Below are positions 1 through 37,757 of a stretch of 37,757 nt of DNA, one piece after another. The notes under the pieces were generated by a model, which searched no databases, was not told where the DNA came from, and saw nothing but the letters and a program-made list of their open reading frames with translations. The stretch spans positions 1 to 37,757 of IMG/VR virus record IMGVR_UViG_3300042317_000707; one strand, 5' to 3'. The DNA comes from a virus. The position numbers and the translations under genes are program-made. Positions within the stretch are counted from its first letter, which is position 1. Every line of letters starts with the position of its first letter.

Positions 1-127
1 ATGAGTCAAACGATTTGCGAAGCCAGCCGAACATGCTGGCAACGTATCGGCGGCGTCAAGCGTCCGTCTCTCGCCGCTATAGGGTCATACCCGTTTGGGT
101 ATAGCCGTCTGTTCGCTCAAGAGCGCA
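1..127. repeat. Terminal direct repeat, left copy (circle closure)
   Basis: Bases 1-127 are identical to 37631-37757. It contains the first 34 bases of the HNH gene (minus strand, complete in the right copy) and most of the spacer to the DUF551 gene. An exact repeat of 127 bases at both ends of a contig is typical of an assembler closing a circle with a k-mer of that length. A true terminal redundancy is less likely but not excluded. Confidence 0.95.
87..102. promoter_or_regulatory. Short perfect inverted repeat upstream of HNH gene
   Basis: ATACCC and GGGTAT form a perfect 6-bp inverted repeat around a 4-base loop. It sits in the 82-base spacer between the DUF551 stop and the HNH start on the circle. 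There is no T-run on either side, so an operator or a weak hairpin is more likely than an intrinsic terminator. Function is unknown. Confidence 0.35.
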
Positions 128-314
128 CCGGCGGCTCTGGCAGTGGCATCCAGTGGGTGTATGCACAACCTGAGTGCATGTGATCTGTCCATGAAATTAC
201 CCACTGGCCTTCCTGCCGGAATGCCATTTCAACTCCGCTCATCTCGTGGTTGACCAAGACAGAGACGTTGTCGGGCGGAAGTCGCTCTTCAATGGGAACC
301 CACTGGCTGTCCAT
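117..314 (-). CDS. DUF551 family protein
   Basis: A 65-residue protein starting MDSQWVPIEERLPP and ending WMPLPEPPVRS. The early W-x-P-I-x-x-R-L-P and the C-terminal W-x-P-L-P-E-P-P are the signature of the small DUF551 proteins found in many phages, usually among early accessory genes. Their function is unknown. The AGAGAGAG purine stretch just before the ATG is the likely ribosome-binding site. The gene lies downstream of the hairpin-rich spacer after the methyltransferase, and its 3' end carries one copy of the AGAGCGCA box. Confidence 0.8.
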   Translation of the reverse strand: MDSQWVPIEERLPPDNVSVLVNHEMSGVEMAFRQEGQWVISWTDHMHSGCAYTHWMPLPEPPVRS

Positions 315-338
315 GTCTCTCTCTGATTTCTAGAGCGC

Positions 339-370
339 ACCCCGCTGCCGCCGAGTGACGACAGCGGGGT
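339..370. terminator. Strong hairpin upstream of DUF551
   Basis: ACCCCGCTG and CAGCGGGGT form a perfect 9-bp GC-rich stem with a 14-base loop, 25 bases upstream of the DUF551 start. No T-run follows on the minus strand, so it could be a Rho-independent-like terminator, an attenuator or an RNA-processing structure. Confidence 0.4.
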
Positions 371-558
371 GGCAGCCAGCCACCGAAGCGGCTGGGGTTG
401 ATCGTCTCTCTCTGCGGCGTGTACGGAAACTGTCACTTTCCGCCAGTTCATGTACGGTCGCGACCCCGGCGGGGTCGGCGGGCCGCGTTATCGGTGCGGT
501 GCCTGTCCGCCGGGATCGCTGGATCATTGTATCTCGTTCTGGAACTTGGAACGAATCA

Positions 559-584
559 AAAACGTGTCACATACGATACGTTTT
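559..584 (-). terminator. Probable terminator after methyltransferase
   Basis: AAAACGT and ACGTTTT form a perfect 7-bp stem with a 12-base loop about 30 bases beyond the methyltransferase stop. On the minus strand the 3' arm runs into TTTTT. It would work to some degree in both directions. The stem is short and AT-rich, so efficiency is uncertain. Confidence 0.5.
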
Positions 585-613
585 CCGACCCTCGTCTGGT
601 GCAAGAGCGCACT

Positions 614-2323
614 TCACGGCATCCGATCCACCATCGCAATCCGCTCGCCGATCCACCGCATGACCGGAACGGCCATCGAGTTGCCTAACGCCCGGTATCG
701 AGGCCCGTCTGCGGCTGGCTTCTTGCGATACTCCACCAGCGTGTAATCGTCTGGGAAGCCCTGAAGCCGCTCGCACTCGCGGGGCGTGAGGCGGCGGACG
801 GCTAGGCCGACAGCTACAACGGGGTCTTGCCCACGGCTTTCTCCGGTTCGCTCAACACCGCGACCAGAAGCCGTCAGGGCGGCCACCACGGTCGTAGTGC
901 TGGCCTCGCTCTGCCCTGGCGGCCTCGACCGCAGGGCCGTATGGCAATCCGTTTGCTTGCCGCCGTTGGTTGCCAGCGTGCCAGTAATGTCATATGCCAC
1001 GGCCTGCGGCACCGTTCTCGCTTCCAGCGTGTAGGAAACGCCGTCAGACCTGATGCCCGCTCCATCCGGCCCCGCGCCTGGGTTTTCGCAGATGGCACGC
1101 TCTTGGATCGCCACTACCGTCGTCGCCCGCGTATCCCCCTGGTCAAAGCAGCTCATCGTCGGGCTGACTTCTCCAGGCACCCATGTCTCGTCGTCCGTTG
1201 TGCTTTGGGCTCGCTTGGATTTCGTAAACGCCACGACCGTGTCTTGGTCCCCCTTGTCGGCATCAGCCGACAGCGGTGCAGCCACGTCAGACGGTGCGCC
1301 GTCTTTGCCTCGCGTGTAGTGGGATGGCTTGAACGCCACGGCCTGCGGGACCATCGCCGCTGGCAGCGAATCCTTGGCGTTGCCAACGCGAAGCGGAATC
1401 GAAACGTCTGATACCGACTGGTTGTAGGTGTCTACGGCCACGGTTTGCGGATTCTTCCGCTGGAGCGTTTGGCTCAACTCCATATCCACTTGCGGCGTTG
1501 ACATCTGCCCACCGAATGCAATCGCGGCAGGCCCACGAGCAACCATCGCGGCCGCCACTCCGCTCTGCGTTATCTGGGCTTCGTATTGCGCGTTCTGGCC
1601 TTGATTAAACGCGGCTCTATCCATGTGGAATGGCTCTGCGACAAGCCGTCCTGTGTAGGCATCCTGCCCGCTATAGGCTCCTGGGTGCTTGTCGGCGCAG
1701 AGCGTGCCGCATGTATCAGTGCTGCCCTCAGCGCGGCTGGCAGTTCCTTGCCCCTTCGCTCCGCGCGTCGGAGGATTCCCGAACACGCTTTCGCGCTCAA
1801 ATAGTACCGCTGCGGCACGTCGCCAGTCTCCAAGGTGGCCGACAACGAACACACGGCGGCGACGCTGGGCGACTCCAAACCATTGAGCGTCAAGAATTCT
1901 GTACGCGAACCCATACCCGAGTTCGCCCAACGCCCCGAGGAAGGTTCCAAAATCCCTTCCTTTGCCGCTACTGAGGACGCCCGGCACGTTTTCCCAAACG
2001 ATCCATTTGGGCTGCATGACCGCAGCAAGCTGGACGAATCGGAGGGCCAAGTTGCCACGCGGGTCAGCCAATCCTCCTCGAAGGCCGGCGACGCTGAATG
2101 ACTGACATGGGGTGCCTCCCACGAGAAGGTCAACTGGGCCGTGCTCATCAAGCATCTCCTCCGTGATCTTGGTCATGTCGCCCACGTTGGCGAAGCCAAA
2201 GTGGTGCTCGACAACGGCGGCCGGGAAGGGCTCGATCTCGCTCGTCCATGAGCACCGCCAGCCCAGCGGCTTCCACGCCACATGAGCCGCACCGATCCCG
2301 TCGCACACGCTGGCGTATCGCAT
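614..2323 (-). CDS. DNA (cytosine-5) methyltransferase
   Basis: A 569-residue C5-cytosine methyltransferase using S-adenosylmethionine. Motif I is at residues 2-14 (YASVCDGIGAA), motif IV GGTPCQSFSVAG at 69-80 with catalytic Cys73, motif VI ENV at 111-113, and motif VIII QRRRRVFVVG at 153-162. Motifs IX/X are at the C-terminus (LTPRECERLQGFPDDY from about 512; GNSMAVPV 547-554). Between VIII and IX lies a very long, repetitive, low-complexity target-recognition region of about 340 residues with several VVAF/VAF-like units. No cognate restriction enzyme is adjacent, so it is probably an orphan enzyme protecting phage DNA or altering host methylation. The start leaves motif I almost at the N-terminus, as is normal. 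The ribosome-binding site is weak. Confidence 0.95.
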   Translation of the reverse strand: MRYASVCDGIGAAHVAWKPLGWRCSWTSEIEPFPAAVVEHHFGFANVGDMTKITEEMLDEHGPVDLLVGGTPCQSFSVAGLRGGLADPRGNLALRFVQLAAVMQPKWIVWENVPGVLSSGKGRDFGTFLGALGELGYGFAYRILDAQWFGVAQRRRRVFVVGHLGDWRRAAAVLFERESVFGNPPTRGAKGQGTASRAEGSTDTCGTLCADKHPGAYSGQDAYTGRLVAEPFHMDRAAFNQGQNAQYEAQITQSGVAAAMVARGPAAIAFGGQMSTPQVDMELSQTLQRKNPQTVAVDTYNQSVSDVSIPLRVGNAKDSLPAAMVPQAVAFKPSHYTRGKDGAPSDVAAPLSADADKGDQDTVVAFTKSKRAQSTTDDETWVPGEVSPTMSCFDQGDTRATTVVAIQERAICENPGAGPDGAGIRSDGVSYTLEARTVPQAVAYDITGTLATNGGKQTDCHTALRSRPPGQSEASTTTVVAALTASGRGVERTGESRGQDPVVAVGLAVRRLTPRECERLQGFPDDYTLVEYRKKPAADGPRYRALGNSMAVPVMRWIGERIAMVDRMP

Positions 2324-2403
2324 CTCCGCAGCCTACGCGCGGAGTCAATTTCTGAAATGCTCTTAAACGCCGCGAAAGACTCTCTCTTGTGGGAAGAGCG
2401 CAA

Positions 2404-2679
2404 CTAGACCGTCGGCAGCAACGCCCGGTATTCAGCCTCGCTCACCTCATTCACCGCACCGCTCGCAAGCAGTTCCGGCAGCATCTCGGAGGGTAGGATG
2501 TATTGGCAATACTCGGCAGAGATTGCCAGATACACGCGGCCCTGTGTGTCGCTCGGCAGATCGGCCGCCAGCGGCAGCGTGCGGAGCGTCTTCGTCGCGT
2601 CGTTTGGGTAGCCGTATGCCGCGTCTAACTGGGCGCAGATGTCGGCGTATACGCTGGGCGACGAGCAGAAGTATCTCAC
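2404..2679 (-). CDS. Conserved phage protein, possible adhesin partner
   Basis: About 91 residues, beginning RYFCSSPSVYADICAQLD and including QGRVYLAIS. I know of similar small proteins next to phage tail-fibre or surface genes but know no function. I place the start at the GTG at 2679, which overlaps the LamG gene stop as GTGA. An upstream in-frame GTG at 2694 would add five residues. The 4-base overlap suggests translational coupling and a shared role, perhaps in assembly of the neighbour. Downstream (minus strand) comes an AGAGCGCA box and then the methyltransferase. Confidence 0.7.
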   Translation of the reverse strand: MRYFCSSPSVYADICAQLDAAYGYPNDATKTLRTLPLAADLPSDTQGRVYLAISAEYCQYILPSEMLPELLASGAVNEVSEAEYRALLPTV

Positions 2680-3386
2680 AGCGCCACGTTCCACTTCTTC
2701 GACAGGTAGGATCGCACCTTGTCTTGGTCGCTGGCAGACAACTCCGCGTTGTAATAGAGAAATTCTGCAATTCCGCCGACCAATCCGTAGATGCTGTCAA
2801 GGTTGAACAATGCGAGCGTGCGTGTATCCGTCGTGTCTGCTCCCGTGCCTGTCACATTTGTTGTGTTGTCTGTTCCTTGCGTGTTCCCAACAAAAATGCG
2901 GGCTAAGAATTTCGTGTAAACGCAGGTGAAGACTTTGTATCCGTCGCTTGCGGATATTGTGGCTTCATTTCCGCTGCCTCTGCGCGCCCGAAAACTTCCG
3001 CTGTCTCGGAGCAGGCTATGCACGCCATTAACTCCGCCGCGCTGGAAAAATCCTTGCTGATTGCCCGTGCTGCTGCCGACAACAAAAACAGTCTGCGGCA
3101 AGGCCGCCGCAAATGCTGCGGTTTTGAGAACGCGAGAACTGTCTTGCGCCACGACCACGTTCTTTCCGTTTAGTGCGGCGGTGGAGTATGAGGGTTGGTT
3201 GCCTGCCGTAGCCTGCGTGGCATTCCTACCGTTGCCACTCAGGTCGTCCCATTGCGACACATTGCCGGCGTTGAGCGTGATGCTGGAGCTTTTGCTCGCG
3301 TCAAACCACACAGCCAGCCCCGCGATGGTTCGTGGGTCAAAGCCAGACGAGGCTTTTGGCCGTAACAGGCGGGGCGACATGGGCAT
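2676..3386 (-). CDS. LamG/ConA-like lectin-fold surface protein
   Basis: 236 residues. Residues 20-55 carry the IAGLAVWFDAS...VSQWDDLSGNGRNA pattern that opens LamG/concanavalin-like jelly-roll domains in phage tail and adhesin proteins. The C-terminus (AEFLYYNAELSASDQDKV, then YLSKKWNV) matches the usual end of this fold. A carbohydrate-binding role on the virion, such as receptor recognition, is likely by family. It stands apart from the tail genes but is followed at once by a small coupled gene. Its DNA is visibly less GC-rich than the neighbours, as expected of an exchanged host-range gene. No signal peptide was seen. Confidence 0.8.
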   Translation of the reverse strand: MPMSPRLLRPKASSGFDPRTIAGLAVWFDASKSSSITLNAGNVSQWDDLSGNGRNATQATAGNQPSYSTAALNGKNVVVAQDSSRVLKTAAFAAALPQTVFVVGSSTGNQQGFFQRGGVNGVHSLLRDSGSFRARRGSGNEATISASDGYKVFTCVYTKFLARIFVGNTQGTDNTTNVTGTGADTTDTRTLALFNLDSIYGLVGGIAEFLYYNAELSASDQDKVRSYLSKKWNVAL

Positions 3387-3416
3387 AGGAATGACGCTCT
3401 AGTAGGTGAGATACGG

Positions 3417-3713
3417 TCAGTCGGTGTTCTTCAGCCAGTCGGTCACGTCGCTCGGCCTCGAGTAGCCCACGCGGCGGGCAACCTCGCGACCGTCTCGGAT
3501 GCGGATGATTGTCGGCACCATGTCAACCCGATGGCGTTCCATCGCCGCCTTGCCCTCGACCAGGCTGAGCGAGTGCGGCCGGTACATCTCGGGCTTGGCA
3601 AGCAAGTCCCGCTTCAGCTGGCGGCACGGCGGGCAACCCTCGCGGGTCACCACCAGGAGGTCGTCGGCGACCACGGGCAGGCAGAGCAGGAGCCAGGCGG
3701 CGAGCGTCCTCAT
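3417..3713 (-). CDS. Exported thioredoxin-like protein (CPPC)
   Basis: 98 residues. Residues 1-16 form a signal peptide (short basic start, then AAWLLLCLPVVA with likely cleavage before DDLL). The mature part has the redox motif CPPC at 27-30 and the cis-proline motif VPTI at 66-69, giving a minimal thioredoxin fold of about 80 residues. It probably acts on disulfides in the periplasm or at the envelope. Neighbouring exported proteins are Cys-rich (91-residue protein at 4320-4595; papain-like peptidase), so it may fold or reduce them. It overlaps the preceding gene by ATGA. Confidence 0.8.
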   Translation of the reverse strand: MRTLAAWLLLCLPVVADDLLVVTREGCPPCRQLKRDLLAKPEMYRPHSLSLVEGKAAMERHRVDMVPTIIRIRDGREVARRVGYSRPSDVTDWLKNTD

Positions 3714-3967
3714 TCCCGCACCTCGGCTTTCACCGGGACATGCCCGGCGCGAGGCTGCAGGGCGTACAGCAGGCGGGTCTGCTCGTTAACGGCGTTCGCG
3801 ATCTCTTTCTGCGTCTCGCCCAACTGGCGAACGAATGAGCGGTGTTCTTCCACGAGGGGCAGTAGCACGTCGTTCCTCAAGATCCACCCGGCCGCCAGAG
3901 CCACGAGCACCGGGAAGCCCCAACGCTCAAGCACCGTGGACAGCGTCGCCCGTACTTCGTCCGTCAT
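3710..3967 (-). CDS. Small membrane protein, holin-like candidate
   Basis: 85 residues from the ATG at 3967, which overlaps the previous stop (ATGA). A hydrophobic segment lies at about residues 15-37 (GFPVLVALAAGWILRNDVLL), followed by a charged, probably coiled-coil tail (EEHRSFVRQLGETQKEIANA). The pattern of one transmembrane span plus cytoplasmic coil is seen in some phage holins and other small phage membrane proteins. The position beside a probable peptidase supports a lysis role, but no family is recognised. A longer frame to 4120 exists but would overlap the neighbour deeply. Confidence 0.6.
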   Translation of the reverse strand: MTDEVRATLSTVLERWGFPVLVALAAGWILRNDVLLPLVEEHRSFVRQLGETQKEIANAVNEQTRLLYALQPRAGHVPVKAEVRE

Positions 3968-4323
3968 CGGTTGAACTCCCGCTGCCAGCCCGCCATCAGC
4001 ACCCGGTGGCTCGTCTCCGAGAACCACCATTTCACGAGGATCTGCACGATCGCCGAGACCACCGCACTCAAAACGATCGTCCACAAGAACCCGAACTCGG
4101 CATCGCTGTAGCCGCTGCATGCGTGGTACAGCCGCTTCACGTTGCCGCTGACCGCGAGCCCGTACACCTGCTGCTCACGCTCGTTGCGGCAGTGCACAAG
4201 GTTGTCAGGCTCCCACGTTTCGACCGTGAGCCGCACGAGGTCATCGACCTGCTTCCGCCCGGCGAGGTGCTTCCTCGGCCCGAGCCGCTTCCAGACGTGT
4301 TCCTGCAGCTGCTCGAAGTTCAT
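3964..4323 (-). CDS. Membrane-anchored protein, lysis/envelope module
   Basis: 119 residues from the ATG at 4323 (ATGA overlap with the gene before it). The N-terminal half is soluble and charged (MNFEQLQEHVWKRLGPRKHL). A strong transmembrane segment follows at about residues 77-100 (FGFLWTIVLSAVVSAIVQIL), then a short basic tail with KWWF. One C-terminal span recalls tail-anchored phage lysis or spanin-related proteins, but no family is recognised. It is coupled on both sides by 4-base overlaps. Confidence 0.65.
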   Translation of the reverse strand: MNFEQLQEHVWKRLGPRKHLAGRKQVDDLVRLTVETWEPDNLVHCRNEREQQVYGLAVSGNVKRLYHACSGYSDAEFGFLWTIVLSAVVSAIVQILVKWWFSETSHRVLMAGWQREFNR

Positions 4324-4595
4324 TCCTGTTCGCTCGCTCTCTTGCATCGACAGGTCGGCGGGCACGGGCACGGCGTCCGGTGACCGTCGCCATGGGTAAT
4401 CCACCCGTTCTCGCATTGGCCGCAGCATTCATCCGGCTTTGGCGTCGGGCTTGGTGCCGGGCCCTCGCGACGCAGGCGAACGATCTCGCGGGCTGTCTGG
4501 GCCGCCAGGTCGCCCTCCCACGGGGCGGGCGGAAGAACCGCCACGGTGCAGCCAACGCAGAACGACAGCAGCCAGACCCAGTTCGTGTGACGCAT
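4320..4595 (-). CDS. Cys-rich exported protein
   Basis: 91 residues. The N-terminus MRHTNWVWLLSFCVGCTVAV looks like a signal peptide or signal anchor. The Cys residues near 13 and 16 might serve as a lipobox, but the consensus is poor. The C-terminal third has a cluster CCGQCENGW...PCPCPP..CRC similar in spacing to DnaJ-type CxxCxGxG zinc knuckles. The region between is Pro-rich. The start at 4595 gives a TGATG junction with the peptidase gene, indicating coupling. Function unknown. A disulfide-rich or metal-binding envelope protein fits the neighbouring exported thioredoxin-like gene. Confidence 0.65.
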   Translation of the reverse strand: MRHTNWVWLLSFCVGCTVAVLPPAPWEGDLAAQTAREIVRLRREGPAPSPTPKPDECCGQCENGWITHGDGHRTPCPCPPTCRCKRASEQE

Positions 4596-5590
4596 CAGAA
4601 AATCCCCGTTGTCCAGTTCGGAAGCTTCTGTGCGGGCCAGCCGTTGAAGCCAGAGAACGCGATCATTTCGCGGTTCTTGAAGTCGGACCACTTCGACCAG
4701 AACGCACCCTCTGGAATGTCGATGTCGGTTCCGAGCACGCGGCGTCCGCCACCGTTCCACTTGTTCCAACTGTTCTGGACCATCACCAGCGGCTCGCCGT
4801 ACTTCTGTTTGATGATGTCGCGGTCATCCGCTCCAAGCACCGCGAGCGCATGGGCCCACCCGCCCTGTCTACGGCTCACGCCGTTCTCGTCTCTCGAGGA
4901 ACTCCAGCCCTCACCACCGCACGTCGTCAGAGCAAACCCATTCGCGAGCAGATCGCGGACTTGCTCCCACGTCGTGCAGCGTGTCGCCGTCCGCATCAAG
5001 TGCTTGCGGCCGTGAGCCGTGATGTTGTCTGGCGGGACAGGACTGCCCCACTTGCCAGCCAGGCGGCCGTTGTATTTCGTAAGGTCGAAGCCGAACTCCT
5101 CGTAGTTCTTGCGCGGCCACAGGCCGCTTTCCTCGCAAATAACTTTTGCCGAAGCACCGCAGTGCCACCCGTCGCCGTTGTGCCTGCGGTACCAATAAAC
5201 CGCTTCACTGCTGCAAATCACATCCTTGTATCCCTCGACCGGCATCTCTGGCTTGTCTTCAATCTCGCCCGTCACCTCGTCGGGTCGGCCTGCAACTATT
5301 TCTGCACACATGGTGCAAACGGCGGCCGTTCGAGAACTATGGCTGACGCAATCGCCACGACTTTGAGCAGCGCCGGGCAGGCAGCCGGGGAACAGTTTCT
5401 CCATGTAGAGCCACAGCGCCGTGAGCTTCCCGGCACCGGAGCCTTCAAGGCCACCGCTCGCAATCGCATCGGCGGCGTACGGATACAAGCCTTGCGACGA
5501 CACCCACGCCTCAAACTCGGCACGGTCCTCAGGCGTGCTCGTGCAGCCGACAAGCCCAGCCAGGTATTCAGCGAGCGGTTCCCAGGGCAT
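4595..5590 (-). CDS. Papain-like (C1-type) cysteine peptidase
   Basis: 331 residues. Three separated motifs match the papain clan: Q76SRGDC81 (oxyanion Gln and nucleophile Cys), GGWAHA with His247, and MVQNSWNKWNGG with Asn273, the equivalent of papain's NSWG..WG. The length is that of a papain core plus an N-terminal extension of about 70 residues. No signal peptide is visible, so export through a holin or action inside the cell or virion are the options. Gene order (membrane and exported proteins on both sides) suggests cell-envelope degradation at lysis, in place of a normal endolysin, none of which I found. Extra Cys residues are abundant. The family call is good; the biological role is inference. 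Confidence 0.8.
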   Translation of the reverse strand: MPWEPLAEYLAGLVGCTSTPEDRAEFEAWVSSQGLYPYAADAIASGGLEGSGAGKLTALWLYMEKLFPGCLPGAAQSRGDCVSHSSRTAAVCTMCAEIVAGRPDEVTGEIEDKPEMPVEGYKDVICSSEAVYWYRRHNGDGWHCGASAKVICEESGLWPRKNYEEFGFDLTKYNGRLAGKWGSPVPPDNITAHGRKHLMRTATRCTTWEQVRDLLANGFALTTCGGEGWSSSRDENGVSRRQGGWAHALAVLGADDRDIIKQKYGEPLVMVQNSWNKWNGGGRRVLGTDIDIPEGAFWSKWSDFKNREMIAFSGFNGWPAQKLPNWTTGIF

Positions 5591-5593
5591 GCG

Positions 5594-6058
5594 TCACCTT
5601 TGCAGAGCAGCCCAGCCGATCGCCTCGCACAAGTCGCCGAACCGCTGGCGACCGGCGGCATCGACCGCCTTTGACTCGAGGCCCATCGTCTCGACGAACG
5701 CTTTCTCGATGGCAGCCCCGAGTCCGGCGTACTTGCCTGCAGCGTTGCCGCCGAGCCTCGACCAGCCGATCGTGCTTGCGATCCTGGTGAACTCGCGGAG
5801 CGAACGCGTGTCGGCGAACAGCTTGTCGGCATCCGTGTCTTCTGCCACGACCTTGCCAGACCGCACGAACAGATCCGCGAGCAGGGCCCGATCGGCGGGC
5901 GACGCGCCACGCATCACGTCCACGACCGGCTGCACCGCGGCCCGAAGCGTCGTGCTTGGCGTGTCGATCGACGGGGCCACAGGAGCAGGCGACCGGGAGA
6001 CCGGAACGCCGAACGCAGCGACGTAGCCCAAGATGATCGCCAAGGCCCAGCGGTTCAT
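5594..6058 (-). CDS. Exported or membrane-anchored hypothetical protein
   Basis: 154 residues from the ATG at 6058. The N-terminus (MNRWALAIILGYVAAFGVPV) is a signal peptide or anchor, followed by a Pro-rich linker at about 23-35 and a helical, Ala-rich domain. No family is recognised. The longer frame to 6112 would overlap the preceding gene and is rejected. It lies 4 bases upstream of the peptidase gene and could be its exported partner, inhibitor or a spanin-like factor. This is inference from position only. Confidence 0.65.
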   Translation of the reverse strand: MNRWALAIILGYVAAFGVPVSRSPAPVAPSIDTPSTTLRAAVQPVVDVMRGASPADRALLADLFVRSGKVVAEDTDADKLFADTRSLREFTRIASTIGWSRLGGNAAGKYAGLGAAIEKAFVETMGLESKAVDAAGRQRFGDLCEAIGWAALQR

Positions 6059-6063
6059 CGCTG

Positions 6064-6330
6064 CTACTCCTTCGGGCTGGCGGTCAGCATCACGTTCAGG
6101 AGCTTCTCGCACAGATCGACGCCGTCTTCGCAGCCCTTGTGCCGCAGGCGGTTGGCGATCTCAAGCACCAGCCTCATGTCTTCGAGGGCGGCGTCGGCCG
6201 GGGGCGGCGTGACTCGCGAGAGGAGGGCGCGGGCTTTCCCCCAGGCACCCACCACCACGGGCGACGCCACGAGAGCAACTGCCGCCACGGCAGCGACGAC
6301 ACGTAGGGCAAGTTCAGCATCGAAGTTCAC
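6064..6330 (-). CDS. Small membrane protein
   Basis: 88 residues beginning with GTG in a GTGA overlap with the previous gene. A long hydrophobic stretch at residues 8-30 (LALRVVAAVAAVALVASPVVVGAW) is followed by a soluble helical tail with two Cys residues. It could be a holin or antiholin candidate given its place upstream of the peptidase gene, but no family is recognised. Confidence 0.65.
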   Translation of the reverse strand: MNFDAELALRVVAAVAAVALVASPVVVGAWGKARALLSRVTPPPADAALEDMRLVLEIANRLRHKGCEDGVDLCEKLLNVMLTASPKE

Positions 6331-6608
6331 TGCGGCACCTTGGCAAGGATGTAACGCACGAGCCGCTCGCCTTCCGGCGTCTTCAGAACGTCGCCCAGGA
6401 GCTTGACGACCTCGTCATCGACCGTCGTTTTGGAACGGCTCGCCAGCCATTCGCAGGCGTCGGAGACGATGATCCCCTTGCGGTACGGGTCGGGCTCGTT
6501 GAGCACCCGCTGGCCGTAGCTCACGAGTGGCATGAGCTGCTGAAAGAGAGCCAGCGTGTCCCACCAGCTGGCGTCGTACGCCCCGTACTCGTCGTGCTCG
6601 TCAGCCAT
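6327..6608 (-). CDS. Hypothetical acidic protein
   Basis: 93 residues from the ATG at 6608, chosen because AGGAG lies 7 bases upstream. The upstream TTG at 6632 has no such site. The N-terminus is acidic and aromatic (MADEHDEYGAYDASWWD), the rest helical. No membrane span and no recognised family. It is the first soluble member of the envelope module and is coupled by GTGA to the next gene. Confidence 0.65.
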   Translation of the reverse strand: MADEHDEYGAYDASWWDTLALFQQLMPLVSYGQRVLNEPDPYRKGIIVSDACEWLASRSKTTVDDEVVKLLGDVLKTPEGERLVRYILAKVPQ

Positions 6609-6628
6609 CGGATGCTCCTGTAGAAGGG

Positions 6629-6883
6629 TCAATCCGATTCTTGCTTTTCTCCCCCATCCCCTTGCAGTTCGGCGTTTATCGTGTCGTTCAGGCTGTCATA
6701 GAGCAGGTCGAACAGGTCGCGGCACTCCTCGCTGCACTCGTCGCGGTCCAGCGGGGCCGGGTAGCGGAAAACCTCATTGTCGAGCACCACGCCTTGGCGG
6801 TCGCAGAGGTAGATCACGGCATGGTGGCTGGTCACCTCGAGGATGACTCGGCCCTGCACTGGGTTCGGGTGGCGCTGGCTCAT
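6629..6883 (-). CDS. Hypothetical protein
   Basis: 84 residues, ATG at 6883 overlapping the previous stop by 4 bases. The N-terminal half looks beta-rich (GRVILEVTSHHAVIYLCDRQ), the C-terminal half acidic and helical with CSEEC at residues 50-54. No family recognised. Confidence 0.6.
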   Translation of the reverse strand: MSQRHPNPVQGRVILEVTSHHAVIYLCDRQGVVLDNEVFRYPAPLDRDECSEECRDLFDLLYDSLNDTINAELQGDGGEKQESD

Positions 6884-7251
6884 TGGTCACCATGGCGGTT
6901 CACGTCGTCGATCTGGCGGCGCAAGTCATCCGGCGTGTCTACGACCCGCAGGCGGAACTCCTGGGGCTTGCTCACGCGGCGGGCCAGCTCCTGCTCTGCG
7001 GTCCAGGTGGCCTGGATCTTGAAGACGAGTCGGTTCCAGATTTCATCTTCGCTGGGATCTACCTGCGCGCTCCGCTTCGGCTTGAACCGCAACGCCCGGT
7101 CGTGCCGCTTCGGCAACGGCAGTACGTCGCGAAGGCGAATCAACTGGTCTTTGCTGATGTCCCAAAACGTACATATCGCGGCCATGGAACTGTGTGAGTT
7201 CCACTGAATCCGCAACGTCTGCACGTCAATCGTCGCCGTGTTGCCCGCCAT
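6880..7251 (-). CDS. Small HTH-containing protein
   Basis: 123 residues from the ATG at 7251, which has GGAGG 6 bases upstream. Residues about 23-50 (MAAICTFWDISKDQLIRLRD) can be read as a helix-turn-helix of the short phage-regulator type. The remainder is basic then acidic, with no recognised domain. It overlaps the end of the glycosyltransferase gene by 26 bases. A DNA-binding role is a guess. Confidence 0.55.
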   Translation of the reverse strand: MAGNTATIDVQTLRIQWNSHSSMAAICTFWDISKDQLIRLRDVLPLPKRHDRALRFKPKRSAQVDPSEDEIWNRLVFKIQATWTAEQELARRVSKPQEFRLRVVDTPDDLRRQIDDVNRHGDQ

Positions 7252-8113
7252 TCGCAACCTCCGGCAGCCAGTGCATAACCGTTCGCATTGACGGGCACAC
7301 GTACAAACGCATTCCGGTCTGGCGGCTCACGCTTTGGTGGAACGCCACATGCTCGCAGTCCTTCGTTCCGTCATAACTGCCGGCGAGGTAGGCCGACGTT
7401 CTGTAAATAACCATGCCGCCGAATGCCGACGCGACAACCACGGGCTCAGAGCCAACCGCCGGAAACCACCAGTAGCCCCAGCCGCCGCAGCCGTTCTGGT
7501 ACGTGTCCCAATAGCAACCAGGCTGCCCAACGCCTCGAAGTGCCCAGAGGTCGTAATGGGCCCAGTGGGCTCCGTCTCGGAATTGATGCTGGAACAGCGA
7601 CACGCTCGCCATGCCGTAAGCATCCGGCATGTGCGACATCCACCCGAAGGCGTTGGCTAAGCCTTCGTCAATCCACCCGCCCCAGGCGTCGAAGTCGATT
7701 ACCACCACGTAATCGGAATCGGGGCAGCACTCACGCACCCACTGCTGGCATGCTGCCCGGTATTCGGCAAGCGCTATAGTTCGCTTGCCAGCAAACTCCG
7801 CAGAGAATTGTTCTCTATCAAGACGCTGCGACGTGAACGTGGCCTGCGGATGCCTTGCAGCAAAATCCGTCAGCACCTGAACCGTGGTGTCGTCGCTGTC
7901 GTTTTCTTCTATGTGCAACGCCCACGACGCAAAGCACCGAGACAGCTGCTCAATCTTGGAAAGGTTATTCGTGAGTGGACCGGCACAACTGCGAGCCAGC
8001 CCGACAAACGCCACGCGGCTCTCACGCATGTGCAGCTTTCCGGCATGCACTTTGTCCCAGTAGTCCTGCTCAAATTCTGACAGCGGCATCGCCAGATGCA
8101 GCGGAATGCTCAC
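7226..8113 (-). CDS. Glycosyltransferase-like protein (A)
   Basis: About 295 residues. From residue 30 the pattern RESRVAFVGLARSCAGPL, then HIEENDSDDTT (about 68-77) and VVVIDFDAWGG with Asp140-x-Asp142 is that of GT-A-type glycosyltransferases acting with a nucleotide sugar and metal. The start is uncertain. GTG at 8113 directly follows the upstream stop, ATG at 8089 is in frame, and ATG at 8029 has a GGAAAG site 6 bases upstream. I chose 8113 because genes here abut. Phage glycosyltransferases modify host surface glycans (superinfection exclusion), virion proteins or DNA bases. Adjacency to a second transferase suggests a two-step sugar addition. Confidence 0.75.
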   Translation of the reverse strand: MSIPLHLAMPLSEFEQDYWDKVHAGKLHMRESRVAFVGLARSCAGPLTNNLSKIEQLSRCFASWALHIEENDSDDTTVQVLTDFAARHPQATFTSQRLDREQFSAEFAGKRTIALAEYRAACQQWVRECCPDSDYVVVIDFDAWGGWIDEGLANAFGWMSHMPDAYGMASVSLFQHQFRDGAHWAHYDLWALRGVGQPGCYWDTYQNGCGGWGYWWFPAVGSEPVVVASAFGGMVIYRTSAYLAGSYDGTKDCEHVAFHQSVSRQTGMRLYVCPSMRTVMHWLPEVANGGQHGDD

Positions 8114-8115
8114 CG

Positions 8116-8742
8116 TCAGCGGACCACTTGCGACAGCGTCTGCTGTATCCACGATATACGCTCCTCCATCGGAAAGACGCCGCACGGGTGGTAGACGAAA
8201 TCGCCCGGCTGCCAATGCGACCCGGCCGGGCCGTCGCCGCCACCAGGCCTGTTCCAAACGCACGAATTAAACGACCGCAGCGGTGCCACCGTGACGAGCG
8301 CTGGATGCTTGTTGGCTACGAACTGCAGCCACGTCTGCCAGCCGCATGCCATGTGCCGCCACTCGTAGAAAGAGCCGGCAATGGCCCGCAGTAAATCACG
8401 GCTCTCTGGGGTGTTTCGCCAGATCGTGCTGCCGCAGTTGAGCTTGTTCCACTCCACGATGCCCTCTTCACATACCGTCATGTGCGGGCCGAGGGACTCA
8501 ATCTGGTGCACTGGCTTCGCCATGTCCGTGATGACGGCGTCACTGTCGAGGCACCAGAGCAGATCAAACCTGTCGAGGTAGTGGCAAAGCGTGTCCGTGC
8601 TGCGAACGGCCTGCTCGTACGGCATGTTGTCCACGATCAGGCTGTAGCCGTGCCTCATGCAATATTCAAACTTGTTCGGCACCGTCACGGCAGCCAAGTC
8701 TGCGATGTTGCTCGACACGCTGGTGAATACGCCGACCCTCAT
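8116..8742 (-). CDS. Glycosyltransferase-like protein (B)
   Basis: 208 residues from the ATG at 8742 (ATGA overlap with rusA). The N-terminus MRVGVFTSVSSNI is followed by LLWCLDSDAVITD with the Asp66-x-Asp68 metal/nucleotide-sugar motif, and the C-terminal PGDFVYHPCG resembles the end of GMA12/MNN10-type galactosyltransferases. Cytoplasmic, no membrane span. It is directly followed by a second transferase gene, so the pair is likely co-transcribed and cooperative. Acceptor unknown. Confidence 0.75.
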   Translation of the reverse strand: MRVGVFTSVSSNIADLAAVTVPNKFEYCMRHGYSLIVDNMPYEQAVRSTDTLCHYLDRFDLLWCLDSDAVITDMAKPVHQIESLGPHMTVCEEGIVEWNKLNCGSTIWRNTPESRDLLRAIAGSFYEWRHMACGWQTWLQFVANKHPALVTVAPLRSFNSCVWNRPGGGDGPAGSHWQPGDFVYHPCGVFPMEERISWIQQTLSQVVR

Positions 8743-9140
8743 GTGACCTGCACCAGCGTGGCGCTCTCCTGTGCGTATGCCTTGCTCACGGTAAGCCGTG
8801 CCACCTGGCGGTCGTCGTGCCACGCAACGCACGTCAGGGCGTCCAATACAGCCTTGGCGAGGTTGTCGCAGTCGGGCGGCGGAAGCTTTGGGGCTGTTGC
8901 TTTCACGCCTTTCTTCGTGCGGTGCGACTTCGGCCGCTCAAAGAGGAATGTCAGTTCAACGCTCACGGCGTCATCGCTGACGGTCGCGCCCGCAGCCTTC
9001 GCGGCGTCGGCGATCGACGCCCGGTAGCGGTGCACCGGGTGCGAGCTTGGGACATACGCACGCCCAAAGCCGCCGCGCGTGCTGACTCGTGGTCGAGGCT
9101 GCGGCACCGGGTCGCCCTTAACGCTGAACGATAAAGCCAT
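8739..9140 (-). CDS. rusA: RusA-like Holliday junction resolvase
   Basis: 133 residues from the ATG at 9140. An in-frame GTG at 9158 forms a GTGA overlap and is the alternative. The N-terminal GDPVPQPRPRVS, the DCDNLAKAVLDAL motif (Asp90, Asp92, Asn93, Asp100) and a following W-x-D-D (Asp109/110) are the RusA signature. The family binds and cuts four-way junctions as a metal-dependent dimer. It fits with the RecT annealase and DnaN in the same transcription unit, resolving recombination intermediates before packaging. Confidence 0.9.
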   Translation of the reverse strand: MALSFSVKGDPVPQPRPRVSTRGGFGRAYVPSSHPVHRYRASIADAAKAAGATVSDDAVSVELTFLFERPKSHRTKKGVKATAPKLPPPDCDNLAKAVLDALTCVAWHDDRQVARLTVSKAYAQESATLVQVT

Positions 9141-9154
9141 GCGGCGAGTGTCGG

Positions 9155-9355
9155 TCACTCGTCAAGCGTCACGCGGTGCTCCGCAAGCATGGAATGCAAC
9201 TCGGCGCGGGCGTGCTCGAGGGCGTCGTGCACTTCTGGAACAAGCTGCTCGTACTTCACGCGGTTTCGCAGGTACTGGTCGAACGACCAGAGCACGAGCC
9301 GAGCCCGGCCGCCTTGCAGTGCGGCACTGAAATCGCCAGCCTCGTCTGGCAACAT
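9155..9355 (-). CDS. Conserved small phage protein
   Basis: 66 residues from the ATG at 9355. Contains LVLWSFDQYLRNRVKYE and a C-terminal helix ending MLAEHRVTLDE. I have seen this W-x-x-D-Q-x-L-R-x-x-x-K-Y pattern in short phage proteins of unknown function encoded near recombination genes. The long upstream frame to 9511 has no sensible start and would overlap the GNAT gene. Confidence 0.65.
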   Translation of the reverse strand: MLPDEAGDFSAALQGGRARLVLWSFDQYLRNRVKYEQLVPEVHDALEHARAELHSMLAEHRVTLDE

Positions 9356-9371
9356 GAATGAAAGCGTTGCT

Positions 9372-9773
9372 CTAGCCAAGATGGAGCACCCAGTCCTTGC
9401 CGTTTCGCGTGTAGTGCAGCACCTCGCGAAACCCGAGCGACCGGGCCAGCGGCACGCAATCGGGGGAGAACACAGCCAGCGGTTGGCTACGGTCCAGATA
9501 GCTCGTCGCAATGAGCATGTGTGCCCCGAGCTTCACGAGCCCGCGGCGTCGCCACTCAACGGCCACGAACGCCTCCAGCGTTTGCTGGCCTCGCCACTCG
9601 TGAGAGGCAACCCACGCGATCGGCAGCCCTGTTTGCACAACTACGATCGGCGTGTCCGCAAGCCGCGTGTAGATCTCGTTCTGCATCTCGGACGACGGCC
9701 GGCAAAGGTTCGCGGCGCAGTACGCCGCCACGAACGGCTCAAGGTCGGACACGGTAGTAAGTTCGGCTCGCAT
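9372..9773 (-). CDS. GNAT-like acetyltransferase
   Basis: 133 residues. The middle (AWVASHEWRGQQTLEAFVAVEWRRRGLVKLG) matches the GNAT core: a beta strand, then an acetyl-CoA loop-like R-R-x-G-L followed by a helix. LARSLGFREV near residues 109-118 is the usual GNAT C-terminal motif. The fold call is reasonable but the protein is short, so activity and substrate are unknown. Phage GNAT proteins are often encoded beside early genes. Confidence 0.65.
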   Translation of the reverse strand: MRAELTTVSDLEPFVAAYCAANLCRPSSEMQNEIYTRLADTPIVVVQTGLPIAWVASHEWRGQQTLEAFVAVEWRRRGLVKLGAHMLIATSYLDRSQPLAVFSPDCVPLARSLGFREVLHYTRNGKDWVLHLG

Positions 9774-9794
9774 GCCCGCAGGATGGCAAGCGTG

Positions 9795-10043
9795 TCAAAC
9801 CAACGGGGCACGCTCGGACCGCCTCATGGCGTAGTGACGTTCGCGGCACTCGCGGGCTCGCTCGGCGATCTCCTCTGGCGTCGGGTCGTCCATCCGCCGC
9901 TCGGGCCTCGGGCGTATCGGGAGCTTCTGCTGGTACCGCAGCTGATACACCACCTGCCTGGAAACGCCGAGGGCTGCGGCGATGTCATCGACCGCAGCCC
10001 CGGCGTGCCACATGTCTGCGAGCAGCTTCTGACGTTCGGTCAT
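9795..10043 (-). CDS. HTH DNA-binding protein
   Basis: 82 residues, coupled to dnaN by ATGA. Residues 16-40 (AAVDDIAAALGVSRQVVYQL) form a clear helix-turn-helix. A basic linker and DPTPEEIAERARECRE follow, a motif common in small phage and host regulators. Likely a transcription regulator of the early operon; target sites unknown. Confidence 0.75.
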   Translation of the reverse strand: MTERQKLLADMWHAGAAVDDIAAALGVSRQVVYQLRYQQKLPIRPRPERRMDDPTPEEIAERARECRERHYAMRRSERAPLV

Positions 10044-11146
10044 TCCTGGGCAAGCGGCATGATGACTCCGGTGGCATCGTCACAACGGAGAATGACAGCA
10101 GACGAGGCGTCCACCGCTTCGATTTCTACTGGCACTGCCAAGTCGTCCAAGTTTCGCAGCCAGTCCACCACGAACCGAGGATCCATTTTCACGCTGCAAG
10201 CCTGGCCGAACTGCTCGAGCGGGCAGGTCACGCTCGACTCACCGGCCTCGGCGGCGCGGCCCGTCAGGTGAATACCGTCTGAGGTGAACACAAACTGCAC
10301 GCCCAGGCTCTGCTCGCTTGTGCAGATCGCAGCCTGACGGGTCGCCGCAAGAAGTTCCGACGCCGACACGAGCGACGATTTCGCATCGCGCGTGGGCAAC
10401 GTGTCGCGCCACCGAGGAAACCGCCCGTCGGTCAGGCGAGCCGTGACCGTCGTGCCGTCGCATTCCGCGATGACCTCGTTGCCTGTCGCCTCGAGTTGCA
10501 CCGCACCTTCCGAGTGAGCCGCCACGCGAGACATGACGGCAATGGCACGAGCCGGGATCAGCACGCTGCGATCGTCCACCGCTTGGTCCACCTCGGCTTC
10601 GTAGACGCTCAACCTGCGGCCGTCCGTGCCGACAAAGTGCACGGTGCCTTCCTTCACTTCGACCAACACAGCCCCGAGGGCGTAGCGGCTGGACTCGTTG
10701 TCCGTCGCATAGGCAACCGACTTGACCGCCCGGCAGAACTGGTCCGCCGGCAGCCGACAGACCGGCGTGGCGTCCGCAGGCTCCCACCGCGGGAACTCGC
10801 CAGCCGCCTCGGTCGGCAGCTTCCACGAGCCACGGCCGACGCTCACCGTGCACGACGTGCCGTCGGGGGCAAGCGTCACGTCGCCGTCGGTGCCAGTCGC
10901 CAGGATCGCCTGCAGCCGCGCCGCCGGGAGCAGCAAGGCGTCGTCATGAAAGTCCAGACTCGTCTCTATCTGGAGTTCTAGGTCGCTGGCGGTGAGGCTG
11001 CCAGAGCCGAGCAAAACGTTCATCAAGATCGGCTTGCTCGCCTTGCCCGGCACCGCCGGGCTTACCGTCGCCAGCGCCGCCCGCAGGGCGGACAGGTCGA
11101 GGTGTACGCCAGAACTTTTTCTCTTCTTCGTAAGGGTCGCGGTCAT
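10040..11146 (-). CDS. dnaN: DNA polymerase III beta subunit (sliding clamp)
   Basis: 368 residues, the full length of bacterial beta clamps. Three repeated clamp domains are visible: the N-terminal L-x-x-A-L-x-x-V pattern with ASDLELQIE at 53-61, FVGTDGRRLSVYE at 171-183 in domain 2 (the ATDGHRL signature) with GRFPRW at 241-246, and a third domain ending with GVIMPL. The C-terminal VMP-like peptide is the usual end. The clamp encircles DNA and tethers polymerase. AAAGGA lies 8 bases before the ATG. No phage polymerase, helicase or loader is present, so it probably redirects the host replisome or replaces the host clamp. Its first 203 bases are overlapped by another reading frame. Confidence 0.93.
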   Translation of the reverse strand: MTATLTKKRKSSGVHLDLSALRAALATVSPAVPGKASKPILMNVLLGSGSLTASDLELQIETSLDFHDDALLLPAARLQAILATGTDGDVTLAPDGTSCTVSVGRGSWKLPTEAAGEFPRWEPADATPVCRLPADQFCRAVKSVAYATDNESSRYALGAVLVEVKEGTVHFVGTDGRRLSVYEAEVDQAVDDRSVLIPARAIAVMSRVAAHSEGAVQLEATGNEVIAECDGTTVTARLTDGRFPRWRDTLPTRDAKSSLVSASELLAATRQAAICTSEQSLGVQFVFTSDGIHLTGRAAEAGESSVTCPLEQFGQACSVKMDPRFVVDWLRNLDDLAVPVEIEAVDASSAVILRCDDATGVIMPLAQE

Positions 11147-11261
11147 GTGTGGAATCCTTTCCCTTTCGTGTCATTGCCATCCCTACGCTCATCCCCAACG
11201 CGAAGATGAGCACGTTCAAAATCGAACCAAGCGCGAGAATGCAAAACTGCGTGACAGTCAT
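10944..11261 (-). CDS. Membrane protein overlapping dnaN out of frame
   Basis: 105 residues. Residues 5-30 (QFCILALGSILNVLIFALGM) form one transmembrane segment, followed by a polar, Arg/Pro/Gly-rich tail. The ATG at 11261 is in a typical ATGA overlap with the upstream gene, which supports a real start. The last 203 bases lie inside dnaN in another frame, so the C-terminal two thirds may be constrained by dnaN coding rather than selected. No family recognised. Confidence 0.5.
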   Translation of the reverse strand: MTVTQFCILALGSILNVLIFALGMSVGMAMTRKGKDSTHDRDPYEEEKKFWRTPRPVRPAGGAGDGKPGGAGQGEQADLDERFARLWQPHRQRPRTPDRDESGLS

Positions 11262-11449
11262 GACTGCCGTGCCTCCAGCTGCTCGAGTTCGCGTGCGAGC
11301 ACCACCGTGCGGTTCGCGAGCGAGTCGATGACGTTCGCCGCGAGCAGCATGACCACGGCGGTCATGTTCTCCGTGCTCGGCAGACGGGCCCTCGTGCGGC
11401 ACTGCTCCGCGATCTCGTGGGCCCCGATTGGTGCGAGGTTGGTACTCAT
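11258..11449 (-). CDS. Small hypothetical helical protein
   Basis: 63 residues, coupled by ATGA on both sides. The C-terminal half is helical and probably coiled coil (NVIDSLANRTVVLARELEQL). No family recognised. It lies between the replication protein and dnaN, so an early-function accessory role is plausible. Confidence 0.6.
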   Translation of the reverse strand: MSTNLAPIGAHEIAEQCRTRARLPSTENMTAVVMLLAANVIDSLANRTVVLARELEQLEARQS

Positions 11450-12294
11450 GTCACGTTCTCCAGCTTCCGTGCTGCTGCAAGCCGAGCCGCTTCCCTACGG
11501 CGGGTCGCGTCCACTCGGGCCTTTGTGTCGGCATCCCAATCCTTAAGAGGCACAGGGTCGACAGCGTCGCCCCTGCGTCGGTCCTGCTTGGGTTCGTCAA
11601 ACGACCCGCCAAGCACCTTGTGAGCCCAGCCGGGCTTCACGAACTGAATCAGCGTCATCGGCGTCTTGAAGTACCGGCACTCGCCGATCCGGCAGATCGC
11701 CTGCGTCGCTACCTTGAGCCAACCAGGCTCCGCAAAACGGTCTGCCCAGCCGTCAGGCGGGGTGGCCGGCGTCCATTCACGACCCTTGCCGGCGTTCCAT
11801 GCCTTTCGGAACTCTTCCCACGCCTCGCGCGGATGATGATGAAATTCTACTGTATCTCCTCTATCTCCTCTGCGACGGTCGGCCGTCGGATCGTCCGACG
11901 CCGGGCCGTCGGAAGCCGCGGACCCCGTTTTTCGGCCGGGATTCCGCTCTTCGTGGGCTTTGCTGCGGTCGGCTTGCTGGGCTCTCGACTTGGCCGCCTG
12001 GCTAAACCGGCGATCCCATCCGGGGACAGCAACGGTAGCAACCGTCTCGTCGATCTCCAGCCAGCCCACGCTGGCAACCGCGGACCAAAACTGCTCCGTA
12101 GCCCCGCAGGTCCGCACGAGGCGGGGCAACGTCATTCGGGCCGTGCCGTCCGCACAGTGCAGGGCGGCCCACGACCACAATCGGAACAGGCGGTAGACGA
12201 CCACCTCAACCGGCTCGCCGGTGAGGTCCATCAGCTCCTGAACCTCGGGCTTGTCGGGCAGGCCGACATCGACGGCGATCCATTCACCGGCCAT
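11446..12294 (-). CDS. Replication-initiation-like protein
   Basis: 282 residues. The N-terminal MAGEWIAVDVGLPDKPEV followed by VVYRLFRLWSWAALHCADG resembles the winged-helix N-domain of phage replisome organisers (lambda O / DnaD-like proteins). A helical linker, a low-complexity charged region (about 115-145) and a C-terminal domain with a KTPMTLIQFVKPGWAHKVLGG motif typical of these proteins follow. Likely binds the phage origin and loads host helicase. Followed at once by a small gene, a membrane protein and dnaN. Overlaps the GIY-YIG gene by 11 bases. Confidence 0.7.
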   Translation of the reverse strand: MAGEWIAVDVGLPDKPEVQELMDLTGEPVEVVVYRLFRLWSWAALHCADGTARMTLPRLVRTCGATEQFWSAVASVGWLEIDETVATVAVPGWDRRFSQAAKSRAQQADRSKAHEERNPGRKTGSAASDGPASDDPTADRRRGDRGDTVEFHHHPREAWEEFRKAWNAGKGREWTPATPPDGWADRFAEPGWLKVATQAICRIGECRYFKTPMTLIQFVKPGWAHKVLGGSFDEPKQDRRRGDAVDPVPLKDWDADTKARVDATRRREAARLAAARKLENVT

Positions 12295-12955
12295 CCGTGG
12301 CCTCCTTTTCCTTCATTCGGTGCGATGAAGCTCCATTGCCAGGAGGGTCAAGCAGCGCGACAAAGTAAGCTTCCAATCGCCTGCGTTCGTGTGGCATGCA
12401 TTGGATGAATCCGATCATCCTGTCGCCAATTTCGGGACGAGACTTACTTACTCGCTTTGTTACGTCTTCTGACTCGCCGATGTAGTAACAACTTCCGTCG
12501 TCGTTAAACGCAAAGTACACGCCGCAAAATGGACTCATGCGGCGCACATCGCAAACGCTATGCGTGGGTGGTGGAGCGCATGGAAACTTTGGTATTTCAT
12601 CGGCAAACAAAAACCGAGACCGATCCATATGTTCTTGTCGCCTTACGTTATGTGATAGCTGTCGCATCCATTGCTTTAAGATGTCCTCTGGCCATGGCAA
12701 CTTTTTGATTTTTCCAAACAGTTTTCCAATTGCTACGCCGGCAGACTCAGGAGTTACTTTGCTGCCGTCATCTAAATGTTTCCAATCAAACGTTATGTGC
12801 ATCCCGTCTTCATCGGGGCCGACTTGATAGCACGTTGCGTCTAGCGGGCTTGCCTCTGGATCAATCAGCGCGAACAGATCAATCATCGTGAATCCACGAT
12901 GTACGCGGAGAATGCTGATGGTGTTGTTTGGCCATACGGCGACTACTAATGGCAC
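12284..12955 (-). CDS. GIY-YIG nuclease-domain protein
   Basis: 223 residues from GTG at 12955, preceded by GGAGG at 5 bases. The C-terminal third has GVYFAF (145-150), YYIGES (157-162), Arg168 in a V-T-K-R-V segment, Glu195 (RLEAYFVALLDPPGN) and Asn207, the full set of GIY-YIG residues. The N-terminal 140 residues are of unknown type, with a hydrophobic start (VVAVWPNNTISI). The DNA is visibly AT-richer than either neighbour, pointing to recent acquisition, perhaps as a homing-type or anti-competitor nuclease. Confidence 0.8.
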   Translation of the reverse strand: MPLVVAVWPNNTISILRVHRGFTMIDLFALIDPEASPLDATCYQVGPDEDGMHITFDWKHLDDGSKVTPESAGVAIGKLFGKIKKLPWPEDILKQWMRQLSHNVRRQEHMDRSRFLFADEIPKFPCAPPPTHSVCDVRRMSPFCGVYFAFNDDGSCYYIGESEDVTKRVSKSRPEIGDRMIGFIQCMPHERRRLEAYFVALLDPPGNGASSHRMKEKEATDGR

Positions 12956-13266
12956 GGAACCCTCCAAGCACTCGCCATCCGGCCTGACGCCGTCCGCTTG
13001 GTTCCGCACTCCACGACCAAGCCGCGCCGGACCAGCTCAATCCTCCGCGGCCGTGCCGTGGACGGGTTCATGCCAAGCCCTGCGGCGATCTCCTCGTCGG
13101 TCGCTGGCCCGTGCTCCTCGAGGTACGCCAGCACGCGGCGCTGGCACGCGTTCGCCACGCCAGGCGTAATCGCCTCGGCTGCGGCCACGCTCGTCGGGCT
13201 GTGCCGCTGAGCGGGGGCCGCAAACAGCGGCATGTCGTCGGTGCGTTCGGGCCAATAATCGCTCAC
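12946..13266 (-). CDS. Winged-helix DNA-binding protein
   Basis: 106 residues from the GTG at 13266, with GAGGGA upstream; the TTG at 13299 lacks a site. Residues about 45-90 (RRVLAYLEEHGPATDEEIAA, then GLGMNPSTARPRRIELVRRGLV) form a winged helix-turn-helix like those of phage and MarR-type regulators. A C-terminal GRMASAWRV strand completes the wing. It lies between an integrase and the replication genes and may regulate the lysis-lysogeny switch. Target unknown. Confidence 0.75.
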   Translation of the reverse strand: MSDYWPERTDDMPLFAAPAQRHSPTSVAAAEAITPGVANACQRRVLAYLEEHGPATDEEIAAGLGMNPSTARPRRIELVRRGLVVECGTKRTASGRMASAWRVPCH

Positions 13267-13291
13267 GGCGGTCCCTCGCCTACGGTTGTCC

Positions 13292-14116
13292 CTAGTCAAT
13301 CAACTCCGGTGCTCTCGGCGTGTTCGCTCTGATCTGCGACCAGTCGAGATAGTTCGTCTCTGCAAGCCCTGGTGTCCTATGCCCGAGGTGCAGCTTTGCC
13401 TTGCCCGGCTCGCGGATCTCAATGTGTGTGGCCCCGCTGCGGCGCAGCCACTTGGACGAGCCGCCGACGCCGACGCTGTCGAGCAGCTGCCGGAAGAGCC
13501 GAGCGGCTTGCCGCTTGCGCACCACCCAGCCGAGGATCCGCCCGTCGGGTGACTGCGCCGCAAGCTCGCGAATCGCCTCAAGGCACGACCGGCTCAACAG
13601 CCGCGTGATGGCGTCGCCCGTTTTCGACTGAACCCACTGCACGGCGTCGCCGTTCAGGTTGTCCACCCGCATCTGCCACAGATCGCCGTGCCGGCTGCCG
13701 CATTCGTAGCCAAGCAGGATCCAGCCGCGGAGGAAGACGCCGATGCTGGTGCCCCGCCTGGTGGTGCGGCTGTCCCACTGCCGGGTCGCGTCGATGACCG
13801 CCCGCAGTTCGGCGACCGTCCACGCTCGCGTCGGCTCGCGCCGGGCCTTAATCTTCAGCACACCCTTGATCGGCTTGTCGAGGTAGTCCCGCTCATACGA
13901 CCACTTGGCGAGCGTCAAAAGGACGCCGCGCTCAGCCTTCACCGTGGTCGATTTCCGCTCCTGGAGCCGCAGCCGCAGGAACTTGTTGACCTCCTCGGCG
14001 GTGATGTGTTTCACCCGTGCCGCGATCCGGCGGACGTTGGCCGCATGCGTCGGCGTGACCACGCGTTCGGCGAGGTAGCGTTCGGCGATCTCTGGGAAGG
14101 TCGGCGTTCTTGCCAT
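13292..14116 (-). CDS. Tyrosine recombinase, minus-strand copy
   Basis: 274 residues from the ATG at 14116, which has AGGAG 6 bases upstream; the longer frame to 14290 is rejected. Core-binding domain about 1-90, catalytic domain 95-274. Visible residues: Arg142 (CGSRHGDL), Lys165 (SKTGD), a box II reading SKWLRRSGATH in which the usual His of HxxR appears as Lys222 with Arg225, His246 (LGHRT) and Tyr256 (ETNYLDW). It differs in sequence and strand from the integrase at 16529. It may be a resolvase/integrase with altered chemistry or a degenerate copy. Confidence 0.85.
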   Translation of the reverse strand: MARTPTFPEIAERYLAERVVTPTHAANVRRIAARVKHITAEEVNKFLRLRLQERKSTTVKAERGVLLTLAKWSYERDYLDKPIKGVLKIKARREPTRAWTVAELRAVIDATRQWDSRTTRRGTSIGVFLRGWILLGYECGSRHGDLWQMRVDNLNGDAVQWVQSKTGDAITRLLSRSCLEAIRELAAQSPDGRILGWVVRKRQAARLFRQLLDSVGVGGSSKWLRRSGATHIEIREPGKAKLHLGHRTPGLAETNYLDWSQIRANTPRAPELID

Positions 14117-14144
14117 CGTCATCTCCTGGTCAGACCCGCCGCAG

Positions 14145-14169
14145 CCGGCCCGGCTCATCACCGGACCGG
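14145..14169 (-). terminator. GC-rich hairpin upstream of minus-strand recombinase
   Basis: On the minus strand CCGGTCCGG and CCGGGCCGG pair over 9 positions (one G-U wobble) with a 7-base loop. It lies between the 52-residue peptide gene and the recombinase. There is no T-run, so it is a possible attenuator or processing site rather than a classical terminator. Confidence 0.4.
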
Positions 14170-14189
14170 CGCGGCAGGCTCTCACGGGG

Positions 14190-14348
14190 TTATCGGGTCG
14201 GCCTCGGGCGTGGTCGCTTGGGCTTGCAGACACCACCAGGGCAGCCGCCGCGCTCCATCGCGGCGACCGCCGGAAGCTCCTCGGTGTCATGGCTCGCGAA
14301 CGAGACCGGGGAACACCAGAGGCACAGAATCAAAATCAACGCTCTCAT
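14190..14348 (-). CDS. Small exported Cys-containing peptide (52 residues)
   Basis: A 52-residue frame with ATG at 14348 preceded by AAAGGA at 7 bases, the same site type used by several genes here. Residues 1-18 (MRALILILCLWCSPVSFA) are a good signal peptide. The mature peptide is acidic then Cys/Gly (GGCPGGVC) and ends in a basic Arg-Pro tail (KPKRPRPRPTR). No family recognised. The clean start site and signal sequence argue for a real gene despite its size. Confidence 0.6.
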   Translation of the reverse strand: MRALILILCLWCSPVSFASHDTEELPAVAAMERGGCPGGVCKPKRPRPRPTR

Positions 14349-14382
14349 CGATGAGTCCTTTCATCAGTTAGGAATCGGTCCA

Positions 14383-14595
14383 TCAGTCCCACCCGTAGCG
14401 GGCTTGCATCGCATTGCTCCATTCGTCCTCGCACCCGGCACGCCGCGCCGCCGAGGCGTAGCCAGGCTTCACGGGAACGGTGTTCTCCGCAGGCACACGG
14501 CACGGCTCGACCGGCACGATCTGCTCGGCGTCGATCGGCAGCTGCTCACGCTTGCGGTGTTCCGCCAGGGCGTCAGCGTCGAATGGCTTGCTCAT
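14383..14595 (-). CDS. Hypothetical protein downstream of RecT
   Basis: 70 residues, ATGA overlap with the RecT gene. Mostly hydrophilic, with VPVEPCRVPAENTVPVKPGY in the middle and a C-terminal QARYGWD. No family recognised. Translational coupling to RecT suggests an accessory role in recombination, but this is position only. Confidence 0.6.
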   Translation of the reverse strand: MSKPFDADALAEHRKREQLPIDAEQIVPVEPCRVPAENTVPVKPGYASAARRAGCEDEWSNAMQARYGWD

Positions 14596-15464
14596 GACGC
14601 CACCTCGTGCTCAGCGGCCTCGTGCGTGAACTCCTGCCCGGCGTCGTCTCCGGGCGTCAGGAGTTCAATCCGCGTGTCGATGAGGTCGAACAGTTCGGAC
14701 GCCTGGACGCTGGTGTAGAAGCCCTCGTCGATCCGCTGCTCGACCGTGCCCTTGATGTCCTGCAGACGCTCGACAGCCTTGGCCCGCGAGATGGCCAGCC
14801 GAGCCTTCTGCATGTCCTGCTCTGTGGCTTCCGGCCTCTCCAAGGCAACCGACGGCTGTGCCACTTGCGTGGCTCTTGCAGGCTCGTGCGCACGAGCCAC
14901 AACCGTCGGGGCCTCGGAGGTGATCGGGTAGTCCTGCGCCTCCTCGGCGGTCACAAGGCCCTTCAAAACATCGGGGAAGGCGTCACGCAGGGCGAAGCCT
15001 CGAGCCCGCAGCTGGAGCATGCGGCGCGGGTACTGCGTCCACGGGCCAGACTTGCCCCACAAACCGGCTTTCTTGGCGTCTGCGACCGTGAACCGCACCA
15101 CGGTGGCCTTTGGGTAGCCTCGCCGCTTCGCCTCGCAGGTCGCCACCATGGCGTCGCCGTCGCCGTCAACTGTTTCGCGGACGTACTCGCAGACCACGGA
15201 TCCCATGACCAGGGCCAGGGCCGCGTCGCCCCACACTGACGGGCGACCGTTGATGACCGCGATGGACTGCAGCGACTGCATCGGGCCCAGCCCGACCTCG
15301 CTGCCATGCTGCACCGCAAGCAGGCACGACTCGGGCTTGCCCCGGAAGTCCTTCGGGGCGAACTCGCTAGCCGACACCATCTTGGCGAACCGAAACGCAT
15401 CCTCCATCGTGGCGAGGGCCAGCCCCCTCGCGGGCGTCGTGTTTGTGCTGATCTCCGTGCTCAT
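14592..15464 (-). CDS. recT: RecT-family single-strand annealing protein
   Basis: 290 residues from the ATG at 15464 with AAAGGA 6 bases upstream; a GTG at 15518 with AGGAGG 9 bases upstream is the alternative. Residues about 40-85 (FRGKPESCLLAVQHGSEVGL, then GPMQSLQSIAVINGRPSVWGD) and the later WTQYPRRMLQLRARGFALRD are RecT hallmarks. The protein anneals complementary single strands in phage recombination and replication. No partner exonuclease (RecE, YqaJ or lambda Exo type) is recognisable nearby. The C-terminal 90 residues are charged and helical. Confidence 0.9.
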   Translation of the reverse strand: MSTEISTNTTPARGLALATMEDAFRFAKMVSASEFAPKDFRGKPESCLLAVQHGSEVGLGPMQSLQSIAVINGRPSVWGDAALALVMGSVVCEYVRETVDGDGDAMVATCEAKRRGYPKATVVRFTVADAKKAGLWGKSGPWTQYPRRMLQLRARGFALRDAFPDVLKGLVTAEEAQDYPITSEAPTVVARAHEPARATQVAQPSVALERPEATEQDMQKARLAISRAKAVERLQDIKGTVEQRIDEGFYTSVQASELFDLIDTRIELLTPGDDAGQEFTHEAAEHEVAS

Positions 15465-15539
15465 GCCGCGTCCTTTCGTGTTTGAATCCCTTATCCGGCT
15501 TCCGCGTCCTGCGTCCACCGGGAACTGCCTCCTTGAAAC

Positions 15540-15554
15540 GCCGGCTCCGCCGGC
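15540..15554. terminator. Short GC hairpin between small gene and recT
   Basis: GCCGGC TCC GCCGGC, a perfect 6-bp stem with a 3-base loop, followed on the minus strand by GTTTC. It lies in the 100-base spacer between the 95-residue gene and recT and may act as a weak attenuator. Confidence 0.35.
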
Positions 15555-15564
15555 TCTCCTGTGT

Positions 15565-15852
15565 TCACATCACCCGAATCTGGTGCCCATCGACGGACCA
15601 GTGCTCCGTCCCACCGCCCCGCTTGTGTTCCTTAACGTGGTAGGTGCCGTCCCTGTCCTCACACAGCACCTCGATGACGTAGCCCTGGCGGATCTCGCCC
15701 TGGTCGTCCTTCCAGGTGATGTAGTCACCGGCCGACCACGTCGGAACCACGCGACCGTTTCGCAGAACTCCCCGGCTCTGCGACATCCGCTTGCCGTAGA
15801 CCTCCTGCATGCCAGCGACGGCCCCGGCGTATTCGCGATCCCCTGCGTCCAT
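15565..15852 (-). CDS. Hypothetical protein upstream of recT
   Basis: 95 residues, ATG at 15852 preceded by AAAGGA. A small beta-rich domain at 35-90 (SAGDYITWKDDQGEIRQGYV, then KEHKRGG) reads like an SH3/KOW-type barrel. No family recognised. First substantial gene after the candidate promoter near 15980. Confidence 0.6.
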   Translation of the reverse strand: MDAGDREYAGAVAGMQEVYGKRMSQSRGVLRNGRVVPTWSAGDYITWKDDQGEIRQGYVIEVLCEDRDGTYHVKEHKRGGGTEHWSVDGHQIRVM

Positions 15853-15884
15853 TGAACGAGTCCTTTCGTTATTTGCAGATAGCT

Positions 15885-15953
15885 CTAATTCAAAGCAGCA
15901 GAAATGAGCTGCACGACAACCAAAAGCAACTGAACCCAGTAGTCAACGTTCAT
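15885..15953 (-). CDS. 22-residue membrane peptide
   Basis: A 22-codon frame, ATG at 15953, preceded by GGGAGG at 5 bases, the best ribosome-binding site in the area. The peptide is MNVDYW followed by an unbroken hydrophobic stretch (VQLLLVVVQLISAAL) and Asn, long enough to sit in a membrane. It is the first gene downstream of the candidate promoter/operator at 15978-16006. Too short for routine gene callers. Function unknown. Confidence 0.5.
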   Translation of the reverse strand: MNVDYWVQLLLVVVQLISAALN

Positions 15954-15977
15954 GTCGTCCTCCCTGACGATGGTGTG

Positions 15978-16006
15978 ACGATATGGAGGCATCTCCAATT
16001 CGTCAA
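15978..16006 (-). promoter_or_regulatory. Candidate early promoter with operator-like palindrome
   Basis: Reading the minus strand: -35 TTGACG (16001-16006), 17-base spacer, -10 TATCGT (15978-15983; 4 of 6 matches). The spacer contains the palindrome TGGAG-N4-CTCCA (15984-15997), which would place a repressor exactly between the boxes. It directs transcription into the 22-residue peptide gene and on to recT and the replication genes. Sigma-70-type consensus is assumed; the host is unknown. Confidence 0.5.
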
Positions 16007-16039
16007 TAGGGAAAATTTCGGCTCTCGGTCCGTGGGACT

Positions 16040-16309
16040 TTAGGACGCTTTGCGGCGGCGGTGTGTGCCTGGGCGTCGCCCGCCAAGCTTGCCGGCCTTC
16101 CGCAGCTGCTCACGCTCGGCAGCCAGCCGGCGGATCTCGTCGGCGTCGTACACGAACGACCTGCTTGAGATCTGCTTGCACCAGATTTCACCACGCAGCG
16201 CCATGCCTCGAATGTGGTTCTCACCGCACCCGTAAATCTCTGCCGCTTCGCAGGTGCCGCACAGGTTCCGTTTCGGTGGTAGTTGGACAGCCACGCTCAT
16301 GCCCTCCAT
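16040..16309 (-). CDS. MerR/excisionase-like DNA-binding protein
   Basis: 89 residues from the ATG at 16309; an internal ATG at 16300 is the alternative. It has CGTCEAAEIYGCGENHIRGM, a HTH_17/excisionase-type winged helix beginning with a Cys pair, then GEIWCKQISSRSFVYDADEI and a basic tail (GKLGGRRPGTHRRRKAS). Lying beside the integrase and facing away from it, it could be an Xis-like directionality factor or the main regulator. No CI-type repressor is present elsewhere. Confidence 0.75.
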   Translation of the reverse strand: MEGMSVAVQLPPKRNLCGTCEAAEIYGCGENHIRGMALRGEIWCKQISSRSFVYDADEIRRLAAEREQLRKAGKLGGRRPGTHRRRKAS

Positions 16310-16528
16310 GGTAAACCTAGGTGCAACTTTTTTGAGTCGCACTTGCTTGCCTTTGCAGAGCGGGACGCGTAGTGTGACCTAGCGAGTCCCGCTTGCGAAT
16401 GGAGCGGAGTCCACTAGAGGGTCTAGAGGCTCGAAAACATGAGCAAAACGAGACTACCACGCCGAGGCGCACGGCGCAGGATTGCGACCTAGATTCAGGA
16501 GGTTAGGCCCCCAACCAGGAGTACTACC
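16310..16528. promoter_or_regulatory. Divergent control region with CTAG cluster and inverted repeat
   Basis: Spacer between the excisionase-like gene (minus) and the integrase (plus). ACCTAG occurs at 16315-16320 (within ACCTAGGT), 16377-16382 and 16487-16492, and CTAGAGG is repeated at 16414-16420 and 16423-16429. An inverted repeat AGCGGGAC/GTCCCGCT spans 16359-16366 and 16386-16393. A 17-codon basic frame (16439-16492, plus, MSKTRLPRRGARRRIAT) lies before the integrase and could be a leader peptide. The attP site may lie here but its core cannot be identified from one genome. Confidence 0.5.
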
Positions 16529-17422
16529 ATGGAACTCGAAACGCTGTTTCTCGCGGAGTATTCACCGCTCCGCAGGCTCGGCCAGAAGTCGATTAACTGC
16601 TATCAAGTGACGCTGCGGCACTTCGCCAGACACTTGGCACAGGTGCCGGGCAGGGAGCCGGGACCGCCGAAAACCTCGGATTTAACCGACTTAACGGTTG
16701 CGAGGTTCTTAGCGATTCGCGAGCGCGAGACGTGCCGGGCGACGGCGGCCCGCGATCGGGTCCAGCTTCTGGCCCTGTGGCGGTACGCCAGCCGGAAACG
16801 CTACGTAGAGCAGTGGCCCGAGGTGCCCATCATCAGAGCCCCTACGCGGACGCCTACGGGCTACACGGCGGCCGAGGTGTCCTTGCTGATCCGCGAGGCC
16901 CGACGCATGCCAGGGACGATCTCAGGCGTCCCTGCCGGGGTCTGGTGGTCATCTCTGCTGCTCGTGCTCTGGGAATCCGGGGAACGCATCACGGCCACCC
17001 TGGCGACCCGCTGGCGGGAAGTGGATCTTGTGGCCCAGCGGATGACGTTTCGGGCTGAAACCCGCAAAAATCAGACCCGCGATATCACCCGGCAGATTTC
17101 GCCCGCCACGGCCGAACTGCTGAACGGGCGTATTCGGATGTCGGGCGAGTTGGTCTGGCCGTGGGATCGCTCAGCGTGCCTCCTGTGGAAGCGTTTGCAG
17201 GGGATATGCAAGCGGGCGAACGTCCAGTACCGTGGGTTCCACGGCATTAGGCGGGCGGCAGTGTCTTACGTAGAGGCCGCGTGCCCTGGTGCCGGCCAAC
17301 GGCTCGCCGACCACTCCAGCCCGCAAATCACGATAAAGAGCTACCTCGACCCGCGCATTGTTCCGCAGGGTCCAGATGCAACGGATTTGCTGCCAAAGCT
17401 GGATTTGTCGGACGCGTCGTAG
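16529..17422 (+). CDS. int: Tyrosine integrase
   Basis: 297 residues, the only clear plus-strand gene; AGGAG lies 7 bases before the ATG. An N-terminal SAM-like core-binding domain (about 1-95) and a catalytic domain with the full set: Arg153 (ESGERI), Lys180, His238-Gly-Ile-Arg241 (FHGIRR), His262 (LADHSS) and Tyr272 (KSYLDP). It catalyses site-specific strand exchange, presumably phage integration and excision. It is divergent from the excisionase-like gene and converges on a strong terminator at 17481-17513. Opposite orientation to all other genes suggests separate control. Confidence 0.93.
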   Translation: MELETLFLAEYSPLRRLGQKSINCYQVTLRHFARHLAQVPGREPGPPKTSDLTDLTVARFLAIRERETCRATAARDRVQLLALWRYASRKRYVEQWPEVPIIRAPTRTPTGYTAAEVSLLIREARRMPGTISGVPAGVWWSSLLLVLWESGERITATLATRWREVDLVAQRMTFRAETRKNQTRDITRQISPATAELLNGRIRMSGELVWPWDRSACLLWKRLQGICKRANVQYRGFHGIRRAAVSYVEAACPGAGQRLADHSSPQITIKSYLDPRIVPQGPDATDLLPKLDLSDAS

Positions 17423-17480
17423 AACTTCCTCCGCGAAGCACACTGGTTTCGTTCGCAAAATCCGCACGACCTAAACGCAA

Positions 17481-17513
17481 CCGCCCCAGCCGAGAGGGAG
17501 ACGGCTAGGGCGG
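17481..17513. terminator. Bidirectional terminator between convergent units
   Basis: CCGCCCCAGCCG and CGGCTAGGGCGG pair over 12 positions with one mismatch around a 9-base loop. It sits between the end of the plus-strand integrase and the end of the long minus-strand late/accessory unit. On the minus strand it is followed by TTGCGTTT. Position and stability make it the clearest terminator in the genome. Confidence 0.75.
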
Positions 17514-17545
17514 CGCGGGCTCGGCGGAAAGGTGACGCACGGAGC

Positions 17546-17731
17546 CTATTGTTCAAGTCGTGCCCGTAGCAGTGCGATCTCCTCCAGCAGCCGCAGCCGC
17601 TCGCGTAGCAGCCGTATCACGTCGCCGGCCAGCGTGCCCGCCGTCCCGGTGTACGCGCCGCTGAACCGCCGGGCCCGGTGCTCCATGTGGGCCAGGTCGT
17701 CGGCGGTGAGCGGCGGTACGGCGTCACGCAT
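17546..17731 (-). CDS. Small coiled-coil protein
   Basis: 61 residues from the ATG at 17731, an 8-base overlap with the DUF6378 gene. Ends in a Leu/Arg-rich probable coiled coil (VIRLLRERLRLLEEIALLRA). No family recognised. Last gene of the long minus-strand unit before the terminator. Confidence 0.55.
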   Translation of the reverse strand: MRDAVPPLTADDLAHMEHRARRFSGAYTGTAGTLAGDVIRLLRERLRLLEEIALLRARLEQ

Positions 17732-18131
17732 CGCGGACCTCGGTCCTGCACGCGGCGTACCCGATCGCATCAATGTCGTTGTCGGGATGGTCCCACGGGC
17801 CACGGCTTCGTGCGATCTTGTCCAGCATCATGATCGTCGGCCAATCCTCAGTCTTGAACGTCGTGCCAAACGCTGCGTTGATAAGGGCGACGGTCCTTCC
17901 AAAGTGTTCGCACGGTGGGCCGTACTTTTTGTGACGGTCGCGGACGGCTTCGATGGCGGCCTTGAGCGTGCGAATCGCGGCACTGTCCTCAATGTCCGCC
18001 GCCTTGAAACCGGACGGCGTTACCGGCGTGCACCTCGCCCCCTCGCAGCAGCTTTCAACGGGCGTTGCGTTGAGCCGCTCCAGCACGGCGTTTCGCAGGT
18101 TGGCGTTTTGTTCTTCCAGCGTTGTCGTCAT
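17724..18131 (-). CDS. DUF6378-type phage protein
   Basis: 135 residues; GAGGG lies 7 bases before the ATG. The C-terminal 90 residues (RHKKYGPPCEHFGRTVALIN, then IMMLDKIARS and DIDAIGYAA) match the DUF6378 domain common in phages, which looks related to the all-alpha MazG-like nucleotide-binding fold (inference). The N-terminal 40 residues hold a CCEGARC cluster. It overlaps the phosphoesterase gene by 77 bases in a different frame. Confidence 0.75.
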   Translation of the reverse strand: MTTTLEEQNANLRNAVLERLNATPVESCCEGARCTPVTPSGFKAADIEDSAAIRTLKAAIEAVRDRHKKYGPPCEHFGRTVALINAAFGTTFKTEDWPTIMMLDKIARSRGPWDHPDNDIDAIGYAACRTEVRDA

Positions 18132-19206
18132 CGGTGGTCCCTCTTAGGTCGCGGTCGCAGAAAAGTGGATACGCTCGCGTCACCTCGTGCCGGCCGTGGT
18201 CGATGATCGCCATTCCCTGGCACGGCCGCTCTGGTGACGCGACTCGTTCAGCGTATGGCGAGTGTCCAATCACGCTGCCGTTCGCCACGTAGCGGGCACC
18301 ACGCAGCCAGCCCCACGAGTGGTAGTGCCCGAAGATCGTCAGGTCCGCCTTGCGTCCTGCGTCCCACCGTGCAATCGCCTTGCTCGCCGGAAGCGCCAGC
18401 CCGTAGACGCCACCAGCGAAGCGAATTGAGTGGCCGTGCGTAGTACGCACCAGGAACCCGTCGAGGTCCACGTACCCTAAGTGCCCCTCGGCGATCTGCC
18501 ACTGAACGTTCGCGTTCTTCTCTTCGCGGGCCAGCGTGTGGTACATCAACTGTTCCCACGAGTGGTCTAGCTCCGTGGCGATGCGGTTTTTCTCTGTTGA
18601 CCGTCCGTGGTTTCCGGCGTTGGTGCAGACGATGACCTGGTCGGCATGCTGTGCAACGCTGTCGATGAGCCCACGCAGCCGCTCGGCGATCCACCGCGTA
18701 GCGTTCATCGGCGACAACTGGGCCACCTCGGCACAGTCTGGGTGGATGTGCCCCGTGATGAAATCGCCACCCAACCAGACGAGCACGCGGCGGATGTCTG
18801 CCTGGTTCCTCTCGTGCTCAAGGCACTCCAAAAACCTTTCCTCCAGTTCGGCCATCCGCAGCTGGCAGACCTCCAGCGAATAGTCGTTCTCACCGTTGAC
18901 CGTCTCGGGCAGCACGCGTTCCTCGCAGTGCACGTCGGACAGCATCAGGATCGCGGTGGCGTCGTGCTTCGTGCGTTTGCGAGCCTTGCCACTTTTGGTC
19001 AAGGCGACCGGCCGCACGCCTTGCAACGAGCCGATAGCGTCGGCACGCTCCCGCTCGCGGTCGATCTGAGCTAGCGCGGCTTTATACCTGTTTCGGTATG
19101 AAGCGATCTCAGACCGCAGCCGCGCAAGCTCAGCGTCGGACGCCAGCTGCTCCGCGGACGCGACGTGCTCGAGCACCTGGTCGGCTACCGTCTTTTGTCG
19201 AGCCAA
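18055..19206 (-). CDS. Calcineurin-like metallophosphoesterase
   Basis: 383 residues from a TTG at 19206; AAGGAG lies 7 bases upstream and no ATG fits. Residues about 17-57 form a coiled coil. The catalytic domain carries SDVHCEE (Asp91, His93), LGGDF (146-148), NAGNHG (198-200), THGHS (256-259) and FGHYHS (293-296), the full two-metal phosphoesterase set. In phages such enzymes may act on nucleic acids or nucleotides; the substrate is unknown. The 3' end overlaps the DUF6378 gene. Confidence 0.9.
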   Translation of the reverse strand: MARQKTVADQVLEHVASAEQLASDAELARLRSEIASYRNRYKAALAQIDRERERADAIGSLQGVRPVALTKSGKARKRTKHDATAILMLSDVHCEERVLPETVNGENDYSLEVCQLRMAELEERFLECLEHERNQADIRRVLVWLGGDFITGHIHPDCAEVAQLSPMNATRWIAERLRGLIDSVAQHADQVIVCTNAGNHGRSTEKNRIATELDHSWEQLMYHTLAREEKNANVQWQIAEGHLGYVDLDGFLVRTTHGHSIRFAGGVYGLALPASKAIARWDAGRKADLTIFGHYHSWGWLRGARYVANGSVIGHSPYAERVASPERPCQGMAIIDHGRHEVTRAYPLFCDRDLRGTTDDDNAGRTKRQPAKRRAGAAQRNAR

Positions 19207-19448
19207 TCTATGACTCCTTGTCTGCCAGAGGTCTGCCAGCCGCGCTCCCTGCAAACGTCCATGATGGCTGAGGCGTAGCCGTTCTTCTGGTGCACAGCCG
19301 GGTTGAACGCCTGCCGCACGATCTCTAGTTCGTCGCGTGCCTCCTGCGGCAGTCGGTCGAACCAACTCGCGAAGCCTGGCCGCTTGCCCTGCGCCCGCGA
19401 CAGCACGTCATCAAGAAGACTTTTTGTCGGTGCCTTTGCCTTTGCCAC
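19185..19448 (-). CDS. Hypothetical protein coupled to phosphoesterase
   Basis: 87 residues from a GTG at 19448, inside the end of the previous gene (38-base overlap). Helical and basic, with PGFASWFDRLPQEARDELEI and a C-terminal GRQGVIDWLDKRR that resembles small helical DNA-binding or terminase-associated phage proteins. No definite family. It overlaps the phosphoesterase start by 22 bases. Confidence 0.6.
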   Translation of the reverse strand: MAKAKAPTKSLLDDVLSRAQGKRPGFASWFDRLPQEARDELEIVRQAFNPAVHQKNGYASAIMDVCRERGWQTSGRQGVIDWLDKRR

Positions 19449-19608
19449 GCTTCACGCTTCCTTTCGTTGCGGGCTGAGACCGTCGTAGCACGACCTCGCC
19501 GTGCTCGTCTGGGATCGGGCAGGCACCCTCTTCGTCGTCTGAGTCCAGAGGGGCGTCGTCAAAATGGGGAGCCGCCGACTGCGACTGTTTCGCGGGCTTC
19601 CGTGCCAT
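19411..19608 (-). CDS. Small charged hypothetical protein
   Basis: 65 residues, AAAGGAG before the ATG. Low-complexity: an acidic middle (DDAPLDSDDEEGAC) and a Lys/Gly-rich tail (KRGKGKGTDKKSS). Probably disordered. First gene after the inverted repeat and TTGACA box at 19622-19648. Confidence 0.55.
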   Translation of the reverse strand: MARKPAKQSQSAAPHFDDAPLDSDDEEGACPIPDEHGEVVLRRSQPATKGSVKRGKGKGTDKKSS

Positions 19609-19621
19609 CGTGTGCTCCTTT

Positions 19622-19648
19622 CACCTTGCAGTGTGGACAAGGTGTCAA
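19622..19648 (-). promoter_or_regulatory. Inverted repeat with adjoining TTGACA box
   Basis: CACCTTG and CAAGGTG form a perfect 7-bp inverted repeat with a 9-base loop (19622-19644). On the minus strand it directly follows a consensus -35 box TTGACA (19643-19648). No good -10 is visible at 17 bases, so it is either a regulated promoter of unusual type or a hairpin terminating the tail operon. Confidence 0.4.
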
Positions 19649-19959
19649 CCGACGCCGTAGACCCGCTTGGCCGTCTCGCGGATTGCCTTCTGAACCTCAA
19701 CTCCCTTCTCGTTCAGCCACTTCTTCCGCCCCTCGCACCCGCACCCGCCGGGCTTGTCAGCCGTGCGGGTCAGACGCTCGACGCGCTCCTGCGTGATGCC
19801 GATGGCTGTAAGCCCACGCTCCACGAGGTCGCCAACCATGATCGGTTGCCAAGCGGATTGCGGCACAGGACGGCACTTGCGGTACGTTGGCAGGCGCTTG
19901 GCAACGTAGCCGCAGGCCGGACAAGTCTGCGCCGGATTGTTGAAGTCGCACAGGCTCAT
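19645..19959 (-). CDS. Cys-rich, probable zinc-binding small protein
   Basis: 104 residues from the ATG at 19959 (ATGA overlap with the 751-residue gene). It starts MSLCDFNNPAQTCPACGYVA, with a CxxC knuckle, and has GGCGCEGRKKWLNEKG near residue 75, a small Cys/Lys/Trp-Leu-Asn motif seen in some phage proteins. It may bind zinc. Function unknown. Coupling to the repeat protein suggests a partner role. Confidence 0.65.
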   Translation of the reverse strand: MSLCDFNNPAQTCPACGYVAKRLPTYRKCRPVPQSAWQPIMVGDLVERGLTAIGITQERVERLTRTADKPGGCGCEGRKKWLNEKGVEVQKAIRETAKRVYGVG

Positions 19960-22211
19960 GAAATAGTTACCGTGCCTGCCGTTTTGGAAAGGTCTCCGAA
20001 TGAACCGCTTTCGCCGGACGGGCTGCAAATTGGAGTTTCAACACAGTAACCGCATTGATCTTCTTGCCCGCCGAGCGAAAAGAAGTTGTATGCGATAAAA
20101 GACGAATTATTTGCCCCGAAGAAGTGATAGATGGTTGCGTCTACTTGTACCTCGCATTTTGGCGGGCATTGCGAACACGCCTGCTCGCAAGCCTCGTGGC
20201 GAATCTTGACGGATAACGCCGCAATCGGATTGAGATTGTCATTCGTTGGCGAGCCGGAAAACTGCCACCACAGCGGAAAGGGATTGTTAGCTGGCAAAAC
20301 ATATGTGCCAGAGAAATCACCCAGCCCGCTTGGACGGCTGGTGTTCCATGTGTCTGTTACTTCAACTTCAATTTCGTCTGGAGGAGCTTCCTCGCCGCGG
20401 CAGCAGACATGGCACGCCGACGCGTATGGGCCGACGTTTGTCGAAACGTATGGATTAGGGTATTTCGCAGTGGCGTTGTAGTCGCCGCCTGCAGTCACGG
20501 CGATGCTTGCGCCGCTGTCGTTAGTTGCCGTCAGCGAGAAATCGGCGCACGAGGTTGGCGACTCTCCAGTCCAGCTTTGAGAGCAAGCGGCGGGGCCTAC
20601 GGTGTCAGGGTTTGTACGCTCTCCCGACAGCGAGGCGGTTGCCGGAACCCCCTCGCCGTTGAACGCAACGGTCAGCAGAAGGCTTTCAATGATCCGCGGA
20701 GACCCTACAGAGTCCTCCAGCAGTCTGTATCCGCCACAAAAGATATGCACGTATCGGCATGGGTCCGCCGGGTCTTTTTGCAGCACAACTTCAGTGCCGT
20801 TCAAGTAAGCCCCGCAGCACAGTTCAGTCCCAACAAACTCCCACGCCAGATAGTCGTCCCCGCCGTCGTCGATCGTGATGCCAGTGATTTGCCCAAAGGT
20901 TTCGCTGGCAGTGTCATCGTCAACCACAGCTAAAAGCGTTGCGCCGCTGCCAGTGCTCGGAGCGGTCTGCGTGATTGTAATTGTGATGGACGACACCAAC
21001 GGGTCTTCGCTTGCGTCCTCGCGGTAATACGATCCTCCGCCATCGACGTTGACGCTCTGTGGTATGCCCGTCTCGTGGTAGTATTCGCCACCCGAGGACA
21101 CTTCGACTTCATCAAGCTCATCTGACAGGTCATAGAACAAGCCTCCGCTGGCGGTAAGTGCCGTGATGCCGCCGGTGCCATTGGTCGAAGTTACTTCGCC
21201 GACAATAAACCCATCGGCCCCGATGCCGCTGGGGTTCGTGTTGAACGCCGCAATCAAGTCGCCGACCGTGTATCCGCTGCCTGCGGCAGTGATGGTCGCT
21301 GACGCAACCTGCCATGCGTCACGGCCGTCCGGTCCTGTCGTCTGGCTAAGCGTGGCCGACAGCGTTGCACCAGTGCCAGAAGCGAATGGCGCGAACGGCT
21401 CGATGGATACTGTCGGCTGAAGTCGCACGGTACGGTAGACGCCGACTGCTGGAGTGACCTCAACATCGTCGGTGTCATACTCAATCACCAGCGGGTCTCC
21501 GTCAACGTAGCCCGAGCCGCCGCTAGTCACCGTGACAGAGTCCACGCCCCATGTGCCGTCAAGGTTATCCACAAGCGTGACTGTGGCGGTAGCGGTTCCG
21601 GCAACAGAAAGCGTCGGTTCTGTAGCTGTGTAAACGGTGGCCGTCGCTGCCGACACCTCGGTGTCTCCACTAGCCGCACTGATTGTTAGTTGCGACAGGT
21701 GTACGTAACCCGTGCCACCAGAGACCGACACAGAATCCAGAGACCACGTTGGCACGCCGCACCCGTCGTTTGTGCTTGTCAGCGTCGGCGTAAACGTCGC
21801 ACCGCTGCCACTGCCACCCGATATCGTGAGGGTAGGAGCAACACGGCCAAGGACTGCGTATCCGCTACCGCCGTTTGTCACCTCAACCGCCGAGATCGGC
21901 CCTTTGTCCGTATCTGGGTCGCCGCCGGGGTCCGTTACTTCTGCCGAAGCGCCGCTGCCGAAGCACGAAGCAAAAGACAGCGAAATCAGGTCCGGCCCTT
22001 GCACTGGAATGCTGTCTGGAAATCCCGACAGCGTTGCTGTGACTGTCTCCGGAAGCCGCCCCGACGTGCAGAGCGTGCATGGATTGCAGCAGGGCGAACA
22101 ACTCGACCCGAGCATGAATCCGACAGGATACATGCCAGCCGCGAAGATCAGCAGTCCCCACAACGGCGCGGACGTTGGCTCTGAAACGACGACGGCGAGC
22201 AGTTCAATCAT
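19956..22211 (-). CDS. Large GGSGY-repeat protein, probable virion/tail-tip or adhesin
   Basis: 751 residues. A hydrophobic segment lies at about 16-35 (PLWGLLIFAAGMYPVGFMLG), followed by a Cys cluster (CSPCCNPCTLC, 38-48). From about 110 to 455 there are repeated units with GGSGY-like turns at 114-118, 165-169, 231-235, 311-314, 374-378, 391-396 and 450-454, each followed by beta-strand sequence such as PTLTISGG. Such repeats occur in phage tail and surface proteins. The C-terminal 300 residues are Cys-rich. Starts right after the preceding stop (TGAATG). Likely host-binding or tail-tip; exact role unknown. Confidence 0.75.
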   Translation of the reverse strand: MIELLAVVVSEPTSAPLWGLLIFAAGMYPVGFMLGSSCSPCCNPCTLCTSGRLPETVTATLSGFPDSIPVQGPDLISLSFASCFGSGASAEVTDPGGDPDTDKGPISAVEVTNGGSGYAVLGRVAPTLTISGGSGSGATFTPTLTSTNDGCGVPTWSLDSVSVSGGTGYVHLSQLTISAASGDTEVSAATATVYTATEPTLSVAGTATATVTLVDNLDGTWGVDSVTVTSGGSGYVDGDPLVIEYDTDDVEVTPAVGVYRTVRLQPTVSIEPFAPFASGTGATLSATLSQTTGPDGRDAWQVASATITAAGSGYTVGDLIAAFNTNPSGIGADGFIVGEVTSTNGTGGITALTASGGLFYDLSDELDEVEVSSGGEYYHETGIPQSVNVDGGGSYYREDASEDPLVSSITITITQTAPSTGSGATLLAVVDDDTASETFGQITGITIDDGGDDYLAWEFVGTELCCGAYLNGTEVVLQKDPADPCRYVHIFCGGYRLLEDSVGSPRIIESLLLTVAFNGEGVPATASLSGERTNPDTVGPAACSQSWTGESPTSCADFSLTATNDSGASIAVTAGGDYNATAKYPNPYVSTNVGPYASACHVCCRGEEAPPDEIEVEVTDTWNTSRPSGLGDFSGTYVLPANNPFPLWWQFSGSPTNDNLNPIAALSVKIRHEACEQACSQCPPKCEVQVDATIYHFFGANNSSFIAYNFFSLGGQEDQCGYCVETPICSPSGESGSFGDLSKTAGTVTIS

Positions 22212-22586
22212 TCAGCACTCCGCAGCGATCAGGTACCACGCGGTCCCCTCGCGAGCGATCGCACAATTTAGCGTAGTGGTTGCCGTGTTCGGCACGGTGG
22301 CGAAAAGGTTGGTTGCGGTAACTGTGTTCGGTGTGCTGGTCTGATACTTAAACGTGACCACCTTGGATTGCGTTTTGGTCCACGTGCCTGTGAACGTGCA
22401 CACCCGAAACCACTTGCCAGAAGCCGCCAGCGGGTGGTCGAACGTGATCCCCGGCTGGTTGCGGTCACCGCCCTCAACAACGCGTACCGCCTTGGCGATC
22501 CGCTGCGCCGCGCCGTGCGAAAACGTCACAAACCGACCGCCGCCTGCGGCCTGCCCGCGATTGTTGCCCGCGCCCTGGTTTGCCAC
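22212..22586 (-). CDS. Small tail-region structural protein
   Basis: 124 residues from GTG at 22586, just after the previous stop. A Gly/Asn/Gln-rich N-terminus is followed by a beta-rich part (VCTFTGTWTKTQSKVVTFKY). Probably a virion component coupled to the GGSGY-repeat gene. No family recognised. Confidence 0.55.
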   Translation of the reverse strand: MANQGAGNNRGQAAGGGRFVTFSHGAAQRIAKAVRVVEGGDRNQPGITFDHPLAASGKWFRVCTFTGTWTKTQSKVVTFKYQTSTPNTVTATNLFATVPNTATTTLNCAIAREGTAWYLIAAEC

Positions 22587-22588
22587 GC

Positions 22589-22966
22589 TCAGCCCTCGAC
22601 GATGGAGATGACCAGACGTGTGCCAGCGAGGTTGGACTGCGCCGCGTAGTCGCCGGCCGCCAGCCGGCCAACCGCTGCCTCACCGCCACGCAGCGAGACC
22701 GTCGGCACCAAGGCCCCGGCAGACAGCTGCCCGAACGACACCGTGGCCGTAGAGACCGTGGACAGGTTGCGGGCAAAGAACAGCCCCACGCTCGACATGG
22801 TCGCCGTGCTGATCGCGGCCGTGCCCGCTGCGTTCGTGCCAGGCGTCAGCGTCTGCGTGTTGATGCCGCTTGCCGCCATGCTCGCCGTCACGCCAGCCGC
22901 GACGAACGACTGCGACAGTGCCCCCTTGGCAATGGTCGCGTTCACGTTGTAGACGATGTCGGGCAT
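22589..22966 (-). CDS. Small Ser/Thr/Ala-rich structural protein
   Basis: 125 residues from the ATG at 22966 with GGAG 5 bases upstream; the longer frame to 23200 is rejected. MPDIVYNVNATIAKGALSQS, then many small residues and alternating beta pattern, ending SLRGGEAAVG...RLVISIVEG. Looks like a minor virion or decoration-type protein. No family recognised. Confidence 0.6.
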   Translation of the reverse strand: MPDIVYNVNATIAKGALSQSFVAAGVTASMAASGINTQTLTPGTNAAGTAAISTATMSSVGLFFARNLSTVSTATVSFGQLSAGALVPTVSLRGGEAAVGRLAAGDYAAQSNLAGTRLVISIVEG

Positions 22967-22974
22967 GGGAACTC

Positions 22975-23838
22975 CTATTGCTGCGTGGGTTGTCCGAAAT
23001 ACGATGCGAAGGCGACGGCGCGGTGCACTCGCCGCGTAAGGATGTCGGGCGCGCCGGTCTTCAGAGCGCCGGCGTCGGTTAGCGGTTGCGGGTTGCTCGA
23101 GGGAACACGTTCGCTTGTGTCTGGGTCTTTGACGTACACGCGTTTCTTTTCGCCACCGTCCAGAAAGTTCCAGCCGACGTTGGGCAGCCGCAGCGGCCAT
23201 CCGTCTGGCCGATACTCAAGCGTCACTTCAGTCTGCCAGTACCGGATCTCCACCTCGTTCACCACCTCGACGGCGGGCTGGCCGGAAATGCCGCTGCACT
23301 TCCACGTGTACGCCTCGCCGCCCAAGTACTCGTCGCTGTTCACCGAGTTGGTCACCGCCGCCGCAAGCCCGTAATCGAACGTCGCACGGTTGCCGGAAAT
23401 CGACGCCTGCAATGTGCTGATGTCCGTGGTGGCACCCTCAAAAAAATCGTTGGCCGTGTTCACCAAAGTTTTTATTGTGGACCCGTCGTAGTAGTAGAGC
23501 GCGGGCACCTGCAGCCCGCCCGTCGTCCACTTCCAAATATCGGGCCGCGCCAACGGGTTGGGGTCGGGGTTCTCCTGCTTCGGCAGCTCGTAGTCCCATG
23601 TGATTTCGTAATGGAACCTCGAGCCGTTGTAGTTGCCGCCGCTCGCCTGCATGGCCCGGCAGTAGCTTGCCTCGGGGTGCGGGTCGAGCACCGTGACCGG
23701 CACGGCCGACAGCATCTCCGTCAGCGTGTTCGTCGGGTTATCAACCTCAACCACCCACTTGCGCTGGAAAACCGGCGGCTCGCCAAACTTGCGGCTGGCG
23801 GACACCGTCGCGAGTTCTGTGACGTTTACCACGCTCAT
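22975..23838 (-). CDS. Distal tail/tail-tip protein
   Basis: 287 residues, ATGA overlap with the tape measure gene, the position of distal-tail or baseplate-hub proteins in siphoviruses. Beta-rich, with a KRVYVKDPDTSERVPSSNPQ segment and a C-terminal RRVHRAVAFASYFG. No sequence signature is certain. The role is assigned mainly by position. Confidence 0.65.
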   Translation of the reverse strand: MSVVNVTELATVSASRKFGEPPVFQRKWVVEVDNPTNTLTEMLSAVPVTVLDPHPEASYCRAMQASGGNYNGSRFHYEITWDYELPKQENPDPNPLARPDIWKWTTGGLQVPALYYYDGSTIKTLVNTANDFFEGATTDISTLQASISGNRATFDYGLAAAVTNSVNSDEYLGGEAYTWKCSGISGQPAVEVVNEVEIRYWQTEVTLEYRPDGWPLRLPNVGWNFLDGGEKKRVYVKDPDTSERVPSSNPQPLTDAGALKTGAPDILTRRVHRAVAFASYFGQPTQQ

Positions 23839-25511
23839 GCCGCAGCCCCCAGGATTTCGACCTTTTCTTGCTGCATGGCCCGCAACTCCTTGCGGATCTC
23901 CTCGAGCTTGGCGTTCGTCTTGCGGTTCTCCTCAATGGCCGGATCCTCGCGGCCGGTCGCCAGGGCGATGAACTGGGCCATGCCCTCGCTTGAACGGATG
24001 TCGTTGGCCTTGAGGGCCTCGTTCGACTTGCCGCCGAGGGCCCGCGCCTTGTCGGCCTCAATCTTGTCGATGTCCTCCTGCTTGGCGGCCATCTTCTCGT
24101 CGATGGCAGAAGCTTTCTTCGCAGCCTCCTCCTGCCTTTTCTTGGCGTCCTCCGCTTCCTTTTTCGCCTTGGCCTCGGCGGCAGCTGCCTCGCGGGCGGC
24201 CTTTGCTTCGGCTTCCTTGGCTTTGCGGGCGGCCTCGCGTTCCGCTTGGGCCTCGGGCGTCATGCGTTCCCTAGCGGCGCGTACTGCTCGCCGGGCAGGG
24301 CCTTCGGGGCCGCCTTCTGCCGCGTTGCCGCCGAAGATGGCACGCCCCGCAGCCCTGCCAGCGTTTGCCAGCGCCTCGTTGCCTTCCTTTGAGTTCTCCT
24401 GAACCTGCCGAGCGGCATTGGCGGCCATGTCCTTGCCGAACTGCTCGAGGTCGCTGGAAATCCAACTACCAAGCCCCTCAAGCAGTTTTCCGACGGCCAC
24501 GGCAATCAGGTTGCCAGCGACTTGGAACATATTGAATGCGGCCCGCAGCGTTTCGCCCACGGCCGTAAACACGTTGCCGACAAACTCAAACACGGCCCCG
24601 ACCTCTTGCAGCGTCACGCCGAACCCGTCGAATGACGCCATGGCGTTGTCGAAGATGCCAGCGAAATAATCGGCGATGTCCAGCAGTGCGTCGGTGATGA
24701 CTCCCGCAATGCCGCCTTGGTCGGCGTTCATGGAATTGAACGATTCCACAAACGCCAAGAACTCCTCGGCCATGCTGGTGACGATCGGGGCGAGATTGCC
24801 AACCACTGTGCTGATGATTCCGTCAAACGTTGCCTTAACCATGTCTAGCGAGTCGTTCATTGACCCGATGGCTTCCACTTGGTCGGTGCCAACAATCGCA
24901 CCCAGCCGCTGCATCCGCTCTTCGATCTGCGCCAGGTTCTGCTCCATGATCGGAAGCATCTCAATGCCCGACTTTCCGAAGATTGCGACGGCCGCAGCTG
25001 CCCGCTCAGCGGGCGTTGGCAGTGCCGCGATAGCCTGCTGAACGGCCTTGAATTGGTCTTCTGGGGACATCGCCTGCAATTGGGCAAAGTTCAGCCCAAG
25101 CTTTTCAAATGCGGCCGTCTCCCCGCTCTCGGCTGCCTTGCCGATGGCAACCGTAAGCTTTTGCAGCGCCCCAGTGGCGTCATCAATGCCAGACAGCTTT
25201 GCCGCCATCTGCAGGGCTTGCAGCGATTCAACGCCCATGCCCAACCGCTGGGCAAGGTCGTTGGTCTGATCCACAGAATTGGCAACGCTCGCCGCGTACG
25301 TCGCCGCAGACTTAGCAGCAAAAATGAACGAACTCGAGATCTTGGCAAACACCGCACCAACGGCGATGTTTTTCAGCATCGACATGTCGCGGGAAAGCTT
25401 TTGAGCCTGCCGCCCCATGCGATCCATGGCACGGCCGGCGTCGTTCGCCCCAGACACAACACCGCCCGCGGACATGCTCGCCCGCATCGCCAGTGCTAGA
25501 GTTGTTGCCAT
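23835..25511 (-). CDS. Tail tape measure protein
   Basis: 558 residues. N-terminal tape-measure region with Ala/Gly-rich helices, long amphipathic helices (SGIDDATGALQKLTVAIGKA, then AAAAVAIFGKSGIEMLPIM), hydrophobic stretches near 290-360, and a charged Ala/Glu/Lys coiled coil at about 430-500. By the usual rule of about 0.15 nm per residue it predicts a tail near 85 nm, short for a siphovirus. Directly after the frameshifted chaperone gene, the standard order. A weak ribosome-binding site precedes the ATG. Confidence 0.9.
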   Translation of the reverse strand: MATTLALAMRASMSAGGVVSGANDAGRAMDRMGRQAQKLSRDMSMLKNIAVGAVFAKISSSFIFAAKSAATYAASVANSVDQTNDLAQRLGMGVESLQALQMAAKLSGIDDATGALQKLTVAIGKAAESGETAAFEKLGLNFAQLQAMSPEDQFKAVQQAIAALPTPAERAAAAVAIFGKSGIEMLPIMEQNLAQIEERMQRLGAIVGTDQVEAIGSMNDSLDMVKATFDGIISTVVGNLAPIVTSMAEEFLAFVESFNSMNADQGGIAGVITDALLDIADYFAGIFDNAMASFDGFGVTLQEVGAVFEFVGNVFTAVGETLRAAFNMFQVAGNLIAVAVGKLLEGLGSWISSDLEQFGKDMAANAARQVQENSKEGNEALANAGRAAGRAIFGGNAAEGGPEGPARRAVRAARERMTPEAQAEREAARKAKEAEAKAAREAAAAEAKAKKEAEDAKKRQEEAAKKASAIDEKMAAKQEDIDKIEADKARALGGKSNEALKANDIRSSEGMAQFIALATGREDPAIEENRKTNAKLEEIRKELRAMQQEKVEILGAAA

Positions 25512-25514
25512 ACG

Positions 25515-25811
25515 TTACCGATTGAGCTTGCTAAGTTCTGCCGCGATCTGGGCCGCCGTCATTGGCGGCTTTTCCGTCGGCATGAAATCATCTTCCTTTG
25601 GCGTTCGCCCTCGCCCGCAGTGCGGTGCCAGAACTGCTGCCGTGATCCTCGCCGCCTGCCGCCACTCGCCTCCCAAGGGATTCACGTACCTGTGAAACGC
25701 CAGCCACCGCTTGTATTCGGCTAGGTCCATTCGCTCGCCAAGTTCCCGCACCGTCATTCCAAGGTGACCGGCCAACAGCAGCGGGAATGCGTCCAGCGGC
25801 CGGTCAATCAG
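25515..25811 (-). CDS. Frameshift extension of tail assembly chaperone (DUF4035/gpT-like)
   Basis: Frame without its own good start, continuous with the -1 frame from the slippery site at 25811-25817. It reads LIDRPLDAFPLLLAGHLGMT..., and the LAGHLGMTVRELGERMDL...W segment is the DUF4035-type tail chaperone domain. Translation through the slip would add 98 residues to the 110-residue upstream protein, making a product of about 208 residues. This is the lambda G/GT arrangement. A TTG inside (25775) could give a short free form but has no good site. Confidence 0.8.
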   Translation of the reverse strand: MIDRPLDAFPLLLAGHLGMTVRELGERMDLAEYKRWLAFHRYVNPLGGEWRQAARITAAVLAPHCGRGRTPKEDDFMPTEKPPMTAAQIAAELSKLNR

Positions 25812-25817
25812 TTTTTT
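25765..25817 (-). promoter_or_regulatory. Programmed -1 ribosomal frameshift signal
   Basis: On the minus strand the zero-frame codons GGA AAA AAC form a slippery A-AAA-AAC heptamer (25811-25817), followed at once by the zero-frame TGA (25808-25810). Four bases beyond the heptamer starts a perfect 9-bp stem TGACCGGCC/GGCCGGTCA (25798-25806 with 25765-25773) and a 24-base loop. Slip site, stop and stem together are the standard architecture for making tail-chaperone fusions. Confidence 0.85.
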
Positions 25818-26140
25818 CCAATCTCCTCAATTTCTTTCTCGTCCAGTTCGTTGTGCTTTTGAGCGATTTTGAACAGCCGAGCCCCCACCGTTCCGCTAAT
25901 TCGCTTCAGCTGGTCGCCCGTAAAAATCTCCTGCCCGTTCTCGTCCACCAAGCACTTGGACAAGTAGCGAGTGCGGTAGTCGTCCACGCCTTCGCCCTTG
26001 CTTCGCAGGCACGCAAGCTCCCACGCCTGCAGCTCGCCGAGCGGCAGCGTGCGAATGAACACGACACGATCCCACTCAGGGACGTGCACGCGGACCAGCT
26101 GGCCCTTGTCCGCTGCCAAGATGTCATCTGCTAAACCCAT
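25808..26140 (-). CDS. Tail assembly chaperone (gpG-like), zero-frame product
   Basis: 110 residues from the ATG at 26140. It has DRVVFIRTLPLGELQAWELACLR and an acidic C-terminus (ELDEKEIEEIGKN) that runs straight into the slippery sequence. The role, by family, is holding the tape measure during tail-tube polymerisation; most product stops here and a minority continues into the -1 frame. It follows the tail-tube gene, as expected. Confidence 0.75.
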   Translation of the reverse strand: MGLADDILAADKGQLVRVHVPEWDRVVFIRTLPLGELQAWELACLRSKGEGVDDYRTRYLSKCLVDENGQEIFTGDQLKRISGTVGARLFKIAQKHNELDEKEIEEIGKN

Positions 26141-26141
26141 G

Positions 26142-26498
26142 TCACGCGGCTCCAATCTTGAACGTCACGGAATAGGCCTGCAGTTCACCGATTGACGCAG
26201 ACCACCCGAGCTTTTCGAACATGGCCCAAGGCAACGACAACGAAACGCCCGGACCACCGATAGATAGAGCAGCCGTCAAGCCGACGTTGGTGGTGGACAT
26301 GCCCGCGGTGCCGCGCACCGTCACCGATACGGTGCCGCCGTCAACGTCTGCTGCGGAAAACTTCTTGAGGCGGTTGGTCGTGTTGCGAGAGGTGACCTCA
26401 ACCGAGTCAGACGCAACGCTATCGACAGACACGCTGACAAGCTCGCCCAGGGTGACCGCACCCCAGGTGACGGTGATGCCCTGCGATACGTTTGCCAC
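26142..26498 (-). CDS. Tail tube protein (candidate 1)
   Basis: 118 residues from GTG at 26498; GGGAGG lies 5 bases upstream. Beta-rich (GITVTWGAVTLGELVSVSVD), with a C-terminal GELQAYSVTFKIGAA. Size, composition and place next to the chaperone pair fit a small siphovirus tail-tube protein. It shares a C-terminal pattern with the next gene, suggesting paralogy. Confidence 0.7.
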   Translation of the reverse strand: MANVSQGITVTWGAVTLGELVSVSVDSVASDSVEVTSRNTTNRLKKFSAADVDGGTVSVTVRGTAGMSTTNVGLTAALSIGGPGVSLSLPWAMFEKLGWSASIGELQAYSVTFKIGAA

Positions 26499-26516
26499 GA
26501 CGGCCTCCCGTCGTTA

Positions 26517-26840
26517 CTAGCGGACTTTAAACGTGAGCGATTGCTTAACCAGTTCACCGACGGCGTACGCCACGCTGGCCGATGACACAATTGCGGTGTA
26601 CGTCGTGCTTGCAAAAACGAGGTTGCCGCTGGTTCCGATGGCGACCGCTGTAGACCCCAAGGCTTCGCAGCTAATCTCGTCGTCCTTGAGCGCCGGCGTC
26701 TGGTATCGCCGGCCCTGCCCGGTCGCCAGCCCGAGGTGCGATTCATCAAGCAGGTCGCCACCAGGCGTCACGGTAACGCTCGTTACGGTGTAGGTGCTGC
26801 TGGCGAAGGTGAACGTGTTGCCCTGGGAATCGGCTGCCAT
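26517..26840 (-). CDS. Tail-tube-like protein (candidate 2)
   Basis: 107 residues, AGGAG 9 bases before the ATG. Beta-rich N-terminus and a C-terminal GELVKQSLTFKVR resembling the end of the next gene's product. Possibly a paralogue of the tail-tube protein, a tail terminator or a tube decoration protein. The function split between the two is not decidable from sequence. Confidence 0.6.
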   Translation of the reverse strand: MAADSQGNTFTFASSTYTVTSVTVTPGGDLLDESHLGLATGQGRRYQTPALKDDEISCEALGSTAVAIGTSGNLVFASTTYTAIVSSASVAYAVGELVKQSLTFKVR

Positions 26841-26915
26841 GGTGGCGTGCTCCTGTGTGTTTCTGGGGCCGTGGCCCTGCGTTCAAACTACGGTTTAGAA
26901 GGGTGCTCCTTCCAG

Positions 26916-27455
26916 TTACGTTCGCCCCTTCTTGGCACGTGCGGCCATGAACTTCGGCAACTGTTTCAGCGCCTTGTCGTAGGCTGTTTTCATTTCCGTG
27001 GCCAAAAGCCCGGCAACCTGAGACTCCGACGCCTGCCACGCTTGACGGACAATCGGCCGGGCGGGCATTCGGCCGCGGTTAGCCTCGGATTTAGTGAACC
27101 GCTGTTGCGACCCGTACTCCACCAGAAACTGATGCTGCGTCTTGTCTGACGCTTTGTTTCGCCGCCTGACGCCTTCTTTGGGCGGGCCCTTGGAATTGGG
27201 TTTCCTAAACCCGACGATTGCAACGGCTGCGCCGCTCTTGGGGTAGCGCTTTGCCTTGGTGGCAATTCCTCGCCGCAGGTTTCCGGTCGGGCCAACTGGG
27301 GTAATTGCCTTCAACGCAGATTCGGCCGGCTTCATGGATCGTCTAACGCCCGCGCCGATAGACGCGGCTGCCAGCGATTTCGGTAAGTCGCGAAACTTTT
27401 CCGCAAGACCAGGAATGTCTGGAAACTCAAGCGTCATGCCGACGGGACGAGCCAT
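26916..27455 (-). CDS. HK97 gp10-like neck/minor tail protein
   Basis: 179 residues. Helical N-terminus (IPGLAEKFRDLPKSLAAAS), then TPVGPTGNLRRGIATKAKR and a basic C-terminal helix (AYDKALKQLPKFMAARAKKG): the pattern of HK97-gp10-type proteins that join head-tail connectors. TAATG overlap with the DUF3168 gene before it. Position between the DUF3168 protein and tail tube supports the call. Confidence 0.8.
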   Translation of the reverse strand: MARPVGMTLEFPDIPGLAEKFRDLPKSLAAASIGAGVRRSMKPAESALKAITPVGPTGNLRRGIATKAKRYPKSGAAVAIVGFRKPNSKGPPKEGVRRRNKASDKTQHQFLVEYGSQQRFTKSEANRGRMPARPIVRQAWQASESQVAGLLATEMKTAYDKALKQLPKFMAARAKKGRT

Positions 27456-27877
27456 TACGTAGCCTCGTTGATTCGGAATTCAAACGACTGCTGCACATTG
27501 TAGTAGGGCAGCATCTGGTCGTCGGCCGGCATGTCCACGCCGTCAGCTTCGCTCACCAGCGTTGTCCTCTGGATCGTCACACCTGCCGTGGTGCCGGTCC
27601 AGCCGTCAACCGCCAGGCGGACGGCGCGGGCTATGCTCTTTACGCTTGTGTAGGACGTGCCGTACGTGGTCAGCTGCAGCGTGACAACCGGATTGCCGAC
27701 GTTACCCGCAAGCGACTGCGGACGCTCCACGGCGGTGCGTTGGTAGACGACCAGGGGCAGCGGCGTGCCCGTTGGGGCCAGCAGCGGAAACACTCGGGAG
27801 CCGATCAGCGATGATACGGCCGTCTGACTTGTCAGTCGCTGAAATAGAAACGCCTCTGGGGCTTCTGGCAGGCTCAT
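27455..27877 (-). CDS. DUF3168 tail-completion protein
   Basis: 140 residues from the ATG at 27877 (ATGA). EAFLFQRLTSQTAVSSLIGS, then PLPLVVYQRT and SLAGNVGNPVVTLQLTTYG are the usual features of DUF3168 (SPP1 gp17/HK97 gp10-neighbour) tail-completion proteins. Location between head-tail joining and gp10-like genes agrees. Confidence 0.8.
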   Translation of the reverse strand: MSLPEAPEAFLFQRLTSQTAVSSLIGSRVFPLLAPTGTPLPLVVYQRTAVERPQSLAGNVGNPVVTLQLTTYGTSYTSVKSIARAVRLAVDGWTGTTAGVTIQRTTLVSEADGVDMPADDQMLPYYNVQQSFEFRINEAT

Positions 27878-28200
27878 GTCGCAGCAAGCTCCGTGCAGAT
27901 CAGCTCCATGTACCAAGAGCGTTCGTATTCGTTTATTGCCCCGATCTCGAGCGTACGGGTGGTGTTGTAGAGAATTCGCATGGCGGGCTTAATGCCCGTC
28001 AATGCGCGGATCGTCACCTTGTGGCCCGTAAGCCCGACGATCTGCCCGTACCGCTCGGCCTCGCGGCCCGATAAGGCGCGCACGTCAGCCCACACCGTGG
28101 CGAAGGTTGCCCACGTCAGCGACACTTCGCCGACAGAGTTCTTGGTCTCGGTCGCCTGCTGTATCACGATGCGGTCGGTCAGATCGCCTGCGTTGATCAT
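27874..28200 (-). CDS. Head-tail joining protein
   Basis: 108 residues from the ATG at 28200 (ATGA); the 181-residue longer frame is rejected. MINAGDLTDRIVIQQ followed by SVGEVSLTWATFATVWADV is the standard opening of phage head-tail joining (SPP1 gp16-like, Phage_H_T_join) proteins, and the GLTGHKVTIRAL segment follows as expected. Confidence 0.85.
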   Translation of the reverse strand: MINAGDLTDRIVIQQATETKNSVGEVSLTWATFATVWADVRALSGREAERYGQIVGLTGHKVTIRALTGIKPAMRILYNTTRTLEIGAINEYERSWYMELICTELAAT

Positions 28201-28877
28201 CTGTAAGAGCCCCAGCGGATGGTGTCGAGCAGGGCCCTTGTGCCCATCGGCACTTCGGTCAACGCCGCCTCGGCGGCCATCTCGCGATTCCGCCAGAGGT
28301 GTGCCACCAGCATGAGGATGGCCGACTTCACCGTGGCGGGCACGCTGGTGCCGTCCGCTGAGTAGCCTGCCCACCATGTCACGGTCGTGCTGTTCTGGTC
28401 CACAAGGTGTGTCGGCCACGTCTGGCCGTACAGCGGGCGAGCCACGCCTGGGGTGGCCTGCCGGTCAACTCGGTACTCCGTGGCGTCCAGCGTCGTCGTA
28501 GAGGCCCCAGCGGACGGCGTGTAGGTGATCGTGACCGCCGTGGCCGTGCCCGACTGCACCATGGGCGGGCGTGGCAGTTCAATGTCGAGGTTGGGCACGG
28601 TGCCCTGGCGGCCTTCGATGTTGTTGCCGTCCGCCTTCAGGCCGAATTGCACCGGGCTGCCGACGGGCCCGTAGAACGAATCAAGACGCATGGTCCACTG
28701 CGTGGCGCAAAAGGTCCGGTCGCAGTAATCCTCTGCCCAGCGGGTGGCCGCGGAAATGAGGTTGTTGATCAGCGTGTCGTCGTCCGTGTTGTCGATACGC
28801 AGGTGCAGCTTCGCCTCGGCAAGCGTCACCGGGTTACTGGCAGGCTCGGTTGCACGAATCAGGCTGCGATATCTCAT
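28197..28877 (-). CDS. Head-tail connector (gp6/gp8-like)
   Basis: 226 residues. The opening NPVTLAEAKLHLRIDNTDDD, then LINNLISAATRWAEDYCDRT is the signature of gp6-like (phiE125 gp8 family) connector proteins that bind the portal. A beta-rich insertion lies at 85-175 and the C-terminus returns to helix (VKSAILMLVAHLWRNREMAA). Coupled by ATGA on both sides. Confidence 0.88.
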   Translation of the reverse strand: MRYRSLIRATEPASNPVTLAEAKLHLRIDNTDDDTLINNLISAATRWAEDYCDRTFCATQWTMRLDSFYGPVGSPVQFGLKADGNNIEGRQGTVPNLDIELPRPPMVQSGTATAVTITYTPSAGASTTTLDATEYRVDRQATPGVARPLYGQTWPTHLVDQNSTTVTWWAGYSADGTSVPATVKSAILMLVAHLWRNREMAAEAALTEVPMGTRALLDTIRWGSYR

Positions 28878-29098
28878 CGGGTAGGTTTCCTCCCTCGGCG
28901 GCGCGGGGCGTCGGCCGTTTCGACGTTGCGGTGCTCAACCGCGGCGACCTCGAGCAGCGGCTGCTGGTCGCGGACAAGCTCAACGCCGCCCGTGAGCAGC
29001 AAGCTTTTCGCCGGCCCGCTGGGATACTCAATCACGGCCCCCTTTGTGTAGCCGTTCATCGACCGCGTAAACCGCAGCAAGACGTGATCAGGCCGCAT
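28874..29098 (-). CDS. Small structural-region protein
   Basis: 74 residues from the ATG at 29098; GGGGAGG lies 6 bases upstream. It has GYTKGAVIEYPSGPAKSLLL and a basic Arg-rich tail (RRRGRKPTR). Small proteins with this G-x-x-x-E-x-P pattern sit beside connector genes in many phages; function unknown. It overlaps the glycosyltransferase by 11 bases. Confidence 0.65.
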   Translation of the reverse strand: MRPDHVLLRFTRSMNGYTKGAVIEYPSGPAKSLLLTGGVELVRDQQPLLEVAAVEHRNVETADAPRRRGRKPTR

Positions 29099-29855
29099 TC
29101 GATGCCTCCCCGTGTTCAATGGATCCCCACGCCTCGGCCGGGCGACGGCCGCCCTGGTTCCAGTAATTGCTTGGCGTCTGGTAGACCGGCTTCAAATCCC
29201 GGCCCGGCCATGTGATCTTCAGCTCTGCGTGGCCGATGGCGATCTGCGGGGCAAGCCCGAGCGTGTGCCCCGACTTCTTGAACTGCTTCCAAAAGTAGAT
29301 GTCAGGGTCGCAGCGCGGCGGCTCGCCTGGCTGCGGATCTCCCCAGTGCCCATCAGCGCAGGGCTTGCCAAGAAACCACGGAGCAGGCGTCCGTTTTAGG
29401 GCTTCGCTGCGAATGAGCGTGCACCCGAAGTGCGCGGTATCCACTGGCTGAATCACTGCCTCAAACCAGCTGTTGGGCAGCTGCACCATGCCGATGCTGC
29501 CGTCGTGCCCCTCGGGCGTGAACATCGGCACGCCGTCGTCCCGCTTCGTCTGCAGCGGAGCCACGGCGTCATAGCCCGACACCATGGCCGCCGTCATCAG
29601 CCGCTGAACCGTGTCGGCTTCAAAGACGGTGTCGTAGTCAATGGCGAGGATCCAATCGGTTCGCTCCACCATGTCCACCAGCACCCTGTCTAAACATTGC
29701 TCCCAGAAAGCCCCGGTAAATTTAGTGGGCCGAATGCCAAGCGGCATTAAGGCCGACATGACGCAAAAATAATTGTCGGTGAATGCCAGCCGAGGCAGGC
29801 TGAACGCCGCCTCCACCCGCAGGTCGTGCTCAACGTTGCCAACGCAAACTTTCAT
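29088..29855 (-). CDS. Glycosyltransferase-like protein (C), inside the head operon
   Basis: 255 residues; GGAG precedes the ATG. TDWILAIDYDTVFEADT carries the Asp73-x-Asp75 metal/nucleotide-sugar motif, and later DPDIYFWKQFKKSG and HAELKITWPGRD fit a GT-A fold. The third transferase in the genome, but encoded between a capsid-associated protein and the connector. Possible roles: glycosylating virion proteins or host receptors. Separated from the upstream gene by a strong hairpin. Confidence 0.75.
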   Translation of the reverse strand: MKVCVGNVEHDLRVEAAFSLPRLAFTDNYFCVMSALMPLGIRPTKFTGAFWEQCLDRVLVDMVERTDWILAIDYDTVFEADTVQRLMTAAMVSGYDAVAPLQTKRDDGVPMFTPEGHDGSIGMVQLPNSWFEAVIQPVDTAHFGCTLIRSEALKRTPAPWFLGKPCADGHWGDPQPGEPPRCDPDIYFWKQFKKSGHTLGLAPQIAIGHAELKITWPGRDLKPVYQTPSNYWNQGGRRPAEAWGSIEHGEASNAA

Positions 29856-29875
29856 GGTGTCTCCAGAAACGCCAA

Positions 29876-29904
29876 CGGGCGGCCCGGGCGTACCGAGCCG
29901 CCCG
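29876..29904 (-). terminator. Intercistronic hairpin after capsid genes
   Basis: CGGGCGGC and GCCGCCCG form a perfect 8-bp stem with a 13-base loop in the 80-base gap after the 143-residue gene. AACGCC/GGCGTT can add an outer stem. Followed on the minus strand by TTGGCGTTTC. Probably reduces read-through from highly expressed capsid genes into the glycosyltransferase and connector genes. Confidence 0.55.
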
Positions 29905-29935
29905 CATGTGGGCGTTATCTCTGATGCGTCAAGCG

Positions 29936-30367
29936 TCAGGCGTTGGCGACGTTGTTCACGCCGGACTCGCTCGCTGTGACAGCGTGCTGCTCGGCCTTGC
30001 TGAGCCGGGCCGCGGTCACGACCGCCACCGTGTTGCCGGGGCTGGTAACGACGGTCAGGTACCGCTTGCGGCCACGCAGATCGACGTTAAACCGGGCAAC
30101 CGCTCCGACGTTCGCGCCCGTGGTCGCGCCGGCACCAGCGGTGACCGACAGCCCCGTGATGTCCGTCTGGCCCGAGCCGGACGCGTCGGATTCCTGCACC
30201 TTGCAGACGCTGGCGTACGCCGAGGTCGTCGCCGTGAACGGCGAGTAGACCACGTCGATGCTGGCGAACTTGAATCCGGCCGTGTCGATCTCGTGCGAGT
30301 GAGTGGCCGACGCCGCGACGCTCGCCGCAGCCTTGACCACCGACTTGGCACCGGAATGATGATTCAT
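29936..30367 (-). CDS. Probable capsid decoration or minor head protein
   Basis: 143 residues; AGGAG 9 bases before the ATG. Small-residue, beta-rich protein with FKFASIDVVYSPFTATTSAY and RGRKRYLTVVTSPGNTVAVV. Its place directly after the major capsid gene is that of decoration or head-stabilising proteins. No family recognised with certainty. Confidence 0.6.
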   Translation of the reverse strand: MNHHSGAKSVVKAAASVAASATHSHEIDTAGFKFASIDVVYSPFTATTSAYASVCKVQESDASGSGQTDITGLSVTAGAGATTGANVGAVARFNVDLRGRKRYLTVVTSPGNTVAVVTAARLSKAEQHAVTASESGVNNVANA

Positions 30368-30396
30368 GGGTTCATTCTCCTAGAAAGGTGTCAGGT

Positions 30397-31803
30397 TCAG
30401 GCGAGCTTGAGGGCGACCACCGGGCCGGCCTCGCTGTTGGTTCCGAGCGAGTGGTGGTTGATGTCCACGCGGTAGGTGACCCTCCACGCGGTCTGATCCA
30501 CCTCGAAGTAGCGGTCGGTGCTCGAGGCAATCTGCATGTCGCCCTTGTTCGCCATGATGGACGAAAGGGACACGTCGCCGACGTAGGCCGCGATCTGGCC
30601 GGTCGTCGGAGCAGCCGACATCTTCAGCACCCACACCACGGGCAGGCCGAGGAAGGTGTTGGGCGTGCCCTGGGCAAGATTCGCCGCGGTGTTGCCGCCA
30701 GCAAGCGCCCCGATCGTGCCCGACCCAGCCGTGCCGCTCGACAGCATCATCCGCTGCACGCTGTTGTGGTAGACGGCCGGGTGCATGTACCAGGCCGAAG
30801 TACCAATCGCGTACCGCGGAAGGCTGGCGAGAGCCTTGAGGTAGTCGTCGATGTCGAGGGCCGCCACCGACGTGTTGCCGGAAGCCGCAGACACGACCGA
30901 CGCGGTGTGCGTGCCGTCGTCAATCTGCGACAGGCCACGGATGCCGCCGTAGGCGGACGAGCCGGTGCCGTTGAAGAAAGCGTCGTCGAGGGTGCCGCTG
31001 ATGGTCGTGGCGTACTCCTGCACGAGCCACTGGGCCACCGAAATGGCGTTGTCGGCGAGCAGCTCGTTGCTGACGCGGGTGGCCGCGGCCAACTTCTTCA
31101 GCACCAGCTGCACCATCGTCGCCGTGGGGTCGCTCGTGGTGATGGTGGTGTTTTCGCCGAGCCAGTAGCCCGTGATGCCCGACAGACGCTTGGGCACCAA
31201 GAGCGTGTCCGAGGAGGTCGTGACGCGCTGGGCGAGGTTCATCGACACCCCGAAGGTCTCAACCAGGCGGATGAGGGAATTGCTGAAATCCTCAAAAACC
31301 AGGCTTCCGCCGAGGCTGTTGACTTGGCCGCCGAGGTCGCGGGATTCGATGCCCAGGTGGTCGCGGCACCACTGGCGGGCGTTCACGTCGCCGTTGAGGC
31401 TCTTGAGCCACTGGCCGCAGCGGTGCGCGACCTCCGGCGTCTCAAACACGCCGGGCTTGTAACCGCGGTACGAAACCGCTTCGATGCGGGGCTTCATGTC
31501 GGTGGTCTCCGTGGGGGCCGGTGCGGCCCGGTTCAGAACCTTCAGAATTTCGTTCTTGCGAGCCTCGGCCGCCTCGGCCTTGGCAATCGCCGACTTGATC
31601 CGCTCGGCCTTCGCCAGCAGTTCGTCGTACTTGGCCTGCCGGGCCTCAACCTTCGCCACCTCGGACCGCTCGCCCTCTTCCATGGGCTTTTCATCGCCGT
31701 CCATCGCCGTCTCAACAGACTCCTCGGCGGAATCCTCGAGGGCACCCATCTCAGCGAGAACGGAAGCGAGTTCGTCGAGCAGTTCCTTGACGCGGGCGGC
31801 CAT
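30397..31803 (-). CDS. Major capsid protein (HK97 fold)
   Basis: 468 residues from the ATG at 31803 with AGGAG 8 bases upstream. The first 105 residues are a charged coiled-coil delta domain (VKELLDELASVLAEMGALED) removed in related phages by the prohead protease. The rest is HK97-like: SLGGSLVFEDFSNSLIRLVE, YWLGENTTITTSDPTATMVQ, LADNAISVAQWLVQEYATTI and FLGLPVVW. The long internal N-terminus probably serves as scaffold, since no separate scaffold gene is seen. Confidence 0.93.
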   Translation of the reverse strand: MAARVKELLDELASVLAEMGALEDSAEESVETAMDGDEKPMEEGERSEVAKVEARQAKYDELLAKAERIKSAIAKAEAAEARKNEILKVLNRAAPAPTETTDMKPRIEAVSYRGYKPGVFETPEVAHRCGQWLKSLNGDVNARQWCRDHLGIESRDLGGQVNSLGGSLVFEDFSNSLIRLVETFGVSMNLAQRVTTSSDTLLVPKRLSGITGYWLGENTTITTSDPTATMVQLVLKKLAAATRVSNELLADNAISVAQWLVQEYATTISGTLDDAFFNGTGSSAYGGIRGLSQIDDGTHTASVVSAASGNTSVAALDIDDYLKALASLPRYAIGTSAWYMHPAVYHNSVQRMMLSSGTAGSGTIGALAGGNTAANLAQGTPNTFLGLPVVWVLKMSAAPTTGQIAAYVGDVSLSSIMANKGDMQIASSTDRYFEVDQTAWRVTYRVDINHHSLGTNSEAGPVVALKLA

Positions 31804-31820
31804 GTGTGCGGCTCCTGTAT

Positions 31821-31845
31821 GCGGGTGGCGTAATTGCCTACCCGC
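31821..31845. promoter_or_regulatory. Hairpin in the leader of the major capsid gene
   Basis: GCGGGTGGC and GCCTACCCGC pair with one bulged base around GTAATT. It lies 18 bases upstream of the capsid start, just before the AGGAG site on the minus-strand transcript. It could protect or expose the ribosome-binding site or mark mRNA 5' ends. Effect not known. Confidence 0.4.
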
Positions 31846-31893
31846 AGAGTAGGGCTGCATGGCCGCCACTTGCAGACCGCGGCAGCGACGTTG

Positions 31894-31909
31894 TTACCTA
31901 GTTAGGTAA
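31894..31909. promoter_or_regulatory. Palindromic operator-like site
   Basis: TTACCTA-GT-TAGGTAA, a perfect 7+2+7 inverted repeat overlapping the end of the zinc-ribbon gene and upstream of the capsid gene. It contains the ACCTAG hexamer that recurs at 16315, 16377 and 16487 near the integrase, so a shared regulator is possible. It could also be chance. Confidence 0.4.
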
Positions 31910-32074
31910 TGACCGTCGGCGAATCTCGCACGACTTCACGACGTGCTTTGCCGTCTTGCGGCACGATGGGCACCGCAGATACCGCGTACAAACGCCGCCA
32001 CGTTCCACTGATGCGTACACGCCAAGGCGAGCACAGCGGCAGTGCTGGCAAACGTCACCCGACCTTGTAGCCAT
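31898..32074 (-). CDS. Small zinc-ribbon protein (58 residues)
   Basis: A 58-residue frame from the ATG at 32074, overlapping the protease end by 20 bases. The protein has VCQHCRC near residues 8-14 and CTRYLRCPSCRKTAK at 29-43, a Cys-x2-Cys ... Cys-x5-Cys-x2-Cys zinc ribbon, and a basic tail. The ribosome-binding site is poor, but the Cys pattern is too regular to be chance. Tiny zinc ribbons with R-Y-L/R-R-C-P-x-C ends occur in phage head operons. Function unknown. Confidence 0.65.
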   Translation of the reverse strand: MATRSGDVCQHCRCARLGVYASVERGGVCTRYLRCPSCRKTAKHVVKSCEIRRRSLPN

Positions 32075-32681
32075 GCTGTCGGAGAAACCTGCGGATGCTT
32101 TTCTCGGTCTTCGCGTCCCGTAAAAGGGCCGGCAGCTTCAGCGCCGGTCGGTGCGATTGTAGAAACCGCTCATAGGAGCGAACCGCCACGCCGGTGGTGG
32201 CTTGCTCATAGGCCGGCGTCAGCACTGGGGAAACGTCATAGACGCCTTGCACCGAGACCACGTTGCGCAGGGCCGTGCCATCCTCGTCTTTGTCCCATGA
32301 CTCCTCGCCGATCACGAACGCGAAGCTTGAGCCCCAAACGTCCCCTCGCGAAATCAGCGTAGTCAGATCACGCCCCAGCTGCGTGTCTGGCACTTCCACC
32401 GAATACCGCATCCCCTCTTCGTCGGTGTCTACGGCGAGCGTGCCGCTGCGAGTCGAGCCCAGTACAAAGTTGGGGTCGTGATTCCAGAGGGCCACGACAG
32501 GATGCGACTGTTCCTTCAGCGCCCGCGTAAACGCACCCGGCAGGATTCGCTCACGAAACGTGCCCAGCAACGTGCTGCGGACGTTGTATTTTGCGGCGTA
32601 CCCGCTGATGTACGCCTTGCCCTCGTTTCGGGTCTCCATCGTCAGCGGAAGCGATACGCAGCGGCGCTCAAGGTTGTCCAT
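32055..32681 (-). CDS. Prohead protease (HK97 gp4/U35 family)
   Basis: 208 residues. Recognised from YISGYAAKYNV, the ERILPGAFTRAL motif, LWNHDPNFVLG (His68) and WGSSFAF (Ser118 or Ser119), with DVSPVLTPAY near 155: the His-Ser prohead protease arrangement. It cleaves capsid delta domains and itself. Directly upstream of the capsid genes, as usual. Confidence 0.92.
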   Translation of the reverse strand: MDNLERRCVSLPLTMETRNEGKAYISGYAAKYNVRSTLLGTFRERILPGAFTRALKEQSHPVVALWNHDPNFVLGSTRSGTLAVDTDEEGMRYSVEVPDTQLGRDLTTLISRGDVWGSSFAFVIGEESWDKDEDGTALRNVVSVQGVYDVSPVLTPAYEQATTGVAVRSYERFLQSHRPALKLPALLRDAKTEKSIRRFLRQHGYKVG

Positions 32682-32684
32682 GGC

Positions 32685-34046
32685 TTACTTCCTCTTCCGG
32701 GTGGAGGGCTTGCGGGCTCGAGGTGTTGCAGGCTTCACGGGCGTGTCATTCGCTGGCGGCTGGCCAGCCAGCAAGGCATCGGTGTACGACTGCGGCTGAT
32801 TGTCGGCTGGGGCTGGCTCGCCGGCATTGCCGGCGGCGGCCGTGGCTGCGATGCCCTGCATGGTGGTCAGGTTCATCTGCATGTACCGCTGGTCCCCATC
32901 CGGTCCAATGGGGTTCATGTTGAGAACCTCGCGGCATTCGTTGATTGAGTAGATGCCGGTATTCAGCATGGTCTGCAGCCAGTTCGCCTGTGCCGCCAGG
33001 TCGCCACGCAAAAGTCCGCGGGTGTCGAACTCGGCGAAGTACACGTCGTCACGCACGACCAGGTCACGCGTGATCGCCGACTCCCAGCGGCGGAACCATG
33101 GCATCAGCGTCTGCTGCACGAGGTCGATGGCGGCCTGCTCCTGCGACGCATAGCCGACTTTCGTCTTGTCCTGCACGTATGACGGATCGACCCGGTAGGC
33201 CCGGCAGATCTCAATGACTTGGTACTGCCGAGTCTCCAAAAACTGGCTGGCCTCGTTGGTGCTCTGCACGTCCTTCCAGTGCACGCCCTGGGGCAACACG
33301 GCCGTTCTATGAGCCCGGTCAGCGCCCCTGTGCATCCGCTCAAACTGCTCACGGAGCCGCTCGGCAGTCTCAACCGTGATCGGGTTGTCCGATTCCATGA
33401 GGCCCGACAGTCGGCAGGCGTTGCCGAAGTACGCACCGCCGTGCGTCTCTAGGGCTTGGGCCAGGGCGATGGCGTCCCGGCTCAGCGTGATCGGCAGCAT
33501 GCCCTGAACGCCGTCGTTGCTCAGCCACCGCAGGTGGAAAATCTGATCCTGCCGGTAGATCGTCTCGCGGCCGTTCTGCTCGCGGTAGCAGTACCGCAGG
33601 CTGCCATCCTCAAGCTGCTCGACCTTCATGCGGCTCGGGTGCAGCGGCCAGAGTTCGCTGACCGCACCCGCCGCGCCGCTTCGAATCTCGGCGTAGGCGT
33701 TGCCGTACAGCAGGCAGTGAGCCGTGAGCATCTCGCGAAACTCAAACGATGTGAGCCAGCCGTTGGGCTGCTGGTTCAGCAGGCGGTACAGCGGCAAGCC
33801 GCGGGCCCGTTCCTTGCCGCCCTCGGGCAGCCGCTGGTACAGATGCAACGGCACCGTCGCGACGTTCTCCGCGATAAGCCGCACGCACGCCAGCACCGTC
33901 GAGCACTGCAGCGCCGTCTCGGGCGTGATCCGAACGCCAGCCGGCCCGCGGGCGGGCGACTCGTTCCAGCCGTCGTCGTACCCGCCGCCTCGCAGGTCAA
34001 TGATGCGGTAGCCCTTCTCGGGCGTCTCTTCAGCGTGCGCGATCAT
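32685..34046 (-). CDS. Portal protein (HK97 family)
   Basis: 453 residues. The pattern TVLACVRLIAENVATVPLHLY, LPLYRLLNQQPNGWLTSFEF and the C-terminal Ala-rich low-complexity region define HK97-type portals. The dodecameric portal forms the DNA channel. ATGA overlap with the large terminase. The C-terminal 70 residues are Pro/Ala/Lys-rich and disordered. Confidence 0.93.
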   Translation of the reverse strand: MIAHAEETPEKGYRIIDLRGGGYDDGWNESPARGPAGVRITPETALQCSTVLACVRLIAENVATVPLHLYQRLPEGGKERARGLPLYRLLNQQPNGWLTSFEFREMLTAHCLLYGNAYAEIRSGAAGAVSELWPLHPSRMKVEQLEDGSLRYCYREQNGRETIYRQDQIFHLRWLSNDGVQGMLPITLSRDAIALAQALETHGGAYFGNACRLSGLMESDNPITVETAERLREQFERMHRGADRAHRTAVLPQGVHWKDVQSTNEASQFLETRQYQVIEICRAYRVDPSYVQDKTKVGYASQEQAAIDLVQQTLMPWFRRWESAITRDLVVRDDVYFAEFDTRGLLRGDLAAQANWLQTMLNTGIYSINECREVLNMNPIGPDGDQRYMQMNLTTMQGIAATAAAGNAGEPAPADNQPQSYTDALLAGQPPANDTPVKPATPRARKPSTRKRK

Positions 34047-35620
34047 ACTGCGATGATGTCCCAGGATTGTTCAGGCGTCGGCGTTGTGGCAACTTGCCAA
34101 AGGCCGATAGCCATAACCAGGCTTACGATGCCGTCAATTCGTTCTGTGGACTTGGCCTTGCTTGGTTTGATGTTGCCAGCTGCGGAATCGGTTTGAATCG
34201 CCACGTTGTTGGCCTGCCACGCCAGCACCGGATGCCCGCCGTGGCGGAGCTTGCCGGCCACCACCCAGTTTTCCAGTTGCTTGGATGGTGCCGACAAAGA
34301 GCCGTAGCCCTGTCGGAAATTTTGCATGGCAAGCCCGTCTCCTTGCAGTTGCTGCCCCAGCTGGGCGCTGTTCCATGGGTCCAGCCCGATGCCTCGAATG
34401 CGGTACTTTGACGCCAAAGCGTTGATGTCCCGACGGACGTGCTCAAAGTCGGTGACGTTGCCATCCGTCATCGTCAGGTGCCCCTGCCGCTGCCACGTCA
34501 GGTATGGCACTTTGTCCCGACGCTCCCGCTGGTGGGCGTTGTCCGACGGGATCCAAAAATGCGGCTCTATCCAAAACGTGCCGTCATCCAATGGAAACAG
34601 CAGCACCAGCGCGGTCGTATCAAACGTGGTCGCCAAGTCGAGGCCAGCCCAGCACTCGCGCCCGTTGAGGTCCACAGGGCATGCCCCGTTGCCCTGTGCC
34701 CAGTGATCCATCCGCAGCCACCTTTGGTCCTGCTCCGTCCACTGGTTCAGATACAGCTGCCGGAAGGTGTTTTCGTATGTGGGCATCTCCACCGCTCGGG
34801 CGCACTCGCTCCGCAGGAAGTCAAGCTTCACCGACACGCCCAGGTTCGGATTGGCTTTCGCCCATGTTTTTTCGCTTTTCCAGTCGGCAGCGGCATCGGC
34901 CGCAAAGATCATCGGCAGGAAAGTGGCATCCTTCACGGCACCGTCCCGCACCGCCTCGGCGTACTTCCAGATTTCCCAACAGACGCTTTTGCGGTCGTAG
35001 CCTGCCGTGGTCAGCGCGACCGTGAGCGGGTTGCGCCGCGCCCCCTGGCTCGACAGCATGACTTCCCACATCTCACGGTTGCTTACGTGCAGCTCGTCAA
35101 AAATGACAGCATGGGCCGAGAGCCCGTGCTGAATACCTGCCTCGGCGGACAGTGCCTTGTACGTCGCGTGCGTGGACTCCCGTACGATCGCGTTACGGTA
35201 CACCTTCAGCTTCTGAGACAGCGTCGGCGACTGCTCGACCGCGATCTTTGCGGTATCAAACACCAGCCTTGCCTGATCCCTTGATGCCGCGCATGAATAG
35301 ACTTCGCAGCCAGGCTCGGGCTCGAGCAGGCACCGAAGAGCGATGCCAGCGGCCAAGGTGCTCTTCCCATTTTTGCGAGGCAACGCAAGCAGGCTGGTCC
35401 GCACTTTGCGGCGGCCGTTCTCCTCGGCGAACAACGCCCGGATGTAGTCGCGCTGCCACGCCTCAAGCAAGAACGGTTTGCCGCCCAACTCGCCCTTGGC
35501 GTGCGTCAGGTGCTTTTGAAAAAACACCACGGCCAAGCATGACGAGCAATCGCCGCACGGCTGTTCAGCCGAACATCTTGCGGTCTTCTTCGTCTTCGAC
35601 GGCTTCCGGCTTTTCGACAT
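34043..35620 (-). CDS. terL: Terminase large subunit
   Basis: 525 residues. Walker A LPRKNGKST (80-88), Walker B AVIFDELHV (Asp175-Glu176), and nuclease acidic residues near WAGLDLATTFD (Asp328, Asp334): ATPase plus RNase H-like nuclease that cuts and pumps DNA. The N-terminus has a Cys cluster CSAEQPCGDCSSC (Cys16, 22, 25, 28) that could bind a metal, unusual for the family. The gene overlaps the small subunit gene by 56 bases. Confidence 0.95.
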   Translation of the reverse strand: MSKSRKPSKTKKTARCSAEQPCGDCSSCLAVVFFQKHLTHAKGELGGKPFLLEAWQRDYIRALFAEENGRRKVRTSLLALPRKNGKSTLAAGIALRCLLEPEPGCEVYSCAASRDQARLVFDTAKIAVEQSPTLSQKLKVYRNAIVRESTHATYKALSAEAGIQHGLSAHAVIFDELHVSNREMWEVMLSSQGARRNPLTVALTTAGYDRKSVCWEIWKYAEAVRDGAVKDATFLPMIFAADAAADWKSEKTWAKANPNLGVSVKLDFLRSECARAVEMPTYENTFRQLYLNQWTEQDQRWLRMDHWAQGNGACPVDLNGRECWAGLDLATTFDTTALVLLFPLDDGTFWIEPHFWIPSDNAHQRERRDKVPYLTWQRQGHLTMTDGNVTDFEHVRRDINALASKYRIRGIGLDPWNSAQLGQQLQGDGLAMQNFRQGYGSLSAPSKQLENWVVAGKLRHGGHPVLAWQANNVAIQTDSAAGNIKPSKAKSTERIDGIVSLVMAIGLWQVATTPTPEQSWDIIAV

Positions 35621-36038
35621 GCAATGAAGCCCTAGCCGACGGATTTAATCCAAAGTCCTGTTCCAGCTGCCGCAGCTGCTGGGCCAGCTTGTGGGCAATG
35701 GACACCTCGGGGCGCTGGGCGATGTACTTGACTTCTCCCTTGTCGTTCAGGATCGGGTACGTGTCGCCTTCCTTTTTCAGTTTGGCACGCGTGGCAAGCC
35801 ACCATTCGTATGTGTCGCAGTAACGCGCCAGCGCCTCAATGTCGGCTTGCGTCATTACTCGCACGGCCTGAAGCATCGGCAGCAGTTCACGCCAGCGATC
35901 AGCGGCCATGTCGCCGAGATGGCTAGGCATGCTCACGCCACCAACTGGGGGCTGCGGCTCGTCGTCCCTGTGAACCCGCAGCGTCCCGCGGGCCGCACGA
36001 ATTGCCGTCGGCGTTTTTGGCGGACCTCTCTTGCCCAT
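35565..36038 (-). CDS. terS: Terminase small subunit (P27 family)
   Basis: 157 residues. MGKRGPPKTPTAIRAARGT at the start is the P27-family signature, followed by a helical DNA-binding and oligomerisation core (ADIEALARYCDTYEWW) and a C-terminal FGLNPSARASLHV. It recognises phage DNA for packaging. AGGGGG precedes the ATG. Confidence 0.9.
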   Translation of the reverse strand: MGKRGPPKTPTAIRAARGTLRVHRDDEPQPPVGGVSMPSHLGDMAADRWRELLPMLQAVRVMTQADIEALARYCDTYEWWLATRAKLKKEGDTYPILNDKGEVKYIAQRPEVSIAHKLAQQLRQLEQDFGLNPSARASLHVEKPEAVEDEEDRKMFG

Positions 36039-36119
36039 GACCTACCCCCTAATGATTACCTGTCGCCGTGTACGCAGATGCAAGCCGGGCGGTTTCTTAG
36101 ACGTTTTGTGCCGCAGTTT

Positions 36120-36425
36120 TCACCCGCCCCTGGCCGTTTTTCGCGAGTGACAGACCACGCACAACGTCTGACCATTGCCAAGGTCGTATCGCTCGCCGCC
36201 TTTGCGTATGGGCACGATGTGATCCGCCTGGGCCTCGCGGTGGTCACTGCACACTCGCCCGCAGTCGCGGCAAGTCCACGCATCACGCGTCAACACGGCC
36301 TTGCGCCACGCCCTGTGTGCCTTGTCGCAATACCCTCGAGCAGCAGCGTTTGGCCTGTTGGTGTCGTCCCGCTTTCGTGCAGGACGCAACCGCATCGGCT
36401 GGTGTGCAGGAATGCGAGTGGGCAC
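36120..36425 (-). CDS. HNH endonuclease beside terminase
   Basis: 101 residues from GTG at 36425. CRDCGRVCSDHREAQADHIV, then GNGQTLCVVCHSRKT form an HNH fold with two CxxC pairs and the DHIVP motif. HNH proteins next to the terminase are often packaging nucleases required for cos cutting. A frame 36056-36286 in another phase is a shadow. Confidence 0.9.
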   Translation of the reverse strand: MPTRIPAHQPMRLRPARKRDDTNRPNAAARGYCDKAHRAWRKAVLTRDAWTCRDCGRVCSDHREAQADHIVPIRKGGERYDLGNGQTLCVVCHSRKTARGG

Positions 36426-36778
36426 TAGGACTTCATGACCACGTTCACCGTGGCCGTGGCGTTGGTGGTGGCTGCCACCAGCTTCACGTACGGCATGGCG
36501 TACGCTGCGTCGGGCAGGGCATAGGCCGTGCGGTTGGTGGTGCTGGGGGCCAGCGTAATGTTGGCGGCGGCTCCGTCGCTGCCGTACAGCTGGCAGAAGC
36601 TGCCGGTTTCCGTGTCGTTCCCCCAGACCTGAATCGTGGCGGCGTTCGTGGTAATCGTCGGCAGCTCAACAACAGCGCCGGCCATGTCGTCCATTCGCAG
36701 CGTGGTGCATGTGCTGGTGGCAGTGGTCACCGTGGCGGTGACAACGCGGAACAGACGCTTGATTTTGACCTGTGACAT
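36425..36778 (-). CDS. Small Ala/Thr-rich beta protein, possible virion component
   Basis: 117 residues; GGAG before the ATG. Composition and strand pattern (VVTATVTTATSTCTTLRMDD, then AATIQVWGNDTETGSF) suggest a small structural protein. Location upstream of HNH/terminase is unusual for a structural gene. No family recognised. Confidence 0.6.
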   Translation of the reverse strand: MSQVKIKRLFRVVTATVTTATSTCTTLRMDDMAGAVVELPTITTNAATIQVWGNDTETGSFCQLYGSDGAAANITLAPSTTNRTAYALPDAAYAMPYVKLVAATTNATATVNVVMKS

Positions 36779-36797
36779 GATTGCTCCTTGTTATGGC

Positions 36798-36812
36798 TCG
36801 GGTCTTGCCCGA
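36798..36812. other. Minor hairpin in the 36.8-kb gap
   Basis: TCGGG-TCTTG-CCCGA, a 5-bp stem with a 5-base loop, in the 100-base gap between the 29-residue peptide and the 117-residue gene. Weak; possible processing or attenuation site. Confidence 0.25.
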
Positions 36813-36878
36813 AGCGTGGCCCGTGCGTTTAGTGTGCCAGTTTGGCTTGCAAGACTTGCAGTCCGCCTGCTTTTTGGG

Positions 36879-36968
36879 TCATCGGAAGTAAATAAGGAAC
36901 CACGCCAATGTGGTTGCCAGCACCGTTGCTAGGACAGACACCACAGCCATGAAACGGTTCAGGCTCAT
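36879..36968 (-). CDS. 29-residue membrane peptide
   Basis: A short frame from the ATG at 36968, with GGGAGG 5 bases upstream and an ATGA overlap with the CAP-domain gene. The peptide is MSLNRFMAVVSVLATVLATT plus a hydrophobic end (LAWFLIYFR), one membrane span. Both the site and the overlap argue for a real gene. Function unknown; a holin-like or anchoring partner of the CAP protein is possible. Confidence 0.6.
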   Translation of the reverse strand: MSLNRFMAVVSVLATVLATTLAWFLIYFR

Positions 36969-37330
36969 GGCAACCTCCCAAAACACGCGCACCAGTAGGG
37001 CCCGTTCCCGGCATCGCAGACGCCGACGCCGATGACGTTCGACGAGCCGCTCATGATGTTCCACCGATGCCCAGGCGACCACAGCCAAGCAGACATGACT
37101 GCCTCTTCGGTCTGCTGGTTCCAAGCGATGTTCTCGGCCGCCCTTGAGTAGCCCAGCCGCATGATGTCACGCATGGACGAGTGCACCATGCGGTTCCGTT
37201 TCGCCATTGTGTCGGCCCACGCTTGGGCGTATCCCATCAGCTTGGCGTCCACAGACAGCGGCTTCAGCGTCCACCACGATTTCGACCGTGCGTCGTTGTG
37301 CAGCTTGATCAGCTTCTGCAGGTCATACAT
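36965..37330 (-). CDS. CAP/SCP-domain (YkwD-like) protein
   Basis: 121 residues. LHNDARSKSWW, NRMVHSSM (His50), AENIAW (Glu66), a second Glu near 76 and SPGHRWNIMSG (His88) give the CAP tetrad, and VGVCDAGNGPYWCACFG is the usual end. No signal peptide is visible. CAP proteins bind lipids or act on cell surfaces, and their occurrence in phages is uncommon. It is coupled to a membrane peptide and overlaps the HNH gene by 8 bases. Confidence 0.85.
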   Translation of the reverse strand: MYDLQKLIKLHNDARSKSWWTLKPLSVDAKLMGYAQAWADTMAKRNRMVHSSMRDIMRLGYSRAAENIAWNQQTEEAVMSAWLWSPGHRWNIMSGSSNVIGVGVCDAGNGPYWCACFGRLP

Positions 37331-37664
37331 GGTCGCCCTGCTCCCGTACCTCGCTCGTCAGGATGACCTGGGCCAGGCGGCGCACGTCGGGCCGCCACTT
37401 GCGATCGTCGCAGGCGTGGCCCAACCACCAGTGACAGTCGCGGGGCGGGCCACACAGCGTGATGAGGTTTAGCGGGTCCAACTCCAACTCGGGACGGCCT
37501 GTGCGTTTGGCGTGGCCCACTGGAATGACGTGATGGACTTCGAGGCGTTCCGTTGCGCCGCACGCCGCGCAGGTCGGGAAACGCTCAATGTGGCGGCGAC
37601 GGACGGCGGGCCAGCGAGAATCGCGGCCAAATGAGTCAAACGATTTGCGAAGCCAGCCGAACAT
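37323..37664 (-). CDS. HNH endonuclease (junction gene)
   Basis: 113 residues, complete in the right-hand repeat; its first 34 bases also appear at 1-34. TCAACGATERLEVHHVIPVG, then NLITLCGPPRDCHW form the HNH core with Cys pairs. Role: homing-type nuclease or packaging accessory. No clear ribosome-binding site. Confidence 0.85.
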   Translation of the reverse strand: MFGWLRKSFDSFGRDSRWPAVRRRHIERFPTCAACGATERLEVHHVIPVGHAKRTGRPELELDPLNLITLCGPPRDCHWWLGHACDDRKWRPDVRRLAQVILTSEVREQGDHV

Positions 37665-37757
37665 GCTGGCAACGTATCGGCGGCGTCAAGCGTCCGTCTC
37701 TCGCCGCTATAGGGTCATACCCGTTTGGGTATAGCCGTCTGTTCGCTCAAGAGCGCA
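37631..37757. repeat. Terminal direct repeat, right copy
   Basis: Exact copy of bases 1-127. Joining the two copies makes the HNH gene and its upstream spacer continuous with the DUF551 gene, giving a circle of about 37,630 bp. Confidence 0.95.

Follow-up and report, generated by a model that had tools for sequence, protein, structure and literature searches.

We propose that a 331-residue cysteine peptidase serves as the endolysin in a lysis module that is specific to Planctomycetota phages, a reading to which we assign a probability of roughly 0.6. The peptidase is encoded in the window, by which we mean the whole stretch of 37,757 nucleotides analysed (positions 1 to 37,757 of the IMG/VR virus record IMGVR_UViG_3300042317_000707). 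An endolysin is the simplest reading because the peptidase is the one hydrolase of its operon, is surrounded by membrane and exported proteins, occupies the position of a lysis module and belongs to a genome in which no lysin was recognised.

A papain-fold peptidase outside Pfam Peptidase_C1

The preliminary description of this DNA had placed Q76, C81, H247 and N273 of the peptidase in papain order, and the residues stand at exactly those places. Over 67 non-redundant rows of the family, W245, H247, N273, S274 and W275 are kept throughout, and Q76, D80, C81 and H84 are invariant except in the truncated member L037 and the paralogue L066. The motifs are a nearly invariant QxxGDCVSH, WxH around the histidine and NSW around the asparagine. 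Such invariance across 67 rows argues that the triad is no chance match. C144 and C224 occur as a pair in 56 rows and are jointly missing from 9; in rows that are related and thus non-independent, this co-occurrence hints at the pattern expected for a disulfide in an oxidising compartment.

When the window peptidase and 50 relatives were scanned with Pfam and PHROGs, no named family was matched. The window protein gave no match to PF00112 (Peptidase_C1), and the best value among the 50 relatives (E 0.059) did not reach the curated cut-off. A profile searched against PDB sequences listed papain-family chains alone, weakly (best E 0.05) and aligned at the histidine and NSWG.

Structure prediction and comparison with C1 peptidases, which the preliminary description had proposed as a check, gave a papain fold, with Z scores of 16–21 for xylellain, cathepsins and papain. 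The AF2 model built with 50 relatives reached a pLDDT of 92.1 and a pTM of 0.91 (an earlier model with 8 close relatives, pLDDT 53, was discarded). Its top Foldseek match was xylellain (E 2e-9), and VIA-align superposed it on xylellain (3OIS) with Z 20.8 and an rmsd of 2.8 over 229 residues, followed by pro-cathepsins, Der p 1 and pro-papain (Z 17–19) and the surface-layer-associated protease Cwp84 (4CI7; Z 17.0). Neither the CHAP amidase nor the unrelated fold that had been named as the contrary outcome was found: CHAP and NlpC/P60 gave no Pfam match to the window protein or its 50 relatives and were absent from the structural matches listed. By residue order and modelled fold, the protein is a predicted peptidase of the papain-like cysteine peptidases (clan CA, C1-like). 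Since the PF00112 cut-off was not reached, we conclude from fold and motif that it represents a papain-like family of its own, outside Pfam Peptidase_C1.

With xylellain and the C1A papain and cathepsin enzymes, the window peptidase shares the papain fold along most of its length, the Q-C-H-N(SW) order and an N-terminal extension before the catalytic domain. Unlike them, it is phage-borne with its own operon, has no signal peptide, carries the QxxGDCVSH motif and is at most 18% identical. Cwp84 of Clostridioides is a surface-layer-associated peptidase that likewise has a papain fold, but it is an enzyme of the bacterial surface, carries a lectin-like domain and is not phage-borne.

A paralogue of 517–592 residues was seen in phages of 100–230 kb, a few kilobases from the active peptidase (L066:10219-11991, L064:10286-11836, and L067, L069, L070, L072 and L073). 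Its active-site GDC reads like SGT (Cys to Thr), the histidine and asparagine remain, and a Cys-rich insertion is present; it reads like a pseudo-peptidase or a Thr enzyme.

A membrane and export operon at the lysis position of a complete genome

An exact 127-bp direct terminal repeat (1–127 and 37631–37757) shows that the window holds an entire genome, circularly closed and about 37.6 kb long, so the missing endolysin is no effect of truncation. No lysin was found by PHROGs among the 30 window proteins. Amidase_2, Phage_lysozyme, SLT, CHAP and M15_3 gave 0 matches in the window and 47 relatives, and M23 gave one weak partial match below the cut-off; the controls for all six families were found. 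These 48 phage records (about 3.5 Mb, twelve of them longer than 100 kb) include many that are mutually related or incomplete and do not count as 48 independent cases. GH19 had no match in the searched phages either, but its control was silent, which makes this negative uninformative. The earlier statement that the genome holds no normal endolysin is thus borne out for PHROGs and six Pfam families with working controls, and no clear endolysin appeared elsewhere in the genome; lysins outside these six families (GH19, GH108, NlpC/P60, Amidase_3 or unknown families) could be present. A CAP-domain protein on the minus strand (36965–37330; PF00188, E 1.9e-15, without signal peptide) was rejected as a lysin, being common to a single related contig, L002.

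The exported and membrane neighbours claimed for the peptidase are present, and most genes of the operon overlap by 1–4 bases. Their order on the minus strand is gA, gC, gB, peptidase, gD, gE, gF and thioredoxin (Table 1).

Table 1. The peptidase operon and the packaging end of the window.
Feature	Position	Strand	Description
gA	6327..6608	minus	small soluble protein, operon head; 21 loci
gC	6064..6330	minus	small, N-terminal membrane span; about 10 loci; hydropathy 2.48; holin-like candidate
gB	5594..6058	minus	N-terminal membrane segment or signal, then a helical-looking domain of about 110 aa (hydropathy)
Peptidase ORF	4595..5590	minus	331 aa, proposed endolysin; Q76/C81/H247/N273
gD	4320..4595	minus	exported Cys-rich protein, DnaJ-type CxxCxGxG; lipobox in many relatives
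gE	3964..4323	minus	one membrane span near the C terminus; about 20–22 loci; hydropathy 2.4
gF	3710..3967	minus	N-terminal span and charged tail; 23 loci; holin- or spanin-like candidate
Thioredoxin-like, CPPC	3417..3713	minus	exported; phrog_22, E 3.3e-4
Small and large terminase subunits	34043..36038	minus	small, phrog_83, E 3.9e-32; large, by homology
Probable packaging end, cos-like	36080..36081		homologous start of many related contigs

The near-universal partner of the peptidase is gB, which lies 4 bp upstream of it. A gB homologue occurs at 64 non-redundant loci; in 46 of the 56 clusters with enough sequence it is the gene immediately before the peptidase. In several other planctomycete prophages its place is taken by a longer lipoprotein that contains a PKD-like part and looks similar in its C-terminal part. 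On the downstream side, a gD-type CxxCxGxG protein recurs in phages that otherwise share little; the DnaJ cysteine-rich domain (PF00684) was matched weakly in relative L009 (E 0.003, below the cut-off). The last gene product combines a thioredoxin-like domain profile with a CxxC. Exported thioredoxin-like proteins were found at 14 loci, at most of these near the peptidase, and relatives lie downstream of it in other phages and prophages; in L188 and L189, gD and the thioredoxin appear as a single fused protein.

Neither Pfam nor PHROGs recognised a holin or spanin in the window module, and such names were rejected for gF and gD, for which library matches were weak or absent. In several planctomycete copies the gene directly up- or downstream of the peptidase encodes a 2-TM or TM-plus-coil protein, and the libraries gave no holin name to these either.

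In phage lambda, the lysis genes lie near the packaging end. The peptidase operon takes a comparable place in the window. Many contigs related through their large terminase subunit (TerL) start at the base that corresponds to 36080, some 40 bp ahead of the gene for the small terminase subunit and beside TGCGTAC, which points to a probable cos end shared by these phages. Counted from that end, the terminase genes come first, followed by head, tail, integration and replication genes, and the peptidase operon lies near the far end; in relatives, membrane genes and the peptidase operon lie upstream of the terminase. In L002, whose peptidase is 98% identical, the peptidase region is joined to genes from the other end of the window, as the circular map requires. 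Among the remaining genes, two on opposite strands (16529–17422, plus, and 13292–14290, minus) read by eye like tyrosine recombinases, and one (10040–11146, minus) reads like a DnaN-type sliding clamp and is kept in relatives (9 loci).

Each of the 18 TerL-related contigs extending to the locus has a family member, and none of them has a classical lysin in its place; their TerL is about 84% identical, and most of their peptidases are distant from the window's. As a further observation, L086-L165 have a TerL 83–100% identical to the window's, and most of the peptidases linked to it score as distant relatives. Because TerL is close and the peptidases are distant, the module at the lysis position was probably exchanged in place between otherwise similar phages. 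Of the conserved lysis-gene neighbourhood that the preliminary description had proposed to check for, a membrane and export operon at the lysis position was found, also in unrelated planctomycete phages.

Distribution of the family in phages and planctomycetes

At least 86 loci in IMG/VR encode the peptidase family; 80 were kept, and these are 28–98% identical. Genome contigs added four more, two of them in planctomycete MAGs. A tblastn search with three family members against INPHARED (50,697 deposited phage records) gave no match. The family was then found in 12 of 391 further Planctomycetota genomes, with many copies on chromosome-sized contigs, and in none of 394 Bacteroidota and 385 Cyanobacteria genomes (0/779, two centre MAGs left out; Fisher p 1.7e-6 for Planctomycetota against the other two phyla). 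Flavobacteriaceae and Synechococcaceae were rejected as hosts: each was represented by a single MAG contig (L084 and L085), probably mis-binned, against 0 of the 779 others. Next to several planctomycete copies lie apparent terminase, portal or tail genes. This enrichment in Planctomycetota over the other two phyla, together with the phage-gene neighbours of the copies, makes planctomycetes the most likely hosts of window-type phages.

One planctomycete genome (G372) contains a separate contig of 37,010 bases (G372:C2; L195/L196) that is a phage genome with the peptidase and a homologous terminase and portal, and that is possibly an extrachromosomal prophage; the 5.4-Mb chromosome of the same genome carries a second family member. 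In another side observation, the planctomycete MAGs G048 and G049 gave no Peptidase_M23 match above the cut-off, whereas the Bacteroidota and Cyanobacteria MAGs in the same search did.

SAR endolysins, such as Lyz of phage P1, are typically glycosidases. Like them, 6 of the 13 planctomycete copies carry a membrane anchor at the N terminus, a hydrophobic stretch that follows basic residues and would put the peptidase domain beyond the cytoplasm, and a thiol/disulfide activation step is proposed for SAR endolysins and the present family alike. Unlike SAR endolysins, the window protein has no such anchor, and none was found in the viral set.

Proposed lysis mechanism, precedents and alternatives

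In the proposed mechanism, the window-type peptidase, having no export signal, would accumulate in the cytoplasm and would get to the envelope once one or more of gC, gE and gF act as holin. There it would cut peptide bonds that hold the wall, either in peptidoglycan stem peptides or in wall or S-layer proteins. Exported gB may work directly with the peptidase, by docking, activation or restraint. The CxxCxGxG protein and the thioredoxin would keep the active-site cysteine reduced once it has left the cytoplasm, break disulfides in wall proteins, or both, so that the peptidase is possibly activated by exported thiol proteins.

The pseudomurein endoisopeptidases PeiW and PeiP of Methanothermobacter (pro)phages carry pseudomurein-binding repeats. 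These enzymes (PMC4592898) and the mycobacteriophage lysin LysA N5 (PMC3314691) are precedents, so that a cysteine peptidase as phage lysin is not as wholly new as the earlier claim had it; what stands of that claim is the combination, since our literature search found no C1-like peptidase of planctomycete phages that stands alone and is accompanied by an exported partner and thiol proteins, just as it found no description of phage exit from planctomycetes. LysA N5 (C39-like) is a cysteine peptidase of the papain superfamily that takes part in phage lysis, as proposed for the present protein, but it is one domain of a modular peptidoglycan hydrolase with wall-binding parts, whereas the window peptidase is stand-alone, has no recognised wall-binding or glycan-cutting domain and comes with exported partners. 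PeiW and PeiP, set beside the window peptidase by description alone, are virus-encoded, thiol-dependent cysteine peptidases of the kind proposed here; they differ in having archaeal hosts and in cutting an isopeptide bond of pseudomurein. They lyse an unusual wall and require reducing agents (PMC4592898); the thiol proteins of the operon would suit an enzyme whose cysteine has to stay reduced after export. CHAP lysins are another papain-superfamily peptidase type in phage lysis (PMC10318531).

The substrate may be peptidoglycan peptides or proteins, and the protein-rich envelope of the preliminary description is one candidate target: the nearest folds cut proteins, yet planctomycetes have peptidoglycan, which is of the DAP type and lysozyme-sensitive (PMC4432640). 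Lysozyme dissolves this peptidoglycan, and a Phage_lysozyme match is encoded in 5 of 382 planctomycete genomes. An enzyme that cuts glycan would thus be effective in these bacteria, which counts against the proposed reading. In the most specific form of the proposal, the sole envelope-degrading enzyme would be a protein-cleaving papain-type peptidase, activated after release by the exported CxxCxGxG/thioredoxin pair and the helical partner, and its target would be a protein needed for planctomycete integrity; we regard this form as tentative and rather doubtful.

A narrower version of the endolysin reading, overlapping with it, takes the enzyme for an ordinary peptidoglycan endopeptidase in a papain-type fold, like LysA N5 or C39-like domains, with the thiol genes as passengers. 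CHAP, NlpC/P60 and LysA N5 of the papain superfamily do cut cell-wall peptides (PMC10318531, PMC3314691), the peptidoglycan of planctomycetes is DAP-type (PMC4432640), and thioredoxin-like genes lie at just 14 loci. On the other hand, the structures most similar to the model belong to C1 enzymes that cleave proteins, and the CxxCxGxG protein turns up downstream of the peptidase in phages of very different kinds and appears fused to the thioredoxin in L188 and L189. This version is possible, if somewhat unlikely.

The peptidase could also serve the envelope without lysis, by modifying surface proteins in the infected cell or lysogen (receptor removal or superinfection exclusion); the exported helpers would then form a surface-remodelling kit, and an unrecognised enzyme would carry out lysis. 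Most partner proteins are indeed exported or membrane-anchored and the family is found in prophages. Accessory (moron) genes lie beside cos in lambda, which counts for such a role. However, presence in 18 of 18 TerL-related contigs reaching the locus and in phages of 100–230 kb is unusual for accessory genes, the same genomes have no other recognisable lysin, and the window enzyme, having no export signal, would need a holin-like release. We therefore consider a non-lytic role unlikely.

Least probable is a virion or maturation factor, packaged to cut a host surface protein at entry or processing a structural protein: a LamG-like gene of a virion structural family (2676–3386; phrog_10356, E 2.5e-23) does lie downstream of the thioredoxin and the operon adjoins the packaging genes, but the peptidase is outside the tail module, its closest partners are exported or membrane rather than virion proteins, and a separate gene between portal and capsid, kept in relatives (32055–32681), reads like the prohead protease.

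If the lysis reading is true, the operon represents a new type of phage exit system, and a thiol-dependent protease would join the mechanisms by which phage infections are known to end. An operon that replaces the usual lysins would mark planctomycete viruses in metagenomes, and the peptidase would offer a tool enzyme for lysis of planctomycetes. The operon would also hint at what holds the planctomycete envelope together.
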